Of a DNA stretch of 64,000 nt, positions 1 through 64,000 are shown piece after piece (the first letter of the stretch is position 1; the number at the start of each line of letters is the position of its first letter). The notes beneath the pieces are model-generated. The model was not told the origin of the DNA and did not search any database. It worked only from the letters and a program-made list of their open reading frames with translations. The position numbers and the translations under genes are program-made. The stretch comes from Erythrobasidium yunnanense (Eukaryota; Basidiomycota; Cystobasidiomycetes; Erythrobasidiales; Erythrobasidiaceae): positions 3,135,111 to 3,199,110 of the forward strand of contig BCJC01000002.1 in the NCBI GenBank assembly GCA_001600175.1, in the 5' to 3' direction.

Positions 1-510
1 GGCCAGTCTACGCAGCTATGCACTCTGTCGGAACACCTATCGAATATGACTTCGGATCTCGGGAAGACCAGATGGTTGAGGTCAGTCAACGACCCGTTTT
101 GCCTATTGTCAGTCCAATACTAAGAAATACCTTGTACCGTCCAGGATCCCCTGAACGACGACTTCCAGCGTCTCTGGAACGAGACTGCCCGAACCAACGC
201 GCAAATCTACCAAGAACTCTTCCATTGCGTCCCCGCTTTTGGCGTAAAGAACTGGGACGACTACAAGACCTGGGTGTCGCCGACTAAGAAGATCGGCCAT
301 ATCTACAATCAGGACAATCTCGAACTATCGTATATCAAGTCGCAACTTGCTAAAATCAGGGGTCACATCGTGGAGATGCCTACAGGTGAGAAAGCTTAGC
401 TTGTGAATGGCCAGAATCTAGCTGATAAGTGCTTGTTTCGCAGACTTCCTAGAAGAAGCTGGCCTTCTGGAGATGTCTGCGGCAGTCAATCCGCTAACAT
501 TACCAAGTAG
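1..510 (+). CDS. SPO14: Phospholipase D (Spo14/PLD1 family), C-terminal end, 5' truncated by window edge
   Basis: Phosphatidylcholine-hydrolysing phospholipase D, the fungal Spo14/PLD1 enzyme that makes phosphatidic acid for membrane traffic. Only the last part is present. The exon from 145 reads DPLNDDFQRLWNETA, then QIYQELFHCVP and, before the last intron, KIRGHIVEMP. These match the conserved C-terminus of eukaryotic PLDs (human PLD has [20 protein letters not shown]). An intron of about 386-443 separates the final exon (DFLEEAGLLEM...), which stops at 508-510. Another intron probably spans 81-144 (gtcagt...ccag). The reading frame before position 81 is not certain: three frames are open there and none clearly gives the expected EHLG motif. 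Both HKD catalytic motifs lie upstream, outside the window. The family call is secure from the tail alone. Confidence 0.82.
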
Positions 511-719
511 GCAGTACCACCTCGCCGGGCAGCCATTTGGTTCAAGGCTGACTTGTTCTCCGTGCCAGTCTACCTATAAAATAAGCCCTCGCGACTCGTT
601 GGGTATGCTTGATCTAGATGATTGGGCTAGAGAGGGTTGATACTAGGAGTGTTTCGTCATGTGGTAGTGTAAATGGCTAGAGAACAGTAATGCAAGCTAT
701 GTACAATGAGTGACTATGC

Positions 720-2745
720 TTAATCAATGACGATGACGGGAGGTACTGGCTTGTCTATGTCCATATGCTCGACCTCCGTTTTCTTGGGCGTCCTAAGACT
801 CCTTGCGATTTCCCGGAACATAGGCAACACACCTTCGCCAGTTGCAGCGCTCACTGCGAACCAGTTGATCCGCACTCTTGACATCGCTGGCGGGACTTGC
901 TGGGCGCGTAGCCAGTGCAAAGAGGTTTGTTTGGCTTGTTCGATTCGCTCAGGCATGTTATCGGGTGCAAAGAGGTCGCATTTGTTGGCTACGAGGCAGA
1001 TCAAGCTGTTGTTTGCCGGGTCTTGTAGATACCGCAAGGCTTCCTCTTGCGCATGTGTGAAGGAAGACTGTGCCGAGTCTGTCAGCTTCTACAGTGTACC
1101 ACACGCTGTAGGTAGACTTACCTGATCGTTGACATCGTAAACAACCATCTGGACTTGTAGACCTGCCAAGGCTGCTTTGCCAGAGTATTCTTGATTCTGA
1201 AAATCCCACTGTTCCGTCGCTTGCTCCGCGCGTCGATAGACAAGCTTATTACGCTGTTTGCCCTTCTCAAACAGATTGACGCGAGCTTCGGGCTCCTTCT
1301 CGAGGTTCTGTTTTTCTCGCTTTGTCTGAGGAGTTCGCTGCTGTGTTTGTTGCATGATGAGCGAGGTCTTGCCAGATCCGGCAGCGCCTGTTCAGATCGT
1401 TGTCAGCTACACACTCACTTACGTGCGTAAAAAGGGGCTTACCAGATACAGTCACAGTATGGAAAGTGCAGCCAGCGCCTGCATCGACAGCAATGACGCT
1501 ACGCTTCCCGATCTTCCTTCCAGCTTTCTCTGCCTCTATCTCCTCCGCAACCAGCTCTTCTCCCGGCTGTTCAGTTCCGGAATCGGATAAAACAGCAGCT
1601 TGTTTGCGAGACTTGGCCTTCGATGACGCTTTGACAGTAGGTGAGGCAGCTTCTATTGTTGCAGAAGCAATGCGAGCACGCGTCATGCTTCGCGTCACGC
1701 GGTCACTTCCAGGTGTAAGCGAGGTAGCACGGAGCTTTTGCTTTGTTGGCGTTTCTGTCAGAGCTGGTGATGGCGATCGTGAGATTGGCTCGTCGATAGC
1801 TTTTTTGACTTCTCTAACTGGCTTTGCAGCACTTCGAGGCAATGCTGGCTGTAGACAAGGCTCTTTTGTCTCAGCTTTGATAGGTGAGGGGCGCTTGCGA
1901 CTGGCCAGAAGCGCCTCATGAAGCTCCTGAGTTTTGACAGGCGAATCGAGAGCCGATATAATGGAGGGAGAGACTGTGCGAATCCGGACCTTCCGCTTGC
2001 TAGTCAAATGGCGAGCGTGAGGATCCGCCTCGATCCTAACAGGAACTGTGGATGCTCGCTTTGCAAGCAGGTTGCGAATGATGCTGTAGACTGAAAGGAA
2101 AACCAAGAGGAGGAAGATAGCCGTCGTACGAAGCGAATCGCCTGAGTCTCCGGCTAGCGTAAGCGAGTCGCTAGCACAGTTCGATGCCGATGTTGCCTGT
2201 GCAACGTATGCACCAAGGTCCAGAGCCAAGGAAGGGTTCTGCTCCGGCGCCGAGACGATAATATCGGCGGCGAGGACGCTTGTCGAGGTGTCATGGTCGA
2301 TCGGTGGTATTACGACCTTCGGTATCATGTCTAGTACGAGACATAGGGCCGTAAGGATGGTAGCTATTGTGATGATCGGCTTTGGCACTCCGAAAGTCTG
2401 CCGCCAGGTCTGATGCTGGTCCTTTCTGTACGCAATTGCTGCTGAAAGAGCTGAATCCTCCTCAAGATGTGAAATTTCCTTCATGTCAGCCATGCGGTGG
2501 ATCTCCTCTTGCTCTTCCTCGGCGTCTGACCGTGATGAAGAGTCATTGTCCGCTGATTCGCCAAGTTTTGCAGGGAGGCCTTCTAGCGCGGTAGAGAAAG
2601 ATGCCTGATCGTCTGGTAGACCGGATAGTTCGCTATGTGTGAATTGTGGAAGAGACACCGAAGCGTCTTCTGTATCGACTAGTATGCTTGAAAAGACATC
2701 CGAGTTTATGCCGATTTTGGTGTCACATTCAAGCTCGCTATTCAT
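720..2745 (-). CDS. Membrane-anchored, divergent Rab-like small GTPase with a long N-terminal extension (638 aa)
   Basis: Three exons close in frame: 2745-1443, 1387-1122 and 1067-720 on the minus strand. The first ~434 residues are acidic and Ser/Pro-rich, with two hydrophobic segments at about residues 122-141 and 205-224. A Ras/Rab-type G domain then spans the exon joins: P-loop SGAAGSGKTSL across the first splice site, WDFQNQE where Rabs have WDTAGQE, VVYDVNDQSSF matching the Rab beta-4 region, ANKCDL (G4 NKxD) and SAATGEG (G5). The G domain ends in an acidic tail with no C-terminal cysteine for prenylation, so anchoring by the two membrane segments is my inference. The switch II catalytic DxxG/Q is replaced by DFQN, so GTP hydrolysis may be impaired. 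An SRP-receptor-beta relationship was considered (N-terminal membrane anchor plus G domain), but the motifs fit Rab better. Exact subfamily unknown. Confidence 0.75.
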
Positions 2746-2809
2746 TACGCCAGGCTATTAGTCATAACGATGATGCGATTAAAGCTCAGAAGGTTGCATT
2801 ACGTATGCA

Positions 2810-5800
2810 TCAGATCAGCCTTACTTTCTCTCCAACGTCAGAGAAGGAGATGTAGGAGGTTCCTCGCTCGCTGGGCGTATGTAGATGATATTGACTAACG
2901 CTTTGAAGCCATGGCTGTATATTGACTTGCGACCTGGAACTTCCGACAACTGGTTGGGGTGCGAGATGATCGGCCACGATTGCAGGCGGCGTTGTCTCCG
3001 CTTTTGGCACGTCTAGCCTTTGCGATATGGAATAGGAGTGTCTTGGTCCATCCTTGTAGCCCGTGATACTTTCGCCTGGCCCGCTTGCAACGCTCTCCTC
3101 GTATCCCGAGCAAGGACCCTCTTTTTCAACGAAGCCATTCTCGGTCTGTTCGCCAAGTTGAACGTATTGCGCGTCGCTAGATACGCTTGCGCTGATGTCT
3201 ACATCACTGCTGAGCAGCGAGAAGTGCGAGATCTGTGACGACGTTGGCGAAAAGACCGGCTGGCTGTCTTCGTCCTCCTTCGTGACTTCGACAAGCGACG
3301 AGCAGTCATCGTCGCTGCCAGGCCTAGTAACTGGTACTTCTGGTAGTCGCAAGTTCGAAACATGCATTCTTGACGTTGCGACCCCGGAAATTGGGTTGGT
3401 CGGAGTAGAGAGGCGCGTCAACTGGCTTGACTCTAAGTTGGCTTGTATAGTAATGCACAACAAATCGTATTCACTCAAGTATAGTCGCATCACGAGATAT
3501 GCAAACCCCAAAACTCCGCATCTTAGCACAACGACGGCCAAATCATATCCACCTGCAGAGCCCGCTATTGGGATGCATCGAGTGTCCCTGCTTGGCGTGC
3601 TCAGCGTATTCGTCTAATGAGCTTCCTTATCAGCTCACCTCTGGGACATCCATAGAAGTATTAGGGGCAGCCTCATCGTTTTGTGAGTACCAAAGTGGCT
3701 TTTCGCCGTAAACGCCCTTGCAATCCTTCACCACTCGAGAATGTTGCGTATGGACCTCGTCTTTGATCAGGGCTGCTACGAAGTCTGGCTTCCAGATTCC
3801 GAGCAGACGTTCGCCTTCAGCTAGGATAAGCTTGTCGACGATGACAACCTCGCTTTGAGCGTAGTTATGATAGAGGTTGTTGGCCGCGCGAGACATGACC
3901 TGCAGATTCATAGACTTGAAGTCCACTTCGTGAGGTTGGAACGGCCCGGTCTTCTGTGGGTTCAGCCAACGCTTACATCGATAAAGTGTATACTACCGCT
4001 CACCTTGGGCTTAGAGTTGAGAACCGACAGACCATGAATAAGGTGACAATCAGTAATCGATCGGAAGTCCTTCGGTCGCATCTCAAGCAGGAAGCCAAAG
4101 TACGGGCAGCGGCCTTTGAGAATGGCCAACGATTCGATATTGAACACTGCCATCCAGAAGAAGAAGACGGCTATCAATATCCATACACCAGGGGGCCTGC
4201 GAATTTTTCTGATCAACTACAGCTCCTAGGGCGCGTCGAATGATATTGGCTTACCAAAGATAGAACCACCACATCCAGCAGAACAGCTCCCACTTTATCG
4301 TATAGAACTGCATGTTATCGACCTACAAGTAGCAGATGAGCATAGGAAAGCATCGATCTGAGAGTGTCATTTTAATTACCACATTGTTGGTAGGCTTGAA
4401 CACGGCCGGTATTGCTTTTGCCCATGCGGCCAGCCGGTCAAAGTCCTCTTTATGCTCTTCCAAGAGCATCTGGAACTTTTGAGGGTGGTCTTTTACCGAA
4501 AAGTCTTTGTCTGATATCTGTACGAAAATATCAGACGGAGATGCTGTGAGGTCTTCCATAGACAAAAAATCGTCTTTGGCGCTTTCTGGAGAGGTCTTGA
4601 GTGTGTCCGGGATAACAGGCATTGGGTAAAGCAGACCCAATTGCGAGCTGAAGTCATTTAGCTTATGGTGGCTGGCGAACAAGCGCTTCCCCAACGCAGT
4701 ATCGCGGTTTGCAACCTTTTGTCGGATGCTGGATCGAGTATAGGGAACGAGCAGAGTATGCTAGACCAGAATTAGCTCGAGCGCTGTTGATTATCGCATC
4801 GCTTGCGACTCACTTCGTACAAGGTATCTCCTACGCTGTCCATCGCAGTCTGTATCTCTTCCGCAAGTACTTTCAGGTCAGAAGAGATCTTGTCCTCTAT
4901 AGGAAGCAGATGAGCAGCCAAAAATCGAGACATGCAGAACCAAGGCAGGCTTTGCGGCGGACAGACGAACTTGAGCAGGTTTAGTGCTGCCGGCATAACA
5001 GTGGTATTGGACCGTTCGTTGTGATGACCCATAGCAAGATCGCCTCCTTCATTCGCATAAAGGCGATAAGTGATATCTAGACTTGCCCGCAGAGGTCGAG
5101 GAGCGGCGTATGAATCTGTGCCCTTCGTTAGAATACATACCTGGACGGAGTGAGAGCTTACCATAAGATATCAAACCTGTTCCGTAAACTCGATAGGAAC
5201 GAGTCTCTACAATGCGTCCGCCTTCGAACGCGTCTGGGACCTTGGATCCAGGAAAGTGTACAAGCTGCTGAAGTTCGAAACGTGAACGCTTTGCCAGCTT
5301 CAAATCTCTGACCTTGATCAAGCGCAAAGGAAAGCGCGTATCAGCTTCGATAGCTAGATTCTGGACAATAGACTTCGTCTTGTCGAAACCTTCGGGTGTC
5401 GAATGTTCAATGGGTACTCGTATAGTGTGGAATAGATCTGGACAGCTGTGGTCCTTCATGACAGTCGCAAAGATTGTTGCAGATTCTCCCGCAATGTGTT
5501 CTTTTGCGAGCATGTTCCTCACGGACGTCATGAGAGGGCTGTCGTCTAGGCGTGTCGCGCCACCGTACATCTTGTAGTGTTCCGAACACATTGCCTCCGT
5601 CATGTTTGCTGTCGTTTTGCAGATCACCTCAGCGCTGCAGACTGGACACGGGATGAGCTTTGTGCAGGCGACCTGTCAGAATCGAGGTGGAGAGCTTACT
5701 CAGCTTACGCTCAGAACATCAAAAGGTCGGAATTTGCCTTACTGTATCTTCAAGATGTTCATGGACATGCTTGTGCTCGCTCACTGCTTCTTCGCGGCGG

Positions 5801-7325
5801 TACAGGATTCCATTGAGTAGATAAAGCGGGTCCTCGTGGTCCAATAGTGCCATCAAAAGAAAGATGCAGGAGGCCATGACCGGCACAGATCTGCTGTACG
5901 TCAGTACATGCGGCAGCATTGCGAGCTAGCTTTAGCCTACAGTCCTTTTGCGCCAAGTTTATGCCAAACCGTGCGCAAGCCAGCATGACGGTGTTCCTTT
6001 GTGACTCCAAGCACGACAGGAGGAATCCCGCCTTGCCCAGATGCCATGATCATATCACCGTCCCCGAGACTGGTGGGCGAGCGCAAGAGATCTAAATTGG
6101 GCTCGTAAGCTCGAGCTCCTTTTGGACGTAGGCCTCAGAATCGCACCGAGAACAGTCGTCCTTTCGCCATAGAAGCCAGATTCAACTTTGTCCGCAAGGA
6201 TTTGCCTTACTTCGGTGTCCGAATATCCATAGAAGGCGCCGAGATAATCAACAGAAGCGGCTAGTTGCGCCCAGGTGAGGATCTGCGCAGCGTAAGGTCC
6301 TGCAATGACTTCTCCGTCTTCATGCCAAACGAAGTCAAAGCTTGTGCAGAGCGCCCATGACGGTAACTCTGTAGTCGCACGTCTCTTAGTCAGAGCCGCA
6401 TAGGATTTTTAGTAAAGGAAGCAACTTACCAAAGCTAGGCCCGAGAGCTGCTTTCTGCGTATAAAATGTGTACTGGATGTTGGAGCGATCTATGTAAAAG
6501 TGTGCAGCTATCGCTCCCGCTTCCCTTCTATAATAGATCTTAATGGTAGGACGTGCTCCAACCTTGGAATCCCCTGCCATCTTCGACACTGCTCTGCTCC
6601 AAGCCGCTGAAGGAGCGCTGCCTCCGCTTCGATACCCAAGGAAGATGAGGAGTGTTCGACAGAGCCTTGGACATTTCCGTATGACCTCGACAGTCAGAAG
6701 GTTTTCATCGGCGATGTTGACGGCAGCTCGTTCTTGGGCAATGAAAGAGAGCTTGCTTGTGTCGAGACGCGCGACGGGAGGCCGACGAACCATCACGGCC
6801 GGTCGCTTCAGTCCTACGTGCAGACGCCCGCTACTTTCGAAATTGGCTTGTGCGACACACTCCTCGTAAAGTGAAAGCAGAGTGCTGTACTCTTCGTCAG
6901 ACTATTGCAACGAAGTCAGCCAAATCTATAGAAAGTCTGTGGGGGACACCGACAATCTCTGGCACGCTAAGCTCGTCTTCTACGCGATAGCCTGCAGCTT
7001 TTTCGTCAAATTCCGCAACAAGCTGCTTCATTGGATCATAGACTTTAGGGAAAGTGGGAAGGTTCTTGCGTCGCCAGAAGTTGCCGTAGTAATCGACACG
7101 GCTACGCCCTATGCTAGTGTCCGGAGCGCATAAGCTGTCCATGGCGTCGCAAGTCGTCTCCAGCTGCTTCAGGGTGTCTTCCCCTAACTTTGCAAGACGC
7201 TCATTGACATCTGTTGTCTTGACGTCGTCCGGGCAGGCAAGCTCGATCTTGAGCCTGAAGAGTTTGGTGACGAGCTTTTGCTGCACTAGTTGAGGCAGCG
7301 GGGTCTCTGTAGCGATGGGCTCCAT
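2810..7325 (-). CDS. Large unrecognised multi-exon membrane protein
   Basis: A long chain of exons runs from ATG 7325 (MEPIATETPLPQLVQQ...) down to a stop at 2810. Joins I could close: 6901 after an intron ending in atag; about 6430 to 6370 (LGPSF|E LPSWALCTSF); about 5948 to 5900 (LGAKGL|SVPVMASC); and about 5747 to 5690 (HEHLEDT|VACTKLIPCPVC). Hydrophobic stretches include MASCIFLLMALLD, a Trp-rich FCWMWWFYLW near 4270 and AVVVLRCGVLGFAYLVMRL near 3520, followed by a ~210-residue Ser/Asp-rich tail. Two further joins are odd. Around 6120 the frame only continues with a 28-nt intron or a one-base shift in a T4 run. Near 3640 it needs a 34-nt intron (3647-3614) or a 106-nt one with a weak donor. 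The join near 5165 stays unresolved. It could be two genes or partly decayed. No domain recognised; function unknown. Confidence 0.5.
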
Positions 7326-7529
7326 GATGCTGGCTGGATAGATGGAAGTAGCGAGAAGAGACAGAAGACTTCGTTAGCTAGGGTACAAAAGCAGAACATC
7401 AGAGCGACATCAGGAAGTGTGAAAAGGCATGAGTATTTGGGCCGCGAAGATGTTTAACAAGGACTAGGAAGGGCGAGGTTTGAGCGCGCTTTTACACGCG
7501 GTGCTCTCCTTGTCTTCGCACCAGACGCA

Positions 7530-8260
7530 ATGCAGCAGCTGCTCGAGGAGAGCAAGAAGATGTGAGGAGCACTTGTCGCTCGTCGAGGCTTGCTGGGTTG
7601 CTGAACTGAACGTCCTGTTATCGAATCGCAGGCTCCTTCGCGGCCTTCCTAGCTACTATGAGGAGCCTGACATCTGCCGCAAACTGTCCAAGCTCTTCTA
7701 CAACAGTCAAATTGACGATATGGTGAATGAAGGCGAGGAGTACTTGGAGCAGCCAGGTCTCGCTCCCGAAGTCGCCGCCGAGGTCCTTGTTTGGTTGACA
7801 ATGGGCTGGTGGAAGTTGAAGAAGCCTGTTCTGGTCAAAGAGAGAGTACGTAGCATGTGTGGAGCTCTTCATATGCCAAATCTGATGATATTGTTTGAAA
7901 ATGAACGCATAGATTGACGAAGCCGTCGAGCAACTCAAGTCTCCACACTTTCCAAAATACCACCCATCAGCGCCTTACCCATACAGCCTCGTCGTTCTAC
8001 AGCCACTACGAGATGTACTGAGTAAATGCGGACCTGGCGACGCCAATTACCTGGACGCACTACTCAATTTTGTGCAATTCCCGTTTCCCCGTCTGGCACC
8101 TGGCGAGATAGCCAAAGCTACGCCTCTCAATCCTCTCCAACACAAGCGTTCAGGCGACAAGCTGTCAGGTCGCTCGCCCGTGAAGCGGGGGCGCATGAAT
8201 TCGGGATCTCCAGGCTCATCTCGACCTCGTTCGCCTGAGGTGTATATGAAGGCGTACTGA
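7530..8260 (+). CDS. Small protein of unknown function (197 aa)
   Basis: Three exons close exactly in frame: 7530-7561, 7632-7845 and 7913-8260. Donors are gtgagg and gtacgt; acceptors are cgcag and catag. The product starts MQQLLEESKKMLLRGLPSYY and contains an aromatic/acidic helical core (ICRKLSKLFYNSQ, EVAAEVLVWLTMGWWKLKKP). A Pro-rich middle (FPKYHPSAPYPYS) follows, then a basic Ser/Arg tail ending in VYMKAY. The frame is also open upstream of this ATG (FTRGALLVFAPDA...) back to a stop near 7450, so an earlier start or upstream exon is possible. No signal peptide or membrane segment. It is divergent from the large minus-strand gene across a 205-bp shared promoter region. I do not recognise the family. 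Confidence 0.6.
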
Positions 8261-8389
8261 GCGCTCGCGACCGCATGATATTGTTGTCATCTGATTACCT
8301 GTTATTGAAGTACCGCCTACAAGCGGCCATTCTCGTTGTACTAAAGGATCACTTCGTTGCCATTCTGCCTTTCTCCAATCAAGCTAGTC

Positions 8390-10577
8390 ATGGAAGCGGG
8401 CAACGACAAAGCAGCACTACGTATCTGTATCATCGGAGCTGGTGCAGCAGGTCTCGTCTGCCTCAAAACGACTCTAGACGCAAGCCAGCGGTTCGCATCG
8501 CAGCCTCAAGACCCCATACTCGTCGAGGCGGAAGGGGAGATAGGAGGAACATTCAGATATCGATCTTACGAGAACAGCGAGCTCGTGTCCTCTAGAAGCC
8601 TTACCGGGTTCAGTGACTTCCGAATCCCGAAAAGCAATAAGGGCATTGGGGATCATGTCAGTTTGGAGGCATACGTCGAGTATTTGAAGGTGAGATTAGC
8701 GGTCTTGCACTTGCACACTGCTAATCCTCATGAACAGTCCTACGTAGAGCACTTCAAACTAGACTCTGGCACAGGATGGGATGGTCAGCCTGGGCGATTC
8801 CGAATGAACACCCGCGTCTTGAAGATCGAGCGCAAAGGCAGCAAGCACCTCGTCACGCTACAGCGAAAAGCTCCTGCTCTCAGTCGTCCAGACTCTGGTA
8901 CCGACATCTCGCAGCTCCCCGAAAACGCGGAAGAAGATAACTCAATCTATACCCTCGAGGCCGATGCTGTGGCTGTCTGCAGCGGGCTTCACGTTACGCC
9001 TGCCGTACCAGATATTCCTGGTGTTGAGAACATACCGGAAGCGATTCACAGCAGTGCCTATCACGGTCGAAGCCAGCTCGCCGGGAAACGCGTGATGATC
9101 TTAGGATGCGGAGAGACTGCGATGGACATCGCGTATGAGAGCTGTAAAGCTGGTGCGAAGGAGGTCACTTTATGCCATAGAGGTGGCTATTTGTCTTTCC
9201 CGAAAGTCCTCAACAACTTCAAGCTTTTCGGCATCAACTTCGATGGCGAACTATCTATCGATGGCTTGATCACAAACCTCTTCGAAACGGCATATGTACA
9301 TCCATGGGTCAAGCGCACGCATCTGCGCTGGTTCGTATCAGACTTTGTCATCAAGCGGGTCCTATGGTTCATGACTGGTACTCAAGCGGGATGCAATCAA
9401 TGGTGAGCGCATTTGGTTCGCACGAAGTCTCCAATACGCTGACATACATTGACAGGGTCGGCGAACTTCCTGACGAAAGACTGGGCAGAGCTTATGTCTT
9501 GTGAGTACCGATATCCCGCTCGCAAACGCTAGCTAACACAATTCTCAGCCTTAACAAGAGTCACAAAGCTCAAGTCTTCATCAACAAGCCACACAAGCCA
9601 GCTCGCCGCTGGTTGAACATCCTCTCGCACTATTCCGATCCTCAAGAAGATATCGATCTTCCCATTCACGTAGATCTAGCACCTTTCCCCAAGATGGTCA
9701 ACAAAGACGGAACTGTGTTGTTCAGCGACTGCAGAGACGGACGGAAAGAAGAAAGAATGAAGAGGAAGCGCGTACAGCCGGACCTGCTGATCTACGCCAC
9801 GGGATACAAACAGAACTTTGACTGGCTGGGTGAGGGCTATCCGAGAGGTCCTCAAGACGTAGACACGCTAGAAATGCTGGACTCGAGCGATCCTTCGTTA
9901 TGCTGGATCGGGCATGTGCGACCGGGAGTTGTACGTCAGCTTCATACTACGCAGAAGGCTTGACTGACTTGGCTGCGCAGGGAGCTATTCCACCCATCGC
10001 CGAAGAGCAAGCAATGCTATGGTCGCTTATCCTACAGAATCGGGTGCCTATTCCCAAAGATCCAGGCTACTATCGCCTGCTGGCGAAGAAGCAGGCTCGC
10101 ATTCAGGTTCGCACAACATCATCGCAGAGCTGCTAGATAGCTGACGCCTTTGTATTGCAGTATGGTGTTGACCACTCAACATACTCGCACGCCCTGGCAG
10201 ATGCTTTCGGTGGAGCGCCTTCCCTTTCTGAACTCTATTGGCAATATGACTTCAAGATCCTGATTGCCTACTGCTTCGGAGCAGCTTTCACGCCATTCTA
10301 CCGCCTTGTCGGCCCCTTCCGCTCAGAAACCGCTCCCGAGATCATCAAGACTGAGATCTGGGAAGTAATCTGCCGAAGAGGCTTGATTGGGAACCTGTTC
10401 ATGGGTCTTATCCCTATGATTTTCTATGGACTGGTATCAGGCATAGCATTGCTTCTGGAAACAGCTTGGCTGGCACTCAAGCGCGTTGGGGTGGAGATTC
10501 CATTGCCAGAGCTGCTTCGCGACAACGATGGCAGTCCACAGACAGATTCCCTTAACCCTGCAAAGAAGATGGAGTAG
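8390..10577 (+). CDS. Flavin-containing monooxygenase (FMO/dimethylaniline monooxygenase type), 644 aa
   Basis: FAD- and NADPH-dependent monooxygenase that would oxidise a soft nucleophile (N or S) or act as a Baeyer-Villiger-type enzyme. Six exons sum to 645 codons: 8390-8689, 8738-9402, 9456-9500, 9549-9930, 9981-10106 and 10161-10577. The N-terminus has the FAD Rossmann motif CIIGAGAAGLV. The second nucleotide-binding motif is VMILGCGETAMD, preceded by IHSSAYHG, which sits where FMOs carry their signature. LIYATGY is the conserved C-terminal ATG motif. The protein ends in a hydrophobic helix (LFMGLIPMIFYGLVSGIALL) like the ER anchor of FMOs. Start chosen at the ATG 11 codons into the open frame, because the upstream extension has no ATG. 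It begins a block with an MBL hydrolase, an SDR and a regulator. Substrate unknown. Confidence 0.92.
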
Positions 10578-10876
10578 GGCGATGCATTCAGCAGAATGAT
10601 CAGGCTGGAAGGCCTTTACATGCAGACCGAGCTGTACGACAGACGTGTGTAGCGCGATGTAGCTTTACAACGCGACACTACGCATTCATCAGACATAACG
10701 CAAGCTAATCGCAAGCCTTGCAAGCTTCGCACAGTCTAATGCTATCTCCGACAGCCCTGACACTAAGTTTTCCTGTCCCTTGTCCATTCGGTACCAGTAC
10801 ACAGGTAGCTATGGGACTAGTATGCACGGCCCTGCATCTTTCTCCGAGGGCCAACCCAATTCTCAGGCTTCAATGC

Positions 10877-12389
10877 TTATCTCCACCGTGCTACCACACG
10901 GTATACGGCTGCAGTAAAACATCCCAAGATCAGCATACCGTCTTGGGCGCACGCATGAAAACGAACCTTTGCATGTTCCAAGTCTACCACTCTCGACTTT
11001 GTTCGGGCTTGGACGGCTTCGGTGACGGATTTTGTGTCAATGTAGAAGGGCGTGATAGGTGCTTGGTCATGGAGACACTTTACGAGGGTGACGGTCGAGG
11101 CAAGTTATTCAGCCGGGTACAGATGCGAAATCAGCAGGAAGCGCTTACCCAAATTACGCGTTCAGGCATCTGAAGCCATTCCACCTCCTTCACCACAAAT
11201 TCAGCTATACTGCCTTGGAAGGGAAGACCTTCGAGATTCGGTCGGCCTGCTACACCGAGTATTGCAATATCCGGCTTGGGCTGGAGCGCTCGCATGATAC
11301 CTTCGTACACTCCGGTATGTGATGAAAACAGCACAGACCGGACAGGCTGGTTGGGCTGCTCGATAAGGATCTCTATCGCACAAGCTCAGCAATTTATGCG
11401 ATATCGCCTCATGTGGGAAAAATACGAAACGGCTTACGATACATGATCTGGCCGCCGTCAAACCAGCTGTAGTGGTTGGCCGGATCACGAAGGTACTCCT
11501 GCATAGCAGCTAGATACTCCTTCCCTTCTGCCTGGAAGGCGGTGTCCGGTGCATCTCGTATGCCCGAAAACCCTGCAAACGAGCTGCGTTAGTCAGGTGT
11601 CTACTAACAAGCAAGTGCCAACTGACCTTTCTCCATCATGCTGAGGATGCGCCTCCTCAGTCACATTTCACAGATCGAGACGGAAGCCTCACCGCGTGAT
11701 ATCCAGAGTGCACGTCCCGTATCCACCCAGATAGACCTGTTGAGCATATGCAGATCAATCGGTGTGTTCACAGATATTTCGGATGGACAACTCACATGCC
11801 CACTGTCCATGAACAATGGATGATCGTGCGGTCCTGTCCAGGCAGGCAAGCAATGCAGACTTGGCCAAGGGCGGATCTTTACACTAGGATCTGCTTCGAT
11901 AGTCTCCCCTCCTGCTATGGGGACCAGTTGTGCCTCGGGAACTCCGGCTCTTCTCATGACATTGATGGCTTCGCCGTTGGCAATAATCTGCATATACAAA
12001 GAGAATGGATTAGATGCGATGCTGTCTAGTCAGTCGACGGTCAATACCAACCTTGGCACCAGTATTCTTCGCAATAATGTCTGCACCCGGAAGATGATCA
12101 AAATGCTGGGCGATTTCTCAGTGCCTGCCTGGACTAGCAGGGATATATGGAGCATACTGCATGTGATATGAGTATATAGTCGCATTCTGTTACTTCTGAA
12201 GCGCGAAGGAAGGTCGGAATGTTACGAGGTCGGTCGAGCCAAGTGTCCAGGAAGATGACAAGCTTGCCTATCTTTAGACGGAATGTAGAAGCGCCCTTTC
12301 ATCGTGAACATGAGTGGATCTTGCTTCTTCAATGCAGAGTGAGTTCTCTGCCTTACAAACCATTCCAAGGTGCAGCCGAGTTCGTTCAT
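10877..12389 (-). CDS. Metallo-beta-lactamase-fold hydrolase (348 aa)
   Basis: Nine exons on the minus strand close in frame: 12389-12357, 12295-12158, 12105-12052, 11987-11796, 11736-11693, 11652-11627 (acceptor could also give 11655), 11572-11438, 11372-11149 and 11077-10877. The spliced product starts MNELGCTLEWFGASTFRL, then VIFLDTWLDRP. It carries the zinc-binding signature ISHAHFDHLPGAD (HxHxDH) exactly across the second intron, a further metal-site candidate in the LHCLPAWTGPH segment, MDSGH, and the late conserved block AILGVAGRPNLEGLPFQGS. These fit the UlaG-like branch of the MBL superfamily found in fungi and bacteria. The reaction is hydrolysis of an unknown ester, lactone or phosphodiester. 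It converges with the monooxygenase and is divergent from the dehydrogenase. Confidence 0.88.
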
Positions 12390-12689
12390 GGTGCAGAGTG
12401 GCCCCGGCGAGAGTTGGGCTTCCTTCTCTTGGTCCTATATAAGTACGAGATGTTATGGACAAGATCAGGATCCTTCATAGCTTGTCCTCCCTCCCACCTG
12501 CCGGAGATCATCTGGGACCGGTTGAGGGGAAATGTGGGGAATGACCTTCAAGATCTTTGATAGATCAAGAAGAGGGCTCAGGACTTATTGACCAATACCT
12601 ACTCGCGGCAACACCTTCCTGGCTATACGAATCACCTAGCAATTCTGAACAATTGCGGAACATCTGTTTGACTCCGAACTCCTGCTGCT

Positions 12690-14165
12690 ATGGCTCCACC
12701 TTTTACTGGAAATCTCACCCGACGAAGTATGCATCCATCCAAGCGGCAGAAGCTGGTACGAGACTTGCAAAAAGCTGAGACTCGTCTCTGGTCTAGCCGA
12801 ATTGTACCCCTTCATCGATCCCTCCAATTTTGTAGATGCATTGAAAGGCAAAGTATGCCTTGCGACAGGAGCTGGACGTGGCATTGGCAAAGCAATAGCG
12901 CTCGCCATGGCTCAAGCTGGTGCATCTGTCGCTTTTCTGGCGCGTACGGACAGCGAGGTGAGTCTGACCCGTATATAGCTTGGCCTCTCATAGCTACCTT
13001 GCTGAGTCTTTGCTCACTCTAAGATACAATCAGCGGTGCAAGAAGCTCAGAAGCAATTCCCTGCAGGGAAATTTATCGCTGTTCAAGCCAATGCTATTGT
13101 GGAAGCAGATCTTAGGGCTGCAGTAGCTAAGGTATGAGTGAGGAGCGGCTCTAACGGAGTACTTGCGCTAATACGGTTACACGCCAACTGCAGGTCGAAA
13201 GCGAGCTGGGGTCTATCGATATCGTGTGTGCTGCGGCAGGGTGAGCTTGCTCTCGATAACAGGTGTATATGAGGTACAGATACTAAAATGCATCGTTTGC
13301 AGGACCAACTGCTTCGAACCGTTCCTGTTGACAGAGTCCAAGGACTTCTGGGATCTCGTCGAAGTAAATCTACGAGGACCAGTCGACTTAACGCGAATCG
13401 TTTTACCTGGGATGATTGAGAGAAAGCGGGGCTGCTTCATCTATGTATCTTCGATAGCTGCTGCCTTTTCGTGGCCATATGTAAGCAATCCCTCCTTACA
13501 TCGCTCTAGGCGCGGTGTACTGATTGATGATTTTCTGCATACAGACTATGCACTACAATTTCGCAAAGGTGAGTTTACGTCCCGAAAGGTAGTATATGGC
13601 TCTTCTAAGCATGAAGCCTGTGTGCTCGACAGTCAAGCTTGATCCGACTCGCTAGTTGTCTGAAAACTGAGCTGAGCACGAAAGGCGAGACGCCCATCTC
13701 GTTCTTTACTATTCATCCTGTAAGCCGAGTCAAGCCATCGAGCTCGAAAATGTCGATGCTGAAGCCTTTTGCGAATGAATAGGGCGAGGTACACACCGCT
13801 TTGCACGACAAGCCGCTCAAGCCTATCGTTATCGAGAAGGGACAGGAGGTGGTCGAACTTCGCAAAAACATGAAAGCGCACGCAGTCAATTACTCTCCGG
13901 ATATACCTGCTTGGTCTTCCGTATTCTTAGGTGGGCATCCTAAACATCAATCTTCTATACTTGCGAGCTGAGGAAGTTTCTTCAGCCACCGGTCGTGCCG
14001 ATAAGCTTTCTGGTCGCTTTGTGGACTGTACAAAGGATCTCGGGGAGCTCATGTGAGTATTCGCCCCAGAACCGCTTCGCGTCCTCATCTGACTGAGAAA
14101 ACAGGGAGAACATTGACGAGGTCCTGGCGAAGGATCTGTATACGCTAAAGATGGATTTCTTGTAG
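12690..14165 (+). CDS. Short-chain dehydrogenase/reductase (311 aa)
   Basis: Classical SDR, NAD(P)(H)-dependent. Ten exons sum to 312 codons: 12690-12726, 12797-12957, 13024-13131, 13194-13240, 13303-13480, 13545-13568, 13633-13719, 13783-13930, 13968-14052 and 14105-14165. The product starts MAPPFTGNLTRRTELYPFID. It carries the cofactor motif TGAGRGIG, the structural segment CAAAG (NNAG equivalent), VNLRGP, the catalytic Ser region YVSSIAA and the catalytic YNFAK (YxxxK) on a 24-nt exon. The tail (VLAKDLYTLKMDFL) is longer than in many SDRs. The YPFIDP N-terminus is common among fungal SDRs of unknown substrate. The adjacent monooxygenase, hydrolase and regulator suggest a shared catabolic or secondary pathway. 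Confidence 0.9.
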
Positions 14166-14579
14166 TAGGCGGTGATACTAAGACGTTCGTAGGCGACATC
14201 TGGGGGAAGAAAATTGGTAAAGGATGCTGAGTAGGGAAGCTGGAGCTGGCAGAGCATGCATTGTACCTGGGCATCAGAAGGCAGCATAATTTGGACTGGT
14301 ATCTTCAGATGTGCTAGCGGGCGTCCAGACTGAGCCCGGAGAAGTGGACATCTCCACGGGAGACGACATTCGGCCGCTTGGTTCCTACAAGCCGGGGAAG
14401 CGCTAGACGTGAAAGTGACATAGATTGTCCTAGTTGTGAGAGATCTTGACATCCAAGGGCGGACTGCCTAAGTCCAGAGAATTTCTGTGTTCGGGCGTAC
14501 ATCTCAGACTTGCCATCTATTTCATGTCAAGAACATCCATGGACGCTGCTTTGGCTGGAAGCAGTGCGCGAGAGAATCA

Positions 14580-17408
14580 ATGACAGCTACTCAGGCCGAG
14601 CAGCCAGCAGTCAAGACCTTCTCATGCCAAACATGCAGTCGGACGTACAAGAAGAGAGAGCATCTGCAGCGACACGAACGCAGTCACACGAAAGAACAAC
14701 CTTTCCGATGGTCAGCATTGAGCTAGACAACTCCTCGTCTGTCTGCGCCTACATAGCTGACCTTCGTGGCTCTTCAGCCCAATCTGTTCGCGGCAATTTG
14801 GCCGTCAAGACTCGCTCCTGCGGCATCGAAAGCTGATACACGCACAGGCAGGAGGTAGTTCAGATGCTCCTCGCCCTTCCCGTCGTTCTTCAGCTGGAGC
14901 TTCAGCTTCTGGCTCTCCTGACGACCCGGCATCTACACCCGCTGCAGGACCTATAGCTCTCCCAGAGACCCAGGCAAGCAACGTCCAGAACACGGACATG
15001 AGCACGCATCCGGAAGATATGGACGCGGCAGATGTTGTTGTCAGCCTGTCCCGTCAAGCTTCTGCTTCTCCAGCAGCTGTCTCAGAGACGAATCCCTTCG
15101 CATGGGGGACGCCCTTTTTCGACGTGAACATGGATCAGTACACTGCCTTCTCGCCCACCTCTCCGCGACCGCTCCCGGTCAATGGCAACGAGCAAGGACA
15201 AAGCGCAATCAATGAAGCAGAACCCTCCATACTAGCAGGCTCATCGGCTATGGCGGAGTTTGGTGTCGGTCAGACACTCATCGATGATAGTAATAATACT
15301 TGGCCGTTCGATCTCGACTTCCTCCAGGCTTATTGCGCTACCAATTGGCTGAATGGCTCAGCGAATGCAGGCGGTAGCAGCCTTAATGGGGAGACTTTCA
15401 ATGCATACAATGATTTCTCTCTTTTGTCCGGCATACCGGACTTCTCGACGGCTCCGGCAGCAACTATAGATCAACGTAGAGATGACTTGCCGCAGCCAGC
15501 TGCAAATTTGCCCGAGCCGGCACGATTGGCCCAGGCCAACACTCCATCGACACCTACGTCTATACACGAGTCAAGAGTCTCAGACAACGAAAAGAGCGAA
15601 GCCTTCCGCCAAGCTCGCATCCTTATCAGCGACGTGGTATGAAGCTATAGACACCCGCTACCGCCCACTGTGATCATTCTGATGCGATTCGTAGGGTGCT
15701 GCCTTCGCTGGACAGGACAATCTTGTTACCGGTGCCTTCTTCAATACATGTCTGACTTTCTTCTGGGAGCGCTTCAATGCTTATTTTCCTGTGAGCTTTA
15801 CTTACAGCTGGCACATGCTACATTATGCTCACTGCTCACTGCGAAGATCCTTCATCGGCCAACATTCGATACTAAGCTCGCGATAGCGCCCCTTCTTCTA
15901 AATCTCGTGGCGATTGGCTCTCTCTTCTACGGCACAAAGGCTGCAAGAGCAAGAGGTCAAGTCCTGTGGAGTCTCGCGCATAAGGGTGTCGCGTCTGCAG
16001 TGAGTCTGGCTGGTCTTCTCTTACAAGTCCTGCTCACGCTAATACTATCCGTCAATCAATCGATGTCAGTGGGAAAAGCTTATACGGCACAAAGGCGAAT
16101 ACGATCATACAGAAGGCGTTCAACTCGTTCTTACGGCCTTGATGGGCCAGACATATGCCAATTTGTCTGGAGACAGCGATTTGAGAGCTACTAGTCGTAA
16201 GTAAGTTTGCAGCTTTTCGAAATACGCCAGTCTCACGATCGCCGGCAGGCATATGGCATCCGCTTGGTTTTCGCTGGGCTGAAGAAAGCTTGATGCGCAC
16301 CCGCTTCAAGCCTTCAGATCTGACTCCTAGCGGCGGAGAAGTGGCTATCGATACTGCTTGGCGAGAATGGGCAGCTGGCGAAAACCAACGCCGAGCTACG
16401 CTAGGGCACTACATCATCGATGGCTTGATCTGCATTACCAATAATCAAGCACCTTCGGTCAGACACACAATGAACGGCCTTCCCTGGGATGCAAACGATA
16501 AGATGTATACCGCACAAGATGCTGAATCATGGTACAAGGCATATCAGGAAGAGAACAACCTGCCTCTACCTACCTTTAGATCGTACCGAGGGCTGTTTGT
16601 CGATTTATTCGGGGCAAGCAGCCCTCAGCAGTTGCCAAACCTTAGCTTCATGGCACTTGGGACAGTTCTAGAAGGTCTTCAGGCCCTAATCACCGAGACG
16701 AAGCATGCTCAATCGGGACCGGTCCTGGGAATGCCCTCGTCAAGTGACATAGATCGAGCCCTTCGGATCTTGTTCGCAAGGCTCTTGCAGCTGCGTGAGG
16801 TTGCTATACCTGCTACTGCGCCGGCAAGTCTTATCATCCGCTGTCATGCGGCCTTCATCGATCTACTATGTGGACCGCCTTCCCACGAAGACTTCAAACG
16901 ACACTCCAATAACGCGCAGCATCAAACGGCTTCTGTGGGAATGCAAAGGAAATACAATTATTGTGATCAATGCACGGATCGGCGCGGCTTGCTCCATGCT
17001 ATGTCTCTTCTGGACGAAGTCGACGCCCGGCCATCTGGGCATCCGCCTGCCATTCACCTTACTAGCTCTCTCTTCGCGGCCTCTCGTATCTTCCTCGCGT
17101 ACAACACCTGGTCGGCAGTGTTGGGCAATCGCTCGCTCGCAGCTATCGACTTGCCCTTGCACGGCAGCTGGAATGCATACGTAGATGTGTCCGCGGACTT
17201 CACTAGCCAAGAAAATCAGGACCCCTTCATGGCTTTCTTAAGCAAAGGCGGGCTACTATACCGCAATGGCAAGCTCTACGACTCCTCCATCGCTTACATT
17301 TCGGCAGTCAATCATATTCGAGATATTGGCAAGTTCTATGGGGTTGCAGAAGAAGTATGGAATGCCATCGAGGATTCCGTGGCAGAGCTAGAGCTTGGCT
17401 TTGCCTAA
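14580..17408 (+). CDS. C2H2 zinc-finger transcription factor with fungal-specific transcription factor domain (841 aa)
   Basis: Six exons close in frame: 14580-14710, 14778-15636, 15695-15790, 15847-15999, 16070-16196 and 16249-17408. Two N-terminal C2H2 fingers are visible: FSCQTCSRTYKKREHLQRH and, formed by the first splice, CPICSRQFGRQDSLLRHRK. A Ser/Pro/acidic linker of ~270 residues follows, probably for activation. The C-terminal half resembles the fungal_trans domain (PF04082 type): PILHRPTFD, APLLLNLVAIGSLFYG, LIRHKGEYDHTEGVQLVLTA, then IWHPLGFRWAEES. The combination of two C2H2 fingers and fungal_trans occurs in many pathway-specific and stress regulators. Its place next to an FMO, an MBL hydrolase and an SDR suggests local control of those genes. 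ATG 14580 chosen because it directly precedes the first finger. Confidence 0.9.
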
Positions 17409-18047
17409 TTACGAGGCCAAGGACACTAGACCCTTACGAGCTCGAGAGGATACACTGGACCTTGTGTCGCCAGCCACAAAAGCGACTGCACGTAAGATAC
17501 AGCAGCTGGAAATTTGGCTCGGTGAAGACGAAGTCAATGCGCGCCTACATTCGCCCGGAAGCTATATAGCAATGTGGTATTCAACTGTCTATGCAGCACA
17601 TACTCCGCGCACGAAGTTGAAGCAGCAGCTCATGTAATGCGAGCTTGACCACGGGAAGACATGCATTCTCTCTGCAAGCTTATTCCTGCCACTTACTTGT
17701 GACCTAGCTGCGAGGTTTGGCATCGTGGTCTGAATGCAGAGCTGTCAATCCGGCCTAGCTCATCACCGTTGAGGTCAATTGACCTTACATCAGCCGGCAT
17801 TGACAGGATCCGGATGAAAATGCGGTAATGAGCCAGAGTAGCGTTTGTTGCCTGCAGCACGCTCCTTATCGTCTTGAGAAGAGTACGAAGTTGAAAGCCT
17901 TTGTAGTCTAGCCTCTGTTTGCTAATCAAACAATCCACTTGCAGCTTCTTGAGCTATCTCTCTTTGCGACTTCTTGCGCCAAAATGATATCGCAACCTTG
18001 AGGCTTTCCTTTCCGCTCTTCTGCCTCAAGCTATACCCAATACCACA
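17409..18047. other. Intergenic region between transcription factor and SulP carrier genes
   Basis: A frame is open at 17395-17637 (EIWLGEDEVNARLH...), directly after the regulator's stop. I found no splice that joins it and no independent start with support, so I treat it as 3' sequence. A pyrimidine-rich stretch just before ATG 18048 fits a core promoter or 5' UTR. No RNA gene or repeat seen. Confidence 0.5.
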
Positions 18048-21000
18048 ATGGCTACAAGAGCGAGGCGAATGTCCAACAATGTCGGCGTCACTGGAGACGC
18101 TGCGAACGAATCTGGAATAGCAGTCGCAGCGCCGGGAACGAGCACGACCAGCGCTGGGAGTCTTCCAGTTCAGATGCCTGGAAGAAGCTACTACAAGTAC
18201 AGAAGCAGCGCGTCGGCTCAGCCAAAAGAAGGGATAGCGACTTCGATGTCATTGACGCAGTCGAGCATTGATATTCGGGAAGGTCAGTCGCAGCGTAGCA
18301 ATTCCCTAACTTTGGTCTCCAACTGAATACTGATGTATCAATGACTTGAAGGCTCCGCTCGTCTAGCCAGTCTCGGACTTGCAGAGTTCGGAGATGAGGT
18401 CTATCCTCCAAGCGAAGACGATGAAGATGACTCGCGCGATAACGACAAACGCCAGCTAAGCTTTCGTCGACAAGGGATACAAGAAGTTCTGCAAGAAGGC
18501 GAAGGTCTATTGCTAAGTTCGACGAGCAAGCAGCATACCCCTATAAACTTGTCTGGCCCAAATACACCTTCTGGCATCTCTGTATTGCTTTCGAAGCATG
18601 AAGGCAAACAGTCTGCATCGTCGTCATCGGGACCTGCTTCAGACGATACTACGAAGCAGAAATTTCTAACTTCTACGCCGAATCAGCAAACGAAAGCAGT
18701 GTCTACGGCATCGTCGCCAGCTGGATCTGCAGGTTCTACGCCTGCTCGAAGTTCAGGAAGCAGTAGTGCGACAGTCGGCGAAAGTACACCTCTTGCAAGG
18801 TCGCCTTCAAAGCTGCCAGACGTAGAATGTCAGGAAGCCAGGATACAGAACACCAATGGAGGAGCTTTACAACCCAAAATTTCGCTGGGAGAAAGTATCA
18901 GTGAACGATCTCCGCTTCTACGGCATGCGAAGTCTTCACAATCTATGCACTCGTACTCATCCAGTACGGCACCTGATCCCTCCAAGTCCACCAAACATCA
19001 ACAGACCCCAAGCGATAGACAAGCGAAACGATCATGGCAATCCTACATTCGCGCCCAGAAAAACGCGCTATGGAATAGCACGGCGCAAAGCACGCAGACA
19101 CTCAAGAAGACTTCTCTCAAAGATATGGCCGTAAGCTGTGTGGTGAAGCCGGCGAAGACGTTACCTGCCGTGATACTGGGGATACTCATGAATTTGCTGG
19201 ATGGGGTCTCGTATGGCATGGTGCGTGTCTCATGGCTAAAGTCGGAACATGCGAGGGAAGCTGATATGCCTCGGCTACGCAGATTATGTTTCCTGTGTCT
19301 TCACCTGTCTTTTCGGCATTTGGAGGTATAGGCGTGTCGATGGTGCGCTAGTCTGCCTGTTCTGATAGTGTCAGGGGACCTGAGCTGATGGCTTTGATTA
19401 CTAGTTCTTCTCAAGCTGCTTTGTCTCTCAAATGGTGTTCAGCAGTCGGTCCATCTTCAAAGGCGGCAAGTGAGTCGTTCGGATGCTGCGGATGTAGGAC
19501 AGCTTTACTGACATTTTATTCTAGCGGCTCAATGATGATTGAAGTCGTGCCCTTCTTGCATGTGATCGCTTTCACGATATCTGATAGGATGGGAGGAATG
19601 GAGAACCAACATGCCGTCATAGCTACTACCATGGTCGCTTATGCCTTGACATCAATCCTTACCGGTGCGCCTAACTCTTGCTTCTAACCCTTATCCAGCT
19701 CTTTATTCTATACTGACGTGTATCTGCGAAGGCCTCGTCTTTTTCCTCCTAGGCTATCTCCGTCTAGGTGCCTTCATCGAGTTCTTTCCACGGGTCGTCC
19801 TAGTGGGCTGTATAGGCGGCGTAGGCGCCTTCTTAGTCTTAACAGGCGTACAAGTCTGTGCTGGGTTGGAGAACGAGACATTGCATTTTACATGGGATGT
19901 CATTCAAAGGTTCTTCGAGTGGCATATGTTCCTGCTTTGGGTGCGCTCTGCTCCCTCACTTTCGTTGCGGTCCAGCAGGCTGATCCGAGCTATGTGACCA
20001 GGCCATTCCGCTAGTGCTGGCAATCTTTATCCGAATTATCACTTCCTCCCGCTTCGACCACCCTCTCGTCTTCCCAGCATTCATGCTTGCAATCCCAATC
20101 GTATTCTACATCGTCGTCTTTGCAGCTCGCATCCCTATGTCTACTTTAAGAGACCAAGGGTGGATCTTCAATATGGCCGGCGTAGATACGCCTTTCTACG
20201 AATACTTCACGCTCTACGGTAAGTCTTTCCCTTCTGTGATACTTGGTGCGATAAGCTGATATTACGTCGTGGACATAGACTTCAAAGCTACGAGTTTCTC
20301 AGCGGTCATCGAGACTATCCCAACACAGCTCGCGCTCGTCTTTTTCGCCCTCCTCCACGTCCCTATAAACGTCCCTGCCCTGGCCCTGTCCGTAGGCGAA
20401 GACAATGTACAAACAGACGCCGAGCTAGTCAACCACGGTCTTTCGAACTTCTTAGCGGGATGCGTGGGATCTATACCGAATTATCTGGTATATACGAACT
20501 CGGTCCTATTTTATAGAGTTGGAGGAACGAATAGACTCTCGGGATTCATGCTTGCGCTAGTCACGCTCTTGGTGTTCTTGGTGGGTCCATGGGTGATCGG
20601 ATACCTGCCTGTCATGATCGTAGGAACGGTGAGCCGCGTCTTTCTCGTTAGCTTAACAACGTTACCAAACTGAAGTTCCTGTTTGATTGCAGCTCATCTA
20701 CATTCTAGGATACGATCTCCTGAAAGAAGCCCTCTGGGATACATGGGGCAGAGTCAGCGGCTTCGACTATTCGACAATCTGGATCATCATCCTCGCTATG
20801 ACCTACTTCGACTTCGTCGTTGGCATTGGTGTAGGAAGTAAGTCTATCATCGATACACCGAGGAGGCGGACTGCTGGCTGATCGCTCAATGGAACCACAG
20901 TCGTCGTTGCTTGTGTTTCCTTCGTCATTGTGTCTTCGCAGAGACAGCCTATCCGGGCTACAATGAGCGGGAACACCGCTTCGTGGGTTCTTACACTTCG

Positions 21001-22418
21001 AGGTGTAATCATCGTACTGACACCGAGTACATAGTTCCACTGTCCGGCGTCATCCTCGCCAAAGCGCTTTCCTACGAAAAGTGGGCACCCAGACCCGAAT
21101 AATCAAGCTCCAATCCTTCCTCTTCTTCGGCACCGTCGTGAAAGTCGAATCTAAGATCCGGGATATGCTCGACATCGCAAACTGGAATCTGCAGCCTATC
21201 CGTTTTCTGATCTTGGATTTCTCACTGGCGTCCGGTGTCGACTTCTCGGCTGCTGAGGCATTCTTGAGGATTCAGAGATTGCTGCAGGTCAAGAACGTCA
21301 TTCTGGTCCTGTGTGGATGCGATTCGGAGACTGCCGTTGGGAAGGCACTGAATAATGTCGACCTGTTCCAACATAATGACGATCTCGTCAGAGTATTCTC
21401 GACGCTGAATGATGCGCTAGAGGTGAGTTGTAAATGCCTCCTTTCATCGGAAGCAGCTGACATGTCTCCTGTACCAGCACTGCGAGAACAGTCAGCTACG
21501 CAGCTTGTATTCGAAGACGCTGGACCCTATCATGTCGCAGCAGCAAGATGCTTCTCGCATGGGTGTCGGTAGGTCTTACAATTGTTTGTCCCAAAAGCTC
21601 GACAAAGCTAAACGCCTACTTTACTGCTGTAGACATCTCATACCGCCTTGCAGCAGCAGAAGGTCCTGCATCGGCCGTCGAGAACTTCTCACCTCGTCGA
21701 ACGCATCTCTACAATGCCGCCAACGAGACATTCGCGCATCATCGGCGGCGGAGTATCGCAGCAGAAGGCGGTGTTCAAGCACCTCCTACGCCTTCTCGGC
21801 CATCACAGAATGCGAACGGTCCGAATACACCTAGCAAAGCGCACTTTGCAGAACCTTTGCGGCTGCTCATGCAGTCCTTGGGACCTTATGCGCCGGGCCT
21901 GAAAGAGGACTTCTGGCATAGACTTACACCGTACTTCCAGAAATCGAAGATCGCAAAGGGAGACAGCCTATGGAGCATAGGAGATACGGCGGATGCGATG
22001 TACGTTCTAGAGACTGGCATACTACGTAAGTCGACTTTTTCTCTCCTCAACGGCGTAGAGTACTGATCGTGATGTGACAGGCGCCATCTACGACTTTCCC
22101 GATTCTGCACAAACTGTTTACGAATCAATGCTTCCTGGTACGATAGCTGGAGAAATGACCTTCTTGGCAGGCTCGAGACGTAACACGACAGTCGTTGCTG
22201 AACGCGACTGTGAATTATGGAGGATGAACGATGTTCAGCTTGGGGAGTTCGAAGAGAAGGAAGGAAGCAAGATCGCGAGGTCGTTCAGACAGATACTGCT
22301 GCGAGTCAGTACGGAGTCTGCTGATGGTGAGTCCGCCAGTACCCTAAGATGAGCATCTCGCGCTGATCGTTTCGTTCTCCCTTCTACAGTTCTGATGGGC
22401 CATCTGATCAGCGGCTAA
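18048..22418 (+). CDS. VSB1: SulP-family carrier with STAS and cNMP-binding domains (Ygr125w/Vsb1-like)
   Basis: Integral membrane transporter of the SLC26/SulP fold. In yeast the relative Ygr125w (Vsb1) acts at the vacuole in storage of basic amino acids. About 13 exons. The first ~370 residues are Ser/Thr-rich and cytosolic. The membrane part begins at [20 protein letters not shown] and includes [51 protein letters not shown] and [13 protein letters not shown] domain follows ([41 protein letters not shown]). A C-terminal cyclic-nucleotide-binding-like domain is present ([20 protein letters not shown], then [17 protein letters not shown]). The order SulP-STAS-cNMP identifies the Ygr125w branch rather than sulfate permeases. 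The last exon, after ttctacag, adds only VLMGHLISG. Substrate and membrane are inferred from the yeast homologue. Confidence 0.9.
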
Positions 22419-23249
22419 AGGTGAAGAAGGGTTGTACATCATTTCCCACTGTTGATATAGCACCACAACCACAATTCACGCATACACGCATATGTTATCT
22501 CTGCTTGGATTATCCGTTTTTATGGATGTCGGCTCATTTGATTCATGGTAGCATTACGCACAGAGGGTAAAACACGAGCTTCGTGCTTGCACGCATTGTT
22601 GTTATTAGATTATCTAGACGTCTGGTGAAAAGCTATCGACACTTCATCTGGCTCAGCCGTCGTGGGTTTTCTTCTTGCGAACGACCTTCCAGAGCGGCTT
22701 TTTTTCCCTCTGCTCGCGCTTCGCAACCAAGCAATACATAGTAATGAAGGCGAAGCGAAAAGAAAAGCTGCGTCATATTATGGCACGTCTCGACCAGTTG
22801 AAAGACGGGAGAAGAATGCATGAAACGAGCAACAAAACAGCATACATTCTTGACCAAGCATTCTTTCAGGCAGTTTTCAGGCTAACTAGCGATGAGCTGT
22901 CAATGTTGTCTAGGACAAGCTAAGAGCTCTTAGCCTTGACAGGTGGAGCCGGCAAAGTCGTTGGAACGGTCGTAGATTCGGTCAATCTCAAGATAGCAAT
23001 CAGGATACACAAGAATAAGCTTCGAGGACATCAAGATTCAGCAATCCAGATTTCAAGGCTCGAAGACGTTACAGATAACCTCGGCCTACGACTTCCAGGC
23101 CGGGCGACTCCCCCTTCATCGAGCAATCATCGCAACTGTCAACATACGGTGCCCCTCCGCTGCAACTCTGCTTATATACGTGTTTGGATGGGCTTGAGGT
23201 TGCGCTCTGGGCGTCTTACTGCCGCGTAAAGTGGTTCAGGTCACGCACG
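22419..23249. other. Intergenic region with possible small minus-strand exons
   Basis: No gene could be closed here. On the minus strand, one stretch ending at a stop near 22652 reads FAFITMYCLVAKREQREKKP and then a very basic tail, preceded by MYAVLLLVSCILLPSFN near 22820. Another reads LFLCILIAILRLTESTTVP and stops at 22920-22922. They look like membrane-segment exons of one or two small proteins, but I could not find joins of ordinary intron length. A perfect 16-nt palindrome (gctaagagctcttagc) lies at about 22919-22934. Confidence 0.3.
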
Positions 23250-26200
23250 ATGAGCGCTACGACCTTTGCTGGAGGAGCAGTCGAGCTACACACTTTTGGC
23301 GATATCGCACCCTTCAATGTTCTGGATCCACCGCCCAGACAGCGTAGCTCGAGCTTGAGCGCACCTCTTCACGCTGAGATGCCGGGCCTCTGGTCTCGCA
23401 CTGGTGCTGGTGCAGCTACGACCAAACCGCGAAGTCGAGTATCGTCGGCGTCTCAGAATACTACTCCTACTTCTGTGAAAGCAACTGCTTCGATTACAAC
23501 ATCGCCGGTTGTCGTTGCTTCTGCTGTTCTCAAGGCTGAAGGATCTGCAATACCAAGTCCGACCCCTGTCCTAGGACACCGATCAAGCAGGCAGAAGATT
23601 ACAGAAAAGGGCAAGAAGGAACGACGATTGAGCGTCAGTCACAGAAGCAGTAATGATAGTGAAGGGCAACCTTCGTCATCTCCAGTGATGGATGGAGTTC
23701 GACAACCGCTCGACAGCGTCACGCGAGCAGAGACACCAAGCGATGGAGAAGGGAATGTACAAATCGCGCGTGCGAATGCCTATGCAGCATTGACAGGAGC
23801 TGGAAGCGGTCCTTCCAGCCAGACGGCATCTAGCTCGACTGCTTTATCAGCACCGCACGTTACGCCCACGAAGACACCTCGACGTACACGAATACAGTCC
23901 GCAAGCGCAGTCGCATCATCTTCATCTCCTTCTGCATATTCGCCAGCTTCGGCGAACGCGCCTCCTGCGGTTACACCAACGAGGAAGAAGCGGAGAAGCT
24001 TATCTCAGCAGAACTCGCTCATTGCAACAAGGATTGCGAAAGCTTTCCTCTTGCGAGAATTGGGAGAAGCTGCGCTTGCTCGAAGGTGTACGACGGCCGT
24101 GCCCAAATCATCCTGGTCTCAAGACGATGCCGAACAGAGGGAATTATGGTTCGCACTACACGATGGTGTGCTCTTATGTCGGTATGTCGCTCGTACATGC
24201 GTGATCCAGATAATGCAAACGCTGAGCCCTACCTGTTCGACCTCCTGCAGCCTTCTAAACCATATCATTTCCGATTCAATCCCTTACATCGACAGAAGAG
24301 ATATTACATCGGCCAAACTAGCCAACATAGCTGCATTCCTGCAAGCTTTGAAGGCAAACTATTCGCTGTCACCGCATGAGCTTTTCGACGTGGAGCATCT
24401 GGTAGGCGGCGTTGTCGGGACTAGCTGAAGTAGCTGAACGCTGATGACTGTTTCTATTCGCAGTACTCTGGCTCTCCTAGCGGCTTCGAGCGGGTCTTAC
24501 ACACTATATGCGTGCTCGCAGAGGCATCCATTCGACATGCGCAATCGAGAGTTAGCGAGTCATCGAGCCCGCTCCCGCAATCTCTATCGCCTTCAATGCC
24601 TTCGCTGGTTGCAGACGCCCGAACAGCAGTATTAAGCTCGCCATCCTCTGGCCACTCTGTACTTCCTCCACTGCACTCCCCCGCAAGTGCCGACTTTGGC
24701 AGAGTGGCTTCTCCGAACACAGACTATGATCGATCACCCTCTCCAGCTATATCGCCAGTCACGACTAGCTCGACTCCTCCTCGACCTTCCCGTATCCTCA
24801 GTAATAATGGCATCAAGATCCGCTCTCGCACCACGTCTCGGCCAGAAAGCAGTTCGCCAGCGATTGGAAGCAGACTCCCTGTGCTACATGATAGGCGTAG
24901 CTCGCTGTCACCAACGACTGGCCTGCCTTCCGGTCTTCCGAGTCATCACCATCATGCAATCTATGGGAAGAACGCAGATAAGCGAATGAGCGAATCTGCA
25001 GTCAATATAATGACTGTCGTGAAAGAAGGAGAAGAGATGCCGTTTACACGACGAGCAGCAAGCGATAAGCCATCGTTCCAACATCGCTTCTCGGACTCAG
25101 ATTGTACGCCCGCCAAGAAGAGATCGGCTGAGAGTGCTCGTAGACCCACTCGAAGTCCGCTCGGAGAGCTCGATACCAACATTTCCAACGACAATCTGCC
25201 TTCAGCATCAGCGAATACTCCGGATATCGCAATGTCTCCAGCGCTGAGGGCATCGAGACTACGTCAATCTGCGGCCGGAGCCGACATACTGAAAGGAAGT
25301 CCGTCCAGAATAGCTGTACGAAAGCGAGTAGCTTCTTCAGCAGCAGCTACTGCCGGATCTGTTTCACCTACGCCTTATGCTGGCACTTCTGGCTTCTCGT
25401 CAAATTCGGCATCATCGAACGAAGAAAGAGCAAAGTCTGCTAGTCCTCCGCTACTGTCCTCGAGGTTGTCGCCGAGTCAGCTAGGCTTTGGGACAGGCCA
25501 TATGTCAACTCCGCACCTGCCATTTCCTCGTACTCCTTCCTACTCAAAATCGAAAATGTCCTCCACCAGTCATCCAGACGCAGATGAAGAGAACAATGGT
25601 CCAGCTGTTCCTCCTGCGGCCGCCAGTCCGGCCAATCAGAGGCCAAGACAACTGCAGCATAAGCGATGGAACTCGGAAGTCGCGCACAATCCTGTGGGGC
25701 TGGGTCGTCCTGGTCATTCGGCTGCTCAAGCACGATCTAGACACGATAGCTATATGGATGGACCTTCTACGCCTGCTGCAGGTCGCGGGATCAGTGTCGG
25801 AAGTCATGCTCATTTGAGAACTGGAGATCCGCTGAAAGGGCTCAGGAGAAGGAGCATGGACAGAACACAAACTTCCGACTATACGAGGCAGAGGATTGTG
25901 GTGACGGAAGTAGGCAAAGCGCCGGTCATTTATGTAAGCAATACTCTAGATACACCGGCAAAGAAGCTAATTGATTCGCTGATGATCATCATAGCAACTT
26001 GGCGAATGTATAGGACGAGGTCAATTTGGCTCGGTTTACCGCGCGCTTAACATACATACAGGAAGTATCGTAGCTGTCAAGCGCATTCGCTTGGCCGACA
26101 AAACGGAAGATGAGTGCCTGCAGCTGCAGAAGGAAGTCGATCTCTTGAAGAGTCTGTCCCATCCTAGCGTGACGAAGTACGAGGGTCTCGTCCGTACCGA

Positions 26201-28355
26201 ACACTACCTGAATATCGTTATGGAGTAAGCTAGACTCCGTCATAGACACCTCGCGCAACATTTCGCTGACACCGATCGTGCAGATACGTCGAGAATGGCT
26301 CGCTTTTACATACGCTGAACGCCTTCGGTAACCTGTCGGAAGGGCTCGTAGCCAGCTATGTCGTCAAGATACTCGAGGGCCTGAGCTATCTACATAGCGT
26401 ACAGGTGCGCCGTCGTTCACCTTCGTTGGTACATGCTGTCGCCTACCTCACATGTTATCGCCTTTGCAGGTCATCCATCGGGATCTGAAAGCGGCTAACA
26501 TTCTGACTACAAAAAATGGCAACATCAAGCTATCAGATTTTGGCGTATCGCTGCAGCTAAATGCGGTCCACAATACCATTGAAAATGCCGATGCTACCGG
26601 CACACCTAATTGGAGTAGGTCGGAGAACATGCATGGAAAGCGAGGATGCTGATAACTTTCGTTTTACAGTGGCACCTGAAGTCATCAAGCTCGAGAAGCC
26701 TTCCTGTGCAAGCGATATCTGGTCTTTAGCATGCACGATAGTCGAGCTCATTACCGGCAAACCACCCTATTCAAACTTGCTAGCCATGACAGCGATGTTC
26801 AAGATTGTGGAAGACGATATGCCTCCTCTACCTAGTGGATGTTCGCCCGAGCTGGCGGACTTCCTGAAGCTCTGTTTTAGGAAGACGCCGCACAAACGAC
26901 CGACTGCGCAGGAGCTGTTTCATCACAAATGGCTCAGTAAGCACTGGATGGCCCATAAGGTAGATCTTCCATACATTGACCTTGGCAGTAGCTGACTTGC
27001 AGGCTCATAGAATCTCCGCCCGCAAGACTCAATCCCCTTCCTCCGACGTATTAGCAGCGAATATCACTCTCGACCAGGCATCCTTCGCGAGCCGTCCACG
27101 GCATCAGACAATGTGCCAGAACTCGATATATCCGTCTCTTCACCCAGCACGTCTGCTCTGCAGTACGAAGAACCAGCATCTCCTCCGATGCAGTATCTAG
27201 ATAAGCAAATCGACGTAATAGCTATCGAAGATCGCTCACCAAGGAATCAAGACTTTCTGCATGGGAACGATTTGGATGTCTTGACGAGCGAAATGCTCCG
27301 GCAGGAGGAGAAGCAGACTGATGCCATGCTGGACATGGCTCGGTCGGCTCCTAATGCATATGTCAGCGCTTCTCCAGTTTGCGCTTCTGGGAGATCCGCT
27401 AATGCACTTTCATAGCCCTTCCCGATGGCTCCCTCTCCTTCACTACTGCCTATTGACGCTATCGTCGCGCAAGACATCGACAGGGCGCACTCCTTCGTCA
27501 AGACGACTTTCAGCAAGCGTAAGCGTGACCAATTCTGTTTCTATCCGCCCATGCTGACTTTTGCGCTTCATAGCTATCGAATGTAAGCTGTGTCGACAGC
27601 CGATCAAGCGACACGCCCTACTCTGCGAAGGGTGTGCCTTGTTCTGTCATCCTCTCTGCAAAGAGTATGCGCCTCGGTCGTGTACTCTCAACTTCCCGTC
27701 GCATCCTCCTCCACTACCTCCCGCTTCGGCCCTACCGATTCCCACATCTGCTATTCCTACATCGCCAAGCAATATGATGCTAGCATCGTCTATGCCTCTC
27801 ATCGAGCCTTCTCCCCTTACCTCTCCGTCGCAATTCGCGTTTCATTCGAAGTTCGGACTGGGAAATTTACGACGGCCGAAAGCCTCGCCTCAATCCTCGG
27901 TTGAAGGCGCTGGACCTCCTTCGCCTGCGGGAAGTAGTAGTCATGAAGGCAATATCAGTCCATACAAGCTGCATCGCGGAGTCAGTATGCTTCGCACAAA
28001 GACGGATTCTCCAGAAAGGGTTGGTGGACGATACCTCCCTCATCAGCAAGTACACCACTCTAGACCTGCTTCATCAGCTTCTTCAGGAAGTATACCACGC
28101 TTCCCTAGAACATCAGACAATCAAGCTAGTCTATCTGGCTCAAGCGCAAGCCACGCACTTTCAGTATGTTCTTCGAGTATAGCGGAGGATCATACGCCTT
28201 CGAAGCCTGTGCTGGCGAAATCCGCACGGGCTTCGGCTGCTCGTCCGCCTCTACCATCTGGAATGGTCAGGAACGACAATAAAGCGGCACTAGGGAAAGA
28301 TGGCAAAGTCAAGAAGCCCAAAAGAGAAAGCAAAGGAGATTGTATCATCTCATAG
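23250..28355 (+). CDS. SepH/Cdc7/Cdc15-type septation kinase with N-terminal CH domain and C-terminal C1 domain
   Basis: Protein kinase of the septation initiation/mitotic exit family, starting at ATG 23250. A ~250-residue Ser/Thr/Pro-rich head precedes a calponin-homology-like domain (AKAFLLRELGEAAL; ELWFALHDGVLLCR; KLANIAAFLQAL; SPHELFDVEHL then YSGSPSGFERVLHTICVL), followed by ~490 disordered residues. The kinase starts at 25993 (YQLGECIGRGQFGSVYRALN), with VAVKR, HRDLKAANIL, LSDFGVS, GTPNWMAPEV and HKRPTAQELFHHKWL. It is followed by LRPQDSIPFLRRIS, a hallmark just after the SepH/Cdc7 kinase domain. A final C1 zinc finger fits HX12CX2CX10CX2CX4HX2CX7C exactly (starts AHSFVKTTFSKP, ends APRSC). 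All introns from the CH domain to the C1 finger close in frame, so this reads as one gene. The CH domain resembles the one in fungal Cdc24. Confidence 0.85.
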
Positions 28356-28850
28356 CAAGCGAATGCTCAATAACGACAACGGAATATAAACAACGCAATA
28401 CACGATCCTCAGCACGGCACGATTTACATCCGCAAAACCACACACGACTCACGACCTCGTTCATGGACCTTCTATAATCTTCATTCTATACGTGCACTTG
28501 CAGTATATAGACACGACTCGCATTTCTCCCTTCTTCGCCTCGCCTTCAAGGTCATCCAAGCCATCAGCAATTTCACTTAAAGAGATATCCCCTATACAAA
28601 GTGTAACATTCCTCCTACCTTCAGCCTTCAGCAACGATATATAGCTGGTTTATCTTGATCTATCTAGCACGCAAGCAGTTTCATAGCCTATCCATTCCCT
28701 GTTACATATTTGTCGACAAACCAAGGTATGAGCGCACTATCGATGGAGAGTATGTACAAATGAGCATCTCTTTATACACCCTATCCCGACTGACTGAGAA
28801 GCGACTTATGACCAAGCCCACGTGCCGTGTACCTATTCTCCAGCTAACCT
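28356..28850. other. Convergent 3' region between kinase and small minus-strand gene
   Basis: AT-richer than the flanking genes, with several aataa/tataa-like stretches expected for polyadenylation on both strands. No coding or RNA feature recognised. Confidence 0.5.
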
Positions 28851-29355
28851 CTACATCGTAAGCTCATTCTTCTTGCCCTTCGACAGGATACCCTCGTCCC
28901 AGCCTGTCTCTCCTTCCACGAGGTAAACTATTTTGTCCGAACCGTGGTGTTGGAAGATGATTCGCGTGCCGTTCCTCGCAAAGATGACGCCCATATCTGC
29001 TTCACTTGCCAGTCCTACGCTATTAGGTCTTCGGATACTATGTGGCTGCACTCCTTCCTTGAGGTTTATGAGGATGACCTCCACTTCGGCGGTGAGGTTC
29101 TCCATGGGTTTCGCTACAGCGGGAGCGGAGGTAGATGATGAGCTTTTAGAGCCTGTGCTTTTATGTCTCTTTGTGGGAGAAGAAGGCGTCTTCAAGCCAT
29201 TGTCGGGATGCGATATCGACGAGCTCTTGCCGTGCATCTGGAAGGTCATCCCGCCGTTTGGCGCGGTCGCTTGCGATTTCCCATGCTTTGTTAGCTCTTC
29301 ATAATGCTTTCAGACTAGTCTTGTGTCTCTACTCACCTGTCAAGCGTGCTGCCAT
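28851..29355 (-). CDS. Small unknown protein, two exons
   Basis: ATG at 29355 gives MAARLT, then a 40-nt intron (gtgagt ... atgaag) joins in frame to ELTKHGKSQATAPNGGMTF. The N-terminal half is Ser/Thr/Lys-rich and likely disordered. The C-terminal half looks folded (MGVIFARNGTRIIFQHHGSD, then KIVYLVEGETGWDEGI) and ends KKNELTM. About 155 residues. Another acceptor would give an unrelated short frame, so the first join is moderately sure. No signal peptide, membrane segment or recognised family. It is divergent from the WG-repeat gene across ~465 bp. Confidence 0.6.
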
Positions 29356-29820
29356 GTCTAATGCGGTTCGAGTGGAAAATAGGGGAGACGAAGCGGGGAC
29401 CCTTGAAGTCAAGATAACTGCTGAAACATCTTTCAAGACTATTTCATACAGCTTTCACAGCTATGCTTTTATCGAACCATGCTACTTGCGAGATCCTACC
29501 ATGCTTGCGAGCCGCAAGAAGGCTCGTCAAAAGCAACGTCTCTTGAGCCATCAGGCAGAAATCGCTGCGATTCCGACGCAAGTATAGCGAGCTGACAGCC
29601 TCAGACAGTACACGCAAGACCTGGACTGCTGTGTATCGATGCTGACTGCCTGCGCTGCCTGGCCTGCCCGACTTCCTGCATGACCGACCGCTGGAAATGC
29701 TGCCGGGTCTGACGCGAACTCAAGGAGATTTGGACCAACTTTGTTGGACGCACTTCTTCTCTGCTTCCTACTCACTTCTTTGACAGATCTTGGAACTTAG
29801 TGCTCGCTGCTGTTGCACCC
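29356..29820. other. Divergent promoter region between unknown gene and WG-repeat gene
   Basis: The region separates two outward-facing genes. Open frames here are short and have no support from splice context. No clear TATA element, tRNA or repeat seen. Confidence 0.45.
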
Positions 29821-32800
29821 ATGCCATCTCCAGGGACGAAGCAGGCCCTGGCGCAACTCCTGGACCAGGTGAGCTGGATGCATTCAGGTCGTACGGTTTG
29901 ACGATTCGTCTGACGCAAGTCTCGCTCAGATATCAGCCTGCGACGACTCTCGCTTTGCAAACTTGAAACGCCAGCAGGCTCAGGCTACTGAGCAGCGTAA
30001 AGCACAGCTCCGAGCTGCTGAAGCAAGTTCTTCCTCCGCACGTGACGCTCTGCGACATATACAAGAAGAGAGAGCAAGGACAGAGGCTGCTATAGCGCAA
30101 GCTGAGGCACTCATGAAGCAGAAGAAGCGGGCCTTCAAGGAGAGCGACAAAGGCCGATCAGCGACTCTGCCTGCGTCTTCAGCACACATAGAAGCCGCTC
30201 TAGCTGCTTCGAGACTCGCTCTTGATCCGCACAAGATGCCGAAACGATCGTATAGCTCCCCATCCACTCCTACTGCGCAATCTGCTCCCGGTGCTGCTGG
30301 AAAAGTCGGCAAGGTGTTAGGCGTTCTGTTCGGAGATGTACGAGCACGCTCATGGAATGCCAAATCGAGCGCTGTCCTCGAGTTTGAGCGAGAAAGACTG
30401 GCTCTCGCAGGTATCAAGTCGAAAGACGAGCTGGAACTTCGAGCATTGGAGAAGTTGGCGAAAGAGATAAGCTTGACTGGAGGTGGAGATAAAGAGATTG
30501 TCGAGATCTTGAGCATGAAGATGGACGCGAAAGCTAGAGAGGCGGAAATTGCCAAGCTGCAAGAGGCCAGAAGACTGGGAAAGACCATTGAAGACCTCAA
30601 GAAGGCGGAGGAGATGTCGTTCGAAGAGAAGGAAAGACAGGCTAGAATCGAGCTGGAAGCAAACAGGCTTACTTTGATCAAGCTGGTGAGTTCGCTTGCA
30701 ATTTGGCACGAGTACTTGTGACTGACTCGCATTCGATCTCAGCAATACGAGAAGCGAGAGCATGCAAGGAAGCAGCTTGCCGAAATGCAGGAGAAGCTGA
30801 AAGCCCTTGGTCTACCTGCTCAGATCATCATCGACGTAAATCATCTCCGTTTCTCACTCTCTTCGTCAGTCAACTAACTCTCATATGCTAGCACCCGGAG
30901 AAAGATCGTCATCACCACGAAGACGAGGAGTTCTACAGTGACGAAGAGCTCTTTGACGATGATGAAATGTTCGGCTCAGGCGGTGGAGCACATTACGATG
31001 ATCTTTTCGGCGAGACTTCAGCAGACTTTGGCATTCCGCAATATGACGATTGGGGTCGACCGATCCCACAACGAAGAGGCATGCCGAGAAGATCTCTCAC
31101 AGCTGGACATCCTGGACAAGGCCGAAGGATGATCGCCGACGAGGCCATGTTCGAGTGAGATAAATATTCTGTAACAACAGACATTGCAGGATCGCAACTT
31201 TCTGACTAGTTGTTGTATTCTCTCCCTCCCACACTGCAATGTAGCCCTTTTGCTGTCCAGGATCCAGCTGAAGAACTCTTTGGAGCATCGAGACGGCGTG
31301 CCAGAGACGATACGCACCACTACGGCTCCGCGGATGATATGGACCTCTTTGGAGGGCTCAATTCTCGATCTCGTGGACAAATGAGCAGACAAAACACGCT
31401 GAAAAGCGCTCATGACCCTCGACTTGACCTGAAAAGAAGCCAAACAGCGCCTCTGTCTGCTAGTCTTGGAGGAATACCGAGCCGTAGACTCGATCATACC
31501 GATCCTCGACTCGATCCAAACAGTCCATACTACGATAAGCGAGCTGTCCTCTACTACAAGCAGCAAGAGGAAGAGCGTCGTCGTGCTGCGCTGGTTCAGC
31601 AAAGAGCAGAGAAAGACAAGCTTATCCAGAAAGAGCTAGAGCGACAGGCAGCTATGGAAGAGAGGAATCATCAACTCCATCAGATGAACGCCTACTTAGA
31701 TGCTAAAAGCAAGAAAGACGAAGAAGCTCACAGGCTGAAGAAAGAGCAGAAGCTACATGATCAAAATAGAAGAGAAGCGGAAGAACTGGCCAGAAGAGAG
31801 GCTATCATCAAACAGGAGGAAGAGGTTGCTCGGCTGGAGAAGCTGTTGACAGACTATCCGAACGCTGCTATTGCTGGACTGGACTTGAGGAAAGCGAAGA
31901 ACAACCCAAACTTGCTGGCGGATGCTTTGAGACAGGTCGAGGAGAACATAGCAAGAGGGAAAGCGCCCATGCAGTTTATACACTCCAAGCATAGCAATGG
32001 GAACAGACCGGGTGCAAGTCTGCAACCTGAATTAAGACGACCGCAGCTTAGAGAGCATGAAAGAGCCATGGTCCTAGACTTTCTCAAAGCCAATGAGAAA
32101 CAGCAGGCAGCCTACCTAGCGGCTCTTACAACGGACTTGAAGAAGCGATGGTTCTTGGAGTCTGCCTTAGAGCTAGCTCCAGACGCTCAGCAGGACATTA
32201 TTCGAAACCGTTATCTGTCTGCCGAGGGATATGTTCCTCCACCTCGACAGCCTATGGTCATTCCTACTATTGTGGTCGAGCCTGCCAAATCACCTCCGCC
32301 ACAACAAGACACTATGATCTACCCCGAGCCTGCACGACCTATACAGACAAGCCAGCGGCAAGGCAAAGCCAACAAGGGCAAAGGCAAACAGGTAGAAGTG
32401 GATGTAGTCTCCGCGCCGGCACCTGTCGTCATCATCAATCAAGAGATACATCAGCCAACAGCTGGTCCTTCACGATCTGTCACTGTCAGCGATGCAAAGT
32501 CTCCTTCTCCACCCATTGTCGAGCGAAATATCGCTGGACATCCAGGAAGTGGACGTATACTCAGCCGGGCAGAGTATGATGCAGATATAGCTGTAGAGAA
32601 GGAAGAAGCTAGACTACGGGCTGAAATGGCAGCTTTGAACGAGGCTGAAGACCGTCTGAACCGGCAAGAACAGGAAGAACGCGAGCTTCAGGCATTGGAT
32701 GAGTCGGCCGAAACGATGCTGCAAGAAGCCGCTGCTCTAGATCGAGTTGAGCCCGGAGCGGATCAGCCGGGAACAGATGCATGGGGAGACGCATCTGAAG

Positions 32801-35046
32801 CGATAGAAGATCAGCCAGCTGGAGATGCTTGGGGAGACGCTGCTGATGCTCCGGCGCAGCCTGTCGAAGATGCTTGGGGAGGTGCAGCGGACGAAGGGAA
32901 ACAGGACGAACCCGCTCCTGCCGTTGCAGACGATGCTTGGGGAGCACCTTCTCCTCCTCGAAGCATAGCTGGATCTGCCAAGTCCCGTATGCCCACTCCA
33001 CCTCCGATCTTTACGCCTCCTCTTTCACCTACGAAAGTCCTCTCACCTAGCAGTAGTATCCTTTTCTCGCCCACAAAATCGGTTCCTCTGCCGGACGTGG
33101 CCGAAATCGAAGGCCCGCCTCTCATCGACTCTACCGAGAACAATGGTCAGACAGCCAACAGCGATGCGGCGAGCGGATGGGATTCTCCTGCACTTGCTGG
33201 AACGCCGAAATCTTCCGCATCGACAGCAGGCAGTAAAGCTACTTCCAAAGCTGGAACGCCTATTGCGTCGCGCAAGTCGAAGGCAAGCAGTAAGGAAGCA
33301 AGCCTCGTACCGTCCGTCAAGTCTGCTGCGAAAGCATCATCATCTAGAGCGTCCACGCCTCGAGCCGGGTCGATCAAGGCTGGTTCTGTGACTGGCCTAG
33401 ACCTAGTGACGAGTCCAATGCAGGAGGCAGAGGAAGTACCAGGCTCTGTCAAAGCCGCCTCCTCCGTGCCTTCTAGCGCAAGCACACCGAAAGCGACTTC
33501 ACCGAAAGTTGCATCTGCCAAAGCAATGTCCTCCAAAGCTGCATCTCCGATCATAGCGTCTCCTAAAGCTGCGACACCCAAAGTAGCTTCTGTCGCCGCT
33601 AGTCCGTCAGTCAAAGCGCCTTCGCAAGCGGGAACGCCAAAAGCAATTTCACCTCCGCCTGCTCCAGCTCCAGAGCCAGACACTTGGGGATCTCCAGCAA
33701 AGAGTGACAAAGCAGCCTCGCCTGCTGTGTCACAACAGCAAGCTTCAGCGTGGGGTAGTCCAGTTGAATCTGCAAAAGAAGACATCGTCGCATCACCTGC
33801 AAAGGCTGGATCAGCTTGGGGTGGAGCATCTCCTGAGAAAGCAGCTAGCCCGCAAGTACAAGCAGAAGCATGGGGATCTCCAGCCCCTTCAGCACAGTCA
33901 CGCAAGATGCCAACACCTCCTCTACCTCCAGCCAGCGTTTCAGGCTCAGTGAAGAGCAAGCCTGCTTCTCCTACAATATCAGCGGACGCATGGGGCTCGC
34001 CTGCAGCCAAATCTACGAAATCGAGTAAAGCTGGTACTCCTGTCGCGCCAGCTCAGGAAGCGTGGGGCTCGCCTGCAGCTAAGTCTGCTAAGTCGAGCAA
34101 GGCTGCAACGCCGACTGCGCATGTACAAGATGCTTGGGGCTCACCTGCAGCTGCGTCTAACAAGTCAGGCAAAGCCGCGACTCCGGTTGCGCCAGCTCAA
34201 GATGCTTGGGGCTCTCCCGCGGCGGCTACGCCAAAGTCTGCTAAAGCGACTTCACCTGTCGCACGAGGCGGCGGCGATGCATGGGGATCTCCAGCAGCAT
34301 CTCAGAAGTCCGTCAAGAGTGCAGCAGCCGCTGGCGATGAGTGGGGCGCTTCGCCGCCCAAGCATCCTGCCTCCGCCGTTTCTCCAGCTTTCGGAATGCT
34401 CACTTCTCCTCGAGCTCACAGTGTCAAGTCCACGAAGAGTCAGCATGGTGCATGGGGTGAAGCTACTGCTGGCTCGCCTGTCAAAGCTCAAAAAGGCAGC
34501 GATCCAGTGGTGGTCAGTCTCGCTTCACAGCCTACACCGGCTCAAGGACCATCAGCACAAGCAGACATGCGCATGGCGCCCGCTGAAGAGGAGGTTGACC
34601 ATCACAATGAAGGCAGTATGCACGACGAGGAGCCATTCGATCCAGCCGACTTTCCGGTGTTTTACGAGGGAGAATTGGTTCCTGAAGGTGAAGGCATAGT
34701 TGCAGATCCTCCTCCTCACCCCTTCCAGCAAGTCTACCCAATCACAGGCCCGGAAGTAAACGGTGAAGCCATCTTGAACCACCTCTGTGCGGTCGGCCAG
34801 TATGTTTGCAGCTATTTTCCGGACTGCTGACTAGGCTGATATCGATTTTGAATAGCCAAAGCGGGTATGATGCTATTTACCAGTGCAGAGTTCATGAAGA
34901 TCACGAAGAGGGCAGAATCATTGTTCAGGGCTATTATATCTGCTTGCAAGAGACAGGGGAAGGACATCCTGATGATCATCACGGTCATCAGGAAAATCAT
35001 CGCTCGCCGCCGCATTCAGGTGGAAAAGGAAAGCAGGCATTCGTGA
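29821..35046 (+). CDS. Coiled-coil protein with WG-repeat (Argonaute-hook-like) region (1630 aa)
   Basis: Six exons sum to 1631 codons: 29821-29868, 29930-30685, 30743-30835, 30892-31154, 31245-34786 and 34856-35046. The first ~380 residues are mostly charged helix (QAQATEQRKAQLRAAE; EEMSFEEKERQARIE), then an acidic/aromatic patch (DDDEMFGSGGGAHYDDLF) and a second coiled coil (YKQQEEERRRAALVQQRAEK). From about 32760 to 34470 lies a low-complexity domain with 15 WG dipeptides, mostly as DAWG(S/D/G), plus one GW. The WGs sit in Ala/Ser/Pro/Lys-rich spacers such as DAWGSPAAKSAKSSKA. A short basic helical tail (SAEFMKITKRAESLFRAI) ends the protein. WG/GW motifs in unstructured sequence bind Argonaute in other eukaryotes; that role here is inference. 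It might instead be a cytoskeletal or endocytic scaffold. The whole protein is not recognised. Confidence 0.85.
32760..34470 (+). repeat. Imperfect WG-motif repeat region inside the coding sequence
   Basis: Fifteen WG dipeptides occur in this stretch. The last third contains near-periodic units of roughly 20-25 residues (aWGSPAAkSxKSskAgTPVAPAQ pattern), consistent with internal tandem duplication. The first four units (DAWGDA-type) are acidic and more widely spaced. Confidence 0.85.
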
Positions 35047-35305
35047 CAGAGGCCAGCGAGTCGGGTTGGTGAGCTGTAAAAGGAAGGAAGAAATTATGGG
35101 AATGATGGAAGAGTGGTCCTGCTAGCTAGATGCTTTACACTTTGTCAATCATGACAAGCTTGCTAGGAGAATCCAGTATGTTTGCTAGAGATCTGTGTTC
35201 CCGATGAAAAACCCGATTTGACGACCAAAGCATCTTATTTGCACTTAATACGACACTGAAAACTACTGCTTGATGTACACTCTACACTTGAAGAGCCAGT
35301 TTCGA

Positions 35306-35702
35306 CTACGTAAAGAGGATTGACCCGGCCATGACTATACACGCCAGAGCAACGTATGGCGAGAGTCTCTCCCCTGGAAACGAAGGTCAGCATAACAGCA
35401 TATAATTGACGAGTGCCACCTTGCCTATCCGCGCAGCCTTGAATATCAGCCCGAGAAAGCTATGAGCCCCGACCATATATCAGCTAGGCCGTAGAAACGA
35501 GGGCGTCTATCGCATGATGCACTTACCCTTCTTTATTCCTGTCTACAAGACCAGGCGCAGTTGCCCTTGCATATGTGCAGGTACATATCAAGAGGAGTAG
35601 GACGAGAAGGAGGGATTGAAAGTTGAAGAGGGCGGACTGGGAGTATTACGAAGCCTTAGATTTCCGTGTAAAGGAGTGTGTTAGAGTCTTGAGTCATACC
35701 AT
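35306..35702 (-). CDS. KSH1: Kish/TMEM167 (Ksh1) secretory-pathway membrane protein (71 aa)
   Basis: Small, highly conserved Golgi/ER protein needed for secretion in yeast. Four exons on the minus strand: 35702-35700 (the ATG alone), 35636-35527, 35459-35425 and 35373-35306. The product reads [20 protein letters not shown], then [31 protein letters not shown] and [11 protein letters not shown]. This is a near-complete match to the family, including the two membrane spans and the ARIGER..SPYVA block, and to its usual length of ~72 residues. The third intron starts with GC (gcaagg, 35424-35374). That GC donor is the only join that restores the conserved RIGER. The gene is divergent from HIRA, with ATGs about 280 bp apart. 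Confidence 0.95.
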
Positions 35703-35985
35703 TGCAGCGTTTCAGATGAAACTTTGACGTGTCTGTCTGTCTGTTCTTTGCCGACTCGTTCGCAGTCCTGGCCTTTAACGCTGCCTCTTCAGCAGGCTAG
35801 ACGCCTTTCTACTTCTCTTGTCTCTGCTCCAACACGCTGGATGGACAGCAAAAACAAGGCAATTTAGAGCGAAAGATAGCGGTGAAACAGCAAGAAAAGG
35901 GTCAACGAATTGCAAGAATAGATATAACATTGAAGCCAGAAGCGCGTAGATCTGTACAGGTCGTGGTCAAAACTACCTAGAAACC

Positions 35986-38900
35986 ATGGTAGTGGTTATC
36001 AAGCCGCAGTTCGTCGCGCATGAGGACGATAAAGGCCGGTCAACCACGATATTCTCGCTCGATGTCAGCCCAGATGGATCAAGACTGGCCACTGCTGGAC
36101 TGGATCAGAAGATAAAGATATGGAACACTCAGCCGCTGCTCGAAGAACACATGGAAGAGGACGAGAACTGCAAGAAGCTCCTCAGTACACTCGGAAGTCA
36201 TAATGGTCAGTCTAATCCGATTGCGAAGTGAGTAGCAATGCTCAAAGTACATACAGGCAATGTGCTCTGTGTACGATGGTCTCCGGATGGACAGTATCTA
36301 GCAAGCGGTTCGGACGACATGGTAGCCATAGTCTGGGAGAAGGATGAGTTAGTCGCACTTCAATTCAGCTACTGATAATATACTGATGCTTCTGCTAATC
36401 AGGAATGGTCATGGCCGAAAAGTTTTCGGCCAAGTTGAGGAGAATCACGAAGTCTGGAAGCCAGTCAGGCGTCTGGTCGGGCATGAGAGCGGTGAGCTCA
36501 CGCATCCTCCTTATCAGTGACGTATGCTGAGGTCATCTTGCTGTAGATATTATGGCTCTAGCTTGGTCGAATGACGGGTATTGGCTGGCTACAGGCGGAA
36601 GTGATAGACTTATCTTCGTATGGGATGCGCAGACCTTTGGTAAGTCTGTATGTACACTCATTGCAGTCCATCATCCTGCTAACGCGTTGACTGCCAGCTA
36701 TGGTCAAGAAGATCAATTTCCACGGAGGAATGGTCAAGGGAATAGCTTTCGACCCGGCAGGAGAGCTCATGACCACTCAGGTACGCTTTCTATTGTCATT
36801 CATATGAAGTTACAGCTAATAGCTGTACATTTCAAGTCCGATGACCGGTCCGTCTGTGTCTGGCGAACTACCGACTGGTCCCTCCTTTCTCAGCTCAAAG
36901 AGCCATTCGTCGACTCCCCAAATGCAAGTTGGTTCAGAAGACTGAGGTGAGTGTCGTCTGATATGTGTAGCGCCTCTGCTGACGCATCTGTTTAGCTGGT
37001 CACCTGAGGGCACTTTCCTAGCCATCCCAAACTCAGTCAACAACGGCGTCTTCGTAGCCGGCATCCTCAAGCGAAAGCATTGGGACCAAGCTACCTCTCT
37101 CGTGGGACATGAAAACGTCGTGGACGTCTCCGCTTTCAATCCACTATCCTTCGTCAAGAACGCCAACAAGCCGGGAAGCGGGCAAAACTTATGTGCAGTT
37201 CTGGCTATTGCTGCTAGAAACTGCATCTCTGTGTGGCTTACAAGCCAAGTACGACCTATCGTGGTCTTCGATACGATCGTTGATCGAGAAATCCTAGACC
37301 TGTCATGGTAAGCGCAGTTCTTAGCCTAAACAGCCACTTATCTGACCGCTTGTTAGGTCGCGAGACGGCACCACTTTATATGCATGCTCGTCTGAGGGCC
37401 GAATAGCAGTCATGCATTTCCGCCTACCCGAGCTGGGCAACGTCGCCCCGTCAGGCTCGCGAGAGTCCTTCCTCGAGACATGGAAGTTCAAGCGACCCGC
37501 CAGGACCGATCTCACAAACGGGAATGGCTCTGCAGGAGGTACTGCTGGCAAGCCAAACATGCTTATGGCTCGCAAAGGCAAGAATGCGGGCCGACCAGCA
37601 TCAACAGCACTCCTGCCTATACCACCTGCTGGCGCTCCACAGAACATCACCATTAATAAAGACGGCAAGCGACGTATACAACCTGCTTTCCTGGGGCTGG
37701 GAGGCATAGTCGCACAGCCCCTTAGATCGGTCACCTCAACTGCCTCCAATGCCACATCCTCCGCTTCAGCTACTGTCTATGCACCTCCAATTCAGCCGAC
37801 AGCAAGCACAAGTTCTGCGCCTTACCAGCCTACCCCCAGCATGGCAGGCGTGCAGTCCTACGAAGATGACGATCAAAGTGCAGACGATCGTCCTCTGCCT
37901 AACGGACACGGTCCTCAGCAGCGAACCTCTCTGCAAGGCATAGGCGTACCTTCATGGGGTGCTCCTCAGGATAGACCTGTCCAGCATGCACAATACAATA
38001 ATAAGAAACGCAAAGTAGCCGACTTAGACTATGATGGCGATAACGAACCCGCAAATCTGGCTCCATATCGTCCGCCAGGCAGAACTCTGGGTGGAGATAG
38101 GCAATTTGCGCCGTACGATGGAGAGCTCGTCGAGATCATGCCGGCGTATATCCCTGAAACAGTGGTCCAAATTCCACAAGAGACGCTTAAGCTGGCTGTT
38201 CCTGCTACCCAGGCCTACCAGTCGCTTAAGTGGGACAAGGAAGATGAAGAGGCAGATAAGCTCGAAGTTCGAAACTATGAAAGCGATGATCGTACGTGTC
38301 CTTCGGTTTATGCGACTCTTCTTCCTACTGATGTATGCAATGATAGGTCCATCCGAAGTCGCTCAGATAAACGCGAAAGGCAAACCCGAATGGCTTGATT
38401 ACGTACCTTCAGCTATCGTCATGGCAGCCTTCTCACCCTACTTTGCGGCGATATCATGCCAAAACCAAACCCTACACGTCTATTCTCCTAGTGGCAGACG
38501 GTAAGTGCAGGCTTCGAACGGCCTGAACCGGAGCATTTCTGACAATTTCATACCAGCCTCTTCCCTGCGCTGGTCCTCGACGCTCCCTGCTCCTACCTGG
38601 ATGCGGCTGGCCACTTCCTATTAGCTATCACCGCTCGAGGCACGCTGGCCGTCTGGGACGTTCGCAAACGAAAAGCAACCTTCCGCCCCACGTCTGTTCT
38701 TCCAATTGTCGATACGGCGACCGATAAGAGCAGGAAAACAGCAGTCATTGTGTCAGCGAAAGTCCGACCAAATGGGCACCCTATCATAGCGCTATCGAAT
38801 GGGTCAGCTTTAACATTTGATGGAGATCTGGAAAGCTGGACTGAGGTCAGCACGACATGGTGGAGTAAGGGTTCAGATTGCTGGGAGGCGCGCAGTCGAG

Positions 38901-39406
38901 CCAGTACGAAAGAAGCCCGCGGAGTGGTTAGGATTATGGAAAGCGAAGCCAACGACTTCCTCGTGGCCCAGCAGAAGCAAGATGCAGACTTCGTCATGGT
39001 CGATGAAGACGAGGAGGTGAAGCCTTCTGTCGAAGGCGCGGAACAAGCTAAACTGGGCAACGGTGAAGACTGGAAGATGGCCTTGACCTTGGGACACCTC
39101 GAAAGCAGAATGGCTGCTGCGATAGTATTAGACAGCTTAGCGGAGTACAAGACGTTCCTTTCGCTCTACGTCAGAAAGCTGGCCGAAGAAGCTTTCCGGG
39201 CAAAAGCCGAAGAGCTAGTTAAGGAGCTGTTAGGGCCGATCTATCACCGTCCTGGACGAGAAGACAATTGGCAACCCCACCTACTCGGTGTCCACAAGCA
39301 CACACTGCTGAGAGACGTCACCTCAATCTGGGGCAAGAGCAAAAATTTCAGCAAACTAGCGACAGAAACGAACGATACTCTGAAGAAGATGTTGGCAGAT
39401 GCGTGA
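35986..39406 (+). CDS. HIR1: HIRA/Hir1 histone chaperone subunit
   Basis: Scaffold of the HIR complex, which deposits H3-H4 independently of replication and represses histone genes. ATG 35986 is followed by [22 protein letters not shown]40 repeats include [88 protein letters not shown] and [19 protein letters not shown]. Near 37664-37695 is the B-domain KRRIQPAFL, the conserved Asf1-binding motif of HIRA. The C-terminal Hir domain follows ([50 protein letters not shown]). The gene ends KKMLADA at 39406. About nine introns interrupt the WD40 half, while the C-terminal half is nearly uninterrupted. All key elements are present. Confidence 0.95.
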
Positions 39407-39749
39407 AGGTAGTAGTCAAGTTTGTCATTGTTGTTGTGCCGTGCTAGAAATAAAACGACTATGCTAACTCCGCAGAATACCCGCCCGCGGCACAGTGTCC
39501 AAGATGGACTTGAAGCTCAAGGTACTCCTCGATCTGAGACAGCTGAACCTTACATTCCTACCCTTGTCGTACCCCTCCAAACCATTCATGCGAACCTTTC
39601 AGACTGGACCAAAGGCAAAAGGGCTTGAAAGGCCAGAGCAGCTGACTCTGGTACGAGCAGACCCTGGACACTTCGAGCCAACCTGCTCTCTCTTTCCTAA
39701 GCGACAGCAACGAACTAGAGGCTGAACACGCATACCGAACGAGTCAAGC
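39407..39749. other. Intergenic region between HIR1 and first vWA gene
   Basis: Short open frames here lack splice or motif support. No RNA gene or repeat seen. Confidence 0.5.
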
Positions 39750-41582
39750 ATGTCACACATTTTCAGCGCCAAGAAGCGTGCAGCCAAAAAGCAACAAGAA
39801 GAGGCAGCAAGGCAAGCCGCGCTTCTGAGACAGCAACAGCAGACGGCAAGTACAGCGCAACGTAAGCCCTCACTCGGCGCGCCGAATGCCAATGTAGGTA
39901 ATACATAGTCTCGAGCGCAGGAAACGATCACTCACCGATGTCTCCCCTCGCATACTCTAAAGATACAGCATCAAACCATCGGCAAGAGACCCTCCAAATC
40001 TTCGCTCACCAACCTTAATGCCGTCCCTCAGCATGAATATCCCCAGCAGAGCAAGTATGGATACCCTCAGCAGAGTCAGTATGTTGGGTATCCGATGCAA
40101 CAGAACATGGGCCCTCCCCCTCAAGGTTGGGGTCAGCCTCAACAGCAATGGGGTCCCAATGGATATGGCCAGCAGCCTGGTCCAAACATGACGCCAGCAC
40201 CTCAGTATTATCAGCCAGCTCCTGGTCAGCATCCCTTTCCACCTCAGCAAGGGGGAGCACCTTGGGGACCACCAGGTCAACAATATTCTGGGCCAGGCTA
40301 TCCTGGTCAAGGCTTCCCCGGGCAAGGCTATCCGCCGTTCCAACCCCAGCAGCCGAATCCAGGTTCCGGTCGACGAGCCAGTGGCGGCGGTCTGACTGGA
40401 AATGGTCTCAAGAGAGCGTCTCAACAGTCTCTGTCTAAGGGGGCCTGCGGCGCCGGGCAGATTACAGTCGGTATGGGTAGTGTGGTCGAACAAATGCAAG
40501 ACTGCGTTGCTGCTAAAGGCTTGGAGCCGAAGTTTTACCATTATGAGAGCATCGTGAAAAGAGCCAAAGAGCTATTTAATCCGCAACGGCCAACACAGAC
40601 GCCAGCGCAAGTACAAGCACAACTACCGCCACTACCACCAGTACCTCAGCAGATCCAGAGTGCTTGGAAGCTCAGCGACGAGGAAGCTGCTGAAATGTGC
40701 ATCCTTAGACTTTTTGACGTCTGGCTGCTGTGTGATGACTCCAGATCCATGAGACGAGGCGATCGAGAGAAGGACATGAAATTCTATGTCGACAGCATAG
40801 CGACCGCAGGCACTTTGTTTGACCACGACGGAATCAACTTGGATTTCTTCCATAATCCTGGGGCGGAAGGCGTCAAGACCGAAGCGGAGGTTACCCAAAT
40901 CTTCTCGAAGAAGGTGAACCAGTCGGGAGTGAGTGGCAATTGACTTGTGGAGCGGGAACCCAACTGACAGCCGCGTGTGAATCAGACACCGATGGGTCTG
41001 ACCCTGGACACCAAGATACTGCCCAAGATACGTGACCAAGTATCGCATGGCACCCTAAAGAAGCCAGTTTTGATTTTGATCATCACCGATGGAGCACCAT
41101 GGAATGACGGCCCACGCAGAGACCTTCTCGACAAGGATGCGGAAAATTATGTCCATGAAGTCATCTCCAAAATGGTCAACTTCCTGGTATCGCATGACTA
41201 TCCTGCCGGAACTGTCAACTACATGTTCGCACAAGTCGGCAACGACTTAGCCGCTGCAAACTCCTTGGACCGGCTGGATAACGCTCCAGGCATCAAAGAA
41301 GTCGTGGATGCTACTTCAAGCTTTGAGCTAGAGTCTGTGCGTGCACCAAGTGGTCTTAGCAACGTGTTCCTGCTGACCGAAGCGTGGGTTTCCAGACCCA
41401 AGTGAAGAATCTGACGAAAACTGGTTACCTTCTGAAACTGTGAGTATATGGGATGATGTAGAATTACTGGTGCTGATGAGCGCTTCCTTCGTTACAGCCT
41501 GCTAGGCGCGATTAGCCCAAAGAGAGACGCATCAGACAATAAGAGGCGTGGCAGCGGAGCGAGTTCAAGGTCTAGGAGATGA
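39750..41582 (+). CDS. von Willebrand factor A-domain protein with Q/P/G-rich head, tandem copy 1 (529 aa)
   Basis: Five exons sum to 530 codons: 39750-39893, 39963-40928, 40986-41336, 41396-41439 and 41498-41582. The protein starts with a basic Gln-rich helix (MSHIFSAKKRAAKKQQEEAA). A ~130-residue prion-like stretch rich in Gln, Gly, Pro and Tyr follows (HEYPQQSKYGYPQQ; GYPGQGFPGQGYPPFQ). The vWA domain has the MIDAS motif WLLCDDSRSM (DxSxS) and a matching strand VLILIITDGAPWNDG. The tail is short and basic (LLGAISPKRDASD). No signal peptide, so probably cytosolic. vWA domains with an intact MIDAS bind proteins through a divalent metal. The downstream gene is a diverged copy with the same intron phases. 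Confidence 0.85.
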
Positions 41583-42116
41583 GTCCCGGGTGGTGGCAAC
41601 ATGTGTTACCAATTGAATATGTCTTTACAATATTTAATGGTGCTTTCATCATAAGCAGCAGAGCAGGCGCGGTCTTCCCTACTCGCTTGATGCGCGCGCC
41701 TCAATGAGGTCCCGTCGATGGATGTTAAAGGGAAGTAACGCTCCTTCGTCCTCCCTTCTCCAGCAACATACTTCCTGCCTGCTCCCCTCCTCATCCTCCA
41801 ATCCGCAACCGGGCAGTACGTTATCTGGTGGAGGTTCGTCGCTGGACCCAAGGAACCTGCTCTTGGTGACCAGATCTAGAGCTATGCAAGGCTTCCTCTA
41901 TCGGGTTCGCAGCTTGTCTTCCGATCAACCGGCTACAATCCATCTGTCACCTTTGAGATGGCATAAAGGGTAGCGTAATGAATGGGCAGAGCAGCGCAGC
42001 AAGCTCTAATGCAAGCTCGCTATTCTTCATGCGGGTAATCTTGTCTCTCTTCTCCCCGAGCAAGACCAACACCGTCAGGAACGGAACCGGAAACCCACAA
42101 CAGCTAAAAGCCTAAC
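41583..42116. other. Intergenic region between the two vWA genes
   Basis: The duplication junction must lie near here. I saw no direct repeats, transposon ends or other genes. Confidence 0.45.
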
Positions 42117-43830
42117 ATGTCTAGCCACTCTAGCAGTGAAGCTTCTACCGCTACGATGCAACAGCACGGGCAGGCCCACGGGCAGGCCAAGCATCTCCAA
42201 GAGCAGCAACGGACAAAGACACAACGCAAGCCATCACAAGAGGCGATCAGTGTGACGGTGGGTGTCCTGACAGGCAGCAACAGGCCACAAGCTGATGAAC
42301 CTTTGCGCATCTCCTACATTCGTCTCCATTCATAGCCCCAAGCCTTCGGTAGGAGATCATCCAGGGGTATGCTCCCCACCGGCAATTATGCACGTCCTTA
42401 CAAATATTCCCAAGAAATTTTTCGGACAGGACACCAAACTCTCGACAATACAGGTCCTCCATCCCAAGGACGGAGGAGATCCCCGCAACAGCAGTCTATA
42501 CCAAATCAGTGTGGCCAGCAGTTCGGTCCGAACATGATGTGTTCCCCGCAGTACTTCCCGTACTCCCAGCCGCACACCAGTCCTCGACAATGGAGAGCAC
42601 CTTCTTGGGTAGGCCGTCCTCCTCAACAGTATCCGGGGCCAGGCTATTTCGGCCAAGAGTATGCAGGGCCGGGCTACCTTCCCTTCCAAGCCGAGCAGCC
42701 ACTTCAGGGACGACGACGAAGCAGTGGCAGCAGCGTGACTAGTGATGCCGCTTGTAGACCAACTCATCAGACTTCTCGTCGAAGGTTTTCGAGGCCAAGT
42801 GGACTCACTGTCGACGGCATAATCGAGACAATGCAAGATTGCGTTGATAGCAAAGGCCTGGCAGCGTTCTACAATAAGACCACCCTCCGCGCAATAGTCC
42901 ATGACCTGAAGGAGGCCAGCGTGCCTCGGAAGATCAAACAAGCTTGGGGCTTGAGCGACGCCGAAACTTCCGTAATATGCCTTTTGGCTCTCTGGGATGT
43001 CTGGTTACTATGCGACGATTCTGCGTCTACGATCTGCAACCCAGACCGAAACCAGAATCTCAAAAGTCGCGTCACAAGGATCGTCAAGGCAGGCAGCCTC
43101 TTCAATCCCAACGGCGTCAATGTGGACTTCTTCCATGGCACTGGAGCAGAAAGAGTCACGACCGAGGCCGAGGTGAATCAGCTTATCGCCAGGAAGCCTA
43201 TGATAGGTGGAGTAAGCGGGGTTCGGACACTGCTCAGAGAAGCGGCTGATATGGTTCTGCCCAGAGTCCGACTGCTCACAGTCTCGAGACGAAGGTACTC
43301 ACGAAGATCAGGAACAAGGTCGCAGCAGGACAACTAGACAAACCCGTTTTAGTCTTGATCTTGACGGATGGATATTCGCTCATGAATGGTCCAGGACGAA
43401 ACCTCAATGGTCGCCAAGCCACAGACTACCTTCGTCATGTCAGGACCAACATGACCAGTTTCCTCGAGAGCAGACGTTATCCTGCTCAAACTGTGCGTTA
43501 CAGATTGGCAGGAGTCGACGATGATCCGAAACCTCACAAGCTAGCGCCCAGAACAGCCAAGCCCTGGAGAGATGAATACGACATTGAGTCGGTATGTTCG
43601 CCTCCCCTCACATAATCCAGGACGGCCTTCAGTGATCTGACATGACGCGTTCTGACACAGGAGGAGGACGACGATGGCCAGCTGTCAGTGTTGATGAGAA
43701 TGTGAGTATACTGCTGGGCAGCTTTCGATGCGCCATGCTGATCTGCAATATCGTTCTGATACATTCCAGCCTGCTCGGCGCGAAGAGTCCCAAGAGAGAT
43801 GCTATGGGTAAACCAAGACGAGGCAGTTAA
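42117..43830 (+). CDS. von Willebrand factor A-domain protein, tandem copy 2 (479 aa)
   Basis: Five exons sum to 480 codons: 42117-42251, 42336-43211, 43265-43591, 43661-43701 and 43770-43830. Intron phases are 0,0,0,2, the same as in copy 1. The head is again Gln-rich (TATMQQHGQAHGQAKHLQEQ) and then Pro/Gly/Tyr-rich (QQYPGPGYFGQEYAGPGYLP), but more degraded and more basic than in copy 1. The vWA MIDAS motif is kept (WLLCDDSAST), as are LVLILTDGYSLMNGPG and the basic tail LLGAKSPKRDAMG. The Q/P-rich insertion before the vWA domain of copy 1 is missing. The frame is intact throughout, so it looks like a functional but faster-evolving paralogue. Confidence 0.82.
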
Positions 43831-44209
43831 GCCAGTGTGAAGAATTGCAAGATGTATGGCCAGTGTACAATCGTCACTGGAAGGACCCTGAAAGCGATGG
43901 GAACTACTCCCTGAAAAAGATGGACACAGCTCTGCAGTTCGCAAAAACGAATTCGAAACAGTATACCGGCAGGTACTGCGTATTGCTGCTTGCATTGTAG
44001 CTGAAGCTTTCGAGACACTTTAGCAATGCATTACGTCGCTTGTCTATCGGGTGTGGTCCGAAGCCTCGAATCTCTGCGAAGACAGCTGAGACGAGCTCCC
44101 GTCGATGGAGCTAGAGAAGAACAGGCCTTCCGATCTTTCTTTCTGCTTTCTTCTTTGCTCTTATCGTTACTTTCTTGCTTTCGTTCTCACTGCTCTTCGC
44201 TATCTTCAG
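43831..44209. other. Intergenic region downstream of the vWA pair
   Basis: Nothing beyond chance open frames. Holds the 3' ends of a plus-strand and a possible minus-strand gene. Confidence 0.45.
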
Positions 44210-44767
44210 CTAGCGCTTTCCAAACAACCTCTCGCGTTTCGGTGGGTAGTAGGCCTGAGCGAGCAGCGTTTGACAGCGTATTCGAAGAAGCTGAGAAAAG
44301 TGTTGAAATCGGGACGGCTGTCTCTTAGACGAGCGTAATACTCCATCGTCATCTTGAAGAGACTCCGCGAAGTTAGGGGTCGCTGACAAGTCAATCAGGA
44401 CGTCCTTTGGCAGCGCTCCAAACCCAGGAGTAAGATTGCAGACGATTTCGTGAAGAGACAAGCCAGTCGTCGGCGTCTGTATCTGCAGCCTGGCTCCCTC
44501 GTGGATCAAGCTTTTTGCGGTGCTCGAGGCCAATTTGTTTCGGCCCACAGCGAAAAAGAGCGAGCTCAGAGCGAAGAGAAGAGGTTGAGTAGCTGGCAAG
44601 AAGCTGTCAATCGATAGGAAGGAGGTCAAGATTGTTATCAGATAATCAGCAGCCTAGGTAAGCGACTCGCTTGGAATGCCCGCAAGCTATGCGCGGCACC
44701 ATGTTTTTCGCCAAAAGTCTCCCGAAAACAGCTCTTGGCCAACCTGATGACAGATCAGAGAAGACAT
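44210..44767 (-). CDS. Possible small protein (155 aa), doubtful
   Basis: A frame on the minus strand from 44653 to 44210 opens with AADYLITILTSFLSIDSFLP, hydrophobic through LLFALSSLFFAVG. It continues with a folded-looking stretch (LHEIVCNLTPGFGALPKDVL) and ends in a basic tail. The only ATG I can attach is at 44767 (MSSLICHQ, 24 nt) through a 90-nt intron (44743-44654, gttggc...cctag), which closes in frame. The hydrophobic N-terminus could be a membrane or mitochondrial segment. No family recognised, and it may not be real. Confidence 0.35.
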
Positions 44768-45067
44768 CCAAGGAGCAAGCTCAAGATGTCTCTCTTCGTT
44801 CTGCTCCACCCTGTCGCCTGTTCAAAGAACGCTTATGGCCGAGAGCGGACGACTTATAGCAGAAGCAAACGAATGCAATGCGAGCTGCGCATAGTCTCAA
44901 TATTCACAAAGCAATGCACCAATCCCTTTCCACGTCTCCTCCTCACCCCAATGAAGCTGCTAAGTCGATGAATGAAAGCTGACGTTTCTTGATCCCCTCA
45001 GCAGGAAGGTCGACAAGCCCAGTCTTTCCCCAGCTTCAGTGAATGGCAGACTGTCACATCAGCTTGA
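44768..45067. other. Upstream region of the Whi3-like gene
   Basis: Pyrimidine-rich near the plus-strand start. No gene or RNA seen. Confidence 0.45.
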
Positions 45068-48000
45068 ATGGATACCCATAGCCCACAAGAAGCTTTAAAC
45101 ATCGAAGATGCTGCCCTTCCACCATTTCAAGCAGGTTCGCTTGAGTCACCTCTCGATGCAGAGTTTGGTTCGCCAAGCGGCTTGAACAAGTCCATAAGCG
45201 CTGCAAAGGCGCAAGCATATCGTAAACCGAGCCTCAACACCAATTCTTCCGAAGATTCAGAAGCCTCGTCATCCGCTGCTTCGGGCATTGGAGCTGTCTC
45301 TTCGCCAGCATCGTCAATTGGCGGAGCAGCAGAGTCGCCGCTGTTCAAGCCAGACAACACTCGCATCAACTCTTCGGGCCGCAGTCAGCTCTTTCATCCT
45401 TCTTCACGCGGAGTCGGTTCCACCGATAATGGCCAAACCTCCGTTACACCTACGCAAGCTCTACAAACGGGACCAGACGCTATACCGAGACCTTCAGATC
45501 ACACTCATCTACAGTCTCCGCGCAGCACCAGAACATCTGGCTTTCCCTTTCCTATGACATCTTTGCCTGAAGAAGACGGAACGGCTCACGGCACGGATTC
45601 GCCTAATGCTACGGTGAAAAGTGGATTAAGAGACGAGTCAGCAGAGAAGACAACTACTTCGCCAGGATCACAGAGCGAGGCGGGAGCCTCAGACAAGCTA
45701 CAACGAAAATCGGCGGGGAACGCGCTGGATCCCTGGTCGCACCACGATGATCTACTGGGACCAGTAAACAGTACCGCAAACAGCGCTTACAGTACATCAC
45801 AAGCCGACAGCAGCGCTCACGCTGCAAGCGTCTCCTCCTACCTCCGCAATTCGCTTGGACAGTCACAGAGCGCTAGCACTCAAGCAGGTCCTGCGGTAGC
45901 ATCTCCTGGTTACACATTCGGCACCGCTAGAAAAGGCTCATCTGCAGCATCAACATACTCCGCGAACGCGTCCCCACTCAGCAAGAACTTGAAAGACCTT
46001 CCAAGCATAGCAGCATCAGTCAACATGGACCGCCGCGGATCTGGATCCTCTATCTCATCCTCATCAGCTACTTCGCCGCTCGGAGAAGGCAGCGCACTTC
46101 CAGATCTACCATCAACTGCCAATCTGATCAAGCCAATATCTTCAAGTTCTCTATCAAACATGGCAGCGAAGTTCATACCAGCTTCGGCATCGCAACCTGT
46201 GTCTGGCCAGACTAGCAGCGTGACTAGCCCTCTCAGCCCGCACGTCGAGCCATTCAGTCCTTCTATGCAACCGAATGCGCTTCCTTCGAAAGCAGTAGGT
46301 GCAAGCCTACCTTTAGCTTATCATCGTTCGGCACGATCGCAAGTACGTGCAAGCTTCGTACTTACGTGACGCTACTGTAACTGACCAGCCTTTTTAGTCT
46401 CTGTCGACTACTTCACCTTCAGGCACTCCTCCTGCTCACCAACGAGGACTTAACGAAGAAAGAACTATCATCGCAAACACGCCTGCCCCGGCTGACGGCG
46501 CGGCAAACTATACAAATTACAGTGCAGGCGGCCAGTTCCGCCTTTCCGGACATAGAGAGGCTTCTTACGAAGAACAAGCGTCGTTTGCTGCTGCTCGTCA
46601 AAGAGCATGGAGCGAGACAGGCATTCTGGGAATCGTTCCAAGCGCATCTCGTCAGCCTTCGGCCGTCAATAGCTACCTACAGCAACGTCGCGGCTCCTAC
46701 CTTGGTCAGCCAGATACTATATCAGAGGAACCCTCTTCCTATCACTCTAGCAATTCTCGAAGCCACTACTCGAATCCACCCTCTGCAGACATACCAGGAT
46801 CAGCTGGGTATGCTTATCAGCAGCACCAGCCTCCGACTCATGTTATGGCCTCAAGAAGGAGTGTGGAGTTTGAATATGCGCGCAACTATCCCTACAGCCT
46901 AGCGAGCGGGCCACCCTCAGTTTCGGACGTATCGACAGCGGGCAGTGAGGAGATCACGACCATGCAAGTTATTGTTCTGACCAATTCGAAACTTTCGTTG
47001 ATCTGATCGCCTTCCCCAGCTTTGTCGTCGGGTTTCCCGAAGACATCCAAGAGCGTGAATTTCAGAACATGTTCATGTTTGCTAAAGGCTTCGAAGCTGC
47101 TACTCTCAAGATACCAGCATCCACCGCAGCAGCTAGAGAAAGAGACGCCGCCGCAGCTGCAGCTGTGTCAGCCATCGCAGCTACTTTGCCTGCATACAAC
47201 AATGCTCCTGCAGCTCCGCCCTCGGAGACACCTTACGGCTCAGCACCGTCATCCTCAGGAACCTCGAGCTACGATCATTTGAACAATTCGCTCTACGAAG
47301 AGTCCTACCAAGCCAGTATTGCAGCCGCACAAAGCGGTGCTGTTCCTGCCGCCCAAGCGGAGAGCGCGCATCGGGTTTCGCATGCTTTAGCTGCTGCTGC
47401 CATCACGGCCTCTGCATCCACCGCAGGTCTTATCAGTCAAACGAACCGCAAGCAAATTATCGGCTTTGCGAAGTTCAGAACTCGCGAGGATGCTCTGGAA
47501 GCTAGAGATGTGATCTCCGGGCGTAAGATCGACAGCGAGAAGGGCAGTCTGTTGAAAGCCGAAATCGCCAAGAAGAATCTGCACACGAAGAAGACAGTCT
47601 CGGAGCTATCGATGGGCGAGGTCTACCCGCCTGCCTTGTCTTCTAAGAGCAGCCTGACGGCATTAGACCGTCTTGCGGAAAGAGAATTGTTGAGGAGCCG
47701 TCAAATGTCCCTTCCTTCCGGCACCGATGGCCTAAGCGGGGACTTCGATGCTACCTCGCAGCCTGCATCTGCTTTCGAGGCGTTCCATTCTGTGCCGGAT
47801 ACCTCTGTTGCGCCAGCTGACATGCACGATATGTATGGTCGCACCGACAGAGACGCAAGTAGTGCTTCCCTGCGCCAGCCACAGCAAGCATATATAGCTG
47901 GTCTGCAACAACACGCAGGGCAAGCCATGGAAGCGGCTACGGAATCTGTAGTATCGCCAAGACACAGATCAACTACAGGAACCTCCAACTTTGGGAAAGC

Positions 48001-49110
48001 ACTATTACAGGAACTTGACGATGGCGATGAGCTCGACTTTCCTCTCGGAAATCCTACGACTGGCTTTGGGGCTTCGGCCTATAATAGCCGAGGCGACTCC
48101 AGCGTCACTCGTCGCCAACCTCCGCCAGCTCTTCCGTCGTCTATACTTGACAGCGCAATAGCAAGGCACGCGGTATCCGGGCCCGCATCAGCCACGTCTC
48201 CTTTGAGTAGTGCCTACTCGCAAACCCAATTACCGTTCGCTGCCACTCCTACAAGTGCTTCCTCAGTAAGGCATTTTGATCGAAGCCAAGTATCGAATGC
48301 CGACCTGGTCTCGCCTACCTACGCCAACTTCGCCTTAGCTCGAGGACCGAACAGGGCAGACGATAATGCACCTATTTCTACTCTATACGTCGGAGGACTT
48401 CCTTCCGTCCTTCCCAACTTGACGAGCCAAGTTTCTGCCAGTCTGCTTGAAGATGCACTTCGAGCTGTCTTCTCGAAATGCCAAGGCTTCAAGAGGTTGT
48501 CCTTCCGTCAAAAGAGCCAAGGGTACGCCTTACGAACATGTGATAGGCAACTACGAACTGACCATGCTTGCAGACCGATGTGTTTCATCGAGTTTGAGGA
48601 TGTAACCAGCGCTGCCAGAACAATGAGCGAGATGTACGGACACACTCTGGGAGGACTCGTGAAGGGAGGCATACGCTTAGCTTATAGGTCAGTTCAGCTG
48701 TTTCATGTCTGCGCGTCAGTATTGACGTATGCGTACACAGCAAAAACCCTCTCGGAGTCCGAGGCCTGGGTGGATCATCTGGACCCGGCTCACCAACTCC
48801 GCTTTCGCCATCGTACTTCGCCAGTGACGCTGCCTACATCTCATACCATGCCCTGGCGACGGCATCGACGCCTACTCTTGCAAGCCGAGGCAGTCATGAA
48901 CAAGTGCCGCTCTACAATCCGGCTTCGCAAGCTTCGTCAGCATACGCAAACGCGATATCGCCTTCAGCCTCCGCTTACAACACATACAGCTCTCGTCCGC
49001 ATCCCACACACCAAGTATCCGGGCACGAGACCTATCGCTATTCAGCAGCCACGCAGTCGCCCTCTTCCGCGGGGCCGACAAGCTTTTCCCCCTTTTCATT
49101 GGAGCGCTAA
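45068..49110 (+). CDS. Whi3-like two-RRM RNA-binding protein (1275 aa)
   Basis: Five exons sum to 1276 codons: 45068-46342, 46398-46963, 47020-48522, 48574-48687 and 48741-49110. The first ~600 residues are Ser/Ala/Pro-rich and disordered. RRM1 begins TTIFVVGFPEDIQEREFQNM, with an Ala-rich insert and then KQIIGFAKFRTREDALEARD. RRM2 begins ISTLYVGGLPSVLPNL and runs through QGFKRLSFRQKSQG, PMCFIEFEDVTSAARTM and KGGIRLAYSKNPLGVRG. The last of these is the signature of the Whi3/Whi4 group, which also includes fission yeast Cip2. Such proteins bind cyclin and other mRNAs and form condensates. The tail is Ser/Tyr/Pro-rich. The second intron (46964-47019) has a GC donor (gcaagt), and only this join makes the first RNP strand. 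Cell-cycle or polarity control is inferred. Confidence 0.9.
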
Positions 49111-49712
49111 ATTATTTCAACAATCAACATTCAGTAATATAGTACACTTTTCCGGCAACCAGCAATCTGCACACCCGCATCTGCACCACGCATTTGCATC
49201 AGCTCTTGTTATTCAGCAATGCCTTAGACAGCTAGATGCTTCATCACGTACCCCACTCTTTCAATCCCCGTACTTAGTAAGATCACCCTACAATTCCTTC
49301 CTTGGATTATTCAGTCATTTTGAAGTAGTTCCGCATCAGCGCAAGAACAAAATTCTGTGACTATGTATGATAGCGAGTCAAATTCTGGAGGCTTAAGAAG
49401 GTCTGCCTTTACAGTCCCTCAAGTTAGCACTTCCAGTTTGCGCTGTTCAAGGTGATGTGACATGGCTAGAAGCAGTCTGTAGGACATGCAGTCATTAGGC
49501 GTTCTTCAATGTTTATATGTAGCCATGCAAAGTCGAAATGGAGACCAAGGTTTGCGGTCTTTGACCTTACAGGATGATCAGCTTCTGCATTCTCTCTCCG
49601 AAGATAGCAGAGAGATCGCCAATGTACGAAGCCAGCTCGTACAAAACACCTTTCAACTGCCTCCCCATCGATTTGCCCACTTCAGTTGCTAGTAACTCAT
49701 CGCTGTTCTCCG
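49111..49712. other. Convergent 3' region between Whi3-like and glycine-zipper genes
   Basis: Two genes end towards each other here. Only short chance frames; no tRNA or repeat recognised. Confidence 0.5.
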
Positions 49713-50820
49713 CTAATACCGTGGCTCAACATACATACTACGTCGCCTATCATCACCGTAACTATCGCCTCGATAGGGAGCTGGACGGGAACGATCGTAG
49801 CTACCGCGGTTGTCGAAAGGTGCTTGGCTGTAATTAAGACACAAGATATAGTCAGCGGAAGCAGCATCACAGCAGATCTTTTAACTGACCCCTGGTAGAG
49901 TTTTCTTATCTGTCGAGGATCCAGTTCTGCTCTGTCCGAGTACATGAAGTCGTTGAGATTACCCGTGAGTCTCTGCCTTGCCGGGGGCAGACTATCGCGC
50001 CGGCCTCCGTGTCCTGATCGAGCATTGCTTGAGCCGCATGTTCCTGTATCGGAACCGGAGTCACTAAAACTGTAATAAAACAGGGTTAGCGAGCGTTTGA
50101 AGTTTATCCTGGAAATGCTGACCTGCTTGGGGCACGGTTGTAAGTGATGCGCTGGGGTCTCGGCTGCTTGCGAATAGCATTGTCGTATTCATCCTTCCTC
50201 CCCATGTCGCTGCGCTCGTTGGTGTTTTTACGGCGATCATTAAACTTTTTCATACCGAAAACACCTGCTCCTATAGCTGCAGTTGTCGCTAGCTTGTGTC
50301 TATCAAAGAAGCTCTGGCTCTTCTGATCTTCATCGTAATCACCATCATCACTTTCATTGGGCCTATCGTTACGAGCGTGCTGAGCCAGGGCTATGGCACC
50401 TACGCCCGCGCCCAGACCTGCCGTTACTAGCAGACGCTTGTGCTGCCTGGGGTCGAAGCTCTTCCTCTTACCCTGTCGATCATCGGGAGCAGCAGGAGGC
50501 AGGGATAATCGGTGATGAGACTTTCGGCGTTCGTCGATGCCATCATCATAGCGTCTACTGTTCTTTATGTGCCTTTGCCGATCTTCCCTGCCAGGGTCCT
50601 CCTCCTTTGACTTATTCAGTCGTTTAGCTGTGAGAGCGCCTCCAACGGCGGCTGCCAGCCCTCCGCCGACGAGATACGCTGTACCATGTCTCCCTATATG
50701 AGAATCTCTAGGCTTATCGTCATGTCGGACTGTGTGAGAGCCTCTAGATCTTTCATCTTCGCTGGCGCTGGAGTAGCTGGAATATGCTCGAGGGTAAGCT
50801 GGTCGAGGCTGCGGAGGCAT
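49713..50820 (-). CDS. Charged protein with three glycine-zipper segments (330 aa)
   Basis: Three exons on the minus strand close in frame: 50820-50123, 50069-49890 and 49827-49713. The protein starts MPPQPRPAYPRAYSSYSSAS. Three Gly/Ala-rich, weakly hydrophobic segments alternate with Arg/Lys/Asp-rich linkers: GTAYLVGGGLAAAVGGALTA, LLVTAGLGAGVGAIALAQHA and LATTAAIGAGVFGMKKF. The tail is Arg/Tyr/Gly-rich (APYRGDSYGDDRRRSMYVEP). The GxxxG spacing is that of glycine-zipper helices, which pack in membranes or oligomers. No signal peptide. Similar low-complexity proteins are common in fungi and poorly studied. Function unknown. Confidence 0.75.
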
Positions 50821-51438
50821 TGTGCAGTTGTGTGTGATGGGAAGAGAGTGTGTCGATGTGTGTCTTGACGCCTTGCCAGAAGGTGTGAGTATAGAAGAGC
50901 CAAGAGACAGCAGGGTCGTTTCGCGAGCTCCACTGAGTTATGCAGAGCGGACAATATCCACCCTCGATTTGTAGGGTGCGACTTCTGCCTTTCGTCAGCT
51001 CCACGCACGACCTCCGCTAGATCCTTGAATGGAAGAGTAGGTCGATAGATCGGGCGAGAGGCGGGCGGCCAGCATGCGAGCTGAGCAGATCTGCAGACGT
51101 CCTGCGAAGTAAGCATTCTATAGCCTGTATCACACGGAGAAGAGATGGAATGTGACAAAGTGTCAGAAGGTCTGTAGACACTTAAAGTCAGCAGAATGCT
51201 AGCCGAATTGGCTTCAGACACAGCGGAAGTTCAGCATATCAAGAATACCAAGTAGTTTACATCGAGCCACAAGCTGTAGGTAGACCAGACACAAATTTCC
51301 TCCAAGGTGAATCGTTGACCACCTTGAGACTCTGGACACATAGACTGTTTGATCGTAAGAGGGTTTCGTAAGGGAGAAGTAGCAGTCGTCGTTTGGAAGT
51401 AGGAGGCAGAGTAGAAAGAGAGAGAGAGAGATGTGCAC
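50821..51438. other. Intergenic region, upstream of glycine-zipper gene
   Basis: Holds a short (GA)n microsatellite at about 51416-51432, just past the BAR gene stop. No other gene recognised. Confidence 0.5.
51416..51432. repeat. (GA)n microsatellite
   Basis: A run of alternating agagagag just beyond the stop codon of the BAR-domain gene, in its 3' region. Confidence 0.8.
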
Positions 51439-52738
51439 CTAGTTCCTGCTCTTCCTGTAGTCGACTTCGGCTTGTACTCCGGCTTCTTCGATAGATTCGA
51501 CGATGCTGCCTAGCGCTTCGGCGGCTCTGGCGTGGTCTGCACAATGACACACTATTCAGATACATCCATATACAGGAGAAAAGGTATACTCACACTCCTG
51601 CTGAGCCTTGACCAGCGCAGCAAGCGATTTGAGGGGTTCGGGCTGCGAAGACAAGGACGATCAGCTGACTTCTCAGAAGGTGACACGAGTGTGGTCTGAC
51701 ATCATCAAGAACAGTTCTCATCAGATTGATAGCCTCCTCCGTTGCTGTCACGAGCGTCTCCTCTGCGGCCTCTACGTCCAATCTCGCCTGTTCCTGCTTC
51801 TGACTCGCAGCAGCCGCATTGAGCGCCTTGTACTTTGCCCTCGCCGCATCCAACGACAGACGCGCTGACTTTACAGTCGCTCTCGCTTTGACAGCCGCGT
51901 TGATCTGGTTGTTCAAGGTCGACTGCCAAGGCTTGCTAAAGTTGTTTGTAATGGCGCTGTCTTGAGCTAGACGAGACCTTCCGACTTTATCTTGAGCTAC
52001 GGCGTATGATTGTAGGGCTTTGCCGAGTCGAACATCTCCCTGTGACCCGCTTGCATCGGGTGCCGAGCTGCCTGCATTCAGCTCCAGGGCGCCTGATTGA
52101 CAACCTCAGCACGGTTCACCAGGCTGCAGCGAATGATAATGCTCACTGTTCGCAGCTGACCTCGACAGAGCATGCGCAAGGGTCTTCTTTGTCTCTGTAG
52201 GTTTGTTGGTGGTCTCTACCTTTGGCAAGTTTGTATTCTTTGTCGCTTGAGCAGCCCAGAATGTGACAGAGTGTGATACGTTTGCTCCCAATTCACCCAA
52301 AGACTCGTTGATGTTTGTAGGGTAATCGTATGTTTCGGTTGAGTAGACCTTGGATAGCTTGAGTAGGGAGAGATGGGCGTTTCGCAGGGCGTCGCAGCGT
52401 CGTTCCAGCGATTTGTACTCTGTGGAATCAACACTAGGATTAGCATATCACAACCATGGAATTGCTTTAGATTGTCGGCAGTCCCCACCCTCTGGCAGCT
52501 CGGTCACTGCGTCCTCGTCTGTCCTTCCAATACTCTCCTTTACTGTCTGCTGTAATTCATTGAATCCCTTTGTAAACTTGCTCCCTGTCCCTGATAGATC
52601 TATACCCTGCACAGAGTTGGCCAAGTTGCCCGACAAGCTGCTGAACTGAGATGATAGATTCCTTGATAACACGGTGTACAGCTCAGCTTTGAACACTCTT
52701 GAAATACTTTCTAGTGGTTTTGCTTACTTCCACGACAT
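51439..52738 (-). CDS. BAR-domain protein (Gvp36-like)
   Basis: Membrane-curving BAR protein. Exons from ATG 52738: 11 nt (MSWK...), then VFKAELYTVLSRNLSSQFSS from 52697, KSLERRCDALRNAHLSLLKL, LGELGANVSHSVTFW, LGKALQSYAVAQDKVGRSRL, NNQINAAVKARATVKSARLS, LVTATEEAINLMRTVLDDPE and a last exon HARAAEALGSIVESIEEAG. This is the three-helix BAR layout of the fungal Gvp36/endophilin-like group, including the ARATVKSARLSLDAARAKYK helix and the terminal HARAAEAL helix. The first join requires an intron of only 30 nt (52727-52698, gtaagc...tcaag). If that is wrong, the true start lies elsewhere. Likely role: Golgi or endosomal membrane shaping. Confidence 0.85.
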
Positions 52739-52877
52739 GATTGTTGATCTATGTTTCAGTCGCAAGTCAAGCTTGGCTGATAGCGGATTCCTGAAGAAAG
52801 CTAAATCTACAAAGATGCTACGATAACAAGAACCTACAAGGCTAAACAATCTACGACAGTCTGACAGTGCCAGCGCT

Positions 52878-53770
52878 ATGGCTGCTCGCTTTCGCGCGTT
52901 CCTGCAGAAGCATCCCAGAATCGATAGATCTCTCACGCTCGTCGCATGGCTTCCCGTGGTCATCTTCATCAATCAGCATGTAGCTGGTGTTATCGCGATA
53001 GAGGGAAGGTCAGTAGATGCGGAAAGCCGATGCAGGCTCGATGACTTTTGCCTTGCCGGATTGTGATGCTGATGCTGATCTACTTTGGTGCTAGGTCTAT
53101 GCAGGTGCGAAGCCAAACTCAGAAGCGTGCATAACCCTCCTTACATGCCATATCTCCCAGCCAACGTTCAATCCTGATGCCTCGTTCATGCACGAAGATG
53201 TCGTTCTTGTCAATCGATGGGTCAGGTCAAGTCAGCACTATCGCATCGGAGATATCATCACATTCTGGTATGCAACTTCTTCCCATCATTCATTTTCCCC
53301 CTTTGCAATCTAAGCCGTACATCAGGGCGCCTGGCATAAACAAGTCTGTACTGGTCACGAAGCGTATAGTCGCTTTGCAAGGCGATGTAGTGCGCACACT
53401 TCCGCCTTGGAAGGATCGAATGGTCCGTGTGCCGCCTGGACATGCGTGGGTAGAAGGCGATGAGCCCAATAGAAGCAGGGACAGCAATACATTCGGGCCG
53501 GTGCGTATCCTGACTTCATTCCTCATATTCTTCCATCTGATTATCCTATCTCTTCGTCTACAGCTGCCTCTTGGCTTGGTGAACGGCAAGATCGAAGCTA
53601 TCATGTACGCACACTCACTCTCTTTAGCAGCCGAGTAGTGTAGCAGCTGAACCGTCCATCGCAGATGGCCACACTGGAGAATCAGCTGGACGAACCGTAA
53701 TCTGCCAGAGGCGTCTCAGAAGCGTGTCATACATCATCGCGACAACATCGATGTCCTGCCTGTTCGGTAG
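52878..53770 (+). CDS. IMP2: Mitochondrial inner membrane peptidase subunit 2 (189 aa)
   Basis: Type I signal peptidase-like protease that trims intermembrane-space sorting signals. Six exons sum to 190 codons: 52878-53008, 53095-53104, 53161-53267, 53326-53500, 53564-53604 and 53665-53770. The N-terminal membrane span is LTLVAWLPVVIFINQHVAGV. The catalytic Ser lies in RSMQPTFNPD and is supplied by a 10-nt microexon. The catalytic Lys lies in VTKRIVALQGD. The later conserved box is GHAWVEGDEPNRSRDSNTFG. Length and motif order match Imp2 rather than Imp1. The exon sums and motifs leave little doubt. Confidence 0.93.
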
Positions 53771-54114
53771 CAAGCCCGTCCGTCAAGCCACGTCAATTAG
53801 ACTGGCTAAGGGATTCCTCCAGCAACATGATGTCCATAAGACAGCTGTCCAATCGGGTCACTACAAAGCCAACCCATCATCTCTGCGCCGATCTCGACCA
53901 GGAGCACATCGGACAGAGCAACATAGTGAGCATTCAGAAGGAAGCCACAGAGACAGGGAGACAAAAATGTCCATTACCGGATCCAACGCCTGATTGACAG
54001 AGAAGACAAGAATAAATAGGGGGCTATACACATTTTCATAGTGATTACGGAGCAAGGGCAAGTTCCTGTTCACCTTCTCTTTATATAGAGCCATCGATCT
54101 ATCATATCAATCTC
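53771..54114. other. Convergent 3' region between IMP2 and esterase
   Basis: Nothing recognised beyond chance short frames. Confidence 0.5.
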
Positions 54115-56723
54115 TCACGCTCCGACTTTGTCGTAGGCAAACCCTGCTTGTTGCAGAACAGCGCACTGCTCAGGGTATGCTAGGCCACCATTCGTAGGCG
54201 GCGTATTGATGTAATGAATAGTACTGTTTGGAGTAAATGTAGTGAATGGAACAGCTTGTGATGTCGCTAAGCTGGCTGCATAGCTTCGGCCACGAGCATT
54301 TTGGTACGCGGCTTGCAGCTGAGGAGAGTGGGTCCGGAAGAAGCTCGTCCATGTATCGACGACGTATTGGTTGTAGACCAGATCTATCCCAACCGCGAAT
54401 GTCAGCAGAGCTATCGGTGACCAGGTATTAACGCAAGACACACCATTGTAGCCGATCGGCGTGACGCCGTATGGGATACCAGCTACGTTGCTGCTTCCGA
54501 ATACCTCGATAAGGTCTTCAGCATGGCACACGTTATCATATCCACTAGGGTTGTATGGCGTGCACGGCGCAGGTGCATCAGCACCAGGATAGAGACCTTT
54601 ATCAATTCGGAAACTGTAAAGCGAGGAGAATGTGCTCTTCTCGGCAGCCGTGGATAGGACCTGCTGCAGGGGGCATTCTGCGGGTTCAAGCTGTCAGCTG
54701 AGGTGCAAATTCTGGCAGTATACTAAACGTACGCCATTGTGTAAGACTGTAGAATACATATTTCAGCTATACTTCTGCGTAAACATGCAGCAGAAGACTC
54801 ACGTTACAAGCTGTCCAACTAGATTGCGCAGAGCATCGGGATCTGTCGTGTTGAAGGCGAACTGCAAAACAATTGTGTTAGTACAATACGTGTGAAGGAA
54901 TCAGCCTGCTACAAAGCTTACCAAGCTAGGATTGTTTTGAATGGCTGTGACTGTTGCATTATCAAACGCTCGAGGTATCACTAGGCCAAGAACAGCTTCG
55001 GTAGCCGGGAGAGGGCTTGTTATGACGGCATCTACGAAGCCGACACCTTCGTTCCGGACATCGCCAATCATGAGGGGAATACCAGCAGATGGAAGTGTAC
55101 CATTCGCGATGAGCTTGTTAGGCAGGCCATCGACTATTCCTGTACCAATGACAGGTAGAAGAGGCTCCACAGCCGATGCCAGGGGTCCAGCATCGGCATA
55201 AGAGGTCCAACCTGCAGTCGCGGCCGTCGTGATAGCGTCAACAGTCGAGTTTGATACGAACGACTGTGCGTCCGCTGATCGCAGGCATGCGAGTTGGGCG
55301 GCAGCGTCGCCTGATGTGCAGTTGGTAGTGTTCAAGAGAGCAGGGTATTGATAGTTGACAAACGTCTCTCGGTTGAAGAATGGTAGCCAAGGTGCAGACT
55401 CAGAAACAGCAGCGCTGAACAGACCCTTTGCAGGAGACGAGCTCAGGAGAGCTAGCACGCTCTGTGCACCGGCGGACTCTCCGAAGATAGTGACGCGAGA
55501 AGGATCACCTCCGAATGCAGAGATATGCGATTGTACCCATCTGAGAGCTTGGATCTGGTCACCTGTTCGATCGGAGAAATCAGTAATGCTCCTGCGCAGA
55601 TCGGCAAGTTTCTCGCTTACTGATGCACTGAGACCCGTTGAGCGAAGCACTGGCCATGTTTCCAAGTACACCTAGACGATAGTTGACGTTTACGACTACT
55701 ACATCTCCTCGAGAGGCCATATTGCCGCCATCGTAGCTGCGGGGGCCTCCGCATTAGCATCACCAAATGCACAAACGTGGTGATTCTACGCACATAGAGA
55801 TCGCATTTGAACCACTCGTAAAAGCACCCCCGTATATCCAAACAGCTACCGGCAAACTAGCATTTTGGCTTGCGCCGCTGCTGTTCGCCAACGGGATCAT
55901 AGGCGTGTAGACATTGAGGTTCAAACAGTCCTCAGAGAACTGCAAGCCGACAGGGTAGCCGTCCGAATTGGTAACGTTCGCTGCAGTAGCACTCGTGCCT
56001 TCAGATTGGGCAGCATTGCCCTCGTCCTGCTGTAGACAGGTGGCACCGAATGCAGTAGCAGTGAAGTTGTTGTATGATCCATTGTATGGCTGAGCATTGG
56101 CGAATTGCAAATTTCCAGTAGGAGGGGCAGCGAATGGAATGCCTAGGAAGCGGAAAGTCCTGGCATCTCGATAGCCTACGAAGCTTCCGTTGGCAGATCT
56201 AGCGACTACTTCGGTACCATTGACGGAGATAGGCGTGTTGGCATTGTAAGGTGCAGCGGAGTTGGTACATAGAACCGGCTGGTTGGGAAGAAGTCAGATT
56301 CTTCAGGTCGGGTCTTCGAACAGGGAGGAAAGCAGTGCTTACCAGGGGCTCGGAACAGTTCCCCGAAGAGACAAACTGAACGCCAACATTGTAAATATTG
56401 CAGCTTTCTTGCTGCCTTCGGGCAAAGCGGAGTGCGGGCGACGATGATCCACCACCCAGATGCAGTCTAGATGAGTTCTGAAGCTCTCCAGTGTAGACTA
56501 GGTATTTGAGTTGATCTTCTATGTCTGAATTTACAGAAGATAGGAGCTGCTCGGAGTAACCGGCACAAGCTGAAGCGGCATCCGATCCAGGTGTGTCTTG
56601 CAGAATGAGCAGAGCAGAAGTGCTTGCATTGAAGGAAAGGTCATTCTGGTATAGAACTCGAAGCTGGGCCAGCGCTGGAGCAGCGAACGAAGTCGCTAAT
56701 CCAAGAAGAGCAAGATGGTGCAT
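54115..56723 (-). CDS. Secreted type-B carboxylesterase/lipase (alpha/beta hydrolase)
   Basis: Extracellular ester hydrolase of the cholinesterase/Geotrichum-lipase family. ATG 56723 begins a signal peptide (MHHLALLGLATSFAAPALAQ). A Cys-containing N-terminal extension is followed by FLGIPFAAPPTGNLQF, EDCLNLNVYTP, LPVAVWIYGGAFTSGSNAI (oxyanion region), the nucleophile elbow VTIFGESAGAQS and a late CHAEDLIEVFG segment that fits the catalytic-His position. About seven introns. Many N-x-S/T sites agree with secretion and glycosylation. The protein ends AYDKVGA at 54115. The ~170-residue N-terminal extension before the family-typical start is longer than in most members. Substrate unknown. Confidence 0.9.
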
Positions 56724-57229
56724 CTTGACTTTTCGTCACTTGGAACTCCGGGAGGACAAGTAAACCGCCCGCAGGGAAAAAGCAACGAGAGGAAAGGAGG
56801 AAGAGAGAGAAGTGTATACAAGAGTCGGCACGAGGAGAAGCTGTCTAGCGCAAGAAGCCCAAAGGAACAGCGCCTGCCCGAAATGGAGCCTTCACGCGCG
56901 AGCCGGCTTTAACGGTCCCGCTGCAGCAAGCGCTGGCGATGTATCAGCAAACGGCAGCGGTATCACTATTTGTATAGTTTCCGCAGACCTCAATCTAATC
57001 GCGCGAGTACAGCGATTTGATGTTAGAAAGTCGGATCGCGGAAACATACTGTACTTATTACAGCGGTCTGATACCAGTACAACAAAGATGGAGATCAACA
57101 TTTTGATGAGAGCTATTCAATGCGCAGTGGCTGTCCGGCTTGCTACAGTTTCCTAGATGTAGGGAGAGACTGGTGTGAGAAATGAAGGAGGGGTCAGTCG
57201 CAAACAATCGCATACTGCACGATCATATG
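56724..57229. other. Intergenic region upstream of the esterase
   Basis: Purine-rich close to the esterase start. A possible extra 3' exon of the tiny neighbour (reading YR after a gtaagt donor at its last codons) could fall here, but is not convincing. Confidence 0.4.
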
Positions 57230-57598
57230 TCACTTACTGTAGTATGGATCCACATGCGGGTGTACCATTGGGATCCCGCCAGCAGGATAGCCCAGTCCGA
57301 CACCCATGCCGAGTCTGTTTCCAAGCGCGAGATCGTAGTTGAGCATGGCGTTTTGAGTCGCGGCCTGGCGCATCATCGTGTTCTGCATCAGCATAGCCTG
57401 CTGTGTAGCTGCCGATTGGGCAAGAGCCCCTGTCAAGGTAGCTCTGCGCAGATAGCTAGGTGCGTCATAGAACCTATGTCAGCTAGAGCATCCACTCAAG
57501 AATGAAGTGACGATGACCTACCTCGGGTGACCGTAGGAGGCATGCCCATATGCGCCGTTCAGGTATCGAGGAGGATGTGGGTAGCCGAATCCGAACAT
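57230..57598 (-). CDS. Tiny Met/Gly/Tyr/Ala-rich protein (106 aa)
   Basis: Two exons close in frame: 57598-57522 and 57473-57230. It starts MFGFGYPHPPRYLNGAYGHA, continues with a Met/Ala/Gln helix (LAQSAATQQAMLMQNTMMRQ) and ends with a Gly-rich segment (LGMGVGLGYPAGGIPM) and HPHVDPYYSK. The gtaagt at the last codons could be a donor to a further exon. No signal peptide. No family recognised. It lies next to a second tiny protein with similar composition. Confidence 0.55.
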
Positions 57599-58009
57599 CT
57601 TGTTAGCTTTGAGATCGAGGTTGGCCGCGTTGTATCGTCTGCACTGCAAGCGATAATGACGGAGCAGAAACTGACGAGAGACGTTAGCTGAAAAAGCTGA
57701 GGACACACAGCCTTTTGTGCAGGACGGTGAAAGGTGAGTCCGGATGGTCAGCAGACGAATGAGCCGGATCAGACTCGGCAGTTGAGCTGGCCGATCGATG
57801 TGGAAGATTGCATAAGCTAGTGGTGACTGTGGCAGAGAAAAGTCTTGGTAACGTCAACTCAGATAGACACCTTCCGGCGCCAATCGCTAGTCAAGCTCAT
57901 AGAATGGGGAAACTGTCATAAAACGCTATTTCGTAAAGGCAATCGTATCAGTACAGACGTTGGCAGTCATCGTTATACAAGCCTTGAGCAGGCCGAGGCG
58001 GTAGGATGT
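57599..58009. other. Spacer between the two tiny Met/Gly-rich genes
   Basis: No gene or repeat recognised. An in-frame upstream stretch of the 57598 gene lacks an ATG. Confidence 0.45.
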
Positions 58010-58291
58010 CTACCAGATCGATGCTGAAGGAAAATGCCGCGCATCAGCATCGTGAGGGGAAACAAGGCGTGTGAGAGAAGACATACAGAACGGATACATG
58101 TGCCGGGCCAAGCTCGAGCCATACATTCCGCCATTACCCCAGATACCTCGATGGTAAGGAGAGAAACGGTTGTAGGCCATTGGGTGCATGGCTCCCATGC
58201 CCATTCCCATCCCCATGCCCATATTGTAAGTGTTCATGCCCAAGTGAGGCATAGGATACATGCTGTTAGCCATCAAGAGGGGATCAGCCAT
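58010..58291 (-). CDS. Tiny Met/Gly/Tyr-rich protein (72 aa)
   Basis: Two exons close in frame: 58291-58087 and 58023-58010. It starts MADPLLMANSMYPMPHLG, has an (MG)n run encoded by repeated atgggc/atgggg codons (about 58190-58230), then HPMAYNRFSPYHRGIWGNGG and ends MYPFSIW. Composition resembles its neighbour at 57230-57598. No signal peptide or known domain. Confidence 0.55.
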   Translation of the reverse strand: MADPLLMANSMYPMPHLGMNTYNMGMGMGMGMGAMHPMAYNRFSPYHRGIWGNGGMYGSSLARHMYPFCMSSLTRLVSPHDADARHFPSASIW

Positions 58292-58727
58292 GATATGGCC
58301 GGCTCTGCAGAACGAGATACATGGTTTTTAGCGAAAGCTCAGACTGAAGTAGTGATAGTTGGGTACTGAGGCTTACACTGGAGTAAATGGAGAAAACATC
58401 TTGACGATTTGCGAGATAGCTGATTTGGTAAGCTAGAAGAGAGACCAGGCCAACGGCTCTTGTGTTCATAAGATCTGGACTACACTGTCTTGTGCGCCGT
58501 CTCTTTGGCTCTGGTCTGTCCTGTACGGAACTCGTTCGGAAAGCGGAGGGTGCATAGGACTGGAAGATGGCCGTCGATTTGGGTAGCCGGAGCCTCTGCA
58601 ATGTTGACGACACTAACGCAGCAGGCGTTTATCCTCAAATCATTGCCAAAGTGATTTGTGCAGTCTGGCAGAGGTCCTCGACTCCCCTTCAACCGCTTTC
58701 TCGCCAACCGTTCATGAGTGCATCTGG
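58292..58727. other. Divergent promoter region between tiny protein gene and WAPL
   Basis: Two genes face outward from here. Frames present on both strands lack ATG or splice support. No RNA gene seen. Confidence 0.45.
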
Positions 58728-61700
58728 ATGAGCGAGCATTTGTTTGAGAAGGTCAGGAAACGGCCAACAGTGCGGTATGGAGCCAGCGCCAATCATGTAC
58801 GGAACAAAGGCCTTGCGCGAGCTAGCGCAGCTGCAACGGGAGGGACTGGAAATGGCCAGCAAAGGCACCAAGACAGCAGCGACGACGAGCTTGAAATTCC
58901 TCTTGAGGAACAGCGTATAATGCCGGTAGCTACGAAGAGATCCATCTCTGGGTCGCGCAATCAAGCTGGTCAATCGACAAGGAGCACGGTGAAAGACGTT
59001 CAGCAACATGCACCTCGAGAACCGGCGAAAACAGCATCCAGTCAGATCACAACTCCAGCTGCAGAAACATGTAGTCATCCAAGTAGCTCCTCTCTGCTTC
59101 AGAATGGCAAGGCAATCAACGCGTCGACGCCCGTCAAGCTCATACCGGAAGTCGTCGTATACAAGCGCGCACCACTTCCTACGCCCTCCTTATACATCAG
59201 GAAGCGCAGAAGAGTCATTGAGCAGTCTGAGACCGAGGAAGAAGAGGAGGACAACGATGATACCGATTCGCCAGCTCACTCGCCAGAGAGACGCGCTGAA
59301 GCAGATGTGCCGTCTCCATTGAAGAGAAGAGCTCTACATCATGCAAGTCCTGAGACGAAGAGAGCACCGTCTTCGTCTCCGCTGAGGGTTATGCAAGAAA
59401 CGCCGCGCCCGCTTAAAGAGGAACCATCCTTCCCTTCATTAGCCATCAAGTCACCTTCGCCTGAGAGAGTCTTCCCTCCTGTAATCCCGGATGCCGTCCC
59501 GGAGAAGCAGGAGCGCGATCCCTTCGACGATGCTTTCGAAGATCTACTAGGTCCCGAAAGTCAGAAAGAAGTCAGGCCTGATATAAGACCAAAGAGACCC
59601 AGTCTACGGCAGCAGATGAGTGCTCGCAGTGATGGCGAGTCTTCTAGCCGCTTCTCCTGTGAGCTCACTTGGTGACTGCACGTTAATCAGAACTGACCAG
59701 AAACATGTGCAGCTCCTCAAGCTTCACCACATCATAGTCCAACGTCGTCGCGGACGCGCACCATATCGGATGCCCCATCGCCGTCCAAGCTGAATCGCGG
59801 CGCAGGTGTTTCACCGGCAAGATCGCTCAAGGGTACTCAATCTGCGCCCGATGTGCTTGCGCAGCCCAACGACGTCTTTGTAACTACCTCAACCGCCATA
59901 AGTGTCCAACACGAAGAACCCGCTCGCGCACCTAGTCCAGCTGGAAAGGCAGTGAGGAAGACCTATGCGGAGATGCGAACGATTCGGCAAGAGCTGGACA
60001 TAACAGAATCACTGGCCTTTCCAGCCGATGCATCAATTGCAGATAATGCCGCGACTGCGAGTTCATCTATAGCCCGCGTGCAGGTTGTCGAGTCGTATGC
60101 AGACCTTAAGCGGCGTCTCGGAGCCTCCACCTCTTCAACGAGTGAGGGAGGAGATATGGATGCAGATGTTAGCCAAGAGCTCGAAGAAGACTTATCAGAG
60201 TCTCAGATCGATCTGGCGAGTATAAATCAGCTGCGCTCAGCTGGCGAAAACCGCAGGTTCGCAGATGAAATGGACTACTTGCTTGAGGGTTTAAGAGATG
60301 GGCAAGGGATCAGTATACAGAGATCAAGGTGAGCTATCGTCTACCCCTCACTATTTGCCGTAACTTACACAAGACTTTTCAGCGCGATCGAGATCATCAA
60401 GAAGCTCGGTGATGCAGACTTTCTGCGAAAGCTGAAAGCATGCGACTACGTCGAGACCGTGTACGACTGCCTTCGAGCCGTCAAAGCTGGCGAAGGTGAC
60501 CGGGTGCGTTCGCATTCTTTAACGAAAAAACCGTTGGCTAATAGCTTACGACTTCTCTCGCTTTCAGATACTCGATACATGTCTAGCGATATACATCTCC
60601 TACCTTAGTGACGACCGACGGAGCGCATCTATCATTCTACGGAAACATGTGCCAGAAGGCAGTAAGCCGGACTGTATGACCATGCTCGCCAACATCCTGG
60701 GATGCGACTGGGTCGTGCAAGACTTGCAGAGCCCGAAAGGCCTGTCGAAGATCGAAAAGCGCCTACTAGGGAGCATCAACCTTCCGACCAGTGCCGATGA
60801 AGAGCCAGAGACCGTTTCTAACGTAAGCTGATATGCTTTCACAGTTTGTCTCTCGCTTCCGCTAACAGTTGTCGCAGGCTTCTGTCCGGGGGCTCATCTT
60901 TCAAGCCATCCTCAAGATCTGCAGCTACAGCTTCACTGGTCCTCTTAGCCCCTTCAACCTCATCTGCAATACATCTCTCCTCTCACATCTGGCCAGCACA
61001 CTTTGCGACATCCTCCCATGGACATATGATCTTCCTTTACAAGATGCGCCGGACATCGAAAAAGCACTACAAATCCTGGAAATAATAGTTACTGGCCCGC
61101 AGCAGGCACAAGCCGTCCAATCCCTGGACAAGCATGCAAATTTACTAGGAGGAAAGCTGGTCAATCTACTTGGCGCTTGCCAAGCGGCGGCGTGCGATAC
61201 GGATGCACAGACGGCGTCGATAGGGATCGACCTCCTCCTCACGCTCTTGAAATTCCTCGTCACCATCGCGAACGCATCCCAGGCCTGGCTTTCGACTTTC
61301 ACATCTGCTTCGTCGCCCATCATGCCGGTCCTGTTGCAATGCATACGCGCAAGCCGTGCAACCGCGTCTATGATTCCCGACCCGATCGTGGACTCAGACT
61401 CCCAAACGCCCATCGTAGCAGGCCAGTTCGATCTCCTCTGTCTGCTTATGGGTCTTCTCGAAGCCCTTCTTGAAACGCCAGGGCAATCACGGTCGATTTT
61501 CAGAGACGCTCGTGAGTGATACAATCATGCGTTTAGCATACTCTGCTGACCCCTTGAAATAGGTATTGGAATGAGTTGTATGCAGGATTGCCTGAAAGGC
61601 TGCAGTTGTGATGCAAGGCGTCCAGCTGTAAGCCTGATAGCAGAAGTCTTCGCGAGCTATCATGCAAGCCACGAGCAGCCAGAACAGCAGTTCTTAAGCA

Positions 61701-61915
61701 AGTATTGTGCGCTCATCCTCATATACTCAAGCTTGGACCACGAAGAGACAGTTCAGACTATCCTTACATGTCTCGAAGGCAGTTCGACCGCAGCAGAATC
61801 GTTCAGAGGAATCGTGAACGACTTGCTGGGCGTGCATGCGCAGGCTGGAGATGATGCAGTCACGCTCACACAGCTGAAGCAGCTTGTCGTTCGTTTAGAC
61901 GGCTTCCAACCCTGA
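58728..61915 (+). CDS. WPL1: WAPL/Wpl1 cohesin-release factor
   Basis: Wings-apart-like protein that opens cohesin rings together with Pds5. Starts at ATG 58728 (MSEHLFEKVRKRPTVRYG); frame extension upstream has no ATG. The first ~490 residues are disordered with acidic and Ser/Pro tracts, including TYAEMRTIRQELD. The helical WAPL domain then begins at RFADEMDYLLEGLRDG, with SSAIEIIKKLGDADFLRKL, GLIFQAILKICSYSF, LQILEIIVTGPQQ, CALILIYSSLDHEE and VNDLLGVHAQAGDDAVTLTQ before ending VRLDGFQP. Introns at about 59660-59712, 60330-60381, 60504-60568, 60826-60877 and 61514-61562 all join in frame. The EMDYLLEGL...AIEIIKKL block is characteristic of fungal Wpl1. Confidence 0.9.
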
Positions 61916-62077
61916 TATACGACCTTCAAACGCCCTATAGAGTATGTTGTTGTCATAGTGCTATCTCATGTAGCAATACTATTAGCAGAAGCTGCTGCAC
62001 ATGTCGATTCAGGTCCCTCAAAATAGGGGTCTGCCAAGATCCATCACATCGACTTCTGCACCTCTTACTCCCTGACC

Positions 62078-63142
62078 ATGCCTACAACTATGAAACTCGC
62101 TGTGTTCAGTGCGAAGAGCTATGACCGCAAATTCCTTGATGCTGCTTTGGAAGCGAGCCCGCACTCCTTTTCCTCTCTGTCCATCATCTATCACGACCTC
62201 GCACTTTCAACCGAGACAGTCGCTCTCGTCAAGGATGTGCAAGCAGTCTGCGCGTTCGTCAATGACACGCTCGACGGCCCCGTCCTGGAAGCTCTTCATG
62301 ACGCTGGCGTCCGAGCAGTGTTGCTCCGCTGCGCAGGCTACAACAACGTCGACCTGAAGAAGGCAGAAGAACTTGGAATGTTCGTCGCAAATGTCCCTAG
62401 ATATTCTCCCCAGGCCATCGCAGAGTTCGCTCTGGCGCTCGTCCAGACCTTGAACAGGAATACACATCGAGCTTACAACCGGACGCGCGAAGGGAACTTC
62501 TCATTGGAAGGTCTGCTAGGCAAAACACTGCATGGCAAGACTGTTGGCGTGATAGGAACAGGAGCAATTGGGCTTAGCTTTGCGAGAATCATGAAGGGAA
62601 TGGGATGTAGCGTCTATGCCTATGATCCGTATCAGACGGATGCGTTCAAGGAGTATGGACAATATTTGTCTTTGGAAGAACTTCTCCCCAAATGCGACAT
62701 CATCTCCCTTCATTGTCCTTTGATGGATTCTACGAAACACATCATCAATCACGATACTCTGAAGCAAATGAAGAAGGGCGCCATCCTCGTCAACACATCT
62801 CGGGGCGGTTTGCTCGACACAAAAGCCGTCATTGATTTTCTCAAAAGCAGGCATCTGGGAGGATTAGCGATCGATGTGTATGAGCAGGAGAGCGGACTGT
62901 TCTACGACGATCATTCTGGGCATATCATCGATGATGATGTCTTCAGTCGCTTGATGACCTTCCCTAACGTCCTTGTCACTGGCCATCAAGGCTTCTTCAC
63001 CGAAGAAGCACTGCAAGAGATCGCAGAATGTACCCTGAGGAATCTAGCAGATTTTGCAGAGGGTAAGGAATGTAGGAATTCGTTGGTCAAGAGTAAAGAT
63101 AAGGATAAGGAGAACGATGAGCAGCCTGTCCGTAATGTCTGA
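62078..63142 (+). CDS. D-lactate dehydrogenase/D-2-hydroxyacid dehydrogenase (LdhA type), intronless (354 aa)
   Basis: NAD-dependent D-2-hydroxyacid dehydrogenase that would interconvert pyruvate (or a similar 2-keto acid) and D-lactate. The single uninterrupted frame starts MPTTMKLAVFSAKSYDRKFL. It contains LRCAGYNNVDL, the NAD motif VGVIGTGAIGLSFA, the catalytic Arg region VNTSRGGLLDTKA, the catalytic Glu region LAIDVYEQESGLF and the catalytic His in VTGHQGFFTEEAL. This is the full arrangement of bacterial LdhA enzymes. The Lys/Asp-rich tail (KSKDKDKENDEQ) is an extension. Lack of introns contrasts with nearly all neighbours. Residues alone cannot separate lactate from other 2-hydroxyacids. 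Confidence 0.93.
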   Translation: MPTTMKLAVFSAKSYDRKFLDAALEASPHSFSSLSIIYHDLALSTETVALVKDVQAVCAFVNDTLDGPVLEALHDAGVRAVLLRCAGYNNVDLKKAEELGMFVANVPRYSPQAIAEFALALVQTLNRNTHRAYNRTREGNFSLEGLLGKTLHGKTVGVIGTGAIGLSFARIMKGMGCSVYAYDPYQTDAFKEYGQYLSLEELLPKCDIISLHCPLMDSTKHIINHDTLKQMKKGAILVNTSRGGLLDTKAVIDFLKSRHLGGLAIDVYEQESGLFYDDHSGHIIDDDVFSRLMTFPNVLVTGHQGFFTEEALQEIAECTLRNLADFAEGKECRNSLVKSKDKDKENDEQPVRNV

Positions 63143-63567
63143 TAGAGCCGCTGGCACGTGACGCCAGTCGCGCGTCTTCTGTAGGCGTTAAGCCAGGAAG
63201 TAGAGAGTGTCTGTAGCTGTCTTCTGTGAAACGCTAGCTGTCGTAGCCTGCTCCGAGAAAGTTGATGTACTTCCTGCCTCAGTCTGCATCTGACCAAGCT
63301 TTCTCTTCTCCATCTCGCCGATGGTTCGCGAGTGCCAGTTACGATGAGGGTGCAACTTCTTGCATGCTCCTCTGTGTCTACACACCCCTCGGCTCGGTCT
63401 TCCGCTTCCATGACATCGGCTGCCCTCTTCCCCCGCTGGTGCTGGTTGCAAGGGAACGAGCTGACCAGGCTACGCTGGAATCCTCTAGTGACTGAGAAAT
63501 GAAGCAATCCCTATCGGAGCAGCTTGGCTCTTGACCTTCCACTAACCATCTACCTACCTGGCATAAC
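63143..63567. other. Intergenic region between dehydrogenase and NADPH oxidase genes
   Basis: No gene, RNA or repeat recognised. Confidence 0.5.
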
Positions 63568-64000
63568 ATGACCAGACTGCCGTGGTGGAAGAGGGAACTG
63601 ACTGGACGCAGGCTCGTCTACAATGTCCTCTTCTACGGTGGACATGCTGGTATGTTTGCATACGGATGGTGGAAGCAGGTGTGTCGCAAGTATGGCCTGA
63701 TACGTTCATAAACTGACTGCTTGATTCAGGCCGCCGACCCAAAACTGGCGGGTCTGAACACGCTGGGCTATTCGGTGTGGTCTTCGAGAGGTGCATCTTT
63801 CGTCCACGGTCTTTGATAGATGCTAATGCGTTAGAACCCGCAGGAGCTGGACTCTGTCTCGGTATCGATGGCTTCCTGATCCTGCTGCCAGTGCTTCGCA
63901 ATCTGATTATGGTATGTACAATACGGCGATACTATGTCAACAGCATACTTACGGATCTTATCAGGTCATCCGGCCGCAACTTACATGTTTGCCGAAGTCG
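63568..64000 (+). CDS. NADPH oxidase (NOX family), 5' part, cut by window edge
   Basis: Superoxide-generating NADPH oxidase of the fungal NoxA/NoxB group. Exons 63568-63678, 63730-63790, 63835-63911 and 63965-end join in frame. The N-terminus reads MTRLPWWKRELTGRRLVYNV, then YGGHAGMFAYGWWKQ, LAGLNTLGYSVWSSREPAGA, IDGFLILLPVLRNLIM and VIRPQLTCLPKS. This matches the first two membrane helices of fungal Nox (FGWWKQ..LAxLNTL.YSVWISRGAGL..DG.L.LLPVLRN). The usual ISRGAGL is altered to SSREPAGAGL by the splice I chose, so that acceptor may be slightly off. The heme and FAD/NADPH regions lie beyond the window. Confidence 0.88.

Follow-up and report, generated by a model that had tools for sequence, protein, structure and literature searches.

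Animal GW182 proteins carry UBA, PAM2 and RRM parts. Their Argonaute-binding domain (TNRC6/GW182) displays several tryptophan residues within a disordered region, which an excerpt of one study places ten or more residues apart (PMC9262622). In Cryptococcus neoformans, Gwo1 (CNAG_00520) and Gwc1 (CNAG_06486) are described as a GW182-like and a GW/WG protein (PMC4778953). Gwo1, found in a transposition screen, belongs to the P-body complex PRSC together with Ago1 (PMC6643885), and siRNA profiles were reported to be normal after its deletion (PMC8022950). GWC1 is listed as one of eight extra RNAi genes, most of which are said to be conserved consistently across Cryptococcus and Kwoniella, with ZNF3 named as the exception (PMC11185503); these statements follow the available excerpts of the papers. 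WG repeats are also found in the Ser/Pro-rich tails of Spt5, as C-terminal repeats, and of plant SPT5L. The literature that we found describes few WG-motif proteins as partners of fungal Argonautes, and a search of open-licence publications returned no paper linking WG repeats, Argonaute and basidiomycetes, nor any linking the WG motif, Argonaute and Cryptococcus. The use of tryptophan pockets by fungal Argonautes is left in doubt by a recent survey, as far as its excerpt goes (PMC12477606).

The window analysed here, a 64,000-nucleotide stretch of Erythrobasidium yunnanense DNA, encodes a large WG-repeat protein which we tentatively interpret, at a little under even chances, as a scaffold docking Argonaute through its WG modules. 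Gwo1 is nearest to it in kind, the likeness being drawn from published description and not from sequence. Like the Argonaute-binding domain of TNRC6/GW182, the protein has several tryptophans in a region predicted to be disordered, and like Spt5 and SPT5L it carries WG repeats in a Ser/Pro-rich tail. Unlike TNRC6/GW182, it contains no RRM, nor any other Pfam family at E ≤ 1, and its spacers are repeated and more uniform. Unlike Spt5 and SPT5L, it has neither NGN nor KOW at that same threshold, and the Spt5 of this genome is encoded separately (L053) with WG repeats of its own.

The gene model comprises six exons on the forward strand (29821-29868, 29930-30685, 30743-30835, 30892-31154, 31245-34799 and 34856-35072), and all five introns start with GT and end with AG. 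Position 31245, where the interval of the original prediction began, is the frame-keeping acceptor of exon 5. The large size then proposed stands, although the figure of 1630 residues gives way to a predicted product of 1643 amino acids. The features of the gene, located at C2:3164931-3170182 in contig coordinates, are as follows.

29821..35072, forward strand: whole gene from start to stop codon, predicted as a spliced open frame with GT-AG introns
29930..31154, forward strand: exons 2-4, encoding a charged N-terminal part in which A, E, K and R are abundant and which closes with an acidic stretch bearing a lone WG at residue 353 (sequence and composition)
31534..31854, forward strand: long predicted helix, residues 484-590 (single-sequence AlphaFold2, query 97-203, pLDDT mostly 80-92)
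32566..32736, forward strand: predicted helix, residues 828-884, immediately N-terminal to the WG region (AlphaFold2, query 441-497)
32782..32943, forward strand: WG cluster 1, with four WG (W at 900, 916, 931 and 952) in acidic surroundings (sequence)
33175..33180, forward strand: the only GW of the WG region, in SGWD, with W at residue 1032 (sequence)
33685..34458, forward strand: WG cluster 2, eleven WG with the core DAWGSP, rich in A, S, P and K, with 22 SP/TP in residues 1196-1460 (sequence)
33991..34214, forward strand: tandem part of cluster 2, with a period of 72 bases or 24 residues (Tandem Repeats Finder and codon comparison of units)
34856..35072, forward strand: last exon, encoding the protein terminus ...ASESGW (sequence)

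The 15 WG and one GW counted in the original prediction were recovered on recounting; a further WG (residue 353) and the terminal ...SGW lie outside its interval, which brings the whole protein to 16 WG and two GW, the second GW being its last two residues. Composition alone predicts 1.29 WG, and the maximum among 20,000 shuffles of the protein was 7. What characterizes an Argonaute hook, several WG/GW beyond chance in a disordered region, is found here, with 16 WG against 1.29 in what is modelled as low-confidence coil. The flanks of the 15 WG of the array are skewed: 10 of these WG have D at -2, 13 have A at -1 and 9 have P at +3 (p 0.0005, 0.001 and 0.006, respectively, against random draws from the region), the W and G themselves defining the units so that their own conservation there is circular. 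A profile spanning positions -3 to +5, leaving out W and keeping G at +1, was then used to scan the region. The 15 top sites were the 15 WG, the weakest scoring 7.4 and the best site devoid of W 5.7, in a test that is partly circular as the profile was built from WG sites and favours them. By this profile, no decayed unit that had lost its W in good flanks was seen in the region.

Tandem repetition among the later units, as originally proposed, is borne out by Tandem Repeats Finder (33991-34214, period 72, 3.1 copies, 75% matches). Regularity of the spacers was also claimed, and holds for part of the array only: W-to-W distances run 16, 15, 21, then 249, then 22, 22, 18, 40, 24, 24, 24, 25, 20 and 37. 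Codons were compared among the four units set exactly 24 residues apart (W at 1303, 1327, 1351 and 1375; six pairs). The DAWGSP core gave a pS of 0.577 and a pN of 0.037, versus 0.768 and 0.315 for the spacers of the same units, an estimate drawn from four units of one gene in which inter-unit exchange would blur the signal. The pN of the core ranks third lowest among 24 circular six-column windows, and the two windows below it, AWGSPA and WGSPAA, overlap with it and both have a pN of 0. Since synonymous sites are heavily diverged among the four units, the tandem copies are not fresh. Among these four units of one gene, the protein sequence of the DAWGSP core is retained while the spacers drift, and the WG motif looks to be kept by selection. 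Within the gene, this is the opposite of the pattern (W no better conserved than spacers) that, in relatives, would have told against the original prediction.

A disordered WG region within a helical protein had been proposed, and the structural model agrees with it. Single-sequence AlphaFold2 modelling of exon 5 (1184 residues; protein residue equals query number + 387) gave a mean pLDDT of 43.0 and a pTM of 0.33. Its confident parts are long single helices, at query 97-203, 265-310 and 441-497, which precede the WG region (query about 513-1070), itself modelled as low-confidence coil save for a few residues called strand; an alignment-free model of this kind is weak evidence, and low confidence does not amount to proof of disorder. 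The two WG clusters differ in charge, residues 891-960 having a net charge of -15 and residues 1196-1460 one of +10. Compared with solved structures, the 739 N-terminal residues matched none at E ≤ 1, and the 127 C-terminal residues returned a single match at chance level (E 1.4).

The original prediction would have fallen had the genome lacked Argonaute. Domain searches of the genome (20.9 Mb, 10 contigs) instead revealed Argonaute genes in three places, RdRP genes in two and one Dicer. Seven Piwi matches mark Argonaute A, on C1 near 3.80 Mb, and Argonautes B and C, on C2 near 2.88 Mb and 2.96 Mb, respectively; PAZ matches accompany A and C. Both RdRP loci are on C2, and a Dicer dimerisation domain lies together with two RNase III domains at 38-40 kb of C7. 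The modelled PIWI parts of the three Argonautes are 48-52% identical to human AGO2. All three contain D597, E637 and D669; H807 is present in A and B and falls outside the modelled part in C. Six tryptophan-pocket residues (P590, F659, K660, E695, C691 and P700) were checked, the yardstick being residues from excerpts of PMC5147811 and PMC9262622 and the comparison covering the Argonautes of this fungus. Argonaute A keeps five of the six, with R in place of F659, while B keeps P590 and P700, and C keeps P590, K660 and P700. The survey of fungal Argonautes, in its available excerpt, describes binding sites that stay variable and a third pocket that is distinctly conserved (PMC12477606), and both checked residues of the third pocket are kept in Argonaute A. 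The three Argonautes (L059, L060 and L061) vary at the six checked pocket positions, retaining two, three and five of them, and this variation may point to different partners.

Argonaute is ranked first among candidate partners because W-G keys in disordered regions and an Argonaute with tryptophan pockets form the best-described pairing. The first half of the protein, predicted to be helical, would probably oligomerise, and about 600 presumably disordered residues would display the 15 WG modules, whose core reads [D/E/S]-A-W-G-[S/x]-P. Each W may fit, like a key, into a small pocket of the partner, and many W per chain would confer avidity, as in GW182-type Argonaute-binding domains. The likeliest partner would be Argonaute A on C1, which keeps the most checked pocket residues of the three. 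In that case the protein would link loaded Argonaute with any partner bound by its helical part or C-terminal end. This Argonaute reading is supported by the WG excess, the core constraint, the coil, the RNAi genes, the pocket residues kept in Argonaute A and the Gwo1-Ago1 precedent. It is weakened by the other WG loci, the F659 to R difference in A, the small number of checked pocket residues kept in B and C and the variability reported for fungal pockets. The RNAi scaffold originally proposed is partly supported by the WG excess, the core constraint within the gene, the RNAi genes and the five of six pocket residues kept in Argonaute A; it loses some of its force through WG-rich frames elsewhere in the genome, at five loci. 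This protein and its rather uniform 15 modules, in a fungus with three Argonautes of which one keeps most of the checked pocket residues, would be a clean system for learning whether tryptophan pockets are used by fungal Argonautes at all.

These other loci came from a genome-wide search for a DNA pattern that encodes WG twice at a distance of 33-72 bases, found in at least 54 places versus at least 12 for the reversed control, both counts being lower bounds. Ten of these places are in the WG gene, the most of any locus listed; other loci listed include L052 on C2 near 2.275 Mb (five matches), the C-terminal region of Spt5 (three; L053, recognized by its NGN and KOW domains) and L055 (two). 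Yet another locus, with four pattern matches, contains GGWGKGS-type repeats. Counted in single open frames and not in gene models, WG number 12 at L052 (two frames together), 5 at L053, 3 at L054, 11 at L055 and 13 at L062. Because WG-rich frames recur at five loci besides this gene, Spt5 among them, WG arrays are non-diagnostic of Argonaute binding in this genome, and an Spt5 with WG repeats need not bind Argonaute.

The main rival, a serious one that we consider less likely than Argonaute docking, holds that the WG modules were selected for another reader, for instance a factor of transcription or RNA processing for which the WG repeats in the Spt5 C-terminal region would be a further target, perhaps gated by proline-directed kinases at SP/TP sites beside W. 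Capping enzymes read the TPAW motif of fission-yeast Spt5, a precedent that we count for this explanation. In the Spt5 C-terminal frame, P is at +5 of all five WG and S/T-P occurs in four of five. S, T or N followed by P soon after WG is likewise seen for 11 of the 16 WG of the window protein, which has the 22 SP/TP in residues 1196-1460 mentioned above, as well as for 8 of 12 at L052, 4 of 5 in Spt5 and 3 of 3 at L054, in comparison with 4 of 11 at L055 and 0 of 13 at L062. The position of P differs, however, at +3 in the window protein versus +5 in Spt5, and no transcription-factor domain was matched in the window protein (Pfam, E ≤ 1). The five WG of the Spt5 region (L053:4082-4636, reverse strand) read WG-S-x-S/E-P, near the window-protein motif. 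A bolder version of the Argonaute reading, which we regard as a long shot, would join the two: one WG-plus-SP code on unrelated proteins (the coiled-coil scaffold, the Spt5 C-terminal region and the L052 pair) would be read by one Argonaute, proline-directed phosphorylation beside W would control docking, and the scaffold, having the highest valency, would pull Argonaute either to transcription or away from it.

It is also conceivable, if improbable, that the protein is a condensate scaffold devoid of a dedicated pocket partner, its tryptophans serving as 'stickers' for weak self-association. Aromatics are few besides the regularly placed W, FYILMV amount to 4-8% in the two clusters and long helices precede the tail, all of which would suit such a scaffold. 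W alone would suffice for this purpose, yet G, P and D/A before W are also kept. Lastly, unequal exchange could have spread the array as a low-complexity repeat functionless in itself. This explanation would account for the 72-base tandem repeat and its low-complexity setting, but is very improbable and largely contradicted by synonymous sites that are heavily diverged between units whose core protein sequence is retained, and by four further units sitting in the different, acidic setting of cluster 1.

The remaining WG-rich frames are varied. At L052, two neighbouring frames on the forward strand (L052:3747-5075 and L052:6032-8161) bear 3 and 9 WG, and both have LSIKGAA inside and FDR[EQ]FPDWL at the end. 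These shared segments suggest a tandem pair of WG proteins, of which the second gave a sub-threshold match to a CCCH-type zinc finger (E 0.031). L055:3415-4836 (reverse strand) combines 11 WG, 6 GW and RGG-like stretches and matched no Pfam family at E ≤ 0.1, and L062:3145-4224 (forward strand) is an Asn/Ser/Gly-rich frame with 13 WG and 9 GW devoid of SP context.

The WG gene itself is single-copy, a 352-residue stretch matching only itself in the genome. The exon-5 protein was also compared with a viral contig collection (8 pattern matches, 0 relatives) and a genome contig collection (27 pattern matches, 0 relatives), and since neither is meant for fungi, the lack of relatives there is uninformative on rarity. 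Synteny with GWO1 was considered through CNAG_00519, its neighbour, which we take to be ERG3. Of the five FA_hydroxylase matches in the genome, the ERG3-like one is on C8, away from the WG gene, and one on C2, about 40 kb from it, is SUR2-like. Synteny therefore gains no support from this weak test, which takes the identity of the neighbour and the ERG3/SUR2 motifs as given. Across the whole window, no Rfam family reached the gathering threshold. The neighbourhood was scanned with Pfam in 20 of the 91 stop-to-stop frames of at least 130 amino acids in the window. The two nearest tested frames upstream of the WG gene had no Pfam family; downstream, the gene is adjoined by one for a HIRA/Hir1-type histone chaperone with WD40, HIRA_B and Hira domains (36531-39406, forward strand).
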